64,000 nucleotides of DNA from Paenibacillus sp. sptzw28. Lineage in GTDB: Bacteria; Bacillota; Bacilli; Paenibacillales; Paenibacillaceae. The notes under the pieces were generated by a model that was given only the letters and a program-made list of their open reading frames with translations, had not been told where the DNA came from and made no database searches. Where the stretch lies: positions 699,001 through 763,000 of the forward strand of contig NZ_CP080545.1 of the NCBI RefSeq assembly GCF_019550795.1. The letters are read 5' to 3'. The position numbers were made by a program, and so were the translations under genes. Position 1 is the stretch's first letter, and the number at the start of each line of letters is the position of its first letter. Below, in pieces: positions 1 through 64,000 of this stretch.

Positions 1-42
1 GTCCAATGCTCAAGCCTCATTTTTTAAGGAGTGGATTACACC

Positions 43-1074
43 ATGAATTTGCAAGCTTTTCTCATCACATTTCGCGAAGGTTTCGAAGCGATCCTGATCG
101 TCGGAATCATTGTGTCGTATCTAAAACGGATCGGTCAATCAAGATGGAGCAAGTGGGTCTGGCTCGGCGTAACATTGGCTGTTATTGCCAGCTTTGGCGT
201 TGCTTTCGTGTTTCAAACCGTGCTGGACGGCTATGCGACGATGGGCAGCAAAGATTATTTGCGTATCGGCATCCTCTTAGTGTCCTCCGCTTTGCTCACG
301 CATATGATTCTATTCATGAGCAAGCAAAACCGCGAAATGCGAAATAAGCTGCAAAATAAAGTGGAGCTCATTCTGACAACCGGCGGAGCGATTAATATGG
401 TCGTTCATTCTTTTCTGGTCACGCTTCGCGAAGGCGTCGAAACGGTATTTTTCTTTGCCGCTATCTCGCAAGGCGACATTTCGCAAGCGCTGCAAAGCTG
501 GGGCGCACTGCTTGGTCTTCTATGTGCAGCGGTTTTGGGGCTTGTCGTATTCAAAGGGAGCAAGAAAGTTCAGATCGGTACCTTCTTCAAAGCGACGAGC
601 GTTTTTCTCATCCTTATTGCCGCGGGACTTTTCGTACAGGCAATCGGTGTTATGCAGGATCTGAAGCTGATTGGGACCGTCTATCACACTCCCGGCGGCG
701 ACGTCGGTGAAGTATACGATATCACATGGCTCATGCCCGAGCATCCGATAGACGAGGCCAATTACATTCGGGACACAGGACATCATCCGCTCATTAACGG
801 ACAGGTGGGCATTTTCTTCAAAGCCTTCCTCGGGTATTCCGAGGCGCCTTCCGTAGAGGAGTTTGCCGGGTACTGGCTGTATTTCGTGTTCGTGTTCATT
901 CTGCTTGCTAGGCAGAAGAAAGTCGCTTCGATGGAGGACAAATCGTCACCGGCTCTTGCAAGTTCCGCTGAGAATGGCGCTCCGGCACAAAATACCACAA
1001 CAGCGCTCCATCAGGAGCCTTCCGTCAGAATTCCCGAGAGCGAACCCGCTCTTGCTTCGGGGAGCAAAGTTTAA
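43..1074 (+). CDS. FTR1-family iron permease (EfeU-like)
   Basis: A 343-residue polytopic membrane protein of the FTR1/EfeU iron-permease family, expected to move ferric iron across the cytoplasmic membrane. The two family REXXE iron-binding motifs are visible: REGFE at residues 11-15 and REGVE at 129-133. Several hydrophobic helices lie between and after them, and the last ~50 residues form a polar tail. The ATG at 43 is chosen because AAGGAGTGG lies 8 nt upstream; the in-frame GTG at 31 falls inside that ribosome site. FTR1 proteins are often encoded next to EfeO- or EfeB-like partners, but upstream sequence is outside the window and the downstream neighbour is unrelated. The gene closes with its own terminator. 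Family is clear; the exact system type is not. Confidence 0.88.
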   Translation: MNLQAFLITFREGFEAILIVGIIVSYLKRIGQSRWSKWVWLGVTLAVIASFGVAFVFQTVLDGYATMGSKDYLRIGILLVSSALLTHMILFMSKQNREMRNKLQNKVELILTTGGAINMVVHSFLVTLREGVETVFFFAAISQGDISQALQSWGALLGLLCAAVLGLVVFKGSKKVQIGTFFKATSVFLILIAAGLFVQAIGVMQDLKLIGTVYHTPGGDVGEVYDITWLMPEHPIDEANYIRDTGHHPLINGQVGIFFKAFLGYSEAPSVEEFAGYWLYFVFVFILLARQKKVASMEDKSSPALASSAENGAPAQNTTTALHQEPSVRIPESEPALASGSKV

Positions 1075-1082
1075 ATTAATGA

Positions 1083-1125
1083 GGTTTCCGGGTCGCTATC
1101 CAAGCGGTCCGGGAACCTTTTTTTT
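1083..1125 (+). terminator. Rho-independent terminator after the iron permease
   Basis: A 9-bp stem (1083-1091 with 1109-1117, one wobble pair) is followed by eight T residues at 1118-1125. It sits 9 nt after the permease stop and separates it from the nuo operon. Confidence 0.85.
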
Positions 1126-1198
1126 CATCGATCAGGGGCGGGAGCAAGCGAACGTTCATTCTCCGCCGGACCTCCCGGAAGCGCATTCAACTACGTCA

Positions 1199-1227
1199 TA
1201 GACGCAGGTGGATGCTTTTGTTATAAT
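1199..1227 (+). promoter_or_regulatory. Probable sigma-A promoter of the nuo operon
   Basis: A perfect TATAAT at 1222-1227 lies 17 nt after a weak -35 (TAGACG, 1199-1204). It is about 70 nt upstream of the nuoA start and follows the permease terminator, so it is placed to drive the whole operon. Confidence 0.5.
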
Positions 1228-1296
1228 TGTGAGGGTAATTTGACCTGTGGCGAGGCCCCTTCCCGCCTGTATACGACTGTGCACGGAGGCGATTGT

Positions 1297-1668
1297 GTGG
1301 AGAAGTACATCAACAACTATGTGATTGTAACGATCTTCATTTTGCTAGGCATCCTGCTCCCGGTGGTGGCGTTGACCGCCGGCCGTTTGCTTCGGCCGAA
1401 TAAGCCGACGGACGAGAAGAAGACGACGTATGAGAGCGGCAATGAACCTGTTGGGGAAGGTCAAGTCCGCTTTAACATCCGCTATTACCTGTTTGCGTTG
1501 ATGTTTGTAATTTTTGATGTTGAAACCGTTTTTCTATATCCTTGGGCCGTTGCATACAAGCAGCTTGGCCTGTTTGTGCTGGTTGAAATGGCAATTTTCG
1601 TAGGGCTCTTGCTAATCGGTCTTCTATACGCCTGGAAAAAGAAGGTGCTCAAATGGAATTCAATCTAG
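1297..1668 (+). CDS. nuoA: NADH-quinone oxidoreductase subunit A
   Basis: A 123-residue membrane subunit of respiratory complex I, first gene of an 11-gene operon. It has three hydrophobic helices. The conserved loop between helices 1 and 2 carries the YESG motif, and the helix-2 region contains [17 protein letters not shown], the most conserved stretch of the NuoA/ND3 family. Start choice: GTG at 1297 has GGAGG at 1285-1289, 7 nt away; the longer frame from 1240 lacks a ribosome site and adds a polar leader not found in the family. The end overlaps nuoB by 16 nt, which suggests translational coupling. Confidence 0.93.
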
Positions 1669-2171
1669 GATCGATCACTCCCGAAGAGCGGCAGGAACTG
1701 GAGCGCAATGTATTTATGGGCACGCTTGAGCAGTTGAAGGCGTGGGCGCGAAGCAACTCGCTTTGGCCGTTAACGTTCGGTCTGGCCTGCTGTGCCATTG
1801 AAATGATGGGCACAGGCGCATCGCACTATGACCTTGACCGATTTGGAGTCATGTTCCGTACGTCGCCCAGACAATCGGACGTGATGATTGTAGCGGGAAC
1901 CGTCACGAAAAAGATGGGTCCGCTGCTTCGCCGCCTCTACGACCAAATGCCGGAACCGAAGTGGGTTATCGCGATGGGCTCCTGCGCTACGGCTGGTGGT
2001 CCTTATGTGAAATCATACGCGGTTATGAAAGGCGTCGACCAGATTGTCCCCGTTGACGTCTATATTCCAGGATGTCCGCCGAATCCGGCGGCACTAATCT
2101 ATGGAATCAACAAGCTCCAGGAGAAGATCCGCTACGAAGCCAAGACCGGGAAGCGGGTGACAAGCCGGTGA
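1653..2171 (+). CDS. nuoB: NADH-quinone oxidoreductase subunit B (cluster N2)
   Basis: A 172-residue peripheral-arm subunit that binds the terminal iron-sulfur cluster N2, which passes electrons to quinone. The four cluster cysteines can be placed: the tandem pair C46-C47 in [11 protein letters not shown]111 in GSCATAGG and C141 in PGCPPNP. Length is normal for the family. The ATG lies inside the end of nuoA, with GAAGG shortly upstream. The stop overlaps the GTG of nuoC, so the first three genes are translationally linked. Confidence 0.96.
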
Positions 2172-3160
2172 GCGACGACAATAAAAAAGAACCGGAACAG
2201 GAAGAGAGAACCCCTAAGGCCGATGAACGGCCGAAGGATGACGTCGGACAGGCCGGGAATAACGATAATGAGCCGTCGGATACAGCAGCGGCTCAGGCAC
2301 AAGCGGACCAGGTTGTACCGGAAAAAGCGGCTGCTCCCGAAGCGAAGCCCCCGGCTGCTGCGGCCGAGTCTGAATCCGAACCGGTAAAACCGGAGGCATC
2401 GGCCGCTGAAGCCTCAGCTGCTCCAAAGGCTGACCCGGAGCGCGAAGCCAAGCTCAAAGCTGCTGCGGATGCCCGTGCTGCGAGAGCCGCCGCGAAGATC
2501 AGCGCCGTTGCCGGCGAAGCCGCACCGGAAGCTGCGCCGTCCGAGGACGCGCAGTCAGTCAAAACTTCTGCGGTCGACCCGGAGCGGGAAGCGAAGCTGA
2601 AGGCCGCGGAAGAAGCACGGGCCGCGCGAGCCGCTGCCAAAGCCGAAAGCGAGGAAGCTGCGGCCGAGCCGAAAGCACCGTCGCCGAAGCAGCCCCAGCT
2701 GGATGAAGCGGTGGGGCTTATTCAAACGCTGGTTGCCGGAGATGCAATCGAAGAGGCTTATATCAATGAGCTGAACGACCATATGCCGACGATAATCGTT
2801 AAGGGCGACCGTTTTATGGACGTCGCCAGGCTTTTCAAATCCCACAATTCACTCGATTGCGGTTATTTGCGCAATGTTTCGGGCGTTGACTATGAGACGC
2901 ATCTGGAAGTGGTGTATCACCTGGTGTCACTGAGTACCAAGCGAGAATACGCGCTTAAGGTGAAAACTGACCGGGAAAAGCCGCAAGTAGCTTCCGCCGC
3001 ACCCATCTGGGCAACGGCAAACTGGAACGAGCGGGAAATATTCGACCTGCTCGGCATTGATTTTACCGGACATCCCGATTTGCGCCGCATCATGATGCCG
3101 GATGACTGGGTCGGCCACCCGCTTCGCAAAGACTATGAACCGCTGGACCCGGAGGTGTAA
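2168..3160 (+). CDS. nuoC: NADH-quinone oxidoreductase subunit C with long disordered N-terminal extension
   Basis: A 330-residue subunit of the complex I peripheral arm. The conserved 30-kDa domain occupies about residues 178-330 and holds the signature [10 protein letters not shown] followed by [11 protein letters not shown] and RKDYEP. The first ~175 residues are an Ala/Glu/Lys/Pro-rich, low-complexity extension. It contains two near-identical charged repeats starting [11 protein letters not shown] at residues 89 and 137 and ending ARAARAAAK. Typical NuoC proteins are 150-220 residues, so the extension is extra. The GTG start at 2168 overlaps the nuoB stop. The extension may be a flexible linker or interaction arm; nothing in the sequence assigns a function. 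Confidence 0.93.
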
Positions 3161-3166
3161 CAGGCT

Positions 3167-4267
3167 GTGATTCGTACAGAAGAACTGCTGCTTAACGTCG
3201 GGCCGCAGCACCCAAGCACACATGGCGTTTTCCGCATCATCGTCAAGCTTGACGGCGAGGTTATAACCGAGGCGATCCCTGTTATGGGATATTTGCACCG
3301 GGGAACCGAGAAGCTTGCGGAAAACTTGAACTATACCCAGATCATTCCTTATACCGACCGTATGGACTATGTGTCCGCCATGACAAATAACTATGTTCTC
3401 TGTCATGCCGTCGAGACCATGATGGGGCTTGAAATACCGGAGCGGGCAGAGTTTATGCGCCTTATCGTTATGGAGCTGCAGCGCGTCGCAAGCCACCTGG
3501 TCTGGTGGGGCACCTACCTGCTTGATATCGGAGCGATGAGTCCGTTCCTGTATGCATTCCGCGACCGCGAGATTATCATCGATCTGTTCAATGAACTGTG
3601 CGGGGCGCGGCTTACCTATAACTATATGCGCGTAGGCGGAGTGAAATGGGATGCGCCTGACGGCTGGATCGAGAAGGTCCGCGATTTCATTCCATATATG
3701 GAGAAGAAGCTTGACGAATACAACAATCTCGTAAGCGGCAACGAAATATTCCTTGCCCGAATTAAGGGCATCGGCACATACGATGCACAGACTGCCATTG
3801 ATTACGGTCTCTCGGGGGCAAATCTGCGCTGTACCGGGATCGACTGGGATTTGCGCAAAGCGAAGCCTTACAGCCTGTATAACCGATTTGAATTCGACGT
3901 TCCGCTCGGCAAAACCGGCGACTGCTACGACCGCTACCTGCTCCGTCTGGAGGAAATCCGTCAGAGCCTGCGTATCTTGAGACAAGCGGTGGAGCAGTTC
4001 CCGTCCCAAGGCGAAGTCATGGGCAAGGTTCCACGCGTCATCCGCCCGCCTGCCGGGGAGGTCTATGTAAGCATCGAGTCGCCGCGCGGCGAAATCGGCT
4101 GCCACATCGTCTCCAAAGGAAAGGCGGAGCCATACCGCCTTAAATTCCGACGTCCGTCTTTCGTCAACCTACAAATACTGCCGAAGCTGCTTGTCGGCGA
4201 GACGATGACGAATCTGATTACGATTCTGGGCGGCATCGATATTGTCGTCGGGGAGGTAGACGCTTAA
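3167..4267 (+). CDS. nuoD: NADH-quinone oxidoreductase subunit D
   Basis: A 366-residue 49-kDa-type subunit that forms the quinone-binding site with NuoB. Family landmarks are present: GPQHPSTHGVFR near the N-terminus, GYLHRGTEK, MDYVSAMTNNY, the helix WWGTYLLDIGAMSPF, and the C-terminal SPRGEIG block ending in GEVDA. It starts with GTG, preceded 10 nt upstream by GGAGGT at the end of nuoC. The stop and the nuoH ATG share one base (TAATG). Confidence 0.96.
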   Translation: MIRTEELLLNVGPQHPSTHGVFRIIVKLDGEVITEAIPVMGYLHRGTEKLAENLNYTQIIPYTDRMDYVSAMTNNYVLCHAVETMMGLEIPERAEFMRLIVMELQRVASHLVWWGTYLLDIGAMSPFLYAFRDREIIIDLFNELCGARLTYNYMRVGGVKWDAPDGWIEKVRDFIPYMEKKLDEYNNLVSGNEIFLARIKGIGTYDAQTAIDYGLSGANLRCTGIDWDLRKAKPYSLYNRFEFDVPLGKTGDCYDRYLLRLEEIRQSLRILRQAVEQFPSQGEVMGKVPRVIRPPAGEVYVSIESPRGEIGCHIVSKGKAEPYRLKFRRPSFVNLQILPKLLVGETMTNLITILGGIDIVVGEVDA

Positions 4268-5280
4268 TGGGTGCTTGGCTGGACGAAACGCTAACGTGGG
4301 GCAACGCTCTTATTTTCTTCCTGTGGGGCGTCGTGCTGCTTGGTATCGTACTTGGATTTGTTACCTACGCGATTTATTTCGAGCGTAAGGTTATCGGCTG
4401 GATGCAGCTGCGGATCGGTCCGAACAGGGTCGGCCCGTTCGGACTGCTCCAGACGGTAGCTGATATTCTGAAGCTGCTGTTGAAAGAAGATACGATTCCG
4501 CGTAAAGCGGACCGGGTTTTGTTTATTCTGGCTCCGGCGCTTGCATATGTACCGGCTTTTGCCGTACTGGCGGTAATACCTTACACTCAAAAGCTATATT
4601 TTGCAGATATAAACGTCGGTCTCCTGTACTATGTAGCGCTCTCGGGCATATCCACAATTGCGATCGTGCTCGGCGGCTGGTCGTCGAACAACAAATACGC
4701 ACTGCTCGGCGGTATGCGGTCGGCCGCTCAGATGATCAGCTACGAAGTCCCGCTTGTTATCTCCGTAGTAGGCGTTGTCATGGTTTCGGGGAGCCTCAAC
4801 CTTCGCACCATCGCCGAGCAGCAGGGCGACTGGTTCTGGCAGTGGAATTTTCTGCCGCAAATTATCGGTTTTGTCGTGTTCGTTATCGCTGCGGTCTCGG
4901 AGCTTAACCGGACGCCGTTCGACCTGCCTGAGGCGGAATCGGAGCTTGTTGCCGGTTACCATGTCGAATACAGCGGATTCCGGTTCGCATTTTTCATGCT
5001 TACCGAGTATGTTTACGTGTATGCGATCGCCGCTTTGACGACGGTACTGTTCCTTGGCGGGTGGCACGCCCCTGCCCCGTTTCTCGATTTTGTGCCTGGC
5101 ATCATATGGTTCCTGCTCAAGTTCTCCTTCATCGTGTTCTTCCTCTTCTGGCTGCGGGCGACGATGCCTCGTATCCGGGTCGATCAGCTGATGGGACTGG
5201 GCTGGAAGGTGCTGCTGCCGCTGGCCATACTCAATGTGTTCATAACAGCCGTCTATCTCGAGCTGTTCATTAAAGGGTAA
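4267..5280 (+). CDS. nuoH: NADH-quinone oxidoreductase subunit H
   Basis: A 337-residue membrane subunit (ND1 homologue) with about eight helices that helps form the quinone chamber and joins the two arms of complex I. Conserved blocks include ERKVIGWMQLRIGPNRVGP in the first cytoplasmic loop, RSAAQMISYEVPL, and the acidic quinone-site loop FDLPEAESELVAGYHVEYSG. Length is typical. It follows nuoD with a one-base overlap and precedes nuoI by 19 nt, the usual D-H-I order. Confidence 0.96.
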   Translation: MGAWLDETLTWGNALIFFLWGVVLLGIVLGFVTYAIYFERKVIGWMQLRIGPNRVGPFGLLQTVADILKLLLKEDTIPRKADRVLFILAPALAYVPAFAVLAVIPYTQKLYFADINVGLLYYVALSGISTIAIVLGGWSSNNKYALLGGMRSAAQMISYEVPLVISVVGVVMVSGSLNLRTIAEQQGDWFWQWNFLPQIIGFVVFVIAAVSELNRTPFDLPEAESELVAGYHVEYSGFRFAFFMLTEYVYVYAIAALTTVLFLGGWHAPAPFLDFVPGIIWFLLKFSFIVFFLFWLRATMPRIRVDQLMGLGWKVLLPLAILNVFITAVYLELFIKG

Positions 5281-5299
5281 AAGTTAGGAGGGAGAAGGA

Positions 5300-5755
5300 A
5301 TGAAAGGTCTCTTGAAAGGGCTTGGCGTCACGCTCAAATCGATGACTGCAAAAAAAGTCACCACTTCCTATCCCGACGTGCCGTTTATCATGCCGGACCG
5401 GTTCCGGGGCATCCAGCATTTTGAGCCCGATAAATGCATCGTCTGCAATCAATGCGCACGCATCTGCCCTACGGAATGCATCACGCTGACGGGTAAAGCG
5501 AATCCCGATCCGGACAAAAAAGGGAAAGTCATCGACACTTACGACATCAATTTCGAGATTTGCATCCTTTGCGACTTGTGCACGGAAGTATGTCCAACGG
5601 AAGCGATTGTCATGACGAACAACTTCGAGCTCGCCACTTACAGCCGCGACGACTTGTTCAAGGACCGGGAGTGGCTGGACAATAATAACAAGCAAGTGCG
5701 TCAGGACAACAACAACATCGGCGCTCCCCAAGCCGCGAAGGGGGGCGCCAAATAA
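5300..5755 (+). CDS. nuoI: NADH-quinone oxidoreductase subunit I (2x[4Fe-4S])
   Basis: A 151-residue ferredoxin-like subunit carrying the N6a and N6b clusters. Two classic motifs are seen: CIVCNQCARICP and CILCDLCTEVCP. They are separated by a TGKANPDPDKKGK loop typical of Firmicute homologues. The tail after the second motif is Asn/Gln-rich. AGGAGGGAG upstream of the ATG is a strong ribosome site. In this nuoEFG-less operon, NuoI is a candidate entry point for electrons from a ferredoxin-like donor; that is inference. Confidence 0.96.
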   Translation: MKGLLKGLGVTLKSMTAKKVTTSYPDVPFIMPDRFRGIQHFEPDKCIVCNQCARICPTECITLTGKANPDPDKKGKVIDTYDINFEICILCDLCTEVCPTEAIVMTNNFELATYSRDDLFKDREWLDNNNKQVRQDNNNIGAPQAAKGGAK

Positions 5756-5757
5756 GG

Positions 5758-6276
5758 ATGTTCAATATTAACTTGACCGGTGAGTTCGTCGCGTTCTTCG
5801 TCTTCTCGGTTATTATTATTACCGGCGCCGTGCTTATGGTCAGCTTCACCAAGGTCGTCTATATGGTCGTCTCGCTTGCGGCCGTCTTTATCGGCATCGC
5901 CGGCATGTTCGTCCTGCTTGAAGCGGAATTTCTCGCCTTTGTCCAGGTGCTGATCTATGCGGGCGCCATATCGATTCTGATGATATTCGGCATTATGATG
6001 ACAAGGCACGAGGATAGCGAAGCGGAGAAGCCGCGGCCTCTCCAGGAGACGCTTACGGCGATCGGCGCATTAGCGCTGTTCGGCATCCTGTTCTACGCGA
6101 TCCGGCAATCCGACTTTCAGCAGCCGCAGCAGTCCCTTCAGGCTGGCGCGGACAATACGATGGAAATCGGCAAGAGGCTGTTTACCGATTATATCGTACC
6201 GTTCGAGCTTATCTCAGTGCTGCTGACGGTCGCCTTTATAGGGGCGATCGTGCTCGCCAAGAAGGAGGCGGAATAG
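5758..6276 (+). CDS. nuoJ: NADH-quinone oxidoreductase subunit J
   Basis: A 172-residue membrane subunit (ND6 homologue) with about five helices. The conserved stretch [23 protein letters not shown] is the hallmark of the family and includes the pi-bulge helix region. The ATG lies 2 nt after the nuoI stop. The stop is followed directly by the TTG of nuoK, with GAAGGAGG inside the end of nuoJ serving nuoK. Confidence 0.95.
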
Positions 6277-6277
6277 C

Positions 6278-6580
6278 TTGTTATCTTCCTATTTAACGAT
6301 GGCGGCGATTTTGTTCTGCATCGGTCTGTACGGGGCGCTTGTGAAGCGCAACGCGGTTGTGGTGCTGCTGTCCATTGAGCTGATGCTCAATGCGGTCAAC
6401 CTTAACCTTGTCGCATTCTCGAAGTATGGTGTCGTGCCGTCGCTTACCGGCCAAATGTTCACGCTCTTTATTATTGCTGTGGCCGCAGCTGAAGCGGCAG
6501 TGGGTATTGCCGTGCTGATCGCGCTGTTCCGTGCGCGCGGCAGCGTTAATGTCGATGAGTTCGACGAGATGAGGAGGTAA
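6278..6580 (+). CDS. nuoK: NADH-quinone oxidoreductase subunit K
   Basis: A 100-residue, three-helix subunit of the proton-pumping arm. It shows the conserved [28 protein letters not shown] block with the key helix-2 glutamate, and the third-helix [12 protein letters not shown] stretch with the second conserved glutamate. It starts at TTG, 9 nt after a strong GGAGG. The ribosome site of nuoL (GAGGAGGTAA) overlaps its stop codon. Confidence 0.95.
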
Positions 6581-6587
6581 ACGACAA

Positions 6588-8459
6588 GTGGATACGACGT
6601 TCTCGCAGATTGCCTGGCTCATTCCGTTATTTCCGTTTGTCGCGTTCCTGCTGATGCTCGCCTTCGGCCGAAATCAGCGGATTCTTGGGGTTACGCTTGG
6701 CACGGCCGGCTCACTCGCGGCGCTTGTGGTTTCAATTCTGGTGCTGATCGAGCACATGGCGGATGGGACGAAATATTACCAATACGGATTTAAATGGCTT
6801 GATCTCGGGAGCATTCAGATCAATGCCGGCTATGAAGTGACGAATCTCACGGCGCTCATGCTTGTCATCGTGACGACCGTCAGCTTCCTGGTCAATGTTT
6901 ACTCGGCAGGCTACATGAAAGACGACGAACGGATTTCTGTGTTCTACAGCTATGTCGCACTGTTTTCGTTCTCGATGCTTGGGCTTGTACTGGCGGACAA
7001 TATGCTGACTCTTTATATTTTCTGGGAGCTTGTCGGCGTATGCTCGTTCCTGCTTGTCGGGTTCTGGTATGCGAAGCCTGAAGCGAAGGCCGCCGCCAAA
7101 AAGGCGTTTATCGTGACCCGGATCGGCGACGCGGGCCTGCTTATCGCGATCCTGCTGCTTTACTGGTACATGCCTGACCATGCACTGGATTTCGTACACA
7201 TTCAGAACGTCTTTGACGGCCAAACAGGCACAATCGCAGCGGGCGTCACCACATTGATCGCCATTCTTATTTTTGTCGGTGCAGTCGGTAAATCCGGTCA
7301 GTTCCCGCTTCATGTGTGGCTGCCGGACGCAATGGAAGGACCGACGCCGATCAGTGCGCTCATTCATGCAGCAACGATGGTTGCCGCCGGCGTGTATCTG
7401 GTTGCAAGAACCTTCGATATCTTTGAAGCCTCTCAGGCGGCGATGAATACCGTTGCTTATGTAGGGGCATTCACGGCGATATTCGCAGCGACGATCGGTG
7501 TCGCACAGAACGATATCAAACGGATTCTCGCCTATTCAACCGTCAGCCAGCTGGGCTATATGATGATGGCTCTTGGACTCGGTTCATTGTCCGGGGGTAT
7601 TTTCCACCTGCTTACCCATGCATTCTTCAAGGCTTTGCTGTTCCTCGGAGCCGGCAGTGTCATTCATTCCGTACATACTCAGAATATCAATGAGATGGGC
7701 GGATTGGGCTCCAAAATGCGTATTACCGCCTGGACGTTCGGGATCGGTTCACTGGCACTGTCGGGCATCCCGCCGTTTTCAGGGTTCTGGTCGAAGGACG
7801 ACATACTGACGACTGCGCTGCATGAGAAGCCGGCACTCTTCGTGATCGGTGTAATAGCCGCATTCTTCACGGCATTCTACATGTCCCGTTTATTCTTCCT
7901 TGTGTTCACCGGTAAACCGAAAGGAAATCAGCAGGCGCACGAGTCGCCGATTTCCATGACGCTGCCGCTTATCGTACTGGCCGTTCTTGCGACTGTAGCC
8001 GGTTTCGTGCAGACGCCGTGGAACAACACGCTTGCTTCATGGCTGACCGATGGTGCGGAAACGGAGCACTCCGGCGGCGGCCTGGTAATGGTCCTCTCGA
8101 TTGCGGTCGGCGCGCTCGGAATTTATCTTGGCTGGCTGGTCTTCGCGAAAGGAACGATTTCCAGAGATGCGGTATCTTCCCGTGCGCCTTGGCTTGTCCG
8201 ATTGCTTGAACGCAAGTACTACATCGATGAATTGTATCATGTAATATTCGTACAATCGCTGCGCGGCATGGGCCGTCTGCTGAATGCGGTTGACGATTAC
8301 ATTGTCGACGGCCTTGTACGGGTCGCCGGAGGGACTGCGGTTCTTCTGGGACGCGGCGGAACACGCATGCAGAACGGTCAGGTCCAAACGTACGGCTTGA
8401 TTACCGTGCTTGGGCTTGTCATTCTTATCGCCGCAGTTGTCGGAAGGAGGTTCTGGTAA
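6588..8459 (+). CDS. nuoL: NADH-quinone oxidoreductase subunit L
   Basis: A 623-residue antiporter-like subunit with about 15 helices, the distal proton channel of complex I. Conserved features include YIFWELVGVCSFLLVGFWY with the helix-5 glutamate, GKSGQFPLHVWLPDAMEGPTP with the channel lysine, and HAFFKALLFLGAGS. The C-terminal part corresponds to the lateral helix and final anchor. The start is GTG at 6588 with GAGGAGG upstream. The stop overlaps the nuoM ATG by one base. Confidence 0.96.
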   Translation: MDTTFSQIAWLIPLFPFVAFLLMLAFGRNQRILGVTLGTAGSLAALVVSILVLIEHMADGTKYYQYGFKWLDLGSIQINAGYEVTNLTALMLVIVTTVSFLVNVYSAGYMKDDERISVFYSYVALFSFSMLGLVLADNMLTLYIFWELVGVCSFLLVGFWYAKPEAKAAAKKAFIVTRIGDAGLLIAILLLYWYMPDHALDFVHIQNVFDGQTGTIAAGVTTLIAILIFVGAVGKSGQFPLHVWLPDAMEGPTPISALIHAATMVAAGVYLVARTFDIFEASQAAMNTVAYVGAFTAIFAATIGVAQNDIKRILAYSTVSQLGYMMMALGLGSLSGGIFHLLTHAFFKALLFLGAGSVIHSVHTQNINEMGGLGSKMRITAWTFGIGSLALSGIPPFSGFWSKDDILTTALHEKPALFVIGVIAAFFTAFYMSRLFFLVFTGKPKGNQQAHESPISMTLPLIVLAVLATVAGFVQTPWNNTLASWLTDGAETEHSGGGLVMVLSIAVGALGIYLGWLVFAKGTISRDAVSSRAPWLVRLLERKYYIDELYHVIFVQSLRGMGRLLNAVDDYIVDGLVRVAGGTAVLLGRGGTRMQNGQVQTYGLITVLGLVILIAAVVGRRFW

Positions 8460-10090
8460 TGCTGTCCAATCTCCCGATTTTATCGCTCATTACCTTCTCT
8501 CCTCTGCTTGGGATTATCGTTCTGCTGCTGCTGCCGAAACAAAGCAGCCGCTGGTTGAAAGTAACAGCCATTGCCGCAACATTAATTCCGCTCTTGCTGT
8601 CTCTATGGCTCTATGCCGATTTCGACGGGGCTAAGGGCGGAAAGCCCTATGAAGAGAAAGCGACCTGGGTCGACGCTTCGCTTAACAAGGAAGCGGTTGG
8701 CGACGTGACTTCGTATTCGTACAAGTTCGAATATCATATGGGCGTTGACGGGCTGTCGCTGCCGCTTCTTCTGCTCACGACGATCGTAACGACCATGGCT
8801 GCGCTTGCATCTGTTTATATCAAGAAACGGTGGAAATCGTTTTACATCTGGTTTTTACTGCTGGAAATCGGCATGCTGGGCGTATTTCTTGCCAGGGACC
8901 TTTTCCTGTTCTTCGTATTCTTCGAGCTTACGCTTATCCCGATGTTCTTCCTGATCGGCATTTGGGGTTACATGAACCGCGAGAGAGCGGCGAACAAATT
9001 CTTGATTTATAATGGGCTCGGCTCGGCGATAATGCTTTTTGCCTTTATCCTCCTGGTCTCTACGGCCGGCTTTAAAGTAGACCAGCCGGCCGGTAAGCAG
9101 GAGGCGCATCTGTATTACAGCGGCGACTACCAAGTGATAAAGGATAACCTGACTAACCCGGAATCGTATGTCAACATGCCTCCGGACCAGACGCAAGGGG
9201 CGGCGAACCCGTTCTATATGTCGGATGCGATGCGCTGGACGGTCTTTATTTTGCTGCTCATCGCCTTCGGCATCAAGCTGCCGATCTTCCCATTCCATAC
9301 GTGGATGCTGAGGGTCCATGCGGAGGCGCCTCCGTCGGTCGTTATGATCCACTCAGGGGTTTTGCTCAAGATGGGCGCTTACGGTTTATTGCGGTTCGGT
9401 GTATTTCTATTCCCCGCCGAGGCGAGCCACTGGGCAACGGTGATTGCAGTGCTTGGTGTTGTTAATATTCTTTACGGCGCGATTCTGGCGCTCGTCCAGA
9501 AAGAATTCAAGATGGTACTCGCGTACTCGTCGATCAGCCATATGGGTATTGTACTGCTGGGCATCGCCTCGTTTAATGAAATCGGTTTGCAGGGCGCCAT
9601 GATTCAGCTTGTTTCCCACGGTCTGATCTCTGCACTGCTGTTCCTGATTGTCGGCAGCTTGTATGAGCGGACCGGTTCGACGGAACTTGACGAACTGGGC
9701 GGACTTGCCCGCAGCTTGCCGTTCATAAGCGGCATTCTGCTTACGGCGGGTATGGCATCACTGGGACTGCCGGGCTTATCCGGCTTTATCGGAGAATTCC
9801 TGTCGCTGCTCGGTTTATTCGGCTCGATGCGAGTCCTCACGGCGGTTGCAGTGCTTGGCGTGATTCTGACGGCTGTATATGTGCTCCGCAGCGTCCTCGG
9901 CATTACGTTCGGACCAATGCCCGAGCGTTACGGCGCGCTTCGCGATGCGAGGCTCATTGAGGCGGTGCCGATGATTGCCCTGCTGGCATTTATCGTGCTG
10001 ATCGGAGTTTATCCGGCAGTGCTGACTGAACCAATGAAGCATGGCTTCGATGCGCTGCTGCAGCAACTTAACGGGAAGGCGGGGGGATAG
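8459..10090 (+). CDS. nuoM: NADH-quinone oxidoreductase subunit M
   Basis: A 543-residue antiporter-like proton channel subunit. It carries FFVFFELTLIPMFFLIG, FGIKLPIFPFHTWM, HAEAPPSVVMIHSGVLLKMGAYG and SHGLISALLFL, all landmarks of the ND4/NuoM family. Compared with shorter homologues, the loop around residues 195-250 (Gln/Asn/Pro-rich) is somewhat long. The start overlaps the nuoL stop by one base and the stop is 3 nt from nuoN. Confidence 0.96.
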   Translation: MLSNLPILSLITFSPLLGIIVLLLLPKQSSRWLKVTAIAATLIPLLLSLWLYADFDGAKGGKPYEEKATWVDASLNKEAVGDVTSYSYKFEYHMGVDGLSLPLLLLTTIVTTMAALASVYIKKRWKSFYIWFLLLEIGMLGVFLARDLFLFFVFFELTLIPMFFLIGIWGYMNRERAANKFLIYNGLGSAIMLFAFILLVSTAGFKVDQPAGKQEAHLYYSGDYQVIKDNLTNPESYVNMPPDQTQGAANPFYMSDAMRWTVFILLLIAFGIKLPIFPFHTWMLRVHAEAPPSVVMIHSGVLLKMGAYGLLRFGVFLFPAEASHWATVIAVLGVVNILYGAILALVQKEFKMVLAYSSISHMGIVLLGIASFNEIGLQGAMIQLVSHGLISALLFLIVGSLYERTGSTELDELGGLARSLPFISGILLTAGMASLGLPGLSGFIGEFLSLLGLFGSMRVLTAVAVLGVILTAVYVLRSVLGITFGPMPERYGALRDARLIEAVPMIALLAFIVLIGVYPAVLTEPMKHGFDALLQQLNGKAGG

Positions 10091-10093
10091 ACG

Positions 10094-11674
10094 ATGGATG
10101 TAACTCAACAGCAGCTCGCACCGCTTGCGCCTTTCACATGGAGTGATGCCGCCTATCTTGCCCCTGAATGGATATTGATCGCCTTTACCATTGCACTCGC
10201 AGTCATTGACCTGGCAATGCCGCGAAGCGTGAGCCGGACGGTAATCGGATGGCTGACGCTCGGGGGGCTGTTGACGTCGCTTGGTTTCGTCGTTTGGCGG
10301 CTGATCGATATGAACAGCAAAGTGCCGGCGCTGGATGCGAACGGACAGCCGGTGAGCGGTGCAATCCGATTGCTTGCCGACAGCTACAGGATAGATGATT
10401 TCGGCAGCATTTTAAAAATCGTGTTTTTGGTCGCTACAGCCCTTATCGTACTCATGAGTCTGGGTACGGTGAAACGCGATGAAATACCGAATAAAGGTGA
10501 GTTTTATTACCTGCTCCTGCCGGCGGTCGTAGGGGCGATGATCATGGCATCATCCGGAGATTTGATTACGTTATTCGTCGGATTGGAGCTGCTCAGCATC
10601 ACGACTTACGTGCTCGTCGGAATGCGCAAGCATGCCGTAAAGTCGTCGGAGGCGGCGTTCAAATATGTCGTGACGGGGGGCATTTCCACGGCGCTGATTC
10701 TGTTCGGCATGTCTTATCTGTACGGGATTACAGGGGCGACGAACCTCGGCGCCGTCGCCCAGGGCGTGCAGCAGCATGCTGCTGATTTTGCGGCGCTACT
10801 ATATGTCGCGTTCTTCTTCATTCTGGCAGGGCTTGGAATAAAAATCGCGGCCGCGCCTTTTCACGCATGGGCACCGGACGTTTATCAAGGAGCGCCGACG
10901 CCCATTACGGCTTTTCTCGCGGTCGTCTCCAAAGGCGCTGCGTTTGCAGTGATTTTTCGTATCGTTTTCAATGTTGCATTCTATGCATCTACGCCCGATA
11001 AACCGATTGCTGATGATATCTTCCTTACCCTTCTCATAATGGCGGCAGCGGCTATGATCATCGGTTCGACGGCAGCCTTGAAGCAGTATAATGTAAAGCG
11101 GCTTATGGCCCTCTCGGGAATAGCCAATGCGGGTTATCTGCTAGTCCCAGTAGGAGTCTCCCTGAAAGGAATGCACGCGTCCAACTTCGGTGAATTCGCA
11201 TTCTACCTTGCGGCGTATTTACTGATGAACGTCGGGGCGTTTGCAGTCTTCTCGGTTGTCAGCAAAGCGGCTGGACACGAAGAGGTCAGCAGCTTCGCGG
11301 GATTATACTTCCGGGCACCGTGGACGGCGTGCGCTATGATCGTGTTCGTATTGTCTCTTGCCGGGCTGCCGGTTACCGGGGGATTCTTCGGTAAATTGTT
11401 CATTCTTCTCGGGGCAGCGCAGTCGAAGGCCTATTGGATTGTTGCCGTGATGGTAGCAAGCAGTGTAATTTCGTACTATTTCTACTTCAGGGTGATCCGT
11501 CAAATGTTCATGCGCTCCACCGGCGAGGAAAAGGATGTGCAAGTACCTGCTACAACAGGAATTGCGATCTGGCTGTGTGCGATTTTGACGGTTGCGCTCG
11601 GCATCGTACCCGGCCCTGTCATGGACTGGGTGAACGGACACTTTTCCATACTAGGGGACTTGTTTATCCGTTAA
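10094..11674 (+). CDS. nuoN: NADH-quinone oxidoreductase subunit N
   Basis: A 526-residue antiporter-like subunit (ND2 homologue) and last gene of the operon. It shows GLELLSITTYVLVGMRK, GLGIKIAAAPFHAWAPDVYQGAPTP and YNVKRLMALSGIANAGYLLVP, typical of NuoN. The ATG is preceded by a G-rich ribosome site at the end of nuoM. A strong terminator lies 49 nt after the stop, so nuoEFG are not simply further downstream in this transcript. Confidence 0.96.
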   Translation: MDVTQQQLAPLAPFTWSDAAYLAPEWILIAFTIALAVIDLAMPRSVSRTVIGWLTLGGLLTSLGFVVWRLIDMNSKVPALDANGQPVSGAIRLLADSYRIDDFGSILKIVFLVATALIVLMSLGTVKRDEIPNKGEFYYLLLPAVVGAMIMASSGDLITLFVGLELLSITTYVLVGMRKHAVKSSEAAFKYVVTGGISTALILFGMSYLYGITGATNLGAVAQGVQQHAADFAALLYVAFFFILAGLGIKIAAAPFHAWAPDVYQGAPTPITAFLAVVSKGAAFAVIFRIVFNVAFYASTPDKPIADDIFLTLLIMAAAAMIIGSTAALKQYNVKRLMALSGIANAGYLLVPVGVSLKGMHASNFGEFAFYLAAYLLMNVGAFAVFSVVSKAAGHEEVSSFAGLYFRAPWTACAMIVFVLSLAGLPVTGGFFGKLFILLGAAQSKAYWIVAVMVASSVISYYFYFRVIRQMFMRSTGEEKDVQVPATTGIAIWLCAILTVALGIVPGPVMDWVNGHFSILGDLFIR

Positions 11675-11722
11675 ATGCGGCAAGAGGAAGACGCTGAAAG
11701 GTCCGGCGTGCTTGTATCGGGG

Positions 11723-11758
11723 ATCCATGCCTATTTGGTATAGGTATGGATTTTTTTT
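11723..11758 (+). terminator. Rho-independent terminator of the nuo operon
   Basis: A 12-bp stem (11723-11734 with 11740-11751, one G-T pair) and 5-nt loop are followed by a run of T to 11758. It closes the complex I operon. Confidence 0.92.
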
Positions 11759-12036
11759 GTGAAAAGGAAAGAAAATATGGCGTACATGCAGTGCAAGGAG
11801 TATTTGTGATTAGACCGTTTGCCGGATACTGCAAAGATTGGTGGCAAGGCTTATCCCCGCTCTTTTCTATAAATTTAATATTAAGCAGTAATGGCGGCGC
11901 ATATTATCGTTGTGAGAGCTGATAGAGAGCTAGGACTATCTACTCTTTATAAAGATTTAAATAATTTACCAAAAGGAGATCGACGCCTCAAAAGCGAAAA
12001 AGTTTCATATACCAATTTGCAGGTTAAAGGCAGAAT
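11759..12036. other. AT-rich intergenic stretch with two short possible ORFs
   Basis: No known gene is recognised here. One 38-codon frame, 11806-11922, starts with GTG 5 nt after AAGGAG and is rich in aromatic residues (ends GGAYYRCES). A second 49-codon frame runs 11891-12040 in another register, has no visible ribosome site and reads like a soluble polar peptide (NLPKGDRRLKSEK). A good AAAGGAGAT at 11969-11977 is not followed by a start codon at normal distance. The stretch could be decayed coding DNA or the leader of the protease gene; neither can be shown from sequence alone. Confidence 0.35.
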
Positions 12037-15000
12037 ATGATGAACGAAATTCACTGGGATACGCACTCCAAAAACAATTTAAAACGAACGGAAAAAGCCT
12101 TCGACGGCATGAGAAAAAAGCTGAATCTAAATGTGAAGGCCTGTTTGTTCATGCCGCTGGATGCAGTGCGTGCGTTGATTGTCATAAAGGAACGGGGCGA
12201 AACGAGTGAACGTCGTACGTCAGCTTCTAAAAGAAACGAAATAAGCAGGTATGCGGGAAGATCGGGAGAAGTGTATGTGCGGCAGACAGAGGAAGGCAAG
12301 AGAGCAGCGGTTAGCGGCCTGACGGACAGACCGGAGAAAGCGGACGGATTGGAGAGGACGGACGGTTTGGAGAGCGCGGACGGTTTGGAGAGCGCGGACG
12401 GATTGGAGAGGGCGAACAGAACGGACGGAACGGAAAGATCGGAAAGATCGGACAGATCGGACAGATCGGACAGATCGGACAGATCGGACAGATCGGACAG
12501 ATCGGGTGAAGTTAATACGAGGCGTTCAACTGAAGATGATCGTCTCGCTCCGGGCAGGCCAGGGACGCCCGGCCTGCGAAACAGCCGTTCGCGGCGTTCC
12601 GGCTGCCGCAAGCCGGCGCGGAGCTTTGCCGCCCGAACAGCGCTGCACGCTACGCTCGCAGCGCTGCTGCTCTGGGGCGTCTCTGCTGCGGCGGTATCCG
12701 CCGCAGCAGATGCCGCGCCCGCGGCCGCGCCGCCTTCGGCGGCGGACGGCGGCCGTGCGAAGCAGGCCGCCGTGAGCGCCGCAAGCGGCGCCCGGGAGGA
12801 GCCGCGCAGCTGGCTCCTCAAATGGCGCGACCCTGCGCAGGCGAAGCCGCTGCCGGGTACGAGTGTGCTGCGCCGCCAATCGGTGCCGGCGGCGGTGGAG
12901 TTAATCCGTCCGGCCGATCCGGCAGCGGATACGGACCAGTGGCTCCGGCTGCTTCGCGAAACGCCGGGCGTCGAGTATGTCCAGCCGAACAGCCGGGTAG
13001 CGCTGCTTGCCGCAGTATCCTCTAACGATCCGCATCTGCCGAAGCAGCATTATCTGGATCAAATCGGGGCAAAACAAGCATGGGCAACGGTCCGTGATCA
13101 AACCGGTTTGACGATTGGCCTTGTAGATACCGGCGTCGACCTTGACCATCCTGATTTGAAAGACAATCTCGTCGAAGGAACGAACCTTGTGGACACGGGA
13201 CAGCCCCCGGAAGACGATAACGGCCATGGAACGGCAGTCGCGGGTGTATTGGCCGGCAAAGGGGGCAACGGCGAAGGGATTGCCGGTATACTCTGGAAAG
13301 CCAAGATAATGCCGATTAAAGCGCTGGATAAGGATGGCTACGGCGATGAGGAACGGCTCGGAGCAGCAATTCTTTATGCGGTGAAGAACGGTGCTCGAAT
13401 CGTCGTGCTCTCGGTGGGCCTCTACCGATATTCGTCCTACATGAAAGATATTGTGTTATACGCGGAGTCCAAGGGCGTCCTGCTGGTTGCCGCCAGCGGA
13501 AACGACGGCCTTGCTTTGGGCTCCAAGGCGGAAGTGAAATATCCCGCAGCCTATCCGAGCGTGCTTGCAGTAGCGGGAGCCACGGCCGCAAACAAGCCGG
13601 AGCCGCGCTCCAACTCGGGATCGGAGATCGATATTGCAGCTCCTTGGAACGTGTATACGACCGCAGTAGGCGGGGGATACGCGCGTCAGGAAGGAACATC
13701 GATGTCGGCGCCGCAAGCAGCGGCAGCGGCGGCACTGGTATGGGCGATGCATCCGGATTACAAGCCTTATCAAGTCCGCGCCGCACTGCGGCAGAGCGCA
13801 AAAGATATCGGTCCTGCCGGGGTTGATAATGCCAGCGGCTACGGCTTGCTGCAAATTAACCGCGCGGTTACATCCGTCCTCAAAGACGATGCCTACGAGC
13901 CGAATAACCGCCGGGATACAGCAAAACGTTTTCCTCTCGGGACCAAAATATCGGCGCAGCTCGCGGGCGGTACGGACAAAGACTGGTACACAGTCGATGC
14001 CCCCTTTGACGGTATCATTTCCATTCAATTTCAAGGGATTACATCGGCCGGCCAATCAAAGCCGACGGTCCAAATGACCCATTATCAAGGGTACTCGGCA
14101 ACAGGAACCAAAGAAACAAAGCTGGGAAACCAAACAGTAGAATGGCATGTGAAGAAGGGGCGCAATTATTTTGAGCTGCAATTATTTGATAAACAGATCA
14201 CATCGCCGCTGCCTTATCTGCTGACATCAGCATTTGAAAGCGGACCCGACGCTTACGAGAAGAACGACAAACAGTACCAGGCCTCTTCCCTCAAACCGCG
14301 CTCGCAAACGATTATAGGGAACTTTCATCAGACGGGTGACCGGGACTGGTATGCCATTCATTTTGAGACGGGCGGTACGCTGAAACTCATGTTGTCAACC
14401 GATTCGGTACGAATCGATCCGTCAATGTCTATTCAACGGACGGATGAAGTTCTTCAACAAATCGATGAGAACGGTGAAGGCGAAGACGAGACGTCAAAAC
14501 TCGTCAATATCACGCCCGGTACTTATTACATTCGGGTCTATAACGCGATGTCAGCGCAAGCAAGCCCGACAACCGGGCAATACCAGCTGAAGCTCGATTT
14601 CAAAACAAAATATACGGACCCGAACGAACCGAATAATAAAGCCTATGAAGCGACCGGTATAAGGCCGGGCTCCGATTACGTCGGTGTGATCGGCACGTCC
14701 AGCGACGTTGACTGGTACCAGCTTCGTCTTACCAAACAGAGCTACGTGAGAGTTACGATTAAGGAAATTCCGGAAGGTATACAAATGAAGGCCCAAGCGG
14801 TGGATAAGCGTCAGAAGCAGGTCTTCTCCATCCAATCGGATTGGCACCGGAGCGAAATGACGGGCGAGAAGCAGCTTGAACCCGGATTATATTATATTAA
14901 AGTTACCGGGAGCACGGCGTTCGACAAACAATATTACGGCCTCCGCGTTGATGCGCAGCCGATAGTGGCCGGCTTTCGTGATATTTCAGGCCATTGGGCC

Positions 15001-15486
15001 GAGTCGGACGTCGCAGCGCTTAATAAACAAGGCATCGTGAAAGGGCGCGGAAACGGCCGTTTTTATCCGAATGAAGGCATCACGCGCGCAGAAGCCGTAT
15101 CAATGCTCGTAAAGGCGTTCAATCCGGGAGGTTCGCTGCAGACCGGCTTTAAAGATGTTCAGGCCGATCATTGGGCATACAAATCGATCGCAATTGCCGT
15201 GAATGCAGGTTGGGCCGGCGGTTACCCGGACGGCACATTCGCGCCGGACGGCGTCATAACGCGAGAAGAAATGGCGGTAATGATAGCAAGAGCGCTGAAG
15301 GTTCCGACAGCAAGACCGCTCTCCGCACCTTTCCGTGATGTGGAGGCCGCGCGCTGGTCCGCACCTTCGCTTGCCGCGTTTAAGCAGAAGCGTTTAATCG
15401 GCGGCTATGACGATTTGCGGTATAGGCCCGAGCAAACAGCCAGCCGGGCGGAATTCGCTGCAATCCTTAGACGTGCATTAGGGTAA
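12037..15486 (+). CDS. SLH-anchored subtilisin-like serine protease (S8)
   Basis: A secreted S8 protease of up to 1149 residues. The triad is Asp364 (VDTGVDLDHPDL), His397 (NGHGTAVAG) and Ser555 (GTSMSAPQ), with oxyanion Asn489. After the catalytic domain come three PPC-like beta modules, each opening with an EPNN- or EKND-type motif followed by DWY. Three SLH domains at the C-terminus should bind the pyruvylated wall polysaccharide. The first ~190 residues are not protease-like: they contain DGLES and DRS repeats. A Sec-type hydrophobic segment follows only at residues 200-222. The start is therefore uncertain; GTG at 12277 (GGGAG 8 nt upstream) is one alternative. No good ribosome site precedes 12037. 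Confidence 0.8.
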   Translation: MMNEIHWDTHSKNNLKRTEKAFDGMRKKLNLNVKACLFMPLDAVRALIVIKERGETSERRTSASKRNEISRYAGRSGEVYVRQTEEGKRAAVSGLTDRPEKADGLERTDGLESADGLESADGLERANRTDGTERSERSDRSDRSDRSDRSDRSDRSGEVNTRRSTEDDRLAPGRPGTPGLRNSRSRRSGCRKPARSFAARTALHATLAALLLWGVSAAAVSAAADAAPAAAPPSAADGGRAKQAAVSAASGAREEPRSWLLKWRDPAQAKPLPGTSVLRRQSVPAAVELIRPADPAADTDQWLRLLRETPGVEYVQPNSRVALLAAVSSNDPHLPKQHYLDQIGAKQAWATVRDQTGLTIGLVDTGVDLDHPDLKDNLVEGTNLVDTGQPPEDDNGHGTAVAGVLAGKGGNGEGIAGILWKAKIMPIKALDKDGYGDEERLGAAILYAVKNGARIVVLSVGLYRYSSYMKDIVLYAESKGVLLVAASGNDGLALGSKAEVKYPAAYPSVLAVAGATAANKPEPRSNSGSEIDIAAPWNVYTTAVGGGYARQEGTSMSAPQAAAAAALVWAMHPDYKPYQVRAALRQSAKDIGPAGVDNASGYGLLQINRAVTSVLKDDAYEPNNRRDTAKRFPLGTKISAQLAGGTDKDWYTVDAPFDGIISIQFQGITSAGQSKPTVQMTHYQGYSATGTKETKLGNQTVEWHVKKGRNYFELQLFDKQITSPLPYLLTSAFESGPDAYEKNDKQYQASSLKPRSQTIIGNFHQTGDRDWYAIHFETGGTLKLMLSTDSVRIDPSMSIQRTDEVLQQIDENGEGEDETSKLVNITPGTYYIRVYNAMSAQASPTTGQYQLKLDFKTKYTDPNEPNNKAYEATGIRPGSDYVGVIGTSSDVDWYQLRLTKQSYVRVTIKEIPEGIQMKAQAVDKRQKQVFSIQSDWHRSEMTGEKQLEPGLYYIKVTGSTAFDKQYYGLRVDAQPIVAGFRDISGHWAESDVAALNKQGIVKGRGNGRFYPNEGITRAEAVSMLVKAFNPGGSLQTGFKDVQADHWAYKSIAIAVNAGWAGGYPDGTFAPDGVITREEMAVMIARALKVPTARPLSAPFRDVEAARWSAPSLAAFKQKRLIGGYDDLRYRPEQTASRAEFAAILRRALG
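12343..12414 (+). repeat. Four 18-bp tandem repeats in the protease gene
   Basis: Four copies of an 18-bp unit, GACGG(A/T)TTGGAGAG followed by four variable bases, run head to tail and encode DGLES/DGLER-type hexapeptides. The unit is a multiple of three, so copy-number change would keep the frame. Confidence 0.85.
12436..12507 (+). repeat. Eight 9-bp tandem repeats (AGATCGGAC) in the protease gene
   Basis: Six identical AGATCGGAC copies are flanked by one variant on each side (AGATCGGAA and AGATCGGGT). They encode an (Asp-Arg-Ser)n tract just before the putative signal segment. Short perfect repeats of this type are prone to slippage, again in frame. Confidence 0.9.
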
Positions 15487-15496
15487 TGGGACTTAC

Positions 15497-15765
15497 GCTT
15501 ACGATGATGGTTTTGCTCCGCAAAACCCTGCTTACGCTTACGATGATGGTTTTGCTCCGCAAAACCCTGCTTATGCTTACGATGATGGTTTTGCTCCGCA
15601 AAACCCTGCTTATGCTTACGATGATGGTTTTGCTCCGCAAAACCCTGCTTATGCTTACGATGATGGTTTTGCTCCGCAAAACCCTGCTTACGCTTACGAT
15701 GATGGTTTTGCTCCGCAAAACCCTGCTTACGCTTACGATGATGGTTTTGCTCCGCAAAACCCTGA
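15497..15765. repeat. Seven 39-bp tandem repeats, each with a perfect hairpin
   Basis: Seven head-to-tail 39-bp units start at 15497, 15536, 15575, 15614, 15653, 15692 and 15731; the last is truncated. They differ almost only by C/T at the last base. Each unit contains GGTTTTGCTCCGCAAAACC, an 8-bp perfect stem with a 3-nt loop. The array fills the whole gap between the protease stop and the ribosome site of ywzB. No unique spacers exist, so it is not CRISPR. All frames stay open because 39 is divisible by 3; one frame encodes a repeated AYAYDDGFAPQNP peptide but lacks a start codon. Function is unknown: RNA structure, terminator-like block or mobile repeat are possible. Confidence 0.95.
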
Positions 15766-15777
15766 GGAGAATCCGAT

Positions 15778-16032
15778 ATGAACGACATGGATCCGGTACT
15801 TACAAGCGCCGGGCTTCACGCCCTGGTGTCGATAATAATCGAGTTGTGCTCCATTACGCTTGCCTGGTATGCGCTGCAAGGCGTTAAGCTGGACTTCATA
15901 ATGAGCAGGCCGCGCAATGTGAGGGGACGTATTTTACAGGTTATGCTTGCCGTCATACTCGGGCATTTATTTGCCGGTTTTCTCATTGATTACTGGCAAT
16001 GGTCCAATCTGCTTAGAGGGCTTGTCGAATAA
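15778..16032 (+). CDS. ywzB: DUF1146 membrane protein (YwzB family)
   Basis: An 84-residue protein with two hydrophobic helices separated by a short basic loop, matching the conserved DUF1146/YwzB family of Firmicutes. Its function is not established. In B. subtilis the gene lies between the ATP synthase operon and murAA, and here it likewise precedes murA, which supports the call. The ribosome site GAGGAG (15764-15769) begins directly at the edge of the 39-bp repeat array, so translation or transcript stability may be affected by that array. Confidence 0.85.
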   Translation: MNDMDPVLTSAGLHALVSIIIELCSITLAWYALQGVKLDFIMSRPRNVRGRILQVMLAVILGHLFAGFLIDYWQWSNLLRGLVE

Positions 16033-16245
16033 CAAAGAGGAAAGATGTTAACAATGGGTAATAGATACGGGTATGAAAAATGAATGGCTTTACGAATAGT
16101 ATAAAATGCACGGATTAAACGTGATGAAAATAAACCTTGTCGATTTATGTAGATGAATGTTAAGATGAATTTCAGGTGCTTGGAAGGGTACCATATATTA
16201 CACGATTATGCAAAAGAATCTACTGCGCGCGGAGGGAAACCTAAG

Positions 16246-17718
16246 ATGAGCAAAATAATCGTCCGCGGCGGCCAGCGACTATCCGGAAACGTTCGAGTAA
16301 GCGGTGCAAAGAACGCCGTTCTGCCAATTCTCGCGGCCACGTTACTTGCAAAAGAAGGCGAAAGTATTATCAATGACGTTCCCTTTCTTGACGATGTCAT
16401 AACTATACAACATGTGCTTTCCGCCGTAGGCGGAAAATTATCCTACAATAATGAAACGATGCGCATCTCCGCGCAGCAGCTTACATCCTTTGAGGCGCCT
16501 TACGAACAAGTCCGCAAGATGCGGGCTTCATTCCTGGTCATGGGTCCGCTGCTTGCCCGTCTGGGCCGCGCAAGAATTTCACTGCCGGGCGGCTGCGCGA
16601 TCGGAACTCGTCCCATTGACCAGCATTTGAAGGGCTTTGAAGCGATGGGGGCGGAAATCGTACTGGGGCAAGGATATATCGAGGCCCGTACGAGCGGCCG
16701 CTTGAAGGGTGCCAAGATTTATCTCGATGTAGCAAGCGTCGGCGCCACCGAGAATATTATGATGGCGGCCGCTCTTGCCGAGGGGACGACAGTAATCGAG
16801 AATGCGGCTAAAGAACCGGAGATCGTGGATCTCGCCAATTATTTGAACGCAATGGGCGCGAAGGTTCGAGGTGCGGGAACGGGCCTCATCCGCATTGAAG
16901 GCGTCGAGCAGCTATGCGGCGTGTCACATACAGTTATTCCCGACCGCGTTGAAGCGGGTACTTATATGATCGCGGCGGCCATCACCGGCGGTGACGTCCA
17001 CATTGACGGCGCGATCGCAGATCATCTGGCGCCAGTGATCTCTAAATTGCAGGAAATGGGCGTTGACATTAACGAAACGGATAATGGCATTCATGTATCT
17101 GCTCCTCGCAAGCTGAAAGCGGTGGATGTCAAGACGCTTCCTTATCCGGGATTCCCGACCGATATGCAATCTCAAATGATGGCTCTTCTTATGATGTCGG
17201 AAGGTACCAGCGTCGTAACCGAGACTGTCTTCGAGAACCGCTTTATGCATGTTGAGGAATTTCAAAAGATGAACGCGCAAATTAAAGTGGAAGGCCGTCT
17301 GGCCATTGTGAGCGGAAGCCGCAGTCTTAAGGGAGCCAGAGTATGCGCCACCGACTTGCGTGCGGGTGCCGCACTCGTTTGCGCCGCACTTAGTGCGGAA
17401 GGGGAGACGGAAATTACCGGCATACACCATGTGGATCGCGGTTATGTCGATATTGCCGGCAAGCTCGCGTCATTGGGTGCAAACATTAAGAGGGTTGACG
17501 TAGCGGAGCCTTTCGTAACGGTTTCCGTTCAACCGGAAACGTTTGAGCCTGTGATTGCCGGAAAGATGGAAGCTGCCGTTAACGCCGCAGCTGAGGTGCA
17601 AGCGGTTATCGCAGTTATTTCAAGCGAAGCTGCAGCCGAAAAGCTGAACGAAACGGAATTCGATTACAAACGGGAGAAAGAAGTTTCCCGAATTAAAGCA
17701 CAGCCGACATGGGCATAA
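16246..17718 (+). CDS. murA: UDP-N-acetylglucosamine 1-carboxyvinyltransferase
   Basis: The first committed enzyme of peptidoglycan synthesis; it transfers enolpyruvate from PEP to UDP-GlcNAc in the cytoplasm. The N-terminal [13 protein letters not shown] block and the catalytic loop GGCAIGTRP with Cys117 are present. At 490 residues it is about 55 longer than usual because of an Ala/Glu-rich C-terminal tail beyond the normal end. The ATG at 16246 is chosen for GGAGGG 9-10 nt upstream and because the protein then starts MSKIIVRGG as expected; the frame upstream is extra. Position before spoIID matches B. subtilis murAA. Confidence 0.95.
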
Positions 17719-17790
17719 CATAATTTGCTTAAAAAAACCCTGTACCGCTTGCCTGGTCAAGACCCCGTATAGTGGACATTGGAAAAAGCC

Positions 17791-18683
17791 CTATGCAACA
17801 AGCTGGCGCCGGTATTCAACCGGTGTCAGCTTGTTTAGTTTTCGTTGAGCGCGATCTTCATTGTAAAATTGGATGAATTCCTCCATTCGCCTTTGTGCCT
17901 CATCGATAGATCGTATATCATAGGGATAGAGTGCTTCGACTTTAAGATGAGAGAAGAAGCTTTCTATCGAGGCGTTGTCATAACAATTGCCTCGGCGTGA
18001 CATGCTGATTTGGGCTCCAACCTGTGGCAGCATGTCGTGGTAAGCATGAGACGTGTACTGGCTTCCTTGGTCACTGTGAATGATCAATCCAGTCACGTCT
18101 TTATGTTTGTTGAACGCCTTCTTAAAAGTCTCTAAAACAAGTGGGTTGTCGTTGTTCCTACTTATGTGGTAGGCAATGATTTCGTTATTCCAGAGATCCT
18201 TAATGGCTGACAGATAGATTCTTTCATCCAATACCCGATACTGAGTTACGTCGGTTACCCATTTTAGATTGGGAGCGTCTGCCTTAAAATTTCGTTGCAG
18301 TAGATTTTCTGCGATCCGGCCATCCTCTACCGCTGCTTGCTGACTTGTTCGGTGAACATATTTGCGACGGATAACAGCTGAATGCCCAGCTCCTGCATTA
18401 AACGAAGTACCTTCTTGTGATTAACCACGAGGCCATGCTGGCGATACAACTCATCCTGTACGCGCCGGTAGCCCACAGTCTTGTTACGGCGTTCAAATAT
18501 AGCTGTAATTTGACGTTTCAGATCTTCGCTAGGATCATGGTTGCTTCTTTTCAGATAGCTGTAGTATCCACTACGACTGATACCAAGGTATTGGCATAAT
18601 CCTTTTATGCTTTGTCTGTTCTTCATTTGGTCGACAACGATGTGCTTACAGTGTGCACCTCCTGATTCAAGATTTGTAACCAC
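17791..18683 (-). pseudogene. IS3-family transposase OrfB, frameshifted
   Basis: The catalytic DDE integrase of the IS, in two reading frames. The N-terminal half (18327-18683) carries the HTH_21-like region (SIKGLCQYLGISRSGYYSYL). The C-terminal half (17791 to about 18380) holds the DDE residues: WVTDVT, HSDQGSQYTS and DNASIESFFSHLK. Reading resumes in frame if one base is restored in the codon after GIQ near 18377, giving ...GIQAVIRRKYVHRTSQQ. This looks like a single-base deletion, so the enzyme is probably inactive unless ribosomes slip there. Confidence 0.85.
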
Positions 18684-18952
18684 TTTTTTAGTACGTCTAC
18701 CTCCAATTGCAACCGACGGAGTTCGCGTTCTTGTTCGGTCTCCGTTCGTTTCGGATCTCCCCGACCATCCTTAAATGCGGTGTCTCCAACTTCCCGATAC
18801 TTCCTCACCCATATCTTAATTCGATCTTTATCCTGAACTCCCAAATGAATAGCAATGGACCTCTGGCTCCAGCCCTCCACCGTGTGAAGACGAATTGCCT
18901 CCATCTTAAGTGACTCAGGATAATGCTTAAATTTTTGTCCCTTTAGCGCCAT
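18623..18952 (-). CDS. IS3-family transposase OrfA (HTH protein)
   Basis: A 109-residue DNA-binding protein with a helix-turn-helix near the start (ESLKMEAIRLHTVEGWSQRSIAIHLGV region) and a second HTH/coiled-coil part. ATG at 18952 has AGGGGGTG 8 nt upstream. An A6G slippery run at 18683-18689 (codons AAA AAG in VLKKW) is the typical site for a -1 programmed frameshift that fuses OrfA to OrfB in IS3 elements. OrfA looks intact. Confidence 0.85.
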   Translation of the reverse strand: MALKGQKFKHYPESLKMEAIRLHTVEGWSQRSIAIHLGVQDKDRIKIWVRKYREVGDTAFKDGRGDPKRTETEQERELRRLQLEVDVLKKWLQILNQEVHTVSTSLSTK

Positions 18953-19139
18953 AAAAAATACACCCCCTAGAAATATCATCGGTCAACCCAGGGGTTTTTC
19001 CAATGTCTATTCTAAGGGGTGCACTTCACCAAGCGGTGCAGGGTTTTTTGTTATTTTATTTTCGCCGGGGCGCCAATATTTTCTACGAAAATAGCGATAA
19101 TTGATTGCTATTGTATAACCGGCTTCCCCTAACCGGGGT

Positions 19140-19166
19140 ATAACCTACCATTTGCATTCATAGACT
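19140..19166 (+). promoter_or_regulatory. Candidate sigma-E promoter of spoIID
   Basis: ATA at 19140-19142 is followed after 16 nt by CATAGACT (19159-19166), close to the sigma-E -10 consensus CATACANT. It lies 60 nt upstream of spoIID, a gene transcribed by sigma-E in B. subtilis. Confidence 0.45.
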
Positions 19167-19226
19167 GTAGAAATCGCAAATCTTAAGAGAGACTTGAAAG
19201 AAAGGATCCGGGGAAAGGAGCGGACA

Positions 19227-20420
19227 ATGTCATACACAAGGTGGAAAGCCGCGAGATCCCGCCGCTGGCGGGCTGGCACGGGAAGATGGTGGACCGGTTT
19301 TGCTTTCGGGTGGGCGATGGTTATTCTGGTAAAAGCGCTCCTTATTCAATGGACAGCCGATGAGTCGGCCGGTTCTTTCACCGGCACGGAAGCGATAGAA
19401 TCCGAGCCGATCCAGGAGAATGCCGGGGCTCCGGCGGGACAAGCCGTACAAATTCCTGGTAAAACAGCGTCTGAAGACAGGGGTCTTCCGGATACTAAAA
19501 GCCGGACGGTTCGCAATCCGGCCGCCGGCCTGGAGACGTATTACGTCAGCGATTATGAGCGCATTCGGGTTCGTGTATATTTAACGGAGGAAAAGCGCGT
19601 AGAAACGCTCCCGATCGAGCTGTATGTGCGCGGCGTGATTGCCGGGGAGATGCCGGTCGATTTCGAGCTGGAGGCACTGAAGGCGCAGGCAATTGCGGCC
19701 CGGACCTACATATATAGAAGGCTATTGTCGGGAGATCGGAGCGACATGCCCTCGGACTCCGGAAGTGCAAATGTGACTGATACGGTGCAGAACCAGGTAT
19801 ACTTTTCTGTTAATAAACTGCTCAATCTCTGGGACGGTCAAACCAAGGAGGCCAATCTGGAGAAACTGAACCGCGCTGTCGAAGAAACCAAGGGACAGAT
19901 AATTACTTACCGTGGAGAACCGATCCAGGCCGCTTTCTTCTCAACAAGCAATGGTTATACGGAGAACGCCTCAGACTATTGGAATGTCGATCTTCCCTAT
20001 TTGCATAGTGTTGCAAGCCCCTGGGATAAGGCAATTTCACCCCGGTTTAAAGAAACGGTGACGCTGGGGCTGCGCGAGTTTGCAGAAAAGCTTGGTGTAA
20101 AGGAAAGCGAAGTCAGTGCGATGCGTGTTTTGGAATTAACTGAAGGCAAGCGTATTAAAACCGTGGCAGTCGGCGGCAATACTTTCTCCGGACGAGAGGT
20201 TAGAGAGAAGCTAGGTCTCGCTTCCTCGCAGTTCACTTGGAAGATTAACAATAACAAGCAAATTATCATTACCACATTCGGCTATGGACATGGCGTGGGC
20301 ATGAGCCAGTGGGGAGCCAACGGAATGGCCCGCAGCGGCCACACGGCAAGACAGATTGTAACCTACTATTATTCCGGAACGCAGGTGGAGCAAGCTTCGA
20401 AGCTTCCGAATCGGCATTAA
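19227..20420 (+). CDS. spoIID: Stage II sporulation protein D (lytic transglycosylase)
   Basis: A 397-residue membrane-anchored peptidoglycan hydrolase needed for engulfment of the forespore, where SpoIID works with SpoIIP and SpoIIM. A basic N-terminus and one TM helix (about residues 20-42) are followed by a linker and the SpoIID domain. The domain holds ELYVRGVIAGEMP, ALKAQAIAARTYIYRR and the C-terminal GHGVGMSQWGANGMA, which includes the conserved acidic/glutamine region. The ATG at 19227 is preferred over TTG at 19194 because AAAGGAG lies 6 nt upstream. The IS sits just upstream of its promoter but does not disrupt it. Confidence 0.95.
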   Translation: MSYTRWKAARSRRWRAGTGRWWTGFAFGWAMVILVKALLIQWTADESAGSFTGTEAIESEPIQENAGAPAGQAVQIPGKTASEDRGLPDTKSRTVRNPAAGLETYYVSDYERIRVRVYLTEEKRVETLPIELYVRGVIAGEMPVDFELEALKAQAIAARTYIYRRLLSGDRSDMPSDSGSANVTDTVQNQVYFSVNKLLNLWDGQTKEANLEKLNRAVEETKGQIITYRGEPIQAAFFSTSNGYTENASDYWNVDLPYLHSVASPWDKAISPRFKETVTLGLREFAEKLGVKESEVSAMRVLELTEGKRIKTVAVGGNTFSGREVREKLGLASSQFTWKINNNKQIIITTFGYGHGVGMSQWGANGMARSGHTARQIVTYYYSGTQVEQASKLPNRH

Positions 20421-20466
20421 ATTAGCAGCCTCTACCTCGTAATCTCAAAAAATGTTAAAACCTCAC

Positions 20467-20495
20467 GTATAAACTGCTAGGTTGTGGCAACAATG
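20467..20495 (+). promoter_or_regulatory. Sigma-F-type promoter of spoIIQ
   Basis: GTATA (20467-20471), a 14-nt spacer and GGCAACAATG (20486-20495) match the forespore sigma-F pattern GYATA / GGNNANANTG. It lies 20 nt from the spoIIQ start; spoIIQ is a sigma-F gene in B. subtilis. Confidence 0.65.
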
Positions 20496-20515
20496 GCTAG
20501 TGAGGTGATCGAACA

Positions 20516-21265
20516 ATGAATGATCAAAACAAACCGAAGCTCAAAGAAGAATCTCCCAAAAATGTAATGGGAGAAACTGCCGTCAAGCCTTCTGCCTGGA
20601 GAAAGCTGTTGTCGAAAAAGTGGGCAGCACCAGCAGCGTTTATGGCCGCGGCAGCAATCATCGTAACCTTAATGTGGCTCTACCAGGGGGCGGAGAAGAC
20701 CGCGACAACTACGACCAACACCGGCCTCGAGGTCAGCCAAGGTACGACGGAACAGCCGGTGGACCAGACGCAAACGGATGACAGCTCAGAGGTCGCATCC
20801 ACGAATGAAACGATGCAATGGCCGGCCGACCACACAAAGCTTGAAGTAGTAGCACCATTCTATGATGAGAAGGCTACAAGCGAAGAGCGTCAGGCGGCAA
20901 TGATTCAGACAGGCAACACCTTTACTGCAAACACAGGTATCGATCTTGCTGAAGCGGATAATAAGACTTTCGACGTTTCGGCGGCTCTGAGCGGTAAAGT
21001 TATGGTAGCCGAGCAGCATCCGTTAAACGGCAATGTCGTCGAAATCAAGCACGCCGACGGTATTGTGACAGTGTACCAAAGTCTTGGCGACCTGCAGGTA
21101 AAAGTCGGCGATGAAGTGAAACAAGGTACAGTTATCGGCAAAGCAGGCAGAAGCGAGCTGGAGAAGGATCTTGGGATCCACCTTCACTTCGAAGTACGCA
21201 AAGACGGTAAACCGGTCAATCCGAGTTTACTGCTTGCGACCGAATCGGCGGACGCAGCCAATTAA
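20516..21265 (+). CDS. spoIIQ: Stage II sporulation protein Q (degenerate M23 peptidase)
   Basis: A 249-residue forespore membrane protein. Residues 1-40 are cytosolic, one TM helix follows at about 41-60, then an acidic Thr-rich linker and a C-terminal LytM/M23 domain. The domain keeps the second zinc motif (GIHLHFEVRKDG), but the first ligand position reads NTGID with Asn139 where active M23 enzymes have His. As in B. subtilis SpoIIQ, this suggests a binding rather than hydrolytic role, pairing with SpoIIIAH across the septum. Position after spoIID and the sigma-F promoter support the call. Confidence 0.92.
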   Translation: MNDQNKPKLKEESPKNVMGETAVKPSAWRKLLSKKWAAPAAFMAAAAIIVTLMWLYQGAEKTATTTTNTGLEVSQGTTEQPVDQTQTDDSSEVASTNETMQWPADHTKLEVVAPFYDEKATSEERQAAMIQTGNTFTANTGIDLAEADNKTFDVSAALSGKVMVAEQHPLNGNVVEIKHADGIVTVYQSLGDLQVKVGDEVKQGTVIGKAGRSELEKDLGIHLHFEVRKDGKPVNPSLLLATESADAAN

Positions 21266-21321
21266 TGAACGAATAACAGCCGTAACATTTCCAAACAGAT
21301 TGGAATCTCGGCAACAGCTCG

Positions 21322-21348
21322 AAAAGGCAGGGGAAACCCTGTCTTTTT
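21322..21348 (+). terminator. Terminator after spoIIQ
   Basis: An 11-bp stem (21322-21332 with 21337-21347, one wobble) has a 4-nt loop and ends in T5. It lies 57 nt after the spoIIQ stop. Confidence 0.85.
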
Positions 21349-21436
21349 GCGCATTTTAACGTTATTCATCCAAGGACGCTGCCCCTCCTTATTGAAAATA
21401 TTTGCATAACTTAGGCTTGTCACGCTTGGCCACAAA

Positions 21437-21464
21437 GAATATATACCCGTACCCCTCATATAAT
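21437..21464 (+). promoter_or_regulatory. Candidate sigma-E promoter of spoIIID
   Basis: GAATATA (21437-21443) followed after 13 nt by CATATAAT (21457-21464) resembles the sigma-E -35 and -10 elements. It lies 34 nt upstream of spoIIID, which is a sigma-E gene in B. subtilis. Confidence 0.45.
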
Positions 21465-21497
21465 GTACCAAACTATCTCGAGTAGGGAGGCGGGAGC

Positions 21498-21785
21498 GTG
21501 CACGATTATATTAAAGAACGTACCATAAAAATCGGCCGTTGTATCGTCGAGACGAAGCATACGGTACGTACGATCGCCAAAGAATTTGGCGTCTCCAAAA
21601 GCACGGTGCACAAGGATTTGACCGAGCGCTTGCCGGAAATAAATCCCGATTTGGCGGACCAGGTCAAGCACATACTGGAATATCACAAATCGATCCGGCA
21701 CCTGAGGGGAGGAGAAGCGACGAAAATAAAATACAAGAAAACGAGCGGGCGGAAACGCGAAGTGCTCGCAGCTGCAAAATCGTAA
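21498..21785 (+). CDS. spoIIID: Sporulation transcriptional regulator SpoIIID
   Basis: A 95-residue DNA-binding protein that activates and represses mother-cell genes between the sigma-E and sigma-K stages. The helix-turn-helix is clear at about residues 20-42 (HTVRTIAKEFGVSKSTVHKD), followed by the family-specific basic C-terminus (SIRHLRGGEATKIKYK). It starts with GTG, preceded by GGGAGGCGGGAG. Length is near the usual ~93. It lies between spoIIQ and mbl, as in B. subtilis. Confidence 0.96.
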   Translation: MHDYIKERTIKIGRCIVETKHTVRTIAKEFGVSKSTVHKDLTERLPEINPDLADQVKHILEYHKSIRHLRGGEATKIKYKKTSGRKREVLAAAKS

Positions 21786-21888
21786 GCGATTTTTTCTACA
21801 AAAATAGAGGAATTTCGCTCATTTCAGCGAATACTGTACGATATGAATATCGATCGAACTATTATTCGCTTTGGGGGACTCCAGACTT

Positions 21889-22884
21889 ATGTTTAGCAAG
21901 GACATCGGAATCGATCTTGGTACAGCTAATGTGTCCATTCATGTAAAAGGGAGGGGCGTCGTACTGGATGAGCCTTCGGTCGTAGCGATCGAAAGCGAGA
22001 CGAAGCGTGTGCTGGCCGTCGGCGAAGAGGCGCATCGCATGGTCGGGCGGACACCCGGCAACATCATTGCTATTCGGCCGCTCCGCGACGGCGTTATCGC
22101 CGACTTTGAAATTACGGAAATCATGCTGAAGTCGTTTATCGATCGTGTAGGCGGCCGCTCGTGGTACAGCCGCCCGCGCATTCTCATTTGCGCACCGACC
22201 AATATCACTTCGGTGGAGCAGAAGGCGATTCGCGAGGCGGCGGAGCGGAGTGGCGCGAGGGACGTATTCTTGGAAGAGGAACCGAAAGCGGCAGCGATCG
22301 GCGCCGGGATGGATATTTATCAACCGAGTGGAAATATGGTTGTCGATATCGGCGGTGGAACGACGGATGTAGCCGTGCTTTCAATGGGCGACGTCGTAAC
22401 CGCCTCTTCCATTAAAGTCGCAGGGGACAAGTTCGACGCCGCTATCATGAAGTACATAAAGAACAAATATAAACTTCTTATCGGGGAACATACAAGCGAA
22501 GACATCAAGATGAAGATCGGTACGGTCTATGATAACGGCCACAGGGACGAAATTGATATTCGCGGGCGAGATATGGTTTCCGGCTTGCCGCTGACTGTGA
22601 CGATTCGGTCGGAAGAAGTGCGTGAAGCGCTTTGGGAGCCCGTATCGTCCATCGTGGCGGCGGCCAAGTCGGTGCTGGAACGTACCCCGCCGGAGCTGTC
22701 GGCGGATATTATCGACCGCGGTGTTATTTTGACCGGCGGCGGTGCACTGCTCGGAGGTCTGGACGCATTGCTGGCGGAAGAACTCAAGGTTCCCGTACTC
22801 ATAGCGGAAGACCCCATGCATTGCGTGGTCAAAGGGACAGGCCTCCTGCTCGATCATCTTGACCGTGTACCGAGAAGAAAATAA
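21889..22884 (+). CDS. mbl: Rod-shape protein Mbl (MreB-like actin)
   Basis: A 331-residue bacterial actin of the MreB/Mbl group that guides cell-wall synthesis along the cylinder. Actin phosphate-binding loops are present: DIGIDLGTANVSIHVKGRG near the N-terminus, VVDIGGGTTDVAV in the middle and GVILTGGGALLGGLD near the C-terminus. ATG at 21889 is chosen over the TTG at 21871 because GGGGGA lies 10 nt upstream and the protein then begins MFSKDIGIDLG as expected. Gene order spoIIID-mbl-flhO-flhP supports Mbl rather than MreB. Confidence 0.93.
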   Translation: MFSKDIGIDLGTANVSIHVKGRGVVLDEPSVVAIESETKRVLAVGEEAHRMVGRTPGNIIAIRPLRDGVIADFEITEIMLKSFIDRVGGRSWYSRPRILICAPTNITSVEQKAIREAAERSGARDVFLEEEPKAAAIGAGMDIYQPSGNMVVDIGGGTTDVAVLSMGDVVTASSIKVAGDKFDAAIMKYIKNKYKLLIGEHTSEDIKMKIGTVYDNGHRDEIDIRGRDMVSGLPLTVTIRSEEVREALWEPVSSIVAAAKSVLERTPPELSADIIDRGVILTGGGALLGGLDALLAEELKVPVLIAEDPMHCVVKGTGLLLDHLDRVPRRK

Positions 22885-22930
22885 TTCCGCTTCAGGTTTC
22901 GGACATCATGATATAAAGGCTGCTGCTTAG

Positions 22931-22971
22931 GCGCCTGGGTAGGACGCTTCGGGGGGCGTGCCGAGAGGCGC
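22931..22971 (+). other. GC-rich bulged hairpin between mbl and flhO
   Basis: Nested inverted repeats GCGCCT/AGGCGC and GGACGC/GCGTGCC form a two-tier hairpin in the 184-bp gap. No T-run follows, so it is not a standard terminator; it could act in mbl mRNA 3' end formation or in the flhO leader. Confidence 0.45.
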
Positions 22972-23068
22972 AAATGAGTCTAAAGTCGCATGGATGTTCT
23001 ATTCATGACCGGATCCGGTACACCGATAAAAAATGTATAGATGATTGTTTCGGGAGGTTTTCTCCATG

Positions 23069-23929
23069 TTAAGAGGTCTTTATACGGCAGCTGCCGGTAT
23101 GATTGCTCAGCAGCACCGCCATGATACGATTACAAATAATATTTCCAATATTAATACGCCGGGCTATAAGCAAAATAACGCGGTGACCCGTTCATTCCCA
23201 GAAATGCTGCTTCAGCTTACGGGAGCCGGCAGCGGTCAAGACCGTTTGGTGGGGCGAATCAATACCGGCGTTTTCGCCGAAGAGAGCTTGCAAATTCAAC
23301 AGCAGGGCGATTTGATGCAAACGAATCAATCGTCCGACTTTGCCATCATGTCCGACATCCAAGTGCCTGGAATTCAATTTGACCAGTCGGGTAAATATGT
23401 ATCTCCTGACGGAGCTTTGACTTTTCAGCCGCAAGCCTTTTTTACCGTGCAGGATGCGAATGGCGAACAACGTTATACGCGTGACGGCAAATTCACATTG
23501 GACGAGCAGAGTTACCTCACGATGGCGGACGGAGCACGGGTGATGGGCACGAATGGAGCCCCGATTAAACTGCCGCCGGGAATCTCGATGGACCAGCTGA
23601 CCATTACTCCGGAACATCGGCTTGTAAATCCGGCTACGGGCACAGTCGTCGGACAGTTTCTTATTACTCGGGTCGATAATCCAAATGAGCTTGTACGCGA
23701 AGGCGACGGTAAATTCCGTTATATCGGCAATGGGAGCGACATACGCCCTCTAAATCCCGGAGATCGAGTTGAAGTTCGTCAAGGATACATCGAGCGTTCG
23801 AATGTGGACTCCGCTCAATCCATGGTAGATCTAATGTCGGCCATGCGCGCATATGAAGCTAATCAGAAGGTCATTCAATTCTATGATCGGAGCTTAGATA
23901 AAGCGGTGAACGACGTAGGCCGCGTTTAG
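23069..23929 (+). CDS. flhO: Flagellar hook-basal body protein (FlhO type)
   Basis: A 286-residue rod/hook family protein exported by the flagellar secretion system. The N-terminus MLRGLYTAAAGMIAQQHRHD with NNISNINTPGYK is the Flg_bb_rod signature. The C-terminus VRQGYIERSNVDSAQSMVDL and MRAYEANQKVIQ is the Flg_bbr_C signature. ATG at 23069 has GGGAGG about 11 nt upstream. Paired with flhP, as in B. subtilis, where the pair encodes distal-rod proteins. Confidence 0.92.
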   Translation, partial: LRGLYTAAAGMIAQQHRHDTITNNISNINTPGYKQNNAVTRSFPEMLLQLTGAGSGQDRLVGRINTGVFAEESLQIQQQGDLMQTNQSSDFAIMSDIQVPGIQFDQSGKYVSPDGALTFQPQAFFTVQDANGEQRYTRDGKFTLDEQSYLTMADGARVMGTNGAPIKLPPGISMDQLTITPEHRLVNPATGTVVGQFLITRVDNPNELVREGDGKFRYIGNGSDIRPLNPGDRVEVRQGYIERSNVDSAQSMVDLMSAMRAYEANQKVIQFYDRSLDKAVNDVGRV

Positions 23930-23970
23930 TCGCTCTATTGTTTGATCGGATTATCGAAGGAGGCAGCAGC

Positions 23971-24792
23971 ATGAACGGCTCAATGATCAATGCTATGGTA
24001 TCCATGAACGGGTTACAGCAGAAGCTGGATATAATTGCCGATAATATCGCAAATGTAAATACCGTCGGCTACAAACGGAAGCAGGGATCTTTCGAGGACC
24101 TGCTTACGACATTGAAGCAGCAGCCTCAAGCCTTCTCCCAACCGGGTCGCCTCACACCGCTTGGCTTCAACCAGGGCTGGGGGAGCCGGCTTACTATGGT
24201 GCAGCCGGACTTGTCCCAAGGACCGCTGCAGAAAACGGATCAGCCTTTTGATGTGGCTATACAGGGCAGTGCGTTATTCGAGGTAATGCCTGACGGAAAC
24301 GGGAGCCGGGCTTATACCCGAAACGGAGCGTTCCAGCTGACGTTTGACCGGAGCGGAGCGGCTATTCTAACGACCAAGGAAGGTTATCCCGTTTCCGGTG
24401 TGGATGATAAGCGAATTGTTGTTCCTCCGGAAGCGCACGCCCTTCGAATCGAAAAGGACGGCAGCGTACTCGGCGTTCTCGCTTCCGGCGGTACGGTCGG
24501 ATTAGGCCGGCTGAAGCTTGTTCAAGCCGTGAAGCCCGCCCTGCTGTCGCCGGTGGCGGATAATTTGTTCGCCCTTGCGGACGGCGTAAATGCGGCAGAT
24601 GCCACTCGCAGCGTAACGGCTGTCCCGGGCAGCGATATCTCGATTCAGCAAGGTTACCTGGAACAATCCAATGTGAACCTGACAGAAGAAATGACCGAAC
24701 TGATCAACGTGCAGCGCGCCTATCAATTAAGCGCAAGAGCGTTGTCGTCGAGCGATACGATGCTCGGACTCGCCAACAATCTGCGCGGGTAG
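23971..24792 (+). CDS. flhP: Flagellar hook-basal body protein (FlhP type)
   Basis: A 273-residue FlgG-like rod protein. The N-terminal part MINAMVSMNGLQQKLDIIADNIANVNTVGYK and the C-terminal QQGYLEQSNVNLTEEM with LINVQRAYQLSARAL are the family signatures. The ATG at 23971 lies after AAGGAGG; the ATG at 23938 has no ribosome site. It lies 41 nt after flhO and 3 nt before the next gene. Confidence 0.92.
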   Translation: MNGSMINAMVSMNGLQQKLDIIADNIANVNTVGYKRKQGSFEDLLTTLKQQPQAFSQPGRLTPLGFNQGWGSRLTMVQPDLSQGPLQKTDQPFDVAIQGSALFEVMPDGNGSRAYTRNGAFQLTFDRSGAAILTTKEGYPVSGVDDKRIVVPPEAHALRIEKDGSVLGVLASGGTVGLGRLKLVQAVKPALLSPVADNLFALADGVNAADATRSVTAVPGSDISIQQGYLEQSNVNLTEEMTELINVQRAYQLSARALSSSDTMLGLANNLRG

Positions 24793-24795
24793 GAA

Positions 24796-25170
24796 ATGAG
24801 TGATATCGATATGGAAACGAAAAAAGAAACCATTGTCGGATTAGAGGGCGTTACCCAGGCAGAACGCTCGGGCCTATTACGAGCCTCGTCCGCGAGCGGC
24901 AAGCCGCCGGAGAGTGAACCTGGTAAACGTAAAGAGCAGAGCGCGAACGGCGAACAGAGGGACAAGGATGAAGCTCGCCCTGCCAAAACTCGGGCGCTGC
25001 GTGTTTTATTATGGATGCTGCGCAAGAGTGTTGTTCCTCTTCTGTGCATTGTCGCCGTACTTGGCGGTATGTATATCGGCTATTCGATTATCGGCAAACG
25101 GCCGGCCGCGGATGTGTTTCACTGGGCGACATGGAAGCATATGTATGACCTGGTGTTTGCGGATTCGTAA
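24796..25170 (+). CDS. EpuA-like small membrane protein
   Basis: A 124-residue protein with an unconserved charged N-terminal half (Glu/Lys/Ser-rich) and one TM helix at about residues 76-98. The C-terminal signature YIGYSIIGKRPAADVFHWATWKHMYDLVF is typical of short proteins placed in the EpuA family, often misnamed as RNA polymerase subunit beta. Its role is unknown. It starts 3 nt after flhP and probably shares its transcript; a terminator follows. Confidence 0.75.
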   Translation: MSDIDMETKKETIVGLEGVTQAERSGLLRASSASGKPPESEPGKRKEQSANGEQRDKDEARPAKTRALRVLLWMLRKSVVPLLCIVAVLGGMYIGYSIIGKRPAADVFHWATWKHMYDLVFADS

Positions 25171-25242
25171 ACCATAAATGGCTGATTGCAGGCGCCTGCT
25201 CTTACGAGCGGGTTTTTCAGTTTATGGACTGTGACAAATTGG

Positions 25243-25299
25243 AAGAAGCAGCTGTCGTGGAACCGTTTGAGGGATCCGCGGCATGCTGCTTCTTTTTTT
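25243..25299 (+). terminator. Terminator after the EpuA-like gene
   Basis: AAGAAGCAGC (25243-25252) pairs with GCTGCTTCTT (25285-25294), and the T-run continues to 25299. The loop is long (32 nt). Confidence 0.75.
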
Positions 25300-25542
25300 G
25301 AACAGTAGTTTTTAATAGCAGCTATTTCCAATTAAATTCGTGTAAGATTGATGAATGGCTGCGGTAACAACCGGACCGGCGCCTTGTCCGGAGTTTTATT
25401 TTTCGTGGTGGAGAGGTATAATGATTGAGGAACTTTGAAGAGCGAGTGGGTAACAAGCGGTTACCGGCGATGATTCAGAGTACAAGAGAGAAGAACATAC
25501 ATATAAATCTGAATCAACAGAAAAGGTAAGGGGGCGTGAACG
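25300..25542 (+). promoter_or_regulatory. Intergenic region with a weak hairpin and a -10 box
   Basis: No gene is seen. A CCGGAC/GTCCGG hairpin near 25374-25390 is followed by a T-rich stretch. A perfect TATAAT lies at 25417-25422 without a good -35. It could serve the phosphatidyltransferase gene starting at 25543, leaving a leader of about 115 nt. Confidence 0.4.
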
Positions 25543-26097
25543 TTGAATCTGCCTAATTTGTTGACGATGCTGCGGTTTGCATTGATTCCCGTTTACGTCT
25601 TCATATTCGCATCGGGACAAATGATCGGGGCGTTCTTCATCATCGTAGCAGCCGGTTTGACGGACATTCTGGATGGCTATCTGGCCAGAAAGCACGGTCA
25701 GGTTACGACCATTGGAGCGATGCTCGATCCGCTGGCCGATAAGACGATGATGATTACGGTAATCTTATCGCTGCTTATTACGGGACATATTCCCTGGAGC
25801 GCGGGCGCGGCTATTTTTATACGGGATTTAGGCATGATAATCGGTTCCGCGTTTTTTCATTTTCGGGGGAAGAAAACAGTTCCGGCCATTTGGATGGGCA
25901 AGCTCACTACAGTGCTGTATTACGCGGCCATTATGTTTATTTTTTTCGAACTCCCTTTTGCAAGAACGTATTTGTGGGCCGTTATCGCCTTTTCGTTCGT
26001 GACGTCGATCATCTACATTTTCCTGTTTGTCGCTCTAAATAAAGACGAAGGCGACGGCGGTAGTGAAGATAGTAAGCCGGGCGTCGAGAGCTCTTGA
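25543..26097 (+). CDS. CDP-alcohol phosphatidyltransferase (PgsA-like)
   Basis: A 184-residue integral membrane enzyme of the CDP-alcohol phosphatidyltransferase family. The catalytic signature D-G-x2-A-R-x8-G-x3-D-x3-D is complete in DILDGYLARKHGQVTTIGAML followed by DPLADK. About six helices are visible and the tail is acidic. It likely makes phosphatidylglycerol phosphate or cardiolipin, but the alcohol cannot be read from the sequence. It starts with TTG behind a G-rich ribosome site. Phospholipid synthesis fits the envelope genes that follow. Confidence 0.85.
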   Translation: MNLPNLLTMLRFALIPVYVFIFASGQMIGAFFIIVAAGLTDILDGYLARKHGQVTTIGAMLDPLADKTMMITVILSLLITGHIPWSAGAAIFIRDLGMIIGSAFFHFRGKKTVPAIWMGKLTTVLYYAAIMFIFFELPFARTYLWAVIAFSFVTSIIYIFLFVALNKDEGDGGSEDSKPGVESS

Positions 26098-26149
26098 GGA
26101 AAGTTCAGGAAGGGTTTGAAGGGTGTATGAGAGAATTAAACAAAAGGAG

Positions 26150-26185
26150 TTTGGCCTCATGACTCTTCTGTCATTCGGCCAAACC
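26150..26185 (+). other. Two-tier perfect hairpin upstream of fabZ
   Basis: GTTTGGCC (26150-26157) pairs with GGCCAAAC (26178-26185), and inside it ATGAC pairs with GTCAT, with symmetric TC bulges. It is followed by CCCCCTTATCTT rather than a T-run. It may terminate the upstream gene or be a regulatory structure. Confidence 0.55.
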
Positions 26186-26285
26186 CCCTTATCTTAACCT
26201 CCACGACTGCAGTTTCATGAAGGATGACATTATTGTGCACAATTCAACGGAAATTATAACCCAATTCGCAAAAGGAGTTTGAAAA

Positions 26286-26717
26286 ATGCTGGATATCAGG
26301 CAAATTCAAGAAATCATTCCCCATCGTCCACCGTTTCTGCTTATTGACCGCATCATCGAGGTCGAGGAAGGAAAACGGGCAGTGGGTATAAAAAACGTCA
26401 CGATGAATGAACCGTATTTCACAGGCCACTTTCCGCAATTCCCGGTAATGCCGGGGGTTCTTATTGTCGAAGCGCTGGCACAGGTCGGTACGGTCGCCAT
26501 TCTGATGGTCGAAGCCAACCGGGGGAAAATCGGCTTCTTCGCGGGAATAGACAACTTCAGGTTCCGCGGACAAGTAACCCCGGGAGATACTCTTACCCTT
26601 GAGGTTGAAATTACCCGGCTTAAAGGCATGATCGGTAAAGGACAAGCAACTGCCAAGGTTGGCGATAAAGTCGTTGCAGAAGGCGAAATCATGTTTGCTC
26701 TTCGAGATCCTGAATGA
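26286..26717 (+). CDS. fabZ: 3-hydroxyacyl-[ACP] dehydratase
   Basis: A 143-residue hotdog-fold enzyme that dehydrates 3-hydroxyacyl-ACP in type II fatty acid synthesis. The N-terminal [12 protein letters not shown] and the catalytic pair His48 ([12 protein letters not shown]) and Glu62 (LIVEALAQ) are conserved. Length is normal. AAAGGAG precedes the ATG. In B. subtilis the homologue likewise lies downstream of flhP. Confidence 0.96.
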
Positions 26718-26778
26718 GTACATCCTGTTAGACTATATATAGAAGAAACAAATTTGTGGAGAGAAGGGACAGATTTCA

Positions 26779-28482
26779 ATGGAAAACATGGCTATGAAAC
26801 GGTATGAAGCTTGGCTCAGCGACCCGATTATCGATGCGGCAACAAAAGATGAGCTTGCCGGTATTGCAGGCAACGCCAAAGAAATCGAGGACCGCTTCTA
26901 TCGCGAGCTTGAGTTTGGAACGGGCGGTCTGCGCGGCGTTATGGGAGCCGGCACTAACCGGATGAATGCTTACACCGTTGGGAAAGCGACACAGGGTTTG
27001 GCGGATTGGGTTATCGGCAAAAGCGGGAAGCCTTCTGTTGTTATCGCTCATGATTCCCGCAACAATTCTCCGGAATTCGCACTTGATGCGGCGCTTGTGC
27101 TGGCAGCTAACGGAGTGACGGCTTATCTGTTTCCGGGCCTTCGGCCGACGCCGCAGTTATCCTTTGCAGTCCGCGCGCTTGGAGCGACCAGCGGTATTGT
27201 GGTAACGGCCAGCCACAATCCACCCGAATATAACGGTTACAAGGTGTATGGCTCTGACGGCTGTCAGCTCATTCCAGGGGATGCGGAACAGGTAATTCAA
27301 GCGATCCAGCAGGTAACCGGCTTTGACCGGATTCGCCGCATGAGTCGTGAGGAAGCGGAAGCGAAAGGGCTTGTGCGCTGGCTTGGCGAGGCGGAAGACC
27401 AAGATTATGTCGGTACAGTTGTTTCTCACAGCTTGAACAGCGATCTGCTCAAGGGCGGACTCGGCGAATCGTTTAACGTCGTCTATACGCCGCTGCATGG
27501 GGCCGGGAATATGCCGGTTAGGAATGTGCTGGCACAAGCCGGTTTCAGCAGCGTTCATATCGTTCCGGAGCAGGAACAGCCGGACGGCTATTTCAGCACG
27601 GTTAAATCGCCGAACCCGGAAGAGCGTGAAGCTTTTACGCTGGCCATTGAGCTTGGACAGAAGGTGGGAGCGGACATCATTATCGGTACCGATCCGGATT
27701 GCGACCGTATGGGTGCAGTCGTTCGCAACAATGAAGGTGAATATGTCGTATTGTCCGGAAACCAGTCCGGAGCCATCATGGTCAATTACTTGCTCAGTAT
27801 GCTCAAGGAACGAGGACAGCTTCCCGCAAACGGCGTAGTAATCAAAACGATCGTTACAAGCGAGATGGGCGCAGATATCGCCCGTTCGTACGGCGCGGGA
27901 GTAGTGAACACCTTGACCGGTTTCAAATACATTGGCGAGAAAATGACACAGTACGAGCAAACAGGCGAGCATACATTCTTGTTCGGATATGAAGAGAGCT
28001 ACGGTTATTTGGCCGGCACCTATGCGCGTGATAAAGATGCGGTGATCGCTTCTTTGCTAATCTGCGAAGCTGCTGCCTATTATAAGAGTAAAGGAAAGAC
28101 GTTATACGATGTCCTGCTTGAATTGTACCGGCAGTTTGGCACGTATCAGGAGCATCTGGAATCCCGCACGCTTAAAGGGCTTGACGGTGTTCAGCAAATC
28201 GCTGCGATCATGCAGGATTGGCGCAGCAACCCGCCAGCGGAGGTAGCTGGCGTCAAGGTAGGCAGAATGCTTGACTATTCGGGGGGGCTCGAAGGTTTGC
28301 CGCCGGAGAATGTTCTGAAATTTATGCTTGATGACGGTTCGTGGTTCTGTCTTCGTCCTTCTGGAACGGAGCCTAAGATCAAAGTTTATTTCGCGGTTCG
28401 CGGGGAGTCCCAAAGTGAAGCGGCGGCAGCTGTTCAACGTTTAACACAAGCAGTCATGGAGAGAGTTGACAACAAGGCCTAA
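26779..28482 (+). CDS. pgcA: Phosphoglucomutase / phosphomannomutase
   Basis: A 567-residue alpha-D-phosphohexomutase of the PgcA type, interconverting glucose 1- and 6-phosphate; in B. subtilis this feeds UDP-glucose for wall and lipid glycosylation. The active serine is Ser145 in VTASHNPPEYNGYKVY, the metal loop is GTDPDCDRMGAV and the phosphate-binding end is RPSGTEPKIKVYF. It ends 12 nt before the next start with AAGGAG between them, so it is probably co-transcribed with the envelope genes downstream. Confidence 0.92.
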   Translation: MENMAMKRYEAWLSDPIIDAATKDELAGIAGNAKEIEDRFYRELEFGTGGLRGVMGAGTNRMNAYTVGKATQGLADWVIGKSGKPSVVIAHDSRNNSPEFALDAALVLAANGVTAYLFPGLRPTPQLSFAVRALGATSGIVVTASHNPPEYNGYKVYGSDGCQLIPGDAEQVIQAIQQVTGFDRIRRMSREEAEAKGLVRWLGEAEDQDYVGTVVSHSLNSDLLKGGLGESFNVVYTPLHGAGNMPVRNVLAQAGFSSVHIVPEQEQPDGYFSTVKSPNPEEREAFTLAIELGQKVGADIIIGTDPDCDRMGAVVRNNEGEYVVLSGNQSGAIMVNYLLSMLKERGQLPANGVVIKTIVTSEMGADIARSYGAGVVNTLTGFKYIGEKMTQYEQTGEHTFLFGYEESYGYLAGTYARDKDAVIASLLICEAAAYYKSKGKTLYDVLLELYRQFGTYQEHLESRTLKGLDGVQQIAAIMQDWRSNPPAEVAGVKVGRMLDYSGGLEGLPPENVLKFMLDDGSWFCLRPSGTEPKIKVYFAVRGESQSEAAAAVQRLTQAVMERVDNKA

Positions 28483-28494
28483 GGAGTGGAACGC

Positions 28495-30618
28495 GTGCAA
28501 CAAACGTGGCAGCAATGGAACCGCAGAGCACATACCTTATTGTGGGTACTGGTGATAATTGGTATTATAGCCGCTTTACCGCTTGGCGTTTCACGCTGGC
28601 AGATGGAAAAAACCTCGAAACAGGTTGAATATATTTTCGATTACCGCGATTTAGTGCAAATTGCTTCTTATCAAGCACAGCCTCAAACGTTTCTTAAAGA
28701 GCAATTGGCTAAAATGAAAGAAGCGGGAATTACCACTATGGCCGTATATGAAAGCACACTGACGGACCTTAGCTGGGCAGATCGTCTAACGTTGTACAAC
28801 TCGGCGAAGGTCAGTGAGCTTGAAGGAAAGCCGGTTCCCGGTGATGAGAATTATACCTATGTTCTGTTTGCCGGAAGTGCCGAGGATGCGGCGCTGCGTT
28901 CAATGATCGAGAGCACTTTCAAGGAATGGAATATTGCGGTGTCGCCATGGAGCTTCAAGGGTCGTACGGGACTGGAAATCAGGACGCCCCTTGAGAATGC
29001 GACGCTAAAGCAGCTTAGTCTCGATCCGATTGCGGTGCAATCGATTCATGATGCGGGATTAAAGATCTTGCCCCGTCTGTCTGACCGCACCCCGTTCAAT
29101 GAGCAGGCGGTTGATGCGCAGATTGCCTCTTATAAACAATTAGGCGTTAGCCGGATTTTGTTTGATGGAGACGCGGTTAAAGGCTTCAATGACCAAGAGG
29201 CGAAGGGAAGCTTGCATAAATTCGCCGATATTCTGAACAAGAACGGAATAGGGATTACCGTAATCGAGAATTCAAAGCCGCAAAAGGGGATGAATACGCT
29301 CGCTTATTTGGTTCATTATAATGTAACAAGACTCTATTCGCTTTCGGATTCAGATGCGGCGACAATGAAGCCGGCAGAGATCGTTGACCGTTTGCAGCTT
29401 GCTGCGACTGACCGCAGCATCCGTATGTTTTATTTGAACGGTGCTCCGATGAGCAGTCCGGATAAGTCCGCCATAACCGATCCGCTGCAAAATTTATATG
29501 ACGCAATGCATGGCGACAAGGATGGGAAAGGTGTTGTTTCGCAGCTCGATGCGCTCGGGTTCCCATCCGGGACCGCCGAGGCGTTTCATTACGAATCTCC
29601 GTCATGGCATAAGCCGCTCAAAGCGGTGGTCGCACTTGGCGCTGTAGCGTTTATTACGCTTCTGATCGGCGCATTTGTACCGGGAGTCATTATACCGGTG
29701 TTTCTGTTGGGTCTGGTCGGAAGTGCGGGGCTGTATGTGCTCTCTAAGTCTGTATTCGAGCAAGGACTGGCGCTTGGAGCCGCAATCAGCGCACCTACAC
29801 TCGCTATTATATGGGCAATTGGCCGGGTGAGAGCCCATACGGTAGGCGACCGAAGGCCGATAGGCGATCGAAAGCCCATGGGCGATACAACCGGCCCGGG
29901 TGCGGATCCTGGGTGGTTCTTTCCGGGTATCAGTGCAGGCCGCCGATTATCAATGGCCATCGCGCTGTTTGCCTCCACGGCGGTTATTTCGTTCGCCGGT
30001 ATACCTTATGCGTTCGGGCTGCTGAATAACATTACCTACTCTCTGGTGCTGGAACAATTCCGCGGAGTGAGCTTACTGCATCTCGCACCGATTGGACTTG
30101 CGGCTGTTTATGTGTTTCTGTATACCGGGGATTCGGTGATCGGGAATTTGCGTAAGCTGCTGAACATGCAAATTACTGTTTTATGGATCATTGTCGCGGC
30201 TATTATAGGCGCGGTCGGATTATATTACTTATCGCGAACGGGGAATCAGGGACAAGCATCCTCGATCGAACTGCTGTTCCGCAATACGCTTCAGAATACA
30301 TTCGGCGTGCGTCCGCGGACGAAAGAGTTTCTGCTTGCGCACCCGCTGTTCCTCTTCGGACTATTCCTTTCGCTTCGTTACCGCGCAGCGTGGGTATTGT
30401 TTATAGTAGGAGCGATAGGGCAGCTTTCAATGGTGGATACGTTTGCGCATATTCATACGCCTCTGCACATTTCGATCATTCGTGTGCTGCTGGGCCTTGG
30501 GCTGGGGGCGATAATCGGTTTGATTATAATAGCGGTGTGGCAGGCTGCGGAAGGAGTATGGAGACGATGGGTACCGCGCTTCGCGAAGGGGAAACAAAGC
30601 TACAAGTCCGGCGCGTAG
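28495..30618 (+). CDS. DUF5693 polytopic membrane protein
   Basis: A 707-residue membrane protein. It has one N-terminal TM helix, an extracytoplasmic part of about 330 residues (including TTMAVYEST and the EQAVDAQIASYKQLGVSRILFDGD region), and about eight C-terminal helices. It matches the DUF5693 family that accompanies csaB in Paenibacillus-type genomes; its function is unknown. The start is placed at GTG 28495, 8 nt after AAGGAG, rather than GTG 28486, which overlaps that site. Its end overlaps csaB by 52 nt. A flippase or polymerase partner role in wall-polysaccharide export is only a context-based guess. Confidence 0.78.
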   Translation: MQQTWQQWNRRAHTLLWVLVIIGIIAALPLGVSRWQMEKTSKQVEYIFDYRDLVQIASYQAQPQTFLKEQLAKMKEAGITTMAVYESTLTDLSWADRLTLYNSAKVSELEGKPVPGDENYTYVLFAGSAEDAALRSMIESTFKEWNIAVSPWSFKGRTGLEIRTPLENATLKQLSLDPIAVQSIHDAGLKILPRLSDRTPFNEQAVDAQIASYKQLGVSRILFDGDAVKGFNDQEAKGSLHKFADILNKNGIGITVIENSKPQKGMNTLAYLVHYNVTRLYSLSDSDAATMKPAEIVDRLQLAATDRSIRMFYLNGAPMSSPDKSAITDPLQNLYDAMHGDKDGKGVVSQLDALGFPSGTAEAFHYESPSWHKPLKAVVALGAVAFITLLIGAFVPGVIIPVFLLGLVGSAGLYVLSKSVFEQGLALGAAISAPTLAIIWAIGRVRAHTVGDRRPIGDRKPMGDTTGPGADPGWFFPGISAGRRLSMAIALFASTAVISFAGIPYAFGLLNNITYSLVLEQFRGVSLLHLAPIGLAAVYVFLYTGDSVIGNLRKLLNMQITVLWIIVAAIIGAVGLYYLSRTGNQGQASSIELLFRNTLQNTFGVRPRTKEFLLAHPLFLFGLFLSLRYRAAWVLFIVGAIGQLSMVDTFAHIHTPLHISIIRVLLGLGLGAIIGLIIIAVWQAAEGVWRRWVPRFAKGKQSYKSGA

Positions 30619-31781
30619 TTATTTCCGGCTATTACGGCTACCATAACAGCGGTGATGAAGCGGTGCTCAAATCGATCTTGTTTGCTCTTGAAGAAGAAGG
30701 CGCCAGGCAGGGGGTGCTGATTGAACCGGTGGTCCTGTCGGGGGATCCTGCCTGGACAACGGAAATGTACGGTGTTCAGGCGGTACACCGTATGCGTCCC
30801 GGCGATGTAATTCGAGCAATCCGCGGCAGTGATGGGCTTATAAGCGGCGGCGGCAGCCTCCTGCAGGATGCAACGGGGGCGAAGTCGATCCCTTATTATA
30901 CCGGCGTAATGTGGCTCGCTCAGCTGCTGCGCAAACCGGTGTTCGTGTACGCGCAGGGCATTGGGCCGGTGAATCGACGGTGGATGGACCCGCTTATTCG
31001 CGGCGTCATGAACCGCAGTGCGTATGTCAGCGTGCGAGACGCAGAATCCGCCGCATTGCTTGGGCGGATGGGCGTGCCCCAGGACCGGATCAACGTTGTG
31101 CCTGATCCGGTTATGGGGCTGCCGCTGCCGCAGGCGCAGCCGCTTGCGCGCGCCGGCGAAGCAGCGACCGGCCAAGGGGCCGCGGCTGCGCCGGCGGCCC
31201 CGGGCCTGGCGGCCGAGCCCGCTGCGGCGGAGCGCCTGCCGCTGCTCGGCGTGTCCTTGCGCGCATGGCGCAAGGACGGCGCTGACCTGGCGCGCGCGGC
31301 CGCCGCGCTTGGCGCGCTGGCCCGCAGCCGGGCGGTGCGGCTGCGGTTCCTGCCGTTCCACACCCCATCAGACGCTGAAGCGTCAAGATGGGTGATGGAA
31401 CGGCTCGGCGATCTCGGCGGCCGGAGCACAGCCGAGATCGCCGAGCCCGGCGACGACCCCCAGCAAATGCTGCTGGAGGTCAGCCGGTGCGACGCTCTCT
31501 TCGGCATGCGGCTGCATGCGCTCATCTACGCGGCGAGCCAATCGGTACCGATGCTCGGATTGTCCTACGATCCGAAGATCGACCAATTCTTGAAGCGTCT
31601 TGGACTGACGCCGGTAGGAACAACCGAAACGCTGAACCCGGAGGCTTTTGCCGCAGCCGCGTCCGTACTGCTTGATAACCCTGAAGGCTGGCGGGACGAG
31701 CATAGGGACGCTATCGCACAATTAAAGCAAGAATCTCGCAGACCGGCGAAACAAATCGCTGTGCTTCTGCGTCAATCCTAG
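30567..31781 (+). CDS. csaB: Polysaccharide pyruvyl transferase CsaB
   Basis: A 404-residue transferase that adds pyruvate ketals to secondary cell-wall polysaccharide, the modification recognised by SLH domains. Family blocks are present: GYYGYHNSGDEAVL, GLISGGGSLLQDATG, VFVYAQGIGPV and MRLHALIYAA with GLSYDPKIDQF. An insertion at about residues 185-228 is Ala/Pro/Gly-rich and very GC-rich (31120-31250), unlike the flanks. The frame is open far upstream (from 30183) but overlaps DUF5693. ATG 30567 is chosen because AAGGAG lies 10 nt away. The SLH proteins in this window are its likely beneficiaries. Confidence 0.9.
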   Translation: MGTALREGETKLQVRRVVISGYYGYHNSGDEAVLKSILFALEEEGARQGVLIEPVVLSGDPAWTTEMYGVQAVHRMRPGDVIRAIRGSDGLISGGGSLLQDATGAKSIPYYTGVMWLAQLLRKPVFVYAQGIGPVNRRWMDPLIRGVMNRSAYVSVRDAESAALLGRMGVPQDRINVVPDPVMGLPLPQAQPLARAGEAATGQGAAAAPAAPGLAAEPAAAERLPLLGVSLRAWRKDGADLARAAAALGALARSRAVRLRFLPFHTPSDAEASRWVMERLGDLGGRSTAEIAEPGDDPQQMLLEVSRCDALFGMRLHALIYAASQSVPMLGLSYDPKIDQFLKRLGLTPVGTTETLNPEAFAAAASVLLDNPEGWRDEHRDAIAQLKQESRRPAKQIAVLLRQS

Positions 31782-31798
31782 TAGAGGTGGCATCAAGA

Positions 31799-32572
31799 AT
31801 GAGCCAGTCCGCAGTTGGAAGCGTGCCGACGGTCTCCTTATACGGCATTCATTTTTCCAAACTTAATATGGAGGATACGATTGGTTTGTTGACGGATCGC
31901 ATCCAGCAACGGAAGCCGACGCAGGTTATAACCGGCAATCCGATTATGGTGATGGCGGCTCTTGAGGATACGGGTTTTCACCGGGTTATGACCGGAGCGG
32001 ATCTTGTGGTCCCCGACGGGACCGGTGTCGTCTGGGCGGCTTCATACATAGGAGAGCCCGTCTCAGAGCGCGTACCCGGCTTCGATCTTATGCACAAGCT
32101 GCTGGATTTGGGCCAGTCCCGCGGTTGGCGCGTCTTTCTGCTCGGTTCGACGCAGGAAGTAATCCGTACAACCGCCGATCGTCTTAAGGAGCGGTATCCG
32201 GGTATCACCATTGCCGGCTATCGCAACGGGTTTTTTGGTCCGGATGACGACGCGGAGGTGATCCGGGAAATTCGGGAAAGCGCACCCGATTTATTGTTTG
32301 TCGCAAGGGCCGTGGACACACAGGAGCCTTGGATCGGCAAATACAAATCAGAGCTCGGCGTACCGGTTATGATGGGAGTCGGAGGAAGCTTCGACATTAT
32401 CGCAGGAGTCTTGAAACGGGCGCCTAGACTGTTTCAGCGGCTGCGTTTGGAATGGCTTTACCGGCTTTTGCAGCAGCCTTCAAGGTATCGCAGAATGCTT
32501 GCGCTGCCGAAATTCGTGCTGAAAGTGATGCGCGATAAAGAAAAGCTAGGGAAACAGCGCCCAACTGCCTGA
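31799..32572 (+). CDS. tagA: WecG/TagA/CpsF glycosyltransferase
   Basis: A 257-residue GT26 enzyme, expected to add N-acetylmannosamine to the lipid-linked GlcNAc made by TagO, the second step of wall polymer assembly. Conserved parts are VITGNPIMVMAA, VVPDGTGVVWAA with the catalytic Asp region, PGFDLMHKLL and GVGGSFDIIAG. The usual PKQEKWI motif is changed to VDTQEPWI. ATG 31799 has AGAGGTGG 8 nt upstream. The polymer could be teichoic acid or a SLH-binding secondary wall polysaccharide; csaB next door favours the latter. Confidence 0.85.
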   Translation: MSQSAVGSVPTVSLYGIHFSKLNMEDTIGLLTDRIQQRKPTQVITGNPIMVMAALEDTGFHRVMTGADLVVPDGTGVVWAASYIGEPVSERVPGFDLMHKLLDLGQSRGWRVFLLGSTQEVIRTTADRLKERYPGITIAGYRNGFFGPDDDAEVIREIRESAPDLLFVARAVDTQEPWIGKYKSELGVPVMMGVGGSFDIIAGVLKRAPRLFQRLRLEWLYRLLQQPSRYRRMLALPKFVLKVMRDKEKLGKQRPTA

Positions 32573-32635
32573 AAACTTCGTGAATTTCGTGAAAAATGCT
32601 TGAAAATGAGAGTGGAGTTTCTTTTTCAATCGGCG

Positions 32636-32757
32636 TATAATTCATTCCGGTGATAGTAGAAGAAACGGCTGCGTGACGCACGAAGCGTTCATTTGAGGGA
32701 ATCCCGCGAATGAGTGCGCTGTTGAAGCTTACGGCAGGGCATGTTTCTTCCCTCAAA
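32636..32757 (+). promoter_or_regulatory. -10 box and long structured leader of tagO
   Basis: TATAAT at 32636-32641 (poor -35) would leave a leader of about 170 nt. It holds TGCGTGACGCA and a perfect 10-bp inverted repeat, TTTGAGGGAA (32692-32701) with TTCCCTCAAA (32748-32757), enclosing 46 nt. No known riboswitch consensus is recognised. Confidence 0.5.
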
Positions 32758-32820
32758 ATATAAGCAATGTTTATGCGGGAACGCAGGCTTGCTTGTATTT
32801 TCTATGAAAGGGAGATGAAG

Positions 32821-33960
32821 ATGGCTCAAGGCATTCTATACGGTATCGGATTTATAATTTCACTTTGTTTGGCGCTTGTCCTTACACCATTCGTCATTAA
32901 ATTGGCGTACAAGATCGGGGCGATCGACAAGCCTAACCATCGCAAAGTTCATACAAGAATAATGCCGCGCCTTGGCGGATTAGGTATTTATGGAGCGTTT
33001 GTAGGCGCGTATTTTGCTCTCAAACCATTTATCCCTGATGGACTTCTTCGTCAATACGATACGAATTTAATTAACGCGCTGCTTGCCGGCGGCTCGATTA
33101 TAGTTATTATAGGCGCGCTAGACGACCGGTTTGAACTGTCCGCCAAAGTAAAGCTGCTGGGCCAAATTGCCGCAGCGTGCGTTGTCGTGCTCGGTTTTGG
33201 CGTCAGAATCGATCTGATCAACATTCCGTTCGGCCAATCGATGCAGCCGATTGAATCTTGGGTAAGCATTCCACTCACCATTCTCTGGATTGTCGGCGTA
33301 ACGAATGCGATCAACCTGATCGACGGCCTGGACGGGCTGGCGGCTGGCGTCTCCGGCATTGCAATCGGTACAATACTGGTTATGTCGGCGGTCATGGGCT
33401 TCGCATCTGTAATCCTGCTTTGCACGCTTCTGCTGGGCGGGGTAATCGGGTTTCTCGTATACAACTTTCACCCTGCCAAGATCTTCATGGGCGACACGGG
33501 TTCGCTTTTCCTCGGCTTCGCTCTTGCGACGCTGTCCATGCTTGGCTTCAAGCAGGTTGCGATCGTCTCGTTTGTGACGCCGCTGCTTATTATCGGTGTG
33601 CCGCTGTCCGATACATTCTTCGCGATCGTACGCCGCTGGGTGAACAAGAAACCGATTTTCGCACCGGACAAAGGCCATTTGCATCATTGTTTGCGCGAGC
33701 TCGGCTTCAGCCATCGCCGCACGGTGCTTATCATCTATGGAATCGCAGCATTCTTCGGCATGTGTGCGATTCTTCAATCCACGATCGTCCAATCGGACGC
33801 GGGGAACTGGATCACCTTCGTCGTAATCCTGATCCTCGTATTTGTCCTTCAAATCGGTGCCGAGCTGATTGGGATCGTAGACAAATCGAGACGTCCTGTA
33901 ATCAATTTCATTCAAAGGCTGCTCCTGCGTACCGAGCAATCCCGCTCCAATAACAATTGA
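32821..33960 (+). CDS. tagO: UDP-GlcNAc:undecaprenyl-phosphate GlcNAc-1-phosphate transferase
   Basis: A 379-residue, roughly 11-helix membrane enzyme of the MraY/WecA/TagO family that starts lipid-linked wall polymer synthesis. The cytoplasmic motifs are intact: DKPNHRKVHTRIMPRLGG, GALDDRFELSAKVKL, NLIDGLDGLAAG, MGDTGSLFLGF and the His-rich KGHLHHCL. ATG 32821 lies 6 nt after AAAGGGAG; the upstream in-frame ATGs lack good sites. In B. subtilis tagO is close to degS-degU; here a 20-kb surface-protein block lies between them. Confidence 0.94.
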   Translation: MAQGILYGIGFIISLCLALVLTPFVIKLAYKIGAIDKPNHRKVHTRIMPRLGGLGIYGAFVGAYFALKPFIPDGLLRQYDTNLINALLAGGSIIVIIGALDDRFELSAKVKLLGQIAAACVVVLGFGVRIDLINIPFGQSMQPIESWVSIPLTILWIVGVTNAINLIDGLDGLAAGVSGIAIGTILVMSAVMGFASVILLCTLLLGGVIGFLVYNFHPAKIFMGDTGSLFLGFALATLSMLGFKQVAIVSFVTPLLIIGVPLSDTFFAIVRRWVNKKPIFAPDKGHLHHCLRELGFSHRRTVLIIYGIAAFFGMCAILQSTIVQSDAGNWITFVVILILVFVLQIGAELIGIVDKSRRPVINFIQRLLLRTEQSRSNNN

Positions 33961-33992
33961 TCTCTTATCACGAGTTATCTATATGGAAAAAT

Positions 33993-34025
33993 AAAACTCC
34001 GCTTCCAGTGTGAAGCGGAGTTTTT
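33993..34025 (+). terminator. Terminator of tagO
   Basis: A 13-bp perfect stem (33993-34005 with 34012-34024), 6-nt loop and terminal T5. Confidence 0.93.
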
Positions 34026-34136
34026 GTGCTGAAGCGGCTATCTTTTTCTCCTCCAAGCCTAAACTTTTCCCGGTTCGCGGCCGATAACATGAGTACAACT
34101 ATAATGATAATGGTACTCAAACGGAGGAGGCTTACC

Positions 34137-37100
34137 GTGATTAAGAAATTAGGTATGTGGTTCATCTTACTGGCCTTAGTCATCCAACTACTGCCTACAA
34201 GCGGCATCAAAACGGTTAATGCGGCAACAGGCAATTTTACATTCCCATCGGAAAGCGATGACCAAGGAGCGCCTCGTATTACAACAGATGAACGGGTAAC
34301 ACTTACAGGGACGATTAACAACGTCGACCCGTCTTCGATCTCTTATAGCACTTACCAAATCGTTGATGTAGGCGACACCACAACGACAGCTGACGATGAG
34401 ACCGGGAGTCAGCGGGAGAATTTAACTAGCAATATTACTATAACCGGCTCTTCTATTGAGGTATTTAATATACAGTTATTCCCAGGTCTTAATAAAATCA
34501 CCTTTCAAGGGACCAAGAGCGGGGGACAAGTTTCGAATTCTATCTATATCGAATACCGCAATGGTCCAATGCTTTACGATTTGACAGCGAATCTTAACGG
34601 TAACAGCTTTCCGATCGTCGAGACCGGAACGACGGTCGTACAGTCAAGTGCTTCTAATGGACGTTCTACCGCGGATATCAGCATTCTCGGTAAAGCGCCT
34701 AACGCGTCGAGCGTTACGATAGTTGTTAACGGAAACAGTAAAACGTATTCGGTGAACAGCGCAGACAATAATTCATTTATAGCATCGCCGATTAACATTA
34801 AAAAAGGCAAAAATTTAGTAATCATCAAAGTATCCAACGGTACCCAAGTCATCGAAACGTCGCGTGACATTGCATTTTACAATGGTAGTGTTACCTTCTA
34901 CGACGTGAATGCCAATGAAAAAGCCGGTTTAAATAATACGGTTGAGTCCGCGGCGCTCGAGTATAGTCCCAATTTCTCGGTAGATCCGACGAACAATACC
35001 GTCAACGTGACCGGTAAAGTCATCGTCCCGAATAGTTATTATATGGATGGTGGGTCTAACAAGCCGCATCCGGATCCTGCTCAGGCGCTCACTACGCTGA
35101 AGGCCGTGCTTAAAGAAGCTTCGGGCAGTATGACATACAATCTTTCTATTACAAGCGCAAGTACCGCTGATGGATCGTATACTCCAACGGATTCATACTT
35201 TGTTTATTCGTTTACAGTTGCGATGCCGTCCATAGCTGGCATGTCAGGAACAGGCTGTACGACTTCAGACAGCCAACTTTGCGCTGATACGTTATATAAT
35301 CTGCAGTTGACGGGCAAAAATGAAGTGAATGACCATCTAGGTTTAACTCCGGTTGAAGAAGGCACGAATGGTCTATACTTCTCCTTGCGTGATGCGAGCC
35401 TCCCGTATGTAGCGGCTATCAACTATTTGCCTGGATATAAGTCCACCTCTTACGAGGGGATTACAGGTACCGATCTTAACGGCGCCACTTTGTACGGATT
35501 GCCGATCGGCATCGAGGTGCTTGTCGGGAATCCTGCTGCGAGCAATAACATAACCGTAACGAGTATTAGTGACCCATTCGGAAAAACCGTTACGCCTGCC
35601 AGCACTTACTACACCGAAAAGAAATTATTAAATTCAACGGTTACAAGGACTGTTAATGGAACGGCGCAGACGTTTTACCGGGTTGTACTTGAGTTTCCCA
35701 AACTGCCTTTTGAAGGGAAGCAAACGATAAATCTAAAGGTCAATTCATCGAAAGATGCGAGCGCAACTTTCACGGTTGTATATGGGGTATTCGTTAATTT
35801 TGATAAAGCGTTCGATGGTATGTCGATAAATGACGATACCACATTAGATCCAAACGTAAGAGCCCAGTCTATTATCGGTACAAGCTCATCAACAGGGAAA
35901 CTCGGGCTGTTCGCGGGTGAATTTTTCAACGTCAGCAACTCCGCCGACATCCGCTATAAGGCGGATAACAGCTTGGAGAGAACAGTTTTTTTCTACATCA
36001 ACAATGTTCCAATTCCTATAGTGCCTCAAAATTCATCGAATCCGAATGACCCAAATTTCATTCTGGATACTAGTGCCGGCTCAACAACACAAATAGAAGC
36101 CGCCCTAGGCGCTATGTTCAGTGGTAAAAATGAAATCAAAATCGTGTTCCAGACTGCAAAAACCTACTATGAGAAAAAAATCATTATCACATTGATTCCG
36201 ACTAACCTGCCGGTCATTCCGAGGGATGCCTCGGGAGTTTATCCGTTCACGTATAATGAACAAGACAGCGATCCGAAACCAATCGCTAACGACCCGAATT
36301 TTACGAAAAATGGATCGCTATATACCACAACCCAGTCGTTTATGAACATCTATGGTACATTTGATTTTATCGATCTGGGGACAGATCCGAACACGGTTGA
36401 GACCAAATTGACGGCTCTTTCCAATAGCTCGAAAGATGAAGATTACATTCTGAAAATCAGTGCCACTACTTTGAGTACCGATATCAGTTGGAATTTATCC
36501 CAACCGCTGCAAATTTATAAAGGAAGTACCTTTATTAAGAACGTAGGTACCCCAAGCGGCAATCTCGTCGTCCGCTACGATGTGGACTCAGAAACGTTTT
36601 CCTTCCTGCTTAAAAGACAGGAATTGAATGCGGACGGAAGTTCCAGCGTTTATGTCTTTAGTGTGTACAACAGCGGAGAATTTGGACCTAAAGCCACTTA
36701 TCGGCTTGAAGTCGATCCGACGGCGCTTCCATATAAAATTCTGCGTCCTTATCTGCCTGCGGAAGGGACGGTGAACAAGAACTTCGTAGAAGTCATTATT
36801 AATGCAAAAGGTGCGAAGAAGGTCACTATCAATAAACAGGCAGCTGAGAAGTTCTCTTACGATTACAACAATGACGGTGTTATTACGGATGGCATCGATT
36901 ATCCAAGCGCTTTTCGAACTACAATTAGTGGATTGAAAGCAGGTTCGAACAAAATTTCGTTCACAATCGAGAACGATAATGACAAAGTGAGTAATTCTTT
37001 TAATATCGTGTATGTTCCAACCAACATACCAGGTGCCGAATTTATGGAGACGATGAAGAACTCCCATAAAATCTTTGAAGGAGCACTAAACTTAACGTTC

Positions 37101-38300
37101 CCAAAAGGGACATCACTCATTAGAACCGATTATAATAATGCCTCTAACCTTAAAGATCAGGTTTACACTGGGAACAAGCTTCTCTTTGCGATTGCCAATC
37201 CGAATGACGGTATTGTAGATCGCAGGGAATATGAGATTATTCCGGCAAATTTCGATTTGGTTATGCAAAGCTTCGGGGCGCGTTTCAGAGCTTCCTATCC
37301 AACGCGTTTCACGAAAGCTAGCCCGGTTTTTTGGATTGATGCGGGCTTGGCTGATGATTTAAGTACACCCGGCTATGATCCGCTGTCGACAGGGGTCGAC
37401 CCTTACCAATATCCCGGAGCGACTGGAGAAAATGGAACCAAAATTCCAACTTATGATGACCGTCCTTCTGAACGCGAACTGGTGGCTTCCAAACGAGGAA
37501 CTCTGGCGATGGCATTCGATCCTAACGTACGCAGTAGCGCAGGGACAATAATCACTGTATTCCGTTACGATCAGACAAATAAAACATGGGTCAATCTAGG
37601 TGGAGTCGTTGACACCAAGAAAAACACCATTTCAGTGCCTTTTGACAAATTCGGTTATTATGTTGTCGGAAAACTAGTTTATTCATTCTCGGATGTCACG
37701 GGACATCCATATGCACGCAATTACATGGAAGCTGCTTTTTCAAAAGGAGTTATGAACGCAGCCAACTTTGATGATTTCGGAGCAGATATGTACACATCGC
37801 GTGGGGAATTTACACGCATGATTGTCAAATCGCTAGATATTCCATTAAAATACAACCTAATGAATGGGCATTTCGACGATGTACAACCAGTGATAAACCC
37901 GGACGGTCTATGGGATTACAGTTATATCGAGACAGCAGCGAACGAGGGAATTGTAAGAGGGACGGGACCACGAACCTTTTCTCCAAGTCTGAATTTAAGT
38001 CGCCAAGATGCGTCAGTATTTCTGGCTAGAGCTCTTAACTTAAAACTTGAGACGGATTCTAAGAAAATAGATGCCGGCCTGCAGAAGCTTTTCAAGGATT
38101 ACAGCGATATCGATTATTATGCAAAGGCATCCGTTTTGGCGATTGCGAAGAAAGGATACATTCAAGGCTCCCCTCTAGATGCATCTGACGCGAAAAAGGG
38201 TTTTATATTCGAACCGACGTCAAATCTGCTACGCTCTGATGCAGCAATCTTAATGGGCAAAGTGCTCGCCGATCTCAAACGTTTTCCGAAGTTGAACTAA
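34137..38300 (+). CDS. Large SLH-domain surface protein with Ig-like repeats
   Basis: A 1387-residue secreted protein. GTG at 34137 lies 6 nt after GGAGGAGG and gives a clean signal peptide (MIKKLGMWFILLALVIQLL, cleavage near VNA-AT). A long Thr/Ser/Asn-rich beta body with several Ig-like modules follows. Three SLH domains end the chain (SFSDVTGHPYARNYMEAAFSKG, FDDVQ...ANEGIVRGTGPRTFSPS and YSDIDYYAKASVLAIAKKGYIQG). No enzyme motif is visible, so it is likely structural or adhesive. A TATAAT at 34100-34105 without a good -35 could be its promoter. The N-terminal part of the longer frame (from 34026) lies over the tagO terminator and is not coding. Confidence 0.85.
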   Translation: MIKKLGMWFILLALVIQLLPTSGIKTVNAATGNFTFPSESDDQGAPRITTDERVTLTGTINNVDPSSISYSTYQIVDVGDTTTTADDETGSQRENLTSNITITGSSIEVFNIQLFPGLNKITFQGTKSGGQVSNSIYIEYRNGPMLYDLTANLNGNSFPIVETGTTVVQSSASNGRSTADISILGKAPNASSVTIVVNGNSKTYSVNSADNNSFIASPINIKKGKNLVIIKVSNGTQVIETSRDIAFYNGSVTFYDVNANEKAGLNNTVESAALEYSPNFSVDPTNNTVNVTGKVIVPNSYYMDGGSNKPHPDPAQALTTLKAVLKEASGSMTYNLSITSASTADGSYTPTDSYFVYSFTVAMPSIAGMSGTGCTTSDSQLCADTLYNLQLTGKNEVNDHLGLTPVEEGTNGLYFSLRDASLPYVAAINYLPGYKSTSYEGITGTDLNGATLYGLPIGIEVLVGNPAASNNITVTSISDPFGKTVTPASTYYTEKKLLNSTVTRTVNGTAQTFYRVVLEFPKLPFEGKQTINLKVNSSKDASATFTVVYGVFVNFDKAFDGMSINDDTTLDPNVRAQSIIGTSSSTGKLGLFAGEFFNVSNSADIRYKADNSLERTVFFYINNVPIPIVPQNSSNPNDPNFILDTSAGSTTQIEAALGAMFSGKNEIKIVFQTAKTYYEKKIIITLIPTNLPVIPRDASGVYPFTYNEQDSDPKPIANDPNFTKNGSLYTTTQSFMNIYGTFDFIDLGTDPNTVETKLTALSNSSKDEDYILKISATTLSTDISWNLSQPLQIYKGSTFIKNVGTPSGNLVVRYDVDSETFSFLLKRQELNADGSSSVYVFSVYNSGEFGPKATYRLEVDPTALPYKILRPYLPAEGTVNKNFVEVIINAKGAKKVTINKQAAEKFSYDYNNDGVITDGIDYPSAFRTTISGLKAGSNKISFTIENDNDKVSNSFNIVYVPTNIPGAEFMETMKNSHKIFEGALNLTFPKGTSLIRTDYNNASNLKDQVYTGNKLLFAIANPNDGIVDRREYEIIPANFDLVMQSFGARFRASYPTRFTKASPVFWIDAGLADDLSTPGYDPLSTGVDPYQYPGATGENGTKIPTYDDRPSERELVASKRGTLAMAFDPNVRSSAGTIITVFRYDQTNKTWVNLGGVVDTKKNTISVPFDKFGYYVVGKLVYSFSDVTGHPYARNYMEAAFSKGVMNAANFDDFGADMYTSRGEFTRMIVKSLDIPLKYNLMNGHFDDVQPVINPDGLWDYSYIETAANEGIVRGTGPRTFSPSLNLSRQDASVFLARALNLKLETDSKKIDAGLQKLFKDYSDIDYYAKASVLAIAKKGYIQGSPLDASDAKKGFIFEPTSNLLRSDAAILMGKVLADLKRFPKLN

Positions 38301-38315
38301 TGCATGAAATTCGGA

Positions 38316-38339
38316 ACTGTCCGGGAATTCCCGGACAGT
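38316..38339 (+). terminator. Perfect hairpin after the SLH protein gene
   Basis: ACTGTCCGGG pairs with CCCGGACAGT around an AATT loop, 16 nt after the stop. It has no T-run, so it is a weak or atypical terminator. Confidence 0.6.
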
Positions 38340-38889
38340 CTTCAACTTGTTCGCAACTTTGTAACGACTTTCAAGTGTTCTCTTAATATGGGAAATGTTT
38401 CAGATCGACGAGATCGGGGTAGACGAGCTATACTTAACATCGTGGTAGACAAGCTTCCTTCTGCACACGGCTTACATAGAGGTTTCGCGTATAAGGACAT
38501 GTCGAAAATAATTTTTCAAAGTTTTTGCATCGACTTCGCAACTTTTTCAAACCTGCTGCGTTTAATTACATGAACATTGAATGACAGACGGGTCTAGCAT
38601 TTGAGGATAGTTGGAACTTATTCTCAAATTCCTCTTTACGGTAGAATTAGCCCATTGTATAATGTTAAAGTGGCAGAGAGACTCTACCAAATTTTTCTTA
38701 TGTTCATCAGTTTACAAGTTTCTGCGACATGTTCCTACAAGGAACGCATCATGATTGCAGACATAATTCATACGAAATGTGCTCTACTCTGGAAAGGGGG
38801 TGAATCGGCAGATGAGGGAAACGAGCGAACAATATTTCAAACAAAACTCTCAACAACCGAAGCATTTTAGAGGAGGAGAAAAAAAGGTT
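38340..38889 (+). promoter_or_regulatory. Promoter region and long leader of the S-layer gene
   Basis: A long non-coding stretch. TTTACG (38635-38640), 17 nt, TATAAT (38658-38663) is the best sigma-A promoter and leaves a 5' leader of about 220 nt. The leader holds a GTTCCT-ACA-AGGAAC hairpin (38731-38745). Two Shine-Dalgarno sites each serve an in-frame ATG: AAAGGGGGTGA (38793-38803) for ATG 38812, and AGGAGGAG (38871) for ATG 38890. An 11-bp direct repeat TTCGCAACTTT occurs at 38350 and 38535. Long, structured leaders are common for abundant S-layer mRNAs. Confidence 0.6.
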
Positions 38890-41634
38890 ATGAAAAAAAG
38901 TTTAGCTGTAATAGTAGCCGGTGCAATGGCGTTCTCCATGTTCGCATCCGCAGCGTTTGCTGCTGACGCAAAGGAAATGTCAGCACTTGACAAATTCAAC
39001 GCACTGAAAGAAGCTGGAATTTTCAGCGGCTATCCAGGAGGCGGCGCAGGTCTCGAGAACGAAATGACTCGCGCAGAATTTGCAAAAGTACTTACGAAAC
39101 TCGAAGGTCTTACTGAGAATGGCGATGCAGCAAAAGCATACAGCGACGTATCGGCTACTCACTGGGCAAGAGGTTTCATCGGCGCAGTAACCGAAGACGG
39201 CATCATGAATGGTCTCGGCGGCGGCAAATTCGGTCCTTCCGGTAAAGTAACGATCGAACAAATCGCTAAAGTCGCAGACGAAGTTGCTGGAATCGAGAAA
39301 TCCGATGCAGCAGTTTCCGGTAAAGTATCCGCTTGGGCTAAAGGCTATGTAGCCGCAGCTATCGAAGCTGGTCTTATCGCTGAAATGCCTTCCTACCAAG
39401 TTAACGCAACTCGCGAAATGCTTGTTAACGTTGCTTACGACTTGGCACAAGGCGGCGACCAAGTGGTTACCGTTAAATCCGTGAAAGTAGTCGATGAGAA
39501 AAACATCGAAGTAACTTTCTCTGACAACGAAGTTGTTAAGAAGACGCTTGACACGGCGCTTGTTGCAGGTCAAACGACAAAAGTTTCCGTTGATTACAAA
39601 GGCAAAACTTACCAAGTTGATGTGAAACTTGATGTTCTTAAAGCAACTGACGCTAAACAAACAGGCGCTAAGAAAATCACAGTTAACTTCAACCAACCGG
39701 TTCTTGCTTCCGACAAAACGGCTCTTACTTATGAACTGAAATACGGCCTTACGCCATATCCTGTAACGGCTGAATATGCTACAGACGGTAAATCCGCTGT
39801 TCTCACGGCTGCTTACCTGCCAACTGGCGATTACACGCTGACTGTTAAAGGTAGCGATGCAATCAGCTTGAAAGTTGAAGCAGAAAAAGCAACGAAAATC
39901 GATGTAACGGTTCCTGCCCTGACTTATGCGAATAACGTAGATCTGGGTGTAAAAACTTACAACCAATTCAGCGAAGAGATGACGGCTAGCCCGACAATCT
40001 CCGTATACAACGTTACGAAAAGCAAATCGATCGGCGTAAGCGGCGGTAAAGTTAACCTGCTTACCGATGCATCGATCGGCGACAGCATCAATGTAACGGC
40101 GGTTTATCCTTCCGCTGGTCTGTCTGTAAATAAAACGCTTAAAGTAATCAACGGCAGCGCGGCTACTTCGATCAAAATCGATCCAGTAAAACCGCTCACA
40201 GGTAAGGATCGCATCTCTGTAGGTCAAACAGGTTTTGTTCTTCCTGTGACGCTCGTTGATGCAAACGGTCAAACAATCAAGCTTCCTACATTTGCAACAA
40301 AAACTTTGGCGACAAATCAAAACAGCTTTGACCTTGCTGGTCTGATCTTCTACGTAAGCGATCCTGCGATCGTCAACGATATCGCAGTGGATTCTAACGG
40401 CGTTATTACCTTTAATACAGAAGCTAAAGCAGGCACAGCTTACATCACAATTACAAACGGAGCTACTGGTGCATATGCTACCACCTCTGTAGTTGTTAAC
40501 GGCTTGGCACAAGTGAAAGATTTCCAACTTAGCCACCCTGGCAAAACAATCGTACAAGGCGAAGACATCGTGTTCCCATTCACTGCTGTTGACACTTATG
40601 GTGCAGCAGTTGCAGGTAAAGACCTTGATCTGAGCAAAGTGACATTCTATGGACCTTCAGGCCTTACTTACAAAGTAAATGCAAAAGGCGAATTGGTATT
40701 TAACTTCGCTCAAACAGGTGCATATACTATCTACACGTTGGTGAATAATATTCAACAACCAAGCACAGTTCAAGTAAACGTAATGGATCCAGCTTACTTC
40801 ACTGCAGTAAACGGCATTAAAGACGTTGCTACTACGTACGAAGTTGGTGCATCCAATGCTTTCGATGCAGACAACATCACTGTTGTTGACAACTACGGCC
40901 GCGTATCGAACGTAACTGCAAGCACTTATACCGTAGTCAGTGACGACCCAAGCATCGTTTCTTATGCTGGCGGCAAACTGGTTGCTAATAAGGCAGGTTC
41001 CACAACGATCACTGTAAACAGCAGCGCTAACGCTAACATTACGGCTTACAAATTCACCGTTAACGTTGTAGCTTCGAGCGACATCAAAACGTATGCTATC
41101 GATACTGTTGGAACTCTGTATGGTAAATCCACACTGACTGACAGCAGCGCATACGCTAAACAAGTTACGCTCATTGGTAAAACGGCAAGCGGCACTTCGG
41201 TTGCTCTTGTCAACAATGTTGCACCTTTCGTAACAAGCTCGGATGAAACTGTTCTTGCAGTAAGCAACAGCAAAACAGCGACTGTCTACGGACTGAAAGC
41301 TGGTAAATCGACTCTGGCTGCTTACAATGCTAGCGGTACTAAGCTTGCTGAGCAAGAAGTAACGGTTTCCGAAGATGCTCCAGTTGCAAAAACTGCTGCA
41401 TTCTCAGCTGACGAGTACTCGGTTAAAGTAGGACAACAGGTTACTGTTGCCGTAACTGTGAAAGACCAATACGGCGTTGTCATTACTCCTGCTAACCAAC
41501 TTTCTTCCGCTGATACTTCGGTAGCTACGGCTACTGGTTTCACGATCACTGGCGTGAAAGTAGGAAGCACTACGCTGACTTACGTTTCGTCCAACGGAAC
41601 GACTGACACAGCTACGATCGTAGTTAACCCGTAA
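38890..41634 (+). CDS. Major S-layer protein with N-terminal SLH domains
   Basis: A 914-residue secreted protein with signal peptide MKKSLAVIVAGAMAFSMFAS ending AFA-AD. Three SLH domains span about residues 26-205 (FNALKEAGIFSGYPGG, YSDVSATHWARGFIGAV, SAWAKGYVAAAIEAGLI). Several Ig/Big2-like beta domains follow to the end. Codon use is strongly biased and distinct from its neighbours (preference for GTA, AAA, GGC/GGT, CTT), as expected for a very abundant protein. An alternative in-frame ATG at 38812 has the better-spaced ribosome site and would add 26 residues before the signal peptide. A strong terminator follows. Probably the main paracrystalline array protein of this strain. Confidence 0.85.
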   Translation: MKKSLAVIVAGAMAFSMFASAAFAADAKEMSALDKFNALKEAGIFSGYPGGGAGLENEMTRAEFAKVLTKLEGLTENGDAAKAYSDVSATHWARGFIGAVTEDGIMNGLGGGKFGPSGKVTIEQIAKVADEVAGIEKSDAAVSGKVSAWAKGYVAAAIEAGLIAEMPSYQVNATREMLVNVAYDLAQGGDQVVTVKSVKVVDEKNIEVTFSDNEVVKKTLDTALVAGQTTKVSVDYKGKTYQVDVKLDVLKATDAKQTGAKKITVNFNQPVLASDKTALTYELKYGLTPYPVTAEYATDGKSAVLTAAYLPTGDYTLTVKGSDAISLKVEAEKATKIDVTVPALTYANNVDLGVKTYNQFSEEMTASPTISVYNVTKSKSIGVSGGKVNLLTDASIGDSINVTAVYPSAGLSVNKTLKVINGSAATSIKIDPVKPLTGKDRISVGQTGFVLPVTLVDANGQTIKLPTFATKTLATNQNSFDLAGLIFYVSDPAIVNDIAVDSNGVITFNTEAKAGTAYITITNGATGAYATTSVVVNGLAQVKDFQLSHPGKTIVQGEDIVFPFTAVDTYGAAVAGKDLDLSKVTFYGPSGLTYKVNAKGELVFNFAQTGAYTIYTLVNNIQQPSTVQVNVMDPAYFTAVNGIKDVATTYEVGASNAFDADNITVVDNYGRVSNVTASTYTVVSDDPSIVSYAGGKLVANKAGSTTITVNSSANANITAYKFTVNVVASSDIKTYAIDTVGTLYGKSTLTDSSAYAKQVTLIGKTASGTSVALVNNVAPFVTSSDETVLAVSNSKTATVYGLKAGKSTLAAYNASGTKLAEQEVTVSEDAPVAKTAAFSADEYSVKVGQQVTVAVTVKDQYGVVITPANQLSSADTSVATATGFTITGVKVGSTTLTYVSSNGTTDTATIVVNP

Positions 41635-41650
41635 TATCTCTCTAAACATG

Positions 41651-41680
41651 AAACAGGCGAGGTTATCCTCGCCTGTTTTT
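41651..41680 (+). terminator. Terminator of the S-layer gene
   Basis: A 12-bp perfect stem (41651-41662 with 41667-41678), 4-nt loop, then T to 41680. Confidence 0.95.
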
Positions 41681-41684
41681 TATT

Positions 41685-41713
41685 TTGACTTTGCCTGGTC
41701 AGTTGTTCATACT
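41685..41713 (+). promoter_or_regulatory. Sigma-A-type promoter for the secreted protein gene at 41823
   Basis: TTGACT (41685-41690), 17 nt, CATACT (41708-41713). It abuts the S-layer terminator and lies 110 nt before the next start. Confidence 0.5.
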
Positions 41714-41822
41714 CTTATCACTTTCATGAAGTATACTGGAGCTGGTTAAAACTTTGTAAATAACGAAACAAAGTTTAAGTGTGAAGCGTCTATTAATGTA
41801 TACAGAATCAGGAGGAATGAAC

Positions 41823-44375
41823 GTGAATCGAAAATGGATCAAGTATGGGGTCGTAACATTAGCGGCATCTTCCTTGCTTTTGCAAAACGGGGTTCTGCCA
41901 TTGGCACCGGTTTCCGCAGCGGCAGCTCAAGCTTCGATATCAAGCAAAATAGTCAAATTAAACGCCACCAGTTATTTAAGCATTCGCGATGCGCATTTTT
42001 TAATGCAGGATAAAGGCAAAGTGCTTGCCTTCTCCGTGGCTATAACCAACAACGGCAGTGCACAGCTGGATTTGATGGACTACTGGCTTCGAGTGAAAAC
42101 AAAGTCGGGTAAGTCGTTCAAATCCACTATTACGGAAGCAGATAAGACAAAAACAACAGTTGCTCCCAAATCAACGGTTTACATAACTTATTTTGCTGTC
42201 GTAGATAATCAAACGAAGATTAATGATCTGGCTTTCGAGGTCGTGAAGTGGGACTTTTCGGTGGCTAACTATGAGCGCCGTCTTGGTGTCATACAATATC
42301 CGGCCAATGTAACGGATAAAGTGGCCGCTTTCAAGGATACCGTTATGCTTTACAATAACGGCAAAATAAGAGGAGCTATTAAGCAGGCTTACATAACCAA
42401 GGATGCGAACAGCGCATATTTGACGATTAATTTTCTGATGGAAAATGTCGGACTTCAGTCCGCTGACTTATCCAAGATGAACTTCTTTGTCCAAACGGAA
42501 AGTCTTTCGGTCTATAATGTTAGCGCGGCCGGGCTTGAACAGGCATCGATCCAACCGAAGGAACGCAAGATTGTAACGCTGCACGCCACTATTCCGCTCA
42601 CTGTTGCGGGCAAACCGCTATCTTTTATCGTTTCTCAGAACGATGATGCTTCCAAAGTACAGCTCCCGGCGGGCGTTTTCTCGCTTCCAGCTTCCAAGGC
42701 GGCAGCAGCTACGGCAGTGGGGCAAACGCGGATGGTATATATGGACGGTACACCCGTTAATACAAGCTCAGGGCAGGCTTTTCTGACGCAAGGCTCCGAT
42801 GACAACCAGGTTTCTCTTGATTTTAAACTAACAAATATTGGAACAGCCTCCATCGCTAACCCGAGTCTTGATTATTTTCTTGTGACTCCATCCGGCACCA
42901 GCTATCCTTTAACTTATACGAAAGAAGAAAACGCTGTTCTGCTGCCCAATATTGATAAAACAGTTTCATTATCCGGGGAAATCCCATCAACTGTAAAACC
43001 TGAAACAGCGCAGTTGATCGTGAAAACCACGGCAACCGACAAATTGAAATCTTATATTGTAGGGACCTATAACATCCAGTCAACGTCCCAACAGGGCGGA
43101 CTGGGCAGTGCTTTTGCTTACAACGATTATGATGTTAAGCTGAACTCTATTGAGCGGTCACCGATGGAAGACAACGACATTTTAGTAGCTAATCTAACGG
43201 TTACAAACAAGAGTCAAATAACGAAGCAGGTCCCGACGCTCGGCGGCTATTTCATGGTTAACGGAGTGAAGGTAGGTACGGAACAAAAAGCCGTCGCTCT
43301 TGATGATTCCATTACAATTGCGCCTGAAGCATCCTATGAACTGGTAGTGTACTCTGAGATTCCATATACCACCGCAATCGATAAAATAACTTTTGTGAGC
43401 ACCGAGCCTGTTCAGGATAAAGCGGGAAAACAGCTTTACCAGTTCTCCGGCCAGAAGCTCAGCGATATTCCAGTGCGGAATACAGATATCTCATACGATA
43501 TTACCAATATTGGAAAACGTGCGTCAGTTAAAGTGCTCCGTTCCGCAGTCTTTATAGGAGATGTGAAAAATAACTTCTATGCTGAATTTGAAGCTGTCAA
43601 TAATGAAACACGCGCAGCGTTGATTGCGAAGCTTGGCGGTTATATCCAAGACAAGAATGGTATCGTAGCTCCTGTTCAGTTTGCAGAAGTGAAAGATAAA
43701 TTGTCACCAAACGGTAAGGCACTTATATCGGCTTGGGCGGCCATACCAAAGAGCTTCGATACTGCCGCTTACCAGCTCATTCTTGGTCAAGCGATAACGA
43801 GTGGCGGAGGAACAGGAGGATCTACGGGAACAGGGAGTAACGGCTCAACCACCGACGGCAGCGGCTCGGGTACCGGTACAACAGATCAAAGCGTTGTCAT
43901 TGTCAAACCAATCTCATATTCGCTGAGCGGCTCCAACGGTCCATCAACTAAGACGCAGCTGACGGATATTAACTTTGCGGGGTATACATTGAACCTGCGT
44001 CATATAAATGCCTTCTTGAATGTGACTGGTGAATTTAGCGTGCAGGGGTTAAAGCTGACCATGGATTACAGCCTGGTTAAGGATGACCAATATGATTATA
44101 TTGCCGGCGATCACAAGCTGCTAATCGAATTCGTTAACAAAGATACATCGAAAGTGACTTATTCGAAGCAGTATGCTTTGGCTACCGCAGGTGCAAACGA
44201 AGAGCTGCTCCCGGAAGCGAAAGACCTCCCGTTAACGGTAACATTCAGTGACCCTGATATTCAGTCGAAAATTCAGAAGTACGATGACTACACTCTAAAT
44301 ATTTACGACGTATTCCAAAATACAAAACTTCTGGTGGCAAGCAAGGATCTGCGCTGGTTCACAATTTCGCAGTAA
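41823..44375 (+). CDS. Large secreted protein of unknown function
   Basis: An 850-residue exported protein. GTG 41823 has GGAGG 7 nt upstream (the ATG at 41817 is too close) and gives a signal peptide ending near VSAAAAQ. The body is made of repeated beta-rich modules of about 130 residues; each opens with segments such as LAFSVAITNNGSAQLDL or VSLDFKLTNIGTASIANPS and resembles the CARDB/DUF11-type fold. A Gly/Ser/Thr linker (about residues 660-690) separates the last module. No SLH or sortase motif is seen, so how it stays at the surface is unclear. The name is withheld because no family is recognised with confidence. Confidence 0.75.
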   Translation: MNRKWIKYGVVTLAASSLLLQNGVLPLAPVSAAAAQASISSKIVKLNATSYLSIRDAHFLMQDKGKVLAFSVAITNNGSAQLDLMDYWLRVKTKSGKSFKSTITEADKTKTTVAPKSTVYITYFAVVDNQTKINDLAFEVVKWDFSVANYERRLGVIQYPANVTDKVAAFKDTVMLYNNGKIRGAIKQAYITKDANSAYLTINFLMENVGLQSADLSKMNFFVQTESLSVYNVSAAGLEQASIQPKERKIVTLHATIPLTVAGKPLSFIVSQNDDASKVQLPAGVFSLPASKAAAATAVGQTRMVYMDGTPVNTSSGQAFLTQGSDDNQVSLDFKLTNIGTASIANPSLDYFLVTPSGTSYPLTYTKEENAVLLPNIDKTVSLSGEIPSTVKPETAQLIVKTTATDKLKSYIVGTYNIQSTSQQGGLGSAFAYNDYDVKLNSIERSPMEDNDILVANLTVTNKSQITKQVPTLGGYFMVNGVKVGTEQKAVALDDSITIAPEASYELVVYSEIPYTTAIDKITFVSTEPVQDKAGKQLYQFSGQKLSDIPVRNTDISYDITNIGKRASVKVLRSAVFIGDVKNNFYAEFEAVNNETRAALIAKLGGYIQDKNGIVAPVQFAEVKDKLSPNGKALISAWAAIPKSFDTAAYQLILGQAITSGGGTGGSTGTGSNGSTTDGSGSGTGTTDQSVVIVKPISYSLSGSNGPSTKTQLTDINFAGYTLNLRHINAFLNVTGEFSVQGLKLTMDYSLVKDDQYDYIAGDHKLLIEFVNKDTSKVTYSKQYALATAGANEELLPEAKDLPLTVTFSDPDIQSKIQKYDDYTLNIYDVFQNTKLLVASKDLRWFTISQ

Positions 44376-44377
44376 AG

Positions 44378-44426
44378 GGAAGGCCCCGCCTGGTGAGATA
44401 CGACAAAGAGCGGGGCGTCCTTTTTT
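44378..44426 (+). terminator. Terminator after the gene at 41823
   Basis: GCCCCGC pairs with GCGGGGC, with an outer GGA/TCC pairing and small internal loop, followed by T6 (44421-44426). Confidence 0.85.
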
Positions 44427-44543
44427 AGTCGTCACCAGGTAATAGAGACCTTGGACATGCGAGGCGCAGCACTTATTTAAGTGGATGGAAATCTCAAAAT
44501 CTAGTATGCTAGAAAAAATGCTAGAAGAGAGGGGCAACGTGTT

Positions 44544-45062
44544 TTGCGGTATAAAATGTGGAAGTTGTCGGCGGCGGTCGTGGTAATCGGAGCCGGGCTG
44601 TGGGCAAGCTTTCAGTGGCATTCGTTGGCGGAGGGGGAGGTTAGCACCGCTACTCCGGGAAGTGTTGACGATCCGGTTGTTACGAAGAGTTACGTAGACC
44701 AGAAAATAGCCGCTTTAAACGGCAATCCGGATAACACCGGCAGTACTGATAATAATAATACAGGTAAAACAGCAATCAATATTGTAGATGTGCCGCCAGG
44801 ACAAACCTTGATTGCCAAGGATGGCGCACAAGCTGTTGTAAGGGCAGGCAGAGCGGTCGCTTATAGTGCCGATTCGAACGGCATTGCTGACGTGACCGAC
44901 GGTACAGATATTCAGAACGGCAGTCGCGTTCCGAATAACCATCTCATTCTCTTCCCCAGGGGTGGCCGGGGCTTAATGCCGGAAGCCGGACAAAAGAACG
45001 GCCTGACGGTAATGGTCATGGGCGCATATGAGGTTAAGGTGCCCGAAGAGCTGTCGAAATAG
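44544..45062 (+). CDS. Conserved secreted or anchored protein of unknown function
   Basis: A 172-residue protein. An N-terminal helix (about residues 8-27) acts as signal or anchor, then a short coiled stretch VVTKSYVDQKIAALN, an Asn/Gly/Thr linker and a compact C-terminal domain. That domain contains GIADVTDGTDIQNGSRVPNN, then HLILFPR and GRGLM, a pattern seen in many uncharacterised exported Firmicute proteins. It starts at TTG 44544 (AGAGGGG 9 nt upstream) or ATG 44556. It sits alone between two terminated genes inside the surface-protein block. Confidence 0.7.
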   Translation: MRYKMWKLSAAVVVIGAGLWASFQWHSLAEGEVSTATPGSVDDPVVTKSYVDQKIAALNGNPDNTGSTDNNNTGKTAINIVDVPPGQTLIAKDGAQAVVRAGRAVAYSADSNGIADVTDGTDIQNGSRVPNNHLILFPRGGRGLMPEAGQKNGLTVMVMGAYEVKVPEELSK

Positions 45063-45253
45063 TACAAGAACAGGCGAACTGCATAAGACCAGTGAACCGA
45101 AGAACGGAAGAACGGAAGAACGGGTACATACAAACCTCTACTGTATAACGAGTTACATTTTACCCTTGCTGACAAAAAGTTATGCGCTTCAAAGACGAGG
45201 ATGGAGGCACAATAAAGCCACATCCTTTTCTAACTCACTGGAGGTGCATGACG

Positions 45254-45541
45254 ATGGCAAGACGATCTTCCAATCAAGTGGTTGTTCCCGAATCCCGTGA
45301 AGCGCTCCGCCAGATGAAGTATGAAATTGCTGCAGAGCTCGGTTTAATGGTTGGCGCTATAACGCCGGACCGATTGGGCCATACGGAGTTTGCTTCCGAA
45401 TTAGGCTCTCTTGGTTCATCCTCGGGTGAGGCGGGCACCGTTCCATGGGCGCAGCTTGCGACAAGGGACGCGGGTTCCGTAGGCGGGTATATTACGCGAA
45501 AGTTGGTCCAACAGGCTGAACAAGCATTGAACCAGCTGTAA
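45254..45541 (+). CDS. Alpha/beta-type small acid-soluble spore protein, variant
   Basis: A 95-residue DNA-binding spore protein. The family's two conserved blocks are present: SNQVVVPESREALRQMKYEI followed by AAELG, and AGSVGGYITRKLVQQAEQAL. Between them about 30 extra residues are inserted (TPDRLGHTEFASELG... to ...VPWAQLATRD), whereas normal members are 60-72 residues. ATG 45254 lies 7 nt after GGAGGTG; ATG 45248 is too close. The binding residues and the GPR protease site region (YEIAAELG) appear intact, so it is probably functional in spores. No clear sigma-G promoter was found. Confidence 0.85.
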   Translation: MARRSSNQVVVPESREALRQMKYEIAAELGLMVGAITPDRLGHTEFASELGSLGSSSGEAGTVPWAQLATRDAGSVGGYITRKLVQQAEQALNQL

Positions 45542-45557
45542 AACCGAGCAGATGGCA

Positions 45558-45586
45558 TTGACACAAAGCGACAGTTTCGGTATCAT
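45558..45586 (+). promoter_or_regulatory. Strong sigma-A promoter of metK
   Basis: A perfect TTGACA (45558-45563), a 17-nt spacer and TATCAT (45581-45586). It gives a leader of about 167 nt before metK. Confidence 0.75.
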
Positions 45587-45610
45587 ACTGTTTTAGAGAG
45601 TTGTCATGAG

Positions 45611-45642
45611 ACCTTTTCCACCTCGGAAAAGGTTCATTTTTT
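45611..45642 (+). terminator. Attenuator-like terminator in the metK leader
   Basis: ACCTTTTCC pairs with GGAAAAGGT around a 5-nt loop and ends in T6 (45637-45642), only about 20 nt after the expected transcript start. It may end the upstream SASP transcript or attenuate metK; both are possible because the promoter lies before it. Confidence 0.7.
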
Positions 45643-45758
45643 GGAATCGAAACGTTCAACGTTAGATCCTGAGGGACGTTGATGTCTTTATAGTCCCGGT
45701 TTCCAGGTATTTTATCCATCATACTTAGATTATTAAAGCTGTAGGAGGTTGAAATCAG

Positions 45759-46961
45759 ATGTCACTTAAAGGACGTCACTTGTTTACATCAGAGTCAGTA
45801 ACGGAAGGACATCCCGACAAAATTTGCGACCAAATTTCGGACGCCGTGCTCGACGCATTCCTCGAAGCGGATCCTTATGCCCGTGTAGCATGCGAAGTAT
45901 CGGTTGCAACCGGTCTGGTTCTTGTTATCGGAGAAATAAGCAGCCGCGCGGATTACGTTGATATTCCGGCTATCGTGCGCCGCACGATTAAGGATATCGG
46001 CTATACCCGTGCGAAATACGGCTTCGATTCCAGCACATGTGCCGTGCTAACCTCGCTTAACGAGCAATCGGCCGATATAGCGCAGGGCGTTAACGCTGCG
46101 CTTGAATCGCGCGATGGCAAAGACATGCTGCAGGAGAACGAGGATATCGGTGCCGGCGACCAAGGCTTGATGTTTGGCTTCGCTGCGAACGAAACACCTG
46201 AGCTTATGCCGCTTCCAATTGCATTATCGCATCGTATCGCCCGTCGTTTGGCGGAGGTTCGTAAGGACGGTACGCTCGACTATCTTCGTCCGGACGGAAA
46301 AACGCAGGTTACGATAGAATATGTCGACGGAAAACCGCAGCGCGTGGACACCATTGTCGTTTCTACTCAGCATGCGGAAGAGATATCGCTTGAGCAAATT
46401 CAAGCGGACATTCTTGAGCAAGTAATTAAACCGGTAGTTCCGGCGGAATGGCTTGATGGTGAAACGAAATACTTCATTAATCCGACCGGCCGCTTCGTTA
46501 TTGGCGGTCCTCAAGGCGATGCGGGCTTGACCGGGCGCAAAATTATTGTCGATACGTATGGCGGCTATGCACGCCATGGCGGAGGCGCCTTCTCCGGGAA
46601 GGATCCGACAAAGGTTGACCGTTCCGCGGCTTATGCAGCGCGTTATGTGGCGAAGAACCTCGTAGCGGCAGGACTGGCCGATAAATGCGAGATCCAGCTT
46701 GCGTATGCGATTGGCGTTGCCAATCCTGTATCGATTAGTGTCGATACGTACGGAACAGGCACAGTGAGCGATGAGAAGCTGGTTGAGGTAATCAAGAAGA
46801 ATTTCGACCTTCGTCCGGCAGGCATTATCAAGATGCTTGACCTGCGCCGCCCGATTTACGCGAAAACGGCTGCATACGGACATTTCGGACGGACTGATAT
46901 TGATGCTCCTTGGGAGCGCGTAGACAAAGCGGAGCAATTGAAAGCAGATGCTTCAGCATAA
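45759..46961 (+). CDS. metK: S-adenosylmethionine synthase
   Basis: A 400-residue enzyme making S-adenosylmethionine from methionine and ATP. Signature segments are [51 protein letters not shown] and [20 protein letters not shown]. Length is typical. AGGAGG precedes the ATG. The leader lacks a recognisable S-box riboswitch, which is the usual control of metK in Bacillus, but has the terminator described above and a CAACGT/ACGTTG stem (45657-45681) competing with GGGAC/GTCCC (45673-45697). Confidence 0.97.
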
Positions 46962-46974
46962 TTAACTTCTAAGG

Positions 46975-47005
46975 AAACCGCTCCTTCGCCGGAGCGGTTT
47001 TTTTT
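46975..47005 (+). terminator. Terminator of metK
   Basis: AAACCGCTCC pairs with GGAGCGGTTT around TTCGCC, followed by a T-run to 47005. Confidence 0.94.
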
Positions 47006-47089
47006 GTTATTTATATCCAAACCCTTCATTTCAGACGGCTCTTGACCGAAAATTATTATACGAGTGTGACTATTGGGGAGTGGTTAACG

Positions 47090-50000
47090 TTGTTTCGTAA
47101 GAAAAGGACTATTTCGTTTCTATTAGCAGCTCTATTAATGGTGCAATTCAGCATAGGCGGTATTTCGTACAAGCCTCAACGGGTGTCGGCCGCTTCCAGT
47201 GGGCCGGCAGTATTAAGCACCTCACCCTCAGCTGGAGCCTCGAATGTGCTTACAAATGCTAAGCTCGTTCTGACCTTTGATGAGAATGTGGTGAAGGGAT
47301 CAGGGGCGGCTGCGATTTCTATCCGCAGAATAAGCGACAATGAACTGTTTGAATCCTATATCGCGGCTTCGGATAGCCATGTCCAGATCGGAACGACCGC
47401 AAGAAATGTCGTCACAATTACGCCAAGCAAGCCCTTTGCCGTTAATACAAGCTATTATGTGTATATTGATGCCGGCGCGTTCGTTAATGAGAGCAATAAC
47501 GCTAATTATGCAGGCATGACAAGTACGGCGGCATGGTATTTCACGACTATGCAGACCGCGGACACGACACCGCCGTCTCTTACTTCTGTAGCGCCTGTTA
47601 ATGGAGGTACTGCCGTGATTGGCACAACGCTTTCGTTGAGTTTCAACGAGCCTGTTTATGCAGCTAATGGCAGTATTTCCATCAGTAATATCAATCAACC
47701 CGGGGATACGCGGTCGGTTGCGGTAGTATCAGGCAGCGTAACGGGGAGTTCATCGAATTTGATAACCGTGCAGCTCGGAAGCACTTTACAGCCAAGCAGC
47801 CAATATGAAGTGACCGTACCAAGCGGCGCTTTCCAGGATGCTTCCGGTAATAGCTTTGCCGGCGTCAGTGCAAATGAGTGGCGTTTTACAACCTCGGCAC
47901 CTCCGCTGGGGACGCCGACGCTCCAGCCCGCCGATAATGGCTATTCTGTCGGTATAGGAAGTAATCTTGTACTGACTTTCCCTGTCAATGTCGCCGTAAA
48001 CACAGGGAACATTAGAATCAACAGGATTTCCGACAACAGTACTTTTCAAACGATTAGCGTGAACTCACCTGAAGTGACTGTCAACGGTACGGTTGTAACG
48101 GTCGACCCGCCCGCCGATTTGGCAGGCAGTACCGGGTATTATATTCTGGTCGACACCGGTGCATTTAAGGACGCGGGAAACGATACGATTCTATACCAGG
48201 GGATTTCGGATGCGTCCTACTGGAACTTTACGACCGACCCGGGCGACGATAATACCGCCCCAACGCTTGCTGGGGACCGAAGGCCGCTGAATGTCCAAAC
48301 GACGCCGACTTTGGATATGGAGATGAATTTCAGCGAACCGGTATATCAAGGCTCGGGCAATATCGTTGTCAGAAGCTTGCCGGGCGGTACAGTATTCGCC
48401 ACTATTCCGGTGACCTCCAGCAAGGTGAGCGGCGGCGGTACAGCCAAAATCACGATCAAGGATTCGGGTCTGGTTTTCGTGAATAATACGTCTTACTATG
48501 TGGAAATCGGCGGGCAAGCGTTTCACGATATGAAGGGAAACAATTTTGCAGGAATATCGGGCTCGGGCGGCTGGCAGTTCATCGTTACCCAAGATGTGCA
48601 GAAGCCCACTGTCATTTCGCTGACTCCGGCAAACAATGCGTCAACCGTTGCCCTATCCGGCGTGAATCTGGAAGCCTTGTTCAATGAGCCGGTGCAGCTC
48701 GGGGAGACACCCCTGATAAAGATTAAACGCGTGTCAGACAGCAGCAATTCTCCTGTGACGACCAAATTATCAATTGACCCGCACAATAACCGTAAATTGT
48801 TGATAACTCCCGAGAGCCCTATGGCTCCCAACACCAATTACTATGTGGAAATGACAAACGGCACGATATCGGATCTCGCCGGAAATAAGTATGACGGCAT
48901 TCTGAATCAATACCAGTGGACATTCAAAACGGTCAGTTCGTCTTCCGGCGCGCCTGTCGTTTCAAATGCGGAAGTGCTGGGCACCAATAGAATCGTGTTG
49001 ACTTTTAATAGTACGCTCGATACGGGCTCTGTACCGGTGCCTGCCAATTTTTACGTCACTATTAATGCTGCGGTTCGTCCGGTAACCGATATTCAGATAA
49101 GCGGGCAGACTGTCACTTTGACGATGCAGGGCACTATCGCCGCCGGCCAGCTTATAAAAGTGTCCTACTCCGCGGGAGAGAAGCCGATCAAATCTCTGGC
49201 GGGTAATGCTGCTGCAAGCTTCTCGAATCGCGATGTTTCGAACTCTCCGGACAGCACGGTGCCCAGACAGCTTAGCGGGACTGTGAACGGAAATACGATT
49301 ATACTTCTGTTTAATGAAGAACTGGGCCAGATCAGCCCTAGCGCCTACAGCCAGTTTACCGTCTACATCGACGGCTCGGCACGAAGCGTAGTCCAAGCAT
49401 CGGGGAGCGGCAGCGTAGTATTTATCACATTTAACGGTACTGCGGTGGCAGCAGCGCAGTCTGTGTCATTGTCCTACTATGCTTCATCCTACTCTTTGAA
49501 AGACCCGGCCGGCAATGCCGTACCATCCTTCAGCAGCTTCAATATCCGCAATGGGGATGATACCAAAGTCCCTGTATTGCAAACCATATCGGCTTCGGCC
49601 GGCACGATAACGCTTGTTTATGACGAATCGCTGAATCCAGCGATGAAGCCGCTAGTGAGCGCTTTCACCGTCCTTGTTAATGGCACTGTGAGGGCTGTTA
49701 CTTCGATCAGCATTTCTGGACCCCAAGTACTGCTCACATTGGCTTCTCCGACTGCTGCAAGCGACAGCGTGTTCGTCTCCTATAACGGAAGCTCGCCTTC
49801 GCTATCCGATTTCAGCGGAAATGCCGCTGCGCCGTTCAGCAGTATGTCGGCAAACGGCGGCACAGGAGCTTCAGCCATTTCGTTCAATGGCGCAGTAGCT
49901 AAAGCGGGAGTCGTTACGTTAACCTTCTCGACTATGCTCAGTAATTCTTATATCCCGTCATCAACCCAATTTACCGTAAAGGTGAATAACGTTTCCCGAC

Positions 50001-51472
50001 CGGTTTCATCCGTCACGATAAACGGTTCGGCCGTAACGCTTAATCTCTTTACTCCTATAGCTGTCGGGGATACGGTGACGGTCGGGTATACCGCATCCGG
50101 ATTAACGCTGCGTTCATCAGCCGGGGTGCAGGCGGCTTCGTTCACCGACGTCAACGCGGCAAATCAAACGACATGGTCGGACAATGCTTCAGGCGATTTT
50201 GAAGCGGCGCCGGACGGCGGATTGGCGATCAGGAAGTCTGCAGCCACGACAACAGCCGGAGTTTCACCGGCAGGCAGGTCAGCTAATCAATATATACTTA
50301 CATCGGAAAAGATAACATCCGCCTTCAAGACGGTCCGTACTGTCGGCGGAATGGTGCCGAGAGTACAGTTCACCATTCCGGAAACGGAAAACGCCGGAAT
50401 TGTTGCGATTTCACTAGGCGCTCTTGAGGATGTTAAGAAGGTAACGCCGGATGCATCTTTCGCCGTCGCCTATAAAGATACAACCTACGAGATCCCGCTC
50501 AGCACACTGGATTACACCCAGCTCGGGCAGGTGATGAATGCGGTGAGTGCAGTCGGACAGCTGGTTGTATCCATTGACACGAATGCGAACGCACTTGCTT
50601 CCTCACTTACATCCGCATTGAATGCCGCAAAGGCTCAGATGATGGTAAGCCCGGTGAGCTATGAGCTTGCGGTAACGAACGGCTCTCAAACGAAAGCGAT
50701 AGATAATTTGAAAGGGTATGTAACCCGCACGATCAAAACATCGGGGATTTTGGATCCGCGCCAAACCGCGGTCGTCTGGCTGGATCCGCAAACCGGGAAA
50801 CCGGCTTATGTGCCGACTCACATTGAATCGTCAAACGGGCAATCGGTCATAACCTTTCAGCGGAAGGGAAACAGTGTTTATACTGTAGTCAAGGGTTCCG
50901 TGAACTTTACGGATGTGGGCAAGCATTGGGCGAGGAACGATATTTTGCTGCTTGCGAATAAATATATTGCCGAAGGCAGCACGCTGACAACCTTCGCGCC
51001 GGAAAAGGCGATCACCCGCGGAGAGTTTGCAATGTTCATCGCAAAAGGGTTAGGGCTATCCGGCGATAAGCAAGCGGCTTCCAGATTCAACGATGTCGAT
51101 ACCTCGGCAGCTGTCGCAGCCTATATCGGCGCTGCAGCGAACGCAGGAATTGTACAGGGCATGACGGATGGTTCGTTTAAAGCCGCCAGCCTAGTGACGC
51201 GAGAACAAATGGCCTCCATGATGATTCGCGCCGCTAGTGCGGCAGGCGTACAAATCACACTCACCCAAGACGCATCGGCCATATTAAAGAGATTTAACGA
51301 CCGGGGCAAAATCGGCACGTGGGCGCAGAACGATACTGCCAAGGCTGTGCAGGCGGGAATTATTAACGGAATGTCGGCATCGACTTTCAGCGGCAAGTCA
51401 AATGCAACCCGTGCGCAGGCAGCGGTGATGGTAAGACGGCTGCTGTCCTATATCAACTTTCTGGACGCATAG
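47090..51472 (+). CDS. Giant SLH surface protein with Big_5 and SwmB-like repeats
   Basis: A 1460-residue secreted protein. TTG 47090 (GGGGAG 9 nt upstream) gives MFRKKRTISFLLAALLMVQF and a typical signal peptide. The first half has five Big_5-type Ig-like modules (LVLTFDENVVKGSG, SLSFNEPVYA, LEALFNEPVQLG), each ending in a WYFTT/WRFTT/WNFTT-type strand. Next are about four SwmB-like repeats (LSGTVNGNTIILLFNEEL, ISASAGTITLVYDESLNP). A further domain and three SLH repeats end the chain (NFTDVGKHWARNDILLLANK, AAYIGAAANAGIVQG, RFNDRGKIGTWAQNDTAKAV). No catalytic motif is seen; structural or adhesive roles are likely. Confidence 0.88.
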   Translation: MFRKKRTISFLLAALLMVQFSIGGISYKPQRVSAASSGPAVLSTSPSAGASNVLTNAKLVLTFDENVVKGSGAAAISIRRISDNELFESYIAASDSHVQIGTTARNVVTITPSKPFAVNTSYYVYIDAGAFVNESNNANYAGMTSTAAWYFTTMQTADTTPPSLTSVAPVNGGTAVIGTTLSLSFNEPVYAANGSISISNINQPGDTRSVAVVSGSVTGSSSNLITVQLGSTLQPSSQYEVTVPSGAFQDASGNSFAGVSANEWRFTTSAPPLGTPTLQPADNGYSVGIGSNLVLTFPVNVAVNTGNIRINRISDNSTFQTISVNSPEVTVNGTVVTVDPPADLAGSTGYYILVDTGAFKDAGNDTILYQGISDASYWNFTTDPGDDNTAPTLAGDRRPLNVQTTPTLDMEMNFSEPVYQGSGNIVVRSLPGGTVFATIPVTSSKVSGGGTAKITIKDSGLVFVNNTSYYVEIGGQAFHDMKGNNFAGISGSGGWQFIVTQDVQKPTVISLTPANNASTVALSGVNLEALFNEPVQLGETPLIKIKRVSDSSNSPVTTKLSIDPHNNRKLLITPESPMAPNTNYYVEMTNGTISDLAGNKYDGILNQYQWTFKTVSSSSGAPVVSNAEVLGTNRIVLTFNSTLDTGSVPVPANFYVTINAAVRPVTDIQISGQTVTLTMQGTIAAGQLIKVSYSAGEKPIKSLAGNAAASFSNRDVSNSPDSTVPRQLSGTVNGNTIILLFNEELGQISPSAYSQFTVYIDGSARSVVQASGSGSVVFITFNGTAVAAAQSVSLSYYASSYSLKDPAGNAVPSFSSFNIRNGDDTKVPVLQTISASAGTITLVYDESLNPAMKPLVSAFTVLVNGTVRAVTSISISGPQVLLTLASPTAASDSVFVSYNGSSPSLSDFSGNAAAPFSSMSANGGTGASAISFNGAVAKAGVVTLTFSTMLSNSYIPSSTQFTVKVNNVSRPVSSVTINGSAVTLNLFTPIAVGDTVTVGYTASGLTLRSSAGVQAASFTDVNAANQTTWSDNASGDFEAAPDGGLAIRKSAATTTAGVSPAGRSANQYILTSEKITSAFKTVRTVGGMVPRVQFTIPETENAGIVAISLGALEDVKKVTPDASFAVAYKDTTYEIPLSTLDYTQLGQVMNAVSAVGQLVVSIDTNANALASSLTSALNAAKAQMMVSPVSYELAVTNGSQTKAIDNLKGYVTRTIKTSGILDPRQTAVVWLDPQTGKPAYVPTHIESSNGQSVITFQRKGNSVYTVVKGSVNFTDVGKHWARNDILLLANKYIAEGSTLTTFAPEKAITRGEFAMFIAKGLGLSGDKQAASRFNDVDTSAAVAAYIGAAANAGIVQGMTDGSFKAASLVTREQMASMMIRAASAAGVQITLTQDASAILKRFNDRGKIGTWAQNDTAKAVQAGIINGMSASTFSGKSNATRAQAAVMVRRLLSYINFLDA

Positions 51473-51498
51473 ACAATCGTAGAACAATAGCGGTTTAT

Positions 51499-51532
51499 AA
51501 ACTATTCGGTCGAAAGGATCGGATAGTTTTTT
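51499..51532 (+). terminator. Terminator after the giant SLH gene
   Basis: A 12-bp stem (51500-51511 with 51517-51528, two wobble pairs), GAAAG loop and T-run. Confidence 0.85.
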
Positions 51533-51650
51533 CTTTTCGGTCGAAGGATGTTGATAGGACTCTTCTATCAGACACAACTTGAACGTAACTTTTTCCACCT
51601 TTTGATAGTCTATAGCTAATAGACTTTAAGATGGGAGAGTTGTCTGAAAC

Positions 51651-54371
51651 ATGAGTAAACGGGTGAAGAAGAAACAGACGAGGACGTTCAATAAGCGGAA
51701 TGCAGCTCAAAAACGATTGCTCATATTGACATTGGGGGCGTCACTGCTGGCACAGCCGCTCACTATAGCTGTTCCTGCGGCGGTATCTGCAGAAAGCGAC
51801 GTGCAGTCGTCGGCAGCGGCGCAAAGCGTGCAGCAGCAGCTTGTAGCGGTCTATGAAGAAATGATAACGGCAGGGGCGAAACGTGTCGATTATCAGTGGA
51901 AGAATAAAATAGGTGAAGGAGCCCAACTAAGCAATGTGCACGTCATCGAAGTCGATTTGACCAATCCGAATGTGAAGCTGGATGTTATGAACGGGAAGAC
52001 GGGCGCCATTACCGGATATGGCTCGACAGGCAGTATGGTGAAAAATAGCGGCGCCGTCGCTGGTGTAAACGCTGACTATTTCAATACAGCAGGTAAAGGT
52101 GTTCCGATGGGGGCCGAGGTACAGGGCGGTACACTTGTGGCCAGTCCTTCGCTGCTGAAGGGAATGTACGCGTTCGCGGTTACGAAAGACCGGAAACCGC
52201 TGATCGATTTATTCAGCTTCAACGGTACGATAACGGCGGCAGACGGTGCAACGTTCCCGCTTGCAGGGATCAATAAAGCTGCTTATATGACTGAACCTGA
52301 TAACGGATACAGTCATGCGAATGCAATGTACATATACACCAGCGCATGGACCGCCCCGCGCCCCGATGCGAAAGACAGTTCCACTACGCCGACTGAAGTG
52401 CTTGTGCAGAATGGAATTGTCATGCAAATTGCGGACAACTCCATGATACCGGGCACTCCGCCGGCAGACGGCTATATTCTGCGTACGCACGGCAAAGCCG
52501 CCGATTTTGTGCGCGCGCATCTGCAGGTCGGCCAGCAGATATCGTCGAGCTACGCCCTCGTTTCACAAACGACGGGCCAGACGTTCCAGCAAGATCAGCT
52601 CCAGATGCTCGTGGGGGGCCATACGATTCTCGTCGACCAGGGAAAAGCGGCTGCATTCTCAAGAGACGTCAGCGGTATCAGCCCGTCGGGCGACAGGGCG
52701 CGTACAGCAGTAGGATACAATCAGGACGGAACGAAGGTTATGATCGTCACGGTTGAAGACAGTGATAACAGCAAGGGGGTGAACCTTGCTGAGCTTCAGC
52801 AGCTATTGGTGCAATTAGGCGTATGGCGCGCCGTTAATCTGGATGGCGGCGGATCGACGACAATGGTGACCCGGCCGCTTGGCGAGTTTGACGCCGAGCT
52901 TACCGCTCCGACTGAATATGGCACCGTACAGCGCCTTGTTCCAAGCGGGCTGGGCGTTTACACGACTGCCCCGCAAGGGGAGCTCAAGGGGATAAAAGCA
53001 AGCGGAAGCGGCGCGCTGTTCATCGGGCAGCAGGCTGCCTATGAAATGAAAGCATACGATACCTATTACAACCCTGTCGATCCGGGAAGTCTTACGCCGA
53101 CCTGGAAGATTGCCGATGCACTGGGCACGATTTCCGGTAACACGTTTACGGCCGCCAAGGCGGGCACGACAACGCTGACTGTTAAATCCGGCAGCGTAAG
53201 CGACGAACTTCCGATTGAGGTCATTGGAGGAGCACAAATCGCACAAATGACCATCGAAGCGGATTCGCCGGTTCTGGAGCAGGGCAAAACATTATCGGTT
53301 CCGGTAAGTGTGGTATTGGAAGACGGCCGCAAGATGACGATTCCGGCTTCCTCGCTGAAGTGGGAGATGCATGGCTTTACAGGGACGATGCAGGGGGACT
53401 CGCTAACGATCGGTTCCGTGACTCCCGGAGCGGCTGCCGGGTATCTTATTGCCCGCTATGATGGATTCTCGACTGTAGCCGTGCTGGCGACCGGTACGGA
53501 CAAGAAATTTGAAAATTTCGATAAAGTGACCTACCCAATTACATTCTCGGGTACGAATGGTGTAAGTGGGACTGTGGGCCTTGTTTCAGGACTTTCGGAT
53601 GACGCGGCGTCAAATGCGCTTCAGCTTTCCTATGATTTCACGGGAGGCAGCGGCACGAAAGCGGCTTATGCGGCTCTGGACGGCTCCGGCCGGAATGTGG
53701 AAGGGAGCCCCTCAGCCATCACTATGGATGTCCTGGGCGATAACAGCCTCAACTGGCTGCGCGCTGAATTTATCGATAAGGCAGGCAAATCGCATCTCGT
53801 AACACTGGCCGATCAAATCGATTGGACCGGATGGAAGCAGTTAAAGGTCAACCTGCCGAGCGATAAAATGACTTATCCGCTCAAGCTGAAGCGTATCTAT
53901 GTTGCATCGATCGCGGACGGTCAGGACGAGCGGGCAATTAGCGGTTCAGTCGCGTTTGATAATATCAGCTTTCAATACCCTGCTGCCGTTGCGGAGCCTG
54001 CGCGCACGGCGATCCAGCTGAAGATCGGCTCCAAGTGGGCGAAGGTGGGCGGACAAGCGACGAAGATGGATGTAGCGCCGCTGCTGCTCGGTGGTACGAC
54101 TTATCTGCCGCTTCGCTTTGTTACCGAAGCAATGGGCGCAGAAGTCGACTGGGAGCAGACGGCCAAGCGAGTCACGGTGCTGAGAGGCAGCAAGCTGCTC
54201 GAAATGTGGCTTGGCCGGCAAGAGTTTATTGTGAACGGAATACGGATGAAATCCGAAATTGCCCCTATCACCAGAGGAGGACGAACGCTGGTCCCGATCA
54301 GGCTTGTATCCGAGCAATTAGGCCTAACCGTAAATTGGGATGGAAAATTGGGCACGATTTCCGTCGAATGA
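51651..54371 (+). CDS. Secreted NAGPA-domain protein with stalk domain
   Basis: A 906-residue exported protein. After a signal peptide (about residues 20-46) comes a NAGPA phosphodiester-glycosidase domain (about 90-440). It shows AVAGVNADYFN, SGDRARTAVGYNQDG and AVNLDGGGSTTMV, the last being the family's best signature. One or two beta modules follow, then a galactose-binding-like region. A C-terminal copper-amine-oxidase-N-like stalk domain closes it (TTYLPLRFVTEAMGAEVDWE and RTLVPIRLVSEQLGLTVNWD). Homologues cleave phosphodiester-linked sugars or exopolysaccharide; a role in wall polymer turnover is plausible. It starts at ATG 51651 after GGGAGAG at a rather long distance. Confidence 0.85.
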   Translation: MSKRVKKKQTRTFNKRNAAQKRLLILTLGASLLAQPLTIAVPAAVSAESDVQSSAAAQSVQQQLVAVYEEMITAGAKRVDYQWKNKIGEGAQLSNVHVIEVDLTNPNVKLDVMNGKTGAITGYGSTGSMVKNSGAVAGVNADYFNTAGKGVPMGAEVQGGTLVASPSLLKGMYAFAVTKDRKPLIDLFSFNGTITAADGATFPLAGINKAAYMTEPDNGYSHANAMYIYTSAWTAPRPDAKDSSTTPTEVLVQNGIVMQIADNSMIPGTPPADGYILRTHGKAADFVRAHLQVGQQISSSYALVSQTTGQTFQQDQLQMLVGGHTILVDQGKAAAFSRDVSGISPSGDRARTAVGYNQDGTKVMIVTVEDSDNSKGVNLAELQQLLVQLGVWRAVNLDGGGSTTMVTRPLGEFDAELTAPTEYGTVQRLVPSGLGVYTTAPQGELKGIKASGSGALFIGQQAAYEMKAYDTYYNPVDPGSLTPTWKIADALGTISGNTFTAAKAGTTTLTVKSGSVSDELPIEVIGGAQIAQMTIEADSPVLEQGKTLSVPVSVVLEDGRKMTIPASSLKWEMHGFTGTMQGDSLTIGSVTPGAAAGYLIARYDGFSTVAVLATGTDKKFENFDKVTYPITFSGTNGVSGTVGLVSGLSDDAASNALQLSYDFTGGSGTKAAYAALDGSGRNVEGSPSAITMDVLGDNSLNWLRAEFIDKAGKSHLVTLADQIDWTGWKQLKVNLPSDKMTYPLKLKRIYVASIADGQDERAISGSVAFDNISFQYPAAVAEPARTAIQLKIGSKWAKVGGQATKMDVAPLLLGGTTYLPLRFVTEAMGAEVDWEQTAKRVTVLRGSKLLEMWLGRQEFIVNGIRMKSEIAPITRGGRTLVPIRLVSEQLGLTVNWDGKLGTISVE

Positions 54372-54442
54372 TGTGGACGCTGCCGGGCTATTCTGTGATA
54401 TGATAGGCATAGAAGATTTGAAGAAAGTGGGACGAGCAAAAC

Positions 54443-55603
54443 GTGGATTATCGTATTGACGATATCGATCGCGTCATTAAAAACGCCGTTCTGGTGATGG
54501 AGGAAAGCAAATATCAGATTTTTGAAATTTGCGAGTCCGCACGTAAAGAATTGTTTTCGCTCGGCCAGGAATTGAATCAGGTGCTCAGTGAGGCGGCCGA
54601 GATTATCGACAAGGTCGACAGACTGGAGCTGGACTATCGGCGGGCGCGGATACGACTGACTGAAGTAAGCCGCGATTTTGTCCGATATAAGGAAGAGGAT
54701 ATCAAAGCCGCCTATGAGAAGGCGACCCAGCTGCAGCTGGATCTGATGGTTTTCCGGGAGAAGGAAGGATATCTGAGGGCGCGTCGCGATGAGCTGCAGA
54801 AGCGGGTTCGCAATGTCGATCAGTCGATTGAACGGGCCGAGATGATAGGATCCCAGATCAACGTCGTTCTCGATTACTTATCCGGCGACTTGAATCAGGT
54901 GACGCGCATTCTTGAATCGGCCCAAAACAGGCAGCAAATCGGACTGAAAATTATTTTGGCGCAGGAAGAAGAACGCAAAAGGATCGCAAGGGAAATTCAT
55001 GATGGTCCTGCTCAATCTCTCGCCAATATAGTTCTTAGGACGGAAATTGCAGAAAGAATGCTCGTAAAGAAGGAATTTCAATTAGTACAGGAAGAATTAA
55101 TAGACTTGAAGGGTCAGGTTCGCTCCGGTCTCCAGGAAATCCGCAAAATCATTTTCAATTTGCGCCCAATGGCATTGGATGACCTGGGACTGGTGCCTAC
55201 TCTAAGGAAATATGTCCAGGATTTTGAGGAGAAGACCAAGATTCGGACGATATTCGACACAATCGGAAAGGAAATGCGGCTGCCCTCTGCAATGGAAGCC
55301 GGCATATACCGGATGGTCCAGGAAGCTTTCAGCAATGCCTTAAAGCATGCGAATCCTTCTTACGTCGCATTGGACCTTACCTATCAAGCACAGATGGTGA
55401 AGATTGTCGTTAAGGATAATGGCGTCGGTTTCCATGTCGATCTGATTGAATCCCGGGCTAAAGACAGTGCACATTTCGGACTGATTGGAATGCGTGAACG
55501 AGTCGAGTTATTGGAAGGGAGGATGGAGATCGAATCGGCGATTAACGAGGGGACGAAAGTAACGATTCATATCCCCATCAACGTAGAGCAGAGAAAGGAG
55601 TAA
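54443..55603 (+). CDS. degS: Sensor histidine kinase DegS
   Basis: A 386-residue cytoplasmic histidine kinase with no TM segment. The N-terminal half is a long coiled-coil sensor domain (Glu/Lys/Arg heptads), followed by HisKA_3 with phosphoacceptor His186 in EEERKRIAREIHDGPAQSL. The HATPase domain has NALKHANPS, VKDNGVGF and HFGLIGMRERVELL. It starts with GTG. It lies 7 nt from degU, forming the standard pair controlling secreted enzymes, motility and competence. Confidence 0.96.
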   Translation: MDYRIDDIDRVIKNAVLVMEESKYQIFEICESARKELFSLGQELNQVLSEAAEIIDKVDRLELDYRRARIRLTEVSRDFVRYKEEDIKAAYEKATQLQLDLMVFREKEGYLRARRDELQKRVRNVDQSIERAEMIGSQINVVLDYLSGDLNQVTRILESAQNRQQIGLKIILAQEEERKRIAREIHDGPAQSLANIVLRTEIAERMLVKKEFQLVQEELIDLKGQVRSGLQEIRKIIFNLRPMALDDLGLVPTLRKYVQDFEEKTKIRTIFDTIGKEMRLPSAMEAGIYRMVQEAFSNALKHANPSYVALDLTYQAQMVKIVVKDNGVGFHVDLIESRAKDSAHFGLIGMRERVELLEGRMEIESAINEGTKVTIHIPINVEQRKE

Positions 55604-55610
55604 ACTGACG

Positions 55611-56339
55611 ATGGATCAAAGAGCAACGACCGGCAAACGTAAAATCAAGGTGCTGATTGCTGACGATCACCAATTATTCCGAGAGGGACTCAAGCGAATA
55701 CTCAATATGGAAGACGATCTGGAGGTCATCGGCGAATGTAACGACGGGATTCAGGTACTCGAGTTTTGCAACGAGAACAAGCCTGAAGTTGTTCTTATGG
55801 ACATTAACATGCCGATAGAGAACGGGGTCGTCGCAACCGAACGTCTGCGCGATATTTTCCCCGATGTGAAAGTCATTATTTTATCCATTCACGACGATGA
55901 AAGCTATGTCTTCGAAACGCTCCGCAAGGGCGCATCCGGCTATTTACTTAAGGATATGGAGGCGGAAGCGCTCGCAAATGCAATCCGTTCCGTGGTTAGC
56001 GGTTATGCCTATATTCATCCGAAGGTGACGGGCAAACTCATTAATCAGCTGCGCCGTATGACATATCTCGATGAGATCGGGTCTACATCCGGGGCTGCCG
56101 CGGGCCGTGAAGCAGGAGTGAAATTCGTACCCAGCGAGAATAATCCTCTTACGCGCCGCGAGGCGGAAGTGCTCCGTTTGATGGCGGAAGGCAAGAGCAA
56201 CAAGATGATAGGCGAATATTTGTTTATCAGCGAAAAAACGGTGAAAAACCATGTGAGCAGCATTCTTCAGAAAATGGAAGTCGACGACCGGACGCAGGCT
56301 GTTATCAACTCCATCAAATTCGGCTGGGTGACGCTCTAG
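55611..56339 (+). CDS. degU: Response regulator DegU
   Basis: A 242-residue NarL-type response regulator. The receiver domain has the acidic pocket ADDH, phospho-acceptor Asp64 in VLMDINMP and the switch Lys in GYLLKD. A linker of about 40 residues with a poly-Ala/Gly patch leads to the LuxR-type HTH (LTRREAEVLRLMAEGKSNKM and EKTVKNHVSSIL). It is partner to DegS. A terminator follows, so the pair is its own unit. Confidence 0.96.
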   Translation: MDQRATTGKRKIKVLIADDHQLFREGLKRILNMEDDLEVIGECNDGIQVLEFCNENKPEVVLMDINMPIENGVVATERLRDIFPDVKVIILSIHDDESYVFETLRKGASGYLLKDMEAEALANAIRSVVSGYAYIHPKVTGKLINQLRRMTYLDEIGSTSGAAAGREAGVKFVPSENNPLTRREAEVLRLMAEGKSNKMIGEYLFISEKTVKNHVSSILQKMEVDDRTQAVINSIKFGWVTL

Positions 56340-56365
56340 CGCTGCTGAATTACATAAACAAAGAC

Positions 56366-56395
56366 AAGGCTTCCGCTTATAGGCGGAGGTCTTTT
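56366..56395 (+). terminator. Terminator of degSU
   Basis: An 11-bp stem (56366-56376 with 56383-56393, two wobble pairs), 6-nt loop and T-rich end. Confidence 0.8.
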
Positions 56396-56585
56396 CCTGC
56401 GCATCAGTAGTGCCAAGATGTTGGCGTGCGGGGCGGGCAGCCCGAGTTTTTTCCAAGTATCCCAGTAGGGGAAATAAATATATTTTGTTTCGTAAGCCGC
56501 CGACCCACCCAAAATTGAAGCTTGTTTAGAACTATATGCATATATCCGAAATACAATCTTTAAAACTACTGGGAGGTAACAGACA

Positions 56586-57404
56586 ATGAAAAGCAAAATT
56601 GCAGTACTAACAGCGGTTGTCGCCGTCAGCATGATGACCGGCACGGCATTCGCAGCGCAAGGCGGAAATAAAGAACACAAGGAAAAGCCGGGCCGGACGG
56701 TTTCGGAATCGGTCTATTGGAAAGATGATACTACAGTTACAGGATCCGTTTATGATGATAAATCGGTTACCGGTTCCGTATACGGGCATAACGGGGCCCA
56801 CGGCCTGATCAATGCCTATGAAAATGTGAAGGACAAGCCTGCTGGCGAGCGTATCGCCCTGCTGCTCAAAACGAAATACAACATCGAAGTGAATGCCGAT
56901 ACGGACCTTAAAGCTTTGGCCGATTCCCTCGCGAAGCAAGGCAAGGTTGAAGCGGCTGCTGTTATTCAAGCGGCGGTGGTACAGAGCGATGTTACAAATA
57001 TCGAACAGTATAAAAAGCTGAGTAAGCTGAAAGCAAAGCTGGGGCAAAAAGGCATCAAAACTTATGTTAATGGCGTTGCGGCCAAATTCGACGTGCCTCC
57101 GGTGGTGAAAGAAGGGCGTACGCTGGTACCGTTCCGCGCGATTGCGGAATCATTAAAAGCGGAAGTCGTATGGGAAGCTTCGACCAAGACAGTCATCGTT
57201 AAACGTGACGGTGTGGAAGTGAAGCTTGTACTCGGCAGCAAGGTCGCCTACATCGGCGGCAAGCAAGTAGCCCTTGATGTCGCGGGCCAAATGAAAAATA
57301 ACCGTGTGATCGTGCCTATGCGTTTCCTCGGTGAGAGTCTCAAATCAAAGGTCGTCTGGGACGCAGAGACTTCAAGCGTAATTATCCTTGATCAAACGAA
57401 ATAG
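56586..57404 (+). CDS. Secreted stalk-domain (copper amine oxidase N-like) protein
   Basis: A 272-residue exported protein. Signal peptide MKSKIAVLTAVVAVSMMTGT ends at AFA-AQ. A short repeat (TVTGSVYDDKSVTGSVYGHN) and a helical middle follow. The C-terminal domain (about residues 155-270) has GRTLVPFRAIAESLKAEVVW and NRVIVPMRFLGESLKSKVVW, the two half-motifs of the stalk family. The name comes from distant similarity to amine oxidases; no copper site is expected. It is flanked by terminators. The same domain ends the NAGPA protein upstream. Confidence 0.85.
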   Translation: MKSKIAVLTAVVAVSMMTGTAFAAQGGNKEHKEKPGRTVSESVYWKDDTTVTGSVYDDKSVTGSVYGHNGAHGLINAYENVKDKPAGERIALLLKTKYNIEVNADTDLKALADSLAKQGKVEAAAVIQAAVVQSDVTNIEQYKKLSKLKAKLGQKGIKTYVNGVAAKFDVPPVVKEGRTLVPFRAIAESLKAEVVWEASTKTVIVKRDGVEVKLVLGSKVAYIGGKQVALDVAGQMKNNRVIVPMRFLGESLKSKVVWDAETSSVIILDQTK

Positions 57405-57421
57405 ACGAATTATGAAATGCC

Positions 57422-57456
57422 GCCGCCGGAGATGCTCTCCGGCGGCTTCTCGTTTT
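57422..57456 (+). terminator. GC-rich terminator after the stalk protein
   Basis: An 11-bp perfect stem GCCGCCGGAGA/TCTCCGGCGGC with a 3-nt loop, followed by TTCTCGTTTT. Confidence 0.8.
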
Positions 57457-57501
57457 CCGGCCATGAGGAGGTTAAACAGGATGGAATGAAACGTATGGGA
57501 T

Positions 57502-57525
57502 GGGCGCATCAAATGCGCCCTTTTT
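57502..57525 (+). terminator. Second terminator before the gene at 57602
   Basis: GGGCGCAT (57502-57509) pairs with ATGCGCCC (57513-57520), then T5. Confidence 0.85.
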
Positions 57526-57601
57526 GCGTTACTCGTCCGTTCGTTTCCGGCACTCATGGGCTGCCAGCAGCATATGATGTCACAAAAAGGAGGTGGCCGC
57601 C

Positions 57602-58303
57602 ATGATTCCGGTTTTGCTGTGGATTGTTGGTTGTTACGCCTTGGCGGCAGCTGCAGTCCATGCCGCTTCCGCACTCAGCTGGAGACGCGGGAATGACGTG
57701 AAGCATTATGTGCTCATAGCGGGCAACCAGCAGCTGCAGATGGAATGGTATATGCGTTCGCTCCGCCGTTTTTCACATTTTACCGGGACTGAAGTGAAGG
57801 TTACGGTTATCGACCGCGGATCGGAAGACGAGACGATCGGTATTGCCAGGTATTTCTCCCGATATGGAATGAACGTGAATATCGCAGCCGAACCCTTGTT
57901 CATGTCCGGGCGGAGCTGGTTTGAAGGCGAGGGGTTAATGCCTGGAAATAAAAGCAGCGACGAGCATAGGAGAGCTGAAGCTTATTCGAGCTTCGATCGG
58001 CCGGTAGTCGCTCAAGCGGATGAAAACAATGCTGCGCACTGTGAAAGCGGGTTCCGGCCCGAGCGGAGGAGCTCAGCCTGGGCGAGATGGCAACGCTTTC
58101 TGACGAGCTGGGGAAGACGCGGCCGCAGAATAAAGCCAGGTGAGGACGAAGACAGCACGGATGTGGAACGGGACCGCCGATTCATCATGGAGCCTTCGCA
58201 TTTGATGTGGATGCTTCAGGCGGAAGGCATCGTAACCGAACCCGAGCACGCGGTCTTGGTGGATTTGAGAGAACCGGCGGATTTGTCGAAGCTGCCGCTT
58301 TAA
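57602..58303 (+). CDS. Membrane-anchored glycosyltransferase-2-like fragment
   Basis: A 233-residue protein that is not confidently named. ATG 57602 lies 7 nt after AAGGAGGTGG. An N-terminal TM helix (about residues 3-22) precedes HYVLIAGNQQLQMEWYMRSL and VKVTVIDRGSEDETIGIARY. These resemble the start of GT2 enzymes, where a VIDDGSxDxT motif binds the nucleotide sugar. The rest of a GT2 domain (acceptor site, catalytic base) is not seen; instead there is a charged Arg/Glu-rich region and a conserved tail (LMWMLQAEGIVTEPEHAV). It occupies the place of degV between degU and comFA in B. subtilis. Confidence 0.6.
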   Translation: MIPVLLWIVGCYALAAAAVHAASALSWRRGNDVKHYVLIAGNQQLQMEWYMRSLRRFSHFTGTEVKVTVIDRGSEDETIGIARYFSRYGMNVNIAAEPLFMSGRSWFEGEGLMPGNKSSDEHRRAEAYSSFDRPVVAQADENNAAHCESGFRPERRSSAWARWQRFLTSWGRRGRRIKPGEDEDSTDVERDRRFIMEPSHLMWMLQAEGIVTEPEHAVLVDLREPADLSKLPL

Positions 58304-58338
58304 GGGCTGCAGCCAAGGTACTTGTCAGAGCCGGGCCA

Positions 58339-58440
58339 TTGCTAACTTAAAGGAGGTCGAGGTATAATAAACTCCATATTAATATCGGACGAGTGAAGCA
58401 CACCCGTATGGCTGCCAGAGACAGCTTGCGGGTGTGCTTT
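58339..58440 (+). promoter_or_regulatory. Promoter and terminator-like leader hairpin of comFA
   Basis: TTGCTA (58339-58344), 18 nt, TATAAT (58363-58368) is a plausible sigma-A promoter. About 20 nt after the expected start lies an 11-bp perfect stem, AAGCACACCCG (58396-58406) with CGGGTGTGCTT (58429-58439), followed by TTTGCGTTTG. It could attenuate comFA or end the upstream gene. No clear ComK box was seen. Confidence 0.5.
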
Positions 58441-58488
58441 GCGTTTGTTCAGGAATTTTAAGTTTTTTCGAACAGGGGGAAGCTTCAA

Positions 58489-60639
58489 GTGAAAGTAACG
58501 CTGTATGTCATTTTGACCGAAAGAGGCTCAAGGGCGGCGTGGTCCATCGCACCTGAGGTTGATTCGGCCTTCTGGCTTGACGCCGGCTATCGGGAGGTCG
58601 TGTATAGCGAGGCTGCCCGGTACGATGCAGGAGCAGGCATCCACACGGACAAGCCTGGTCCCGGCCTGACGGAACGGGTGACCCAGCTGGTATTCCGGGA
58701 GCAGCCGATTGCCTTGGGGCTTGCGGTAATGGTTGCAGAGCGATGGCCTGCTGCCGGGAGGCCAATGGATCGCGAGGAGGCGCGCGAGAAGTTAGCGCGC
58801 CTGGTAGCGCTTGTACATGGGGCAGAGGAGCGGGCAAGCGCGCTAAGGGAGCCGCTGCCTTTGGCACATGCAGGGCATGTGCCAGGCGCGTGCGGGGGAG
58901 CCGCAGGCCGCGCGGGCGCTCAGGCGCTGGCGGTGCAGGCGTGCCGCGCCGCCGCGCTCCTGCAGGGCCGGGCGCTGCTCGGCAGCGAAGCGCTCGCCCT
59001 GCTCGCCGCCGCGGATGCGGCGGCAGGCGCAGCGCCGCCGCCCTGGAGCGCGGCAGCTCCCGCGCTGCAGCTGGCCGCGCTCCTCGGCCGGCTGCGCCTG
59101 GGCGGCGCGCTCGCCCCGCAGCCGCAGCCCAGGCTGCTGCGGTGGCGGGGTGCGCTTCGCGGCGGCGCCGGGCCGCGCCCGCTTCTCCGCTGCCAGCGCT
59201 GCGGCAGCGGCCCGGCGCGCATGCGCCGAACGCCATGCGCTGCATGCGGGCGCATGTGCGCCTACTGCGAGGCGTGCCTCGCTATGGGCCGCAGCCGCGA
59301 ATGCGGGCTGCTCATCCTCGGCACGTCGGACCTAACCCGGCCGCAACTCGCAGCACCGTCTTCGTCGTCTAATCAAACTCCGATGCGATCGGGCGATAAC
59401 TCCGAGTCCGTTTCGGCAATCATCGAAAACCGGCTGGCTCAGTGGAACCTTAGTCCGGCACAAGCTTCAGCAGCTGCAAGTGCGCTCCGATTTCTCGAAT
59501 CGGATGGCCTGCAGAAACAAACCGGCTGGTGGAGGCGGCATCTTCCGGACCGGTTCGCTCCAAACCGCACTCATCCGAATCATTCAGCCGCAGGTCATCA
59601 GCGGCAGACTATCCACAACGAAGAAGACGCTGATTCCTGCCGGCGGTTTCTTTTATGGGCAGTGACAGGCGCAGGTAAGACCGAGATGATATTCCCGCTA
59701 ATTGAAGCATGTCTGAATCGGGGAGGGCGGGCATTGATCGCGACGCCCCGGCGGGACGTTGTACTCGAGCTCAATCCAAGGATTCGCAAGGCGTTTCCTC
59801 AGCGGTCCGTGGTCACATTGTACGGCGGCAGTCCCCAGCGGTGGGAGAAGGGCGAGATCACGCTGGCAACGACGCATCAGCTGTTTCGTTTTTATAGAGC
59901 TTTCGATCTCGTTGTAATTGACGAGGTAGATGCATTTCCCTATCACGACGACCCTTTACTGCACTATGCAGCCGGTAATGTATGCACACCTGGTGGTGTG
60001 AACGTACTGCTCTCGGCCACGCCCCCTGCAGAACTGCGGCGGGAGGCGGAACGGGGGAGGCTTCCGCATGCACGCGTACCGGTCCGATTTCACCGACACC
60101 CGCTTCCGGTCCCGGTTCTACTGCCGGTTCCACCGGTCAAGCGGCTTCTCGAACAGAAACACTTACCGCGCCGTCTGACTATGGCAATTCGCACATCCCT
60201 AGGCCGAGGAGCGCAGGTATTTGTTTTCGTGCCAAAAATCAGTCAGATTGGTCCGCTCGTGCAGCGTCTTAGAGAAATATTTACTGACGCTGCCATTGAC
60301 GGAACATCCTCCAAGGATGATGAACGAGGCGACAAAGTGCTGAAATTCCGTGACTGCACAATCCGTTTGCTGGTCACCACGACCATTCTTGAGCGCGGCG
60401 TAACCGTCCCGAAGAGCGATGTATTTATTTTCGATGCCGATAGTAAATTGTTCGATGACGCCTCACTCGTACAGATGTCCGGACGGGCAGGACGATCCAG
60501 TGACGATCCGGCCGGAAACGTGTATTTCTGCGCTGCGGTCCGCAACCGTGCCCAGCAATCGGCAATTCGGCAAATACGGGGTATGAACAAGCGCGCCGGA
60601 CGATGCGGCTATTTAGTCGGCAATAATAGAAGGGTGTGA
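58489..60639 (+). CDS. comFA: DNA uptake helicase ComFA with large N-terminal insertion
   Basis: A 716-residue DEAD-type ATPase of natural transformation, acting at the inner face of the membrane during ssDNA import. Walker A is LWAVTGAGKTE (Lys397), Walker B is VIDEVD (478-481). Helicase C motifs TTTILERGVTVPK and QMSGRAGRS are present. The Cys zinc-binding region is at residues 235-263 (CQRC, CAAC, CAYC). B. subtilis ComFA has about 463 residues. The extra length lies in residues ~90-230, an Ala/Arg/Gly-rich, very GC-rich patch (58780-59200) of low complexity. It starts with GTG 58489 after GGGGGA. Confidence 0.9.
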   Translation: MKVTLYVILTERGSRAAWSIAPEVDSAFWLDAGYREVVYSEAARYDAGAGIHTDKPGPGLTERVTQLVFREQPIALGLAVMVAERWPAAGRPMDREEAREKLARLVALVHGAEERASALREPLPLAHAGHVPGACGGAAGRAGAQALAVQACRAAALLQGRALLGSEALALLAAADAAAGAAPPPWSAAAPALQLAALLGRLRLGGALAPQPQPRLLRWRGALRGGAGPRPLLRCQRCGSGPARMRRTPCAACGRMCAYCEACLAMGRSRECGLLILGTSDLTRPQLAAPSSSSNQTPMRSGDNSESVSAIIENRLAQWNLSPAQASAAASALRFLESDGLQKQTGWWRRHLPDRFAPNRTHPNHSAAGHQRQTIHNEEDADSCRRFLLWAVTGAGKTEMIFPLIEACLNRGGRALIATPRRDVVLELNPRIRKAFPQRSVVTLYGGSPQRWEKGEITLATTHQLFRFYRAFDLVVIDEVDAFPYHDDPLLHYAAGNVCTPGGVNVLLSATPPAELRREAERGRLPHARVPVRFHRHPLPVPVLLPVPPVKRLLEQKHLPRRLTMAIRTSLGRGAQVFVFVPKISQIGPLVQRLREIFTDAAIDGTSSKDDERGDKVLKFRDCTIRLLVTTTILERGVTVPKSDVFIFDADSKLFDDASLVQMSGRAGRSSDDPAGNVYFCAAVRNRAQQSAIRQIRGMNKRAGRCGYLVGNNRRV

Positions 60640-60641
60640 CC

Positions 60642-61499
60642 ATGAGACTTTTACAAATAGTCAAGAGATTCTATCCCTCTTTGCTTCACAGCGCCGCCGC
60701 ACTTCTCTCTCCCGCCCCTATTACATGCCTTATTTGCGCGCGGGCATTTCGTAAGATTCCGCAGCAATCACTTGCGTACAATAAACCCTTGCCGGAAGGG
60801 TTGTGTCTTGACTGCTGCGGGAGCATACCGTGGATTACGCGCATCGCTTGTCCCGTATGCGGAAGGCCCGACCCCTGCTCAGACTGCCCGCGCCGGCATA
60901 ATACCGCCTTCATTTGCAATAGAAGCGCCGTGCGCTATAACGCAGTTATCCGCGAGTGGCTCGCTCTGTACAAATACCGGGGGCATGAAGCGTTGGCCCC
61001 GCTGCTTGGAGCTATACTTGATGACGCCTTCGGCCATTTGCGGGACGAGCTTTCCCGGCGTGATGCTTCTTTTATTTTCGATGCTGTAGTACCTGTTCCG
61101 CTCAGCCTTGAACGTCTGCAGGAGCGCGGTTTCAATCAAGCGGAACGGATGGCATCATACATTGCGGATCGGAACGGACTGCCTCTCGTTGATATATTAA
61201 GGCGTACCCGGCACAGCGATAAACAAAGTTTCAAAACACGCGGTGCAAGGCTGCGCGACACCAGGGACCTGTTTTCGGCGGACGACCGGCTTGCCTCACC
61301 CTTATTTGTTCATGCCCGCCGAGTGTCATTGCCTGAGAGCCTGCATTCACTCCCCAGGCTGCGCCTGCTGCTGGTAGACGACATTTACACGACGGGAAGC
61401 ACCGTTAACGCGTGTGCATCGGCTATCATAGATTCAGTGGACCGCATTCGTACAGGTCTGGTTCCGGAGGTGTATGTGCTTACTTTGGCGCGTTCTTGA
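60642..61499 (+). CDS. comFC: Competence protein ComFC (phosphoribosyltransferase-like)
   Basis: A 285-residue protein. An N-terminal zinc-ribbon region has CLICARAF, CLDCCGS, CPVCGRPDPCSDCPRR. A PRTase-like domain follows with KYRGHEALAPLLG, VVPVPLSLERLQERGFNQAE and the PRPP-loop LLLVDDIYTTGST. Homologues (ComFC/GntX) support DNA uptake, probably with ComFA. ATG 60642 has AGGGTG 5 nt upstream; GTG 60636 overlaps the comFA stop. comFB, which separates the two in B. subtilis, is absent here. Confidence 0.93.
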   Translation: MRLLQIVKRFYPSLLHSAAALLSPAPITCLICARAFRKIPQQSLAYNKPLPEGLCLDCCGSIPWITRIACPVCGRPDPCSDCPRRHNTAFICNRSAVRYNAVIREWLALYKYRGHEALAPLLGAILDDAFGHLRDELSRRDASFIFDAVVPVPLSLERLQERGFNQAERMASYIADRNGLPLVDILRRTRHSDKQSFKTRGARLRDTRDLFSADDRLASPLFVHARRVSLPESLHSLPRLRLLLVDDIYTTGSTVNACASAIIDSVDRIRTGLVPEVYVLTLARS

Positions 61500-61522
61500 G
61501 TGAAGCTCATGACCTATGTTTC

Positions 61523-61549
61523 GAAAAAAAAGGTGAATATTGTCGATAA
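61523..61549 (+). promoter_or_regulatory. Candidate sigma-D promoter before yvyF
   Basis: GAAA (61523-61526), a 15-nt spacer and GTCGATAA (61542-61549) resemble the sigma-D pattern TAAA-N15-GCCGATAT. In B. subtilis the yvyF-flgM region is sigma-D controlled. Match is partial. Confidence 0.35.
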
Positions 61550-61599
61550 ATCAAGTAGAATTATGCATATCCAAATGTTTCTTGAAAGGGGCAAAGGGC

Positions 61600-62007
61600 A
61601 TGAATATCGATAATTGTCCACGCTGCGGAAAATTGTACGCCAAAAATTTTCGGGACGTCTGTCCGGCTTGTATAAAGGAAATCGATCTGGAATATTCACG
61701 CTGCGCGGAATATTTACGCAAAAATAAAGGCGCCACCATGCAGGAGCTATCAGATGAAACGGGCGTTGCCGTTAAGTTAATTACAAAATTTATCCGTGAA
61801 GGCCGGATTTCTCTAGTCGGCGCGCCCAATCTAGGTTATCCTTGCGAGGTATGCGGAATTCCGATACGCGAAGGCACGATGTGCGAAAGCTGCCGCTCGA
61901 GGTTGATCAAGGAAACCGGCCAACTGAAGAACAATTCGAGCGAACAGGCGGACAAGCGCCGGCCCTCCCCGGGTTCGTTTCAAATCAAGGAACGGCAAAA
62001 AGACTGA
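61600..62007 (+). CDS. yvyF: Flagellar operon protein YvyF
   Basis: A 135-residue cytoplasmic protein with two zinc-ribbon pairs: CPRCGKLYAK with CPACIKEID near the N-terminus, and CEVCGIPIREGTMCESC in the middle. A short HTH-like stretch lies between them (TMQELSDETGVAVKLITKFI). It matches the TIGR03826/YvyF family found next to flgM. The function is not established; a regulatory role in late flagellar genes has been suggested. ATG 61600 follows AAAGGGGC. Confidence 0.88.
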   Translation: MNIDNCPRCGKLYAKNFRDVCPACIKEIDLEYSRCAEYLRKNKGATMQELSDETGVAVKLITKFIREGRISLVGAPNLGYPCEVCGIPIREGTMCESCRSRLIKETGQLKNNSSEQADKRRPSPGSFQIKERQKD

Positions 62008-62065
62008 TAAACCTTGAACCTTTTCAACATTGACATGATCTGTCTATAAAATTTTATTAAAAGGA

Positions 62066-62101
62066 AACCGATAATACTTGTAAAGGTTATCGGTTTTTTT
62101 T
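62066..62101 (+). terminator. Terminator after yvyF
   Basis: AACCGATAA pairs with TTATCGGTT, 12-nt loop, then a T-run of eight or more. It separates yvyF from flgM, so flgM may need its own promoter or read-through. Confidence 0.88.
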
Positions 62102-62174
62102 ATTGAATATAAGTGATACTAATCCGTTGATAAATTTTGCTTGTATTCTTACCGGGCGAAAAAGAGGTGAAAGT

Positions 62175-62438
62175 ATGAAAATCAATGAACCGCAGCGTAT
62201 AGGTGCCGTCAATCCGTATCAGAAGCAGACTGAATCCCGCTCTTCATCTGCAAACAGCAAACGAAGGACCGATCAGGTCCATATTTCCGCCGAAGCACAA
62301 GAAATGCTGTCCAGCAGCCAAACGAAGAAAGAAGAACGAGCGGACCGCGTCAATGATTTGAAGAAGGAAGTGGCGTCCGGAACCTACCACGTCGACGCCG
62401 GCAAAATCGCTGAGAAGCTTTGGCCGTTTTTAAAGTAA
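62175..62438 (+). CDS. flgM: Anti-sigma factor FlgM
   Basis: An 87-residue protein that holds the flagellar sigma factor SigD inactive until the hook is complete. The N-terminal part is disordered (Ser/Lys-rich). The C-terminal binding segment shows DQVHISAEAQEM and RVNDLKKEVASGTYHVDAGK followed by IAEKL, the family signature. ATG 62175 lies after AAGAGGTG; the frame from 62103 begins over the terminator. It is followed by flgN and flgK as in B. subtilis. Confidence 0.92.
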   Translation: MKINEPQRIGAVNPYQKQTESRSSSANSKRRTDQVHISAEAQEMLSSSQTKKEERADRVNDLKKEVASGTYHVDAGKIAEKLWPFLK

Positions 62439-62464
62439 AGTGAGATGGGAACAGGTGAAGCGTA

Positions 62465-62962
62465 ATGTTGAACGAGTCCATTGTGGAAACGCTCCAGCAG
62501 CAGCTGGAGCTGTATGAACTGTTATTGGAGACGGCCAAGCAGAAAACTCCCGTGCTCGTTTGCAACGATGTGGAGCAGTTGAACGGACTAACATTAAAGG
62601 AAAGAAAGCTCCTTAACCGTGCGGAAGAGCTGGAAGTTCAGCGTACGACGCAAGCGAACATCCATTTTTCCAAATTAGGTTACCGTACCAGGAACGGTAA
62701 GCTTAGCGATATGATTCGGACGACAACACAGCCTCACGAGAAACTGAAGCTGATGGAACTTCAGCAGCAGCTATCGGCCAAGCTGGAGGAACTGAAGAAG
62801 GTCAATGACTTGAATCAGCAGCTCATCGCTCAATCGCTGCGGTTCATTGAATATTCGATCGATCTTCTAATGGAAACCCCTTATGACGATCTTGTTTATC
62901 AACATCCAGTAAACAAGGGTAACGGATTGCGTCCTAGCGGGCTGTTTAATACTCGAGTTTAA
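62465..62962 (+). CDS. flgN: Flagellar export chaperone FlgN
   Basis: A 165-residue mostly helical protein that escorts FlgK and FlgL to the export gate. Its coiled-coil heptads include QQQLELYELLLETAKQKTPVL, VEQLNGLTLKERKLLN and KVNDLNQQLIAQSLRFIEYS. It lies 14 nt before flgK, its client. Length and position match YvyG/FlgN of Bacilli. Confidence 0.92.
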   Translation: MLNESIVETLQQQLELYELLLETAKQKTPVLVCNDVEQLNGLTLKERKLLNRAEELEVQRTTQANIHFSKLGYRTRNGKLSDMIRTTTQPHEKLKLMELQQQLSAKLEELKKVNDLNQQLIAQSLRFIEYSIDLLMETPYDDLVYQHPVNKGNGLRPSGLFNTRV

Positions 62963-62976
62963 CAGGAGGTCAAGGA

Positions 62977-64000
62977 ATGTCATCCACTTTTTTCGGGATC
63001 GAAACAGCCAAACGAAGTCTGTTCACGCAACAGACCGCTTTGAATACGGCAGGTCATAACATTTCGAATGCAAACACAGAGGGGTATTCCCGACAAAGGG
63101 TCGGCATGACCGCTGCCAAACCAATGGAACCGCTCGGTTTGACTAAATCGACGGCAGCCGGCCAAATTGGAACGGGAGTTGAAATAAAATCCATTACCCG
63201 CATTCGGACGGCCTTTCTAGATGATCAATTCCGGAATGAGAGCAAATCACTCGGAAGTTATACGGTTCAATCCGATACGCTGGACAAGCTCCAGGCGATT
63301 GTGAACGAACCGTCAGATAGCGGTTTGCGTACGGTAATGGATAATTTTTGGAAATCCTGGTCCGATTTAAGTAAAGACCCGGAGAACGTAACGGGACGGA
63401 AGGTAGTAAGGGAGAGTGCTCTGGCGCTCACCGATGCGCTGAACCAGATGAGTAAACAACTGAGTGATTTGAGCTCTGATCTTACATCCAACGTCGGTAC
63501 CAAGTCCAATGAAATCAACTCCATATTGACGAATATTTCCGGTCTGAATGCCGAAATCCAACGTGTGGAAAGTCTTGGGGACAATGCAAACGATCTGCGT
63601 GACCAACGCGACTTATTAACCGATAATCTGTCCAAAATCGTCAATATCACTGTTGCGAATACGCCGGAAGGCTACAATATTTCGATGGGCGGAACCAATC
63701 TTGTCACCGGTGGGAGCTTTACCGCTACATCTGCGGCTGCGTTAACTGCTGCGTTTCAATCGGGAGATCTGAATAATGGCGAAGCATACGGCATGCTTTA
63801 CTCCAGAGAAACTTATGTAAGCGATTATCAGAAGCAGCTGGACACGGTAGCGAATACAATTGCTACCGGAGACGTGACCGTTACCATTCCGGCCGGTTCC
63901 GTGCTGCCGGAAGGAACGGTTCTGAATGGTGTGACCTACACAGGCCCATCAAGAACGCTTACATCGGATTTAACCACAACTGTTAAAGGCATCAACGGGC
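62977..64000 (+). CDS. flgK: Flagellar hook-associated protein 1, truncated by window end
   Basis: At least 341 residues are visible and the frame is open to the window edge, so the gene is cut by the window, not broken. The N-terminus MSSTFFGIETAKRSLFTQQT with ALNTAGHNISNANTEGYSRQ is the FlgK signature. The helical region contains LRTVMDNFWKSWSDLSKDPE, NEINSILTNISGLNAEIQRV and ANDLRDQRDLLTDNLSKIV, typical of HAP1. AGGAGG lies shortly upstream of the ATG. FlgK joins hook and filament; flgL is expected downstream. Confidence 0.95.
   Translation, partial: MSSTFFGIETAKRSLFTQQTALNTAGHNISNANTEGYSRQRVGMTAAKPMEPLGLTKSTAAGQIGTGVEIKSITRIRTAFLDDQFRNESKSLGSYTVQSDTLDKLQAIVNEPSDSGLRTVMDNFWKSWSDLSKDPENVTGRKVVRESALALTDALNQMSKQLSDLSSDLTSNVGTKSNEINSILTNISGLNAEIQRVESLGDNANDLRDQRDLLTDNLSKIVNITVANTPEGYNISMGGTNLVTGGSFTATSAAALTAAFQSGDLNNGEAYGMLYSRETYVSDYQKQLDTVANTIATGDVTVTIPAGSVLPEGTVLNGVTYTGPSRTLTSDLTTTVKGING

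Follow-up and report, generated by a model that had tools for sequence, protein, structure and literature searches.

Tandem hairpin repeats before ywzB in a Paenibacillus genome belong to a family of short structured repeats that usually end in a Shine–Dalgarno sequence

The array of hairpins that precedes ywzB in Paenibacillus sp. sptzw28 represents, in tandem form, a family of structured Paenibacillaceae repeats of about 40 nt that usually end in a Shine–Dalgarno (SD) sequence, an assignment that is well supported by the comparisons presented here. The typical unit begins with a linker, GCTTNCGRWGY, followed by a main hairpin of about 8 bp, usually 2–3 further nt and AGGAGG, with the start codon usually 6–11 nt on. 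The sequence of the main hairpin is largely free between loci and its arms remain complementary. Since the linker, and likewise the SD, served as the search key for most loci, the conservation of these two elements is partly built in.

Within the window, by which we mean the whole 64-kb stretch of DNA that was analysed (64,000 nt), Tandem Repeats Finder returned seven head-to-tail units on the forward strand at 15492–15764 (period 39, 7.0 copies, 99% match). Together with an exact-match search, this confirmed the seven-copy 39-bp array of perfect hairpins described from the sequence in an earlier note. The hairpin GGTTTTGC-TCC-GCAAAACC is perfect in all seven units and, as that note had also observed, a single C/T base is the sole difference among them (C in units 1, 2, 6 and 7; T in units 3, 4 and 5). 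The array does run up to the ribosome site of ywzB, its last unit ending one base before AGGAG, as had been claimed; the left edge had been set 5 bases inside the first unit. The sequence GGTTTTGCNNNGCAAAACC occurs seven times in the 6.1-Mb genome of this strain, always inside the array, and a search of the same genome allowing up to three mismatches found the exact 39-bp unit confined to the ywzB array. In the unit of the window the base 3′ of the linker core is A, at a position where C or T prevails in the family. Coordinates are collected in the table below.

Table. Features of the ywzB array and its neighbours (positions in the window)
Feature	Position	Strand	Remarks
Tandem array, 7 × 39 bp	15492–15530, 15531–15569, 15570–15608, 15609–15647, 15648–15686, 15687–15725, 15726–15764	+	
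First copy of linker core GCTTACGATG	15497–15506	+	recurs every 39 bp
First main hairpin, GGTTTTGC-TCC-GCAAAACC	15509–15527	+	
Other copies of main hairpin	15548–15566, 15587–15605, 15626–15644, 15665–15683, 15704–15722, 15743–15761	+	
Shine–Dalgarno AGGAG of ywzB	15765–15769	+	right edge of family module; full-length covariance-model match 15731–15770, E 2.2e-7
ywzB (DUF1146)	15778–16032	+	its SD adjoins the array; ATG at 15778
Upstream subtilase with SLH (S-layer) domains	12037–15486	+	stop codon 15484–15486, 5 nt before the array

Because the stop codon of the subtilase gene lies only 5 nt upstream, the array is intercistronic. The name ywzB is that of the earlier note, the protein being identified as DUF1146, and the next gene encodes an EPSP-synthase-family protein that we take to be MurA. 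The array RNA folds with −83.4 kcal/mol (z −3.25), and none of 100 dinucleotide shuffles folded as well. A scan of 15300–16260 found no promoter-like or terminator-like site. Two further features of the neighbourhood were recorded. The N-terminal part of the subtilase ORF (12322–12505) contains in-frame tandem repeats of 9, 18, 27 and 36 bp that give rise to a low-complexity, SDR-rich stretch, and just downstream of murA three ORFs on the minus strand at 17791–18979 resemble an IS3-type transposase pair, the second gene of which is in two pieces.

The 14-nt linker TTAYGCTTWCGAWG has 59 matches in the genome of this strain, against none for the reversed pattern. By reading, 57 of the 59 belong to 23 loci, each of which leads into an SD-like motif in the same orientation. 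The other two matches, at genome positions 388105 and 4215740, have no SD, and only the latter has a hairpin. A clear ORF lies behind 21 of the 23 loci (with the SD about 20 nt more distant at L218). L148 is followed by just a 69-codon frame from ATT, and L166 by an ATG frame of 24 codons overlapped by a long frame. A scripted tally with a looser linker gave 37 clusters, three of which are parts of one long array, leaving 35 arrays; single-unit clusters were retained only with an SD and a stem of at least 6 bp, so that some weak sites are absent from this tally. The 25 clusters with at least two units make up 23 multi-unit arrays, and in each of these 23, which were not selected for an SD, a loosely defined SD-like motif lies within 90 nt of the last linker.

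The arrays comprise 1–33 units, with periods mostly of 37–43 and of 46–49, 65–69 or 79 at some loci with a longer hairpin. Over the 22 nt after the linker, identity is 0.86 within arrays and 0.43 between them, in agreement with the recent expansion that had been proposed for the ywzB array. At L159 two stem types alternate in the order ABABAB. The largest array, of 33 copies of a 49-bp unit over 1.6 kb, stands directly before mutS (L153:448–2040; C1 about 3005336–3006928), a gene identified by TIGR01070 with 817.7 bits at a cut-off of 641.7. Extended hairpins occur in the 79-nt units before a YtxC-like gene (L161:3527–3967) and in the 66–69-nt units before a topoisomerase B subunit gene (L213, around 2022–2360).

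The genes behind these loci, a list that includes the weaker single-unit sites, comprise rlmB, atpD, topoisomerase subunit B (ParE/GyrB), ffh, thrS, argS, uvrA, dapA, rnpM (ylxR), hrcA, tatA and prsW, together with genes for a ZapA-like protein, a PrkA-family kinase and a SpoIIP-like protein, a Ger(x)C spore-germination gene, several ABC-transporter genes and genes for small uncharacterised proteins. For most of the long proteins the scan covered the first 300 residues, and some scores lie below whole-protein cut-offs. Twenty of 37 loci of this genome lie within 150 nt downstream of a same-strand ORF of at least 100 codons, so many are intercistronic and the others are leaders.

The pattern CTTWCGAWG followed by GGAGG within 15–45 nt has 43 matches in the genome of this strain and its reversed form 5, and a search for linker and SD that left the hairpin free showed that stems vary (for example GCGTTTTC/GAAAACGC, AGTTTTAC/GTAAAACT and AACTTTTC/GAAAAGTT). 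We collected 78 distinct segments running from linker to GGAGG, with no hairpin criterion, from genomes G000, G003, G331, G311 and G330 and from loci of named Paenibacillus species; genome G275 was excluded from the set since its linkers mostly do not precede SDs. A perfect stem of at least 7 bp is present in 59 of the 78 segments, as compared with 12.5% of chimeras that join a 5′ half to a foreign 3′ half and 0.4% of shuffled segments. The 78 segments contain 40 distinct 5′ arms.

Covariation was examined in an alignment of 42 distinct gapless 40-mers matching GCTTNCGRWGY..AGGAGG at that spacing, which contains no row from the window and includes eight rows from genome G099 (six from its MITE-like repeat, see below) and eight from G298. 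In the main stem 88.4% of cells are paired, against 73.9% after shuffling, and its covariation score of 0.381 exceeds that of the shuffled alignments (0.147; none of 500 reached the observed value) and that obtained on sliding (at most 0.127). Two-sided changes occur at six of the eight main-stem pairs, a weaker measure that 40 of 500 shuffles also reached. The linker itself could form a mini-hairpin, GCUU-NCG-RAGY, which is imperfect in the unit of the window. Its pairing in 97% of cells is imposed by the search pattern and for that reason is not counted as evidence, and it displays no two-sided change.

A covariance model (R1) built from the 42 rows and applied to the whole window with a limit of E 1 returned the seven units and no further hit. 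The last unit matches over its full length, SD included, and the other six match positions 1–33 of the model at E 2.3e-4, E-values being rough. R1 also matched linker and hairpin in all 13 Paenibacillus stretches that had been found by the hairpin alone, one of which (L063) is also in the training alignment. Among 50 stretches from outside Paenibacillus that carry the same 19-nt hairpin, the matches were mostly to the hairpin only (model positions 12–31 or shorter). The exceptions, which speak against a clean separation, are L037, L047 and L070, from the goat-rumen Clostridia MAG RGIG3492, which match at full length (E 4.8e-5) and in which a longer G+C-rich hairpin, CCTTCCCCTTCGAGGGGAAGG, stands before the shared one; this pair of hairpins is either a separate repeat or a distant parallel. 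Four further non-Paenibacillus loci gave weak full-length matches (E 0.19–0.71), and 12 loci of other Bacilli with a chance linker gave none up to E 1.

The earlier note had proposed searching the 39-bp unit against Paenibacillaceae genomes. The exact unit proved to be local to its own array, and the family, once defined by linker plus structure, is widespread; the alternative offered there, a slippage product found only here and without variation, does not hold on that definition. Its suggestion of a new family of tandem structured repeats is sustained in the form of a linker, a locus-specific hairpin and, usually, a terminal SD. The exact hairpin is present in seven of 394 family genomes, this strain included, and absent from the 21 other genus genomes searched. 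The family genomes that bear it, and 13 stretches of named Paenibacillus species, have a similar linker before it and mostly an SD and a start codon after it, with tandem copies at a period of 41 in P. paeoniae and 40 in P. pinisoli. A collection scan found the exact 19-nt hairpin in 63 stretches from many phyla, and this hairpin alone is a poor marker of the family. The Spirochaetales MAG Pc512_bin102 carries it on many of its contigs, in the absence of the linker (L015, L029, L034, L039, L040, L042, L045, L061 and L071); R1 matches the hairpin part there, with weak full-length matches only at E 0.19–0.71, and this is probably an unrelated hairpin repeat.

The linker is present in 320 of 388 Paenibacillaceae genomes, and in 22 genomes of the genus hand counts add up to 248 matches against 18 for the reversed pattern, very unevenly distributed (59 and 47 in two genomes, none in five). 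Outside the family, by hand count, 63 of 361 genomes of the class Bacilli have one or two matches each, the control being of the same order. The linker is thus enriched in Paenibacillaceae and at background in the 361 other Bacilli genomes. A broader pattern, which allows linker variants and requires AGGAGG, found matches in 91 of 118 family genomes, the best pattern-to-control counts being 58/2 (G311), 37/2 (G351), 33/2 (G347), 29/1 (G360) and, in the genome of this strain, 28/4; many family genomes are at background with this pattern, from which the unit of the window itself departs. In some congeners the linker before atpD reads GCTTCCGGAG, a variant that may partly explain their low counts. 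In P. tyrfis and P. tianmuensis a member with GAGGGGG lies upstream of a gene read as hemA, with no start codon directly behind it.

We then compared the same genes in relatives. A protein query for atpD found the linker before this gene in eight of 22 genus genomes, this strain included, amid different neighbouring sequence; the atpG–atpD junction of this strain has 65-nt units. Elsewhere several genomes have just a small hairpin before the SD of atpD, and G003 and G005 have none, G003 having a unit before a gene read as atpC. A perfect stem of at least 5 bp precedes atpD in 13 of the 22 genomes, as compared with 21.7% of random 40-mers, and one of at least 7 bp in six of 22, as compared with 1.9%; coming from related genomes, these counts are only supportive. 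Of seven other SD sites taken as a control, two have a stem of at least 5 bp, and one of these is a further family member (L288).

At ywzB the result was different. No element was found before this gene in 21 congeners, either by reading or by an R1 search up to E 0.1. The genes served are mostly non-orthologous between the genome groups compared, the named species being treated as one group, and only a PrkA-like kinase (this strain and three named species) and one G003/G331 pair were common. Taken together, these findings indicate that sites turn over and that no single gene needs the element. Closer named species do share sites, the same gene being found by reading in L036/L043/L074, in L035/L060 and in L031/L044/L053. 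Where congener ywzB loci can be read, a stop codon and a GGGAG-type SD lie close together, and in this strain TAATGGGA and GGAGAATCC flank the array. At this one site, judging from the sequence, the array appears to have entered and split an ancestral GGGAG SD.

Dispersed copies within single genomes provide information on the limits of the module. In G298 we took 19 of the 22 matches listed and left out three without a matching stem. Nine of the 40-mers are identical, and the 17 units of that length average 96% identity. Between the fixed linker and AGGAGG, where nothing was fixed by the search, most columns carry 1.4–2.0 bits; 3′ of AGGAGG the value falls to 0.76 bits at the next base and to less than 0.2 over the following five, and leftwards the information tapers, with upstream units or half-hairpins that differ. 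At all 19 loci an ATG (17) or TTG (2) lies 6–11 nt after AGGAGG and opens a frame of at least 117 codons. Either many genes of this genome have received a copied module that contains the SD, or copies have been kept only at SDs, copies that lack AGGAGG being invisible to the search pattern.

Two genomes depart from this arrangement. In G275 none of the 10 linker loci examined by reading lies directly before an SD, although a broader pattern finds a few units there that do. Seven of its loci (L231, L234, L237, L240, L246, L252 and L258, positions about 1350–1700) belong to a MITE-like repeat, at least about 200 bp long, whose ends are inverted; the seven aligned copies carry a large hairpin and the family linker, and most of them a second hairpin. 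In G099, where one unlike element among the 12 matches listed was left out, another dispersed repeat carries the linker-hairpin-AGGAGG module (L335, L337–L342, L344 and L345, around position 1000): nine of the 11 loci share its flanks, and the frame behind AGGAGG is of at most 17 codons. These repeats have the same linker and hairpin as the ywzB family, but are longer, have shared flanks and are not directly followed by a gene start, a finding that makes a role tied to the SD alone less straightforward.

With regard to function, there is about an even chance, in our judgement, that the hairpin and the strong SD form a 5′ stabiliser and translation-initiation module for the downstream cistron. 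Hairpins can block 5′–3′ decay of the RNase J type. The module would act in the mRNA, in a 5′ leader or between cistrons, where one or more hairpins would block such decay, also after endonucleolytic cleavage upstream or inside the linker, and would leave the SD free for ribosome loading. The downstream cistron might then be expressed above, or independently of, its neighbours, and the element probably adjusts the lifetime of the downstream message or the efficiency of its use. Tandem amplification and the homogenisation within arrays point to slippage, and slippage between identical units would alter copy number and could tune the effect. Stabilisation of Gram-positive leaders by a 5′ stem-loop and ribosome binding is described in PMC3997798, whose references include STAB-SD and the work on the aprE stem-loop with ribosome binding. 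A point against the stabiliser model is that correction of quasi-palindromes by template switching could keep the arms complementary without selection. The turnover of sites and the dispersed repeats of G275 and G099 also count against it. More tentatively, and as a possibility that we would not rate as probable, the family may be a dispersing ribosome-binding-site module of about 40 nt with the SD as its right edge, which has been copied to many Paenibacillaceae genes, homogenised and tandemly amplified (to at most 33 copies), and which would serve as a heritable, fast-changing dial on the translation or stability of housekeeping-gene messages.

It is also conceivable, if unlikely, that the repeats are selfish or neutral, of a MITE-like or BOX-like kind, generated by copying, slippage and template-switch correction and surviving mainly where they carried or preserved an SD. 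The occurrence of almost identical 40-mers at numerous unrelated loci within a genome, the MITE-like repeats of G275 and G099, the small number of orthologous sites conserved between the genomes compared, the higher identity within than between arrays and the seemingly split SD of ywzB would all be expected on that account. Against this, linkers recur under other search keys (the hairpin and the atpD protein) while stems drift between loci, the coding-strand placement before SDs is nearly universal in the genome of this strain, and the element occurs at atpD in several congeners with different sequences.

The recurrence of the linker under independent search keys would fit a specific regulatory site, in which a protein or small RNA would bind the linker beside the SD, the dozens of genes would form one post-transcriptional regulon and tandem copies would raise occupancy. 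We regard this as rather improbable. In 96% of 151 units a C or a T follows the 14-nt linker, at a position that the selection left free, in keeping with the closing G–Y pair that the mini-hairpin would need; the linker-hairpin module abuts the SD, and limitation to one family would suit a family-specific factor. However, the target genes lack an obvious common function and differ between genomes, the mini-hairpin lacks two-sided change and its pairing in the 40-mers is fixed by the search pattern, and in the genome of this strain exact antisense of the 14-nt linker is limited, outside the arrays, to two stray matches. The consensus of RNase Y is a weak one according to the part of PMC11780869 consulted, so that the known specificity of this enzyme does not explain the linker, and a linker-binding factor remains a serious rival to the stabiliser reading.

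That the units are ordinary intergenic terminators or attenuators is very improbable: the hairpins are intergenic and some are followed by 3–4 T, but the stems of about 8 bp are AT-rich, an SD instead of a U-tract lies directly behind them, and the scan of 15300–16260 found no terminator-like site, in line with the earlier note, which had set aside both a simple terminator and CRISPR. Other readings were rejected as well. The units follow one another head to tail with no unique spacers between them, which rules out a CRISPR array, and a search against Rfam 15 found no family at the gathering score anywhere in the window and, for the array itself, none even at E-values up to 5. Long frames cross the array on both strands, as a period of 39 bp (13 codons) allows, and a coding repeat has no other support; a leader peptide from the ATG of the unit is ruled out as this codon is ACG in four of the seven copies. 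Searches of two collections with blastn gave no phage or plasmid match at E 0.01. In type III toxin–antitoxin systems the toxin gene lies directly downstream of the RNA repeats. Here the downstream gene encodes a DUF1146 protein and no toxin, and the other loci of this genome mostly precede housekeeping genes.

The preferred reading, a hairpin and SD that act together in the mRNA, has counterparts among known systems. Among them are the 5′ mRNA stabilisers of Gram-positive leaders, namely the aprE stem-loop plus ribosome binding, STAB-SD of cry3A, and ermC; they are single-gene leaders, whereas the ywzB family is dispersed, with a common linker, tandem copies and many intercistronic sites. For the tandem amplification the nearest precedent is the BOX family of Streptococcus pneumoniae, described in PMC3049150 as short interspersed repeats in which the number of boxB units in tandem varies and for which stem-loops are predicted in the RNA. 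BOX is not tied to an SD in the same text, in which the word ‘ribosome’ does not occur, whereas the right edge of the ywzB family is usually an SD and its stems are locus-specific. In clostridia, intercistronic stem-loops termed SRPS are mostly not terminators and could set operon stoichiometry; 27 of 33 belong to 3′ processing sites, where their presumed role is to protect the 3′ end of the upstream transcript (PMC4423207). The hairpins of the ywzB family differ from what is described there: they lie immediately before a downstream gene's SD and are members of a repeat family. Full-text searches of open-licence PubMed Central, judged by listing and abstract, brought up no description of the family. 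We rate the family as new, the new feature among small dispersed structured repeats and 5′ stabilisers being the SD-bounded design with locus-specific stems.

If the proposed role is correct, gene expression throughout a bacterial family would be subject, genome-wide, to a level of control that seems not to have been described before: RNA hairpins that move or duplicate would provide the ribosome-binding site or lie beside it. Translation initiation and operon stoichiometry would then be tied to small dispersed repeats, a class of sequence often regarded as near-neutral, and the modules would offer portable natural ribosome-binding sites for the engineering of Paenibacillus. Furthermore, as mutS is a mismatch-repair gene, the 33-copy array before it prompts a hypothesis open to test, namely a feedback of repeat instability on the mutation rate.
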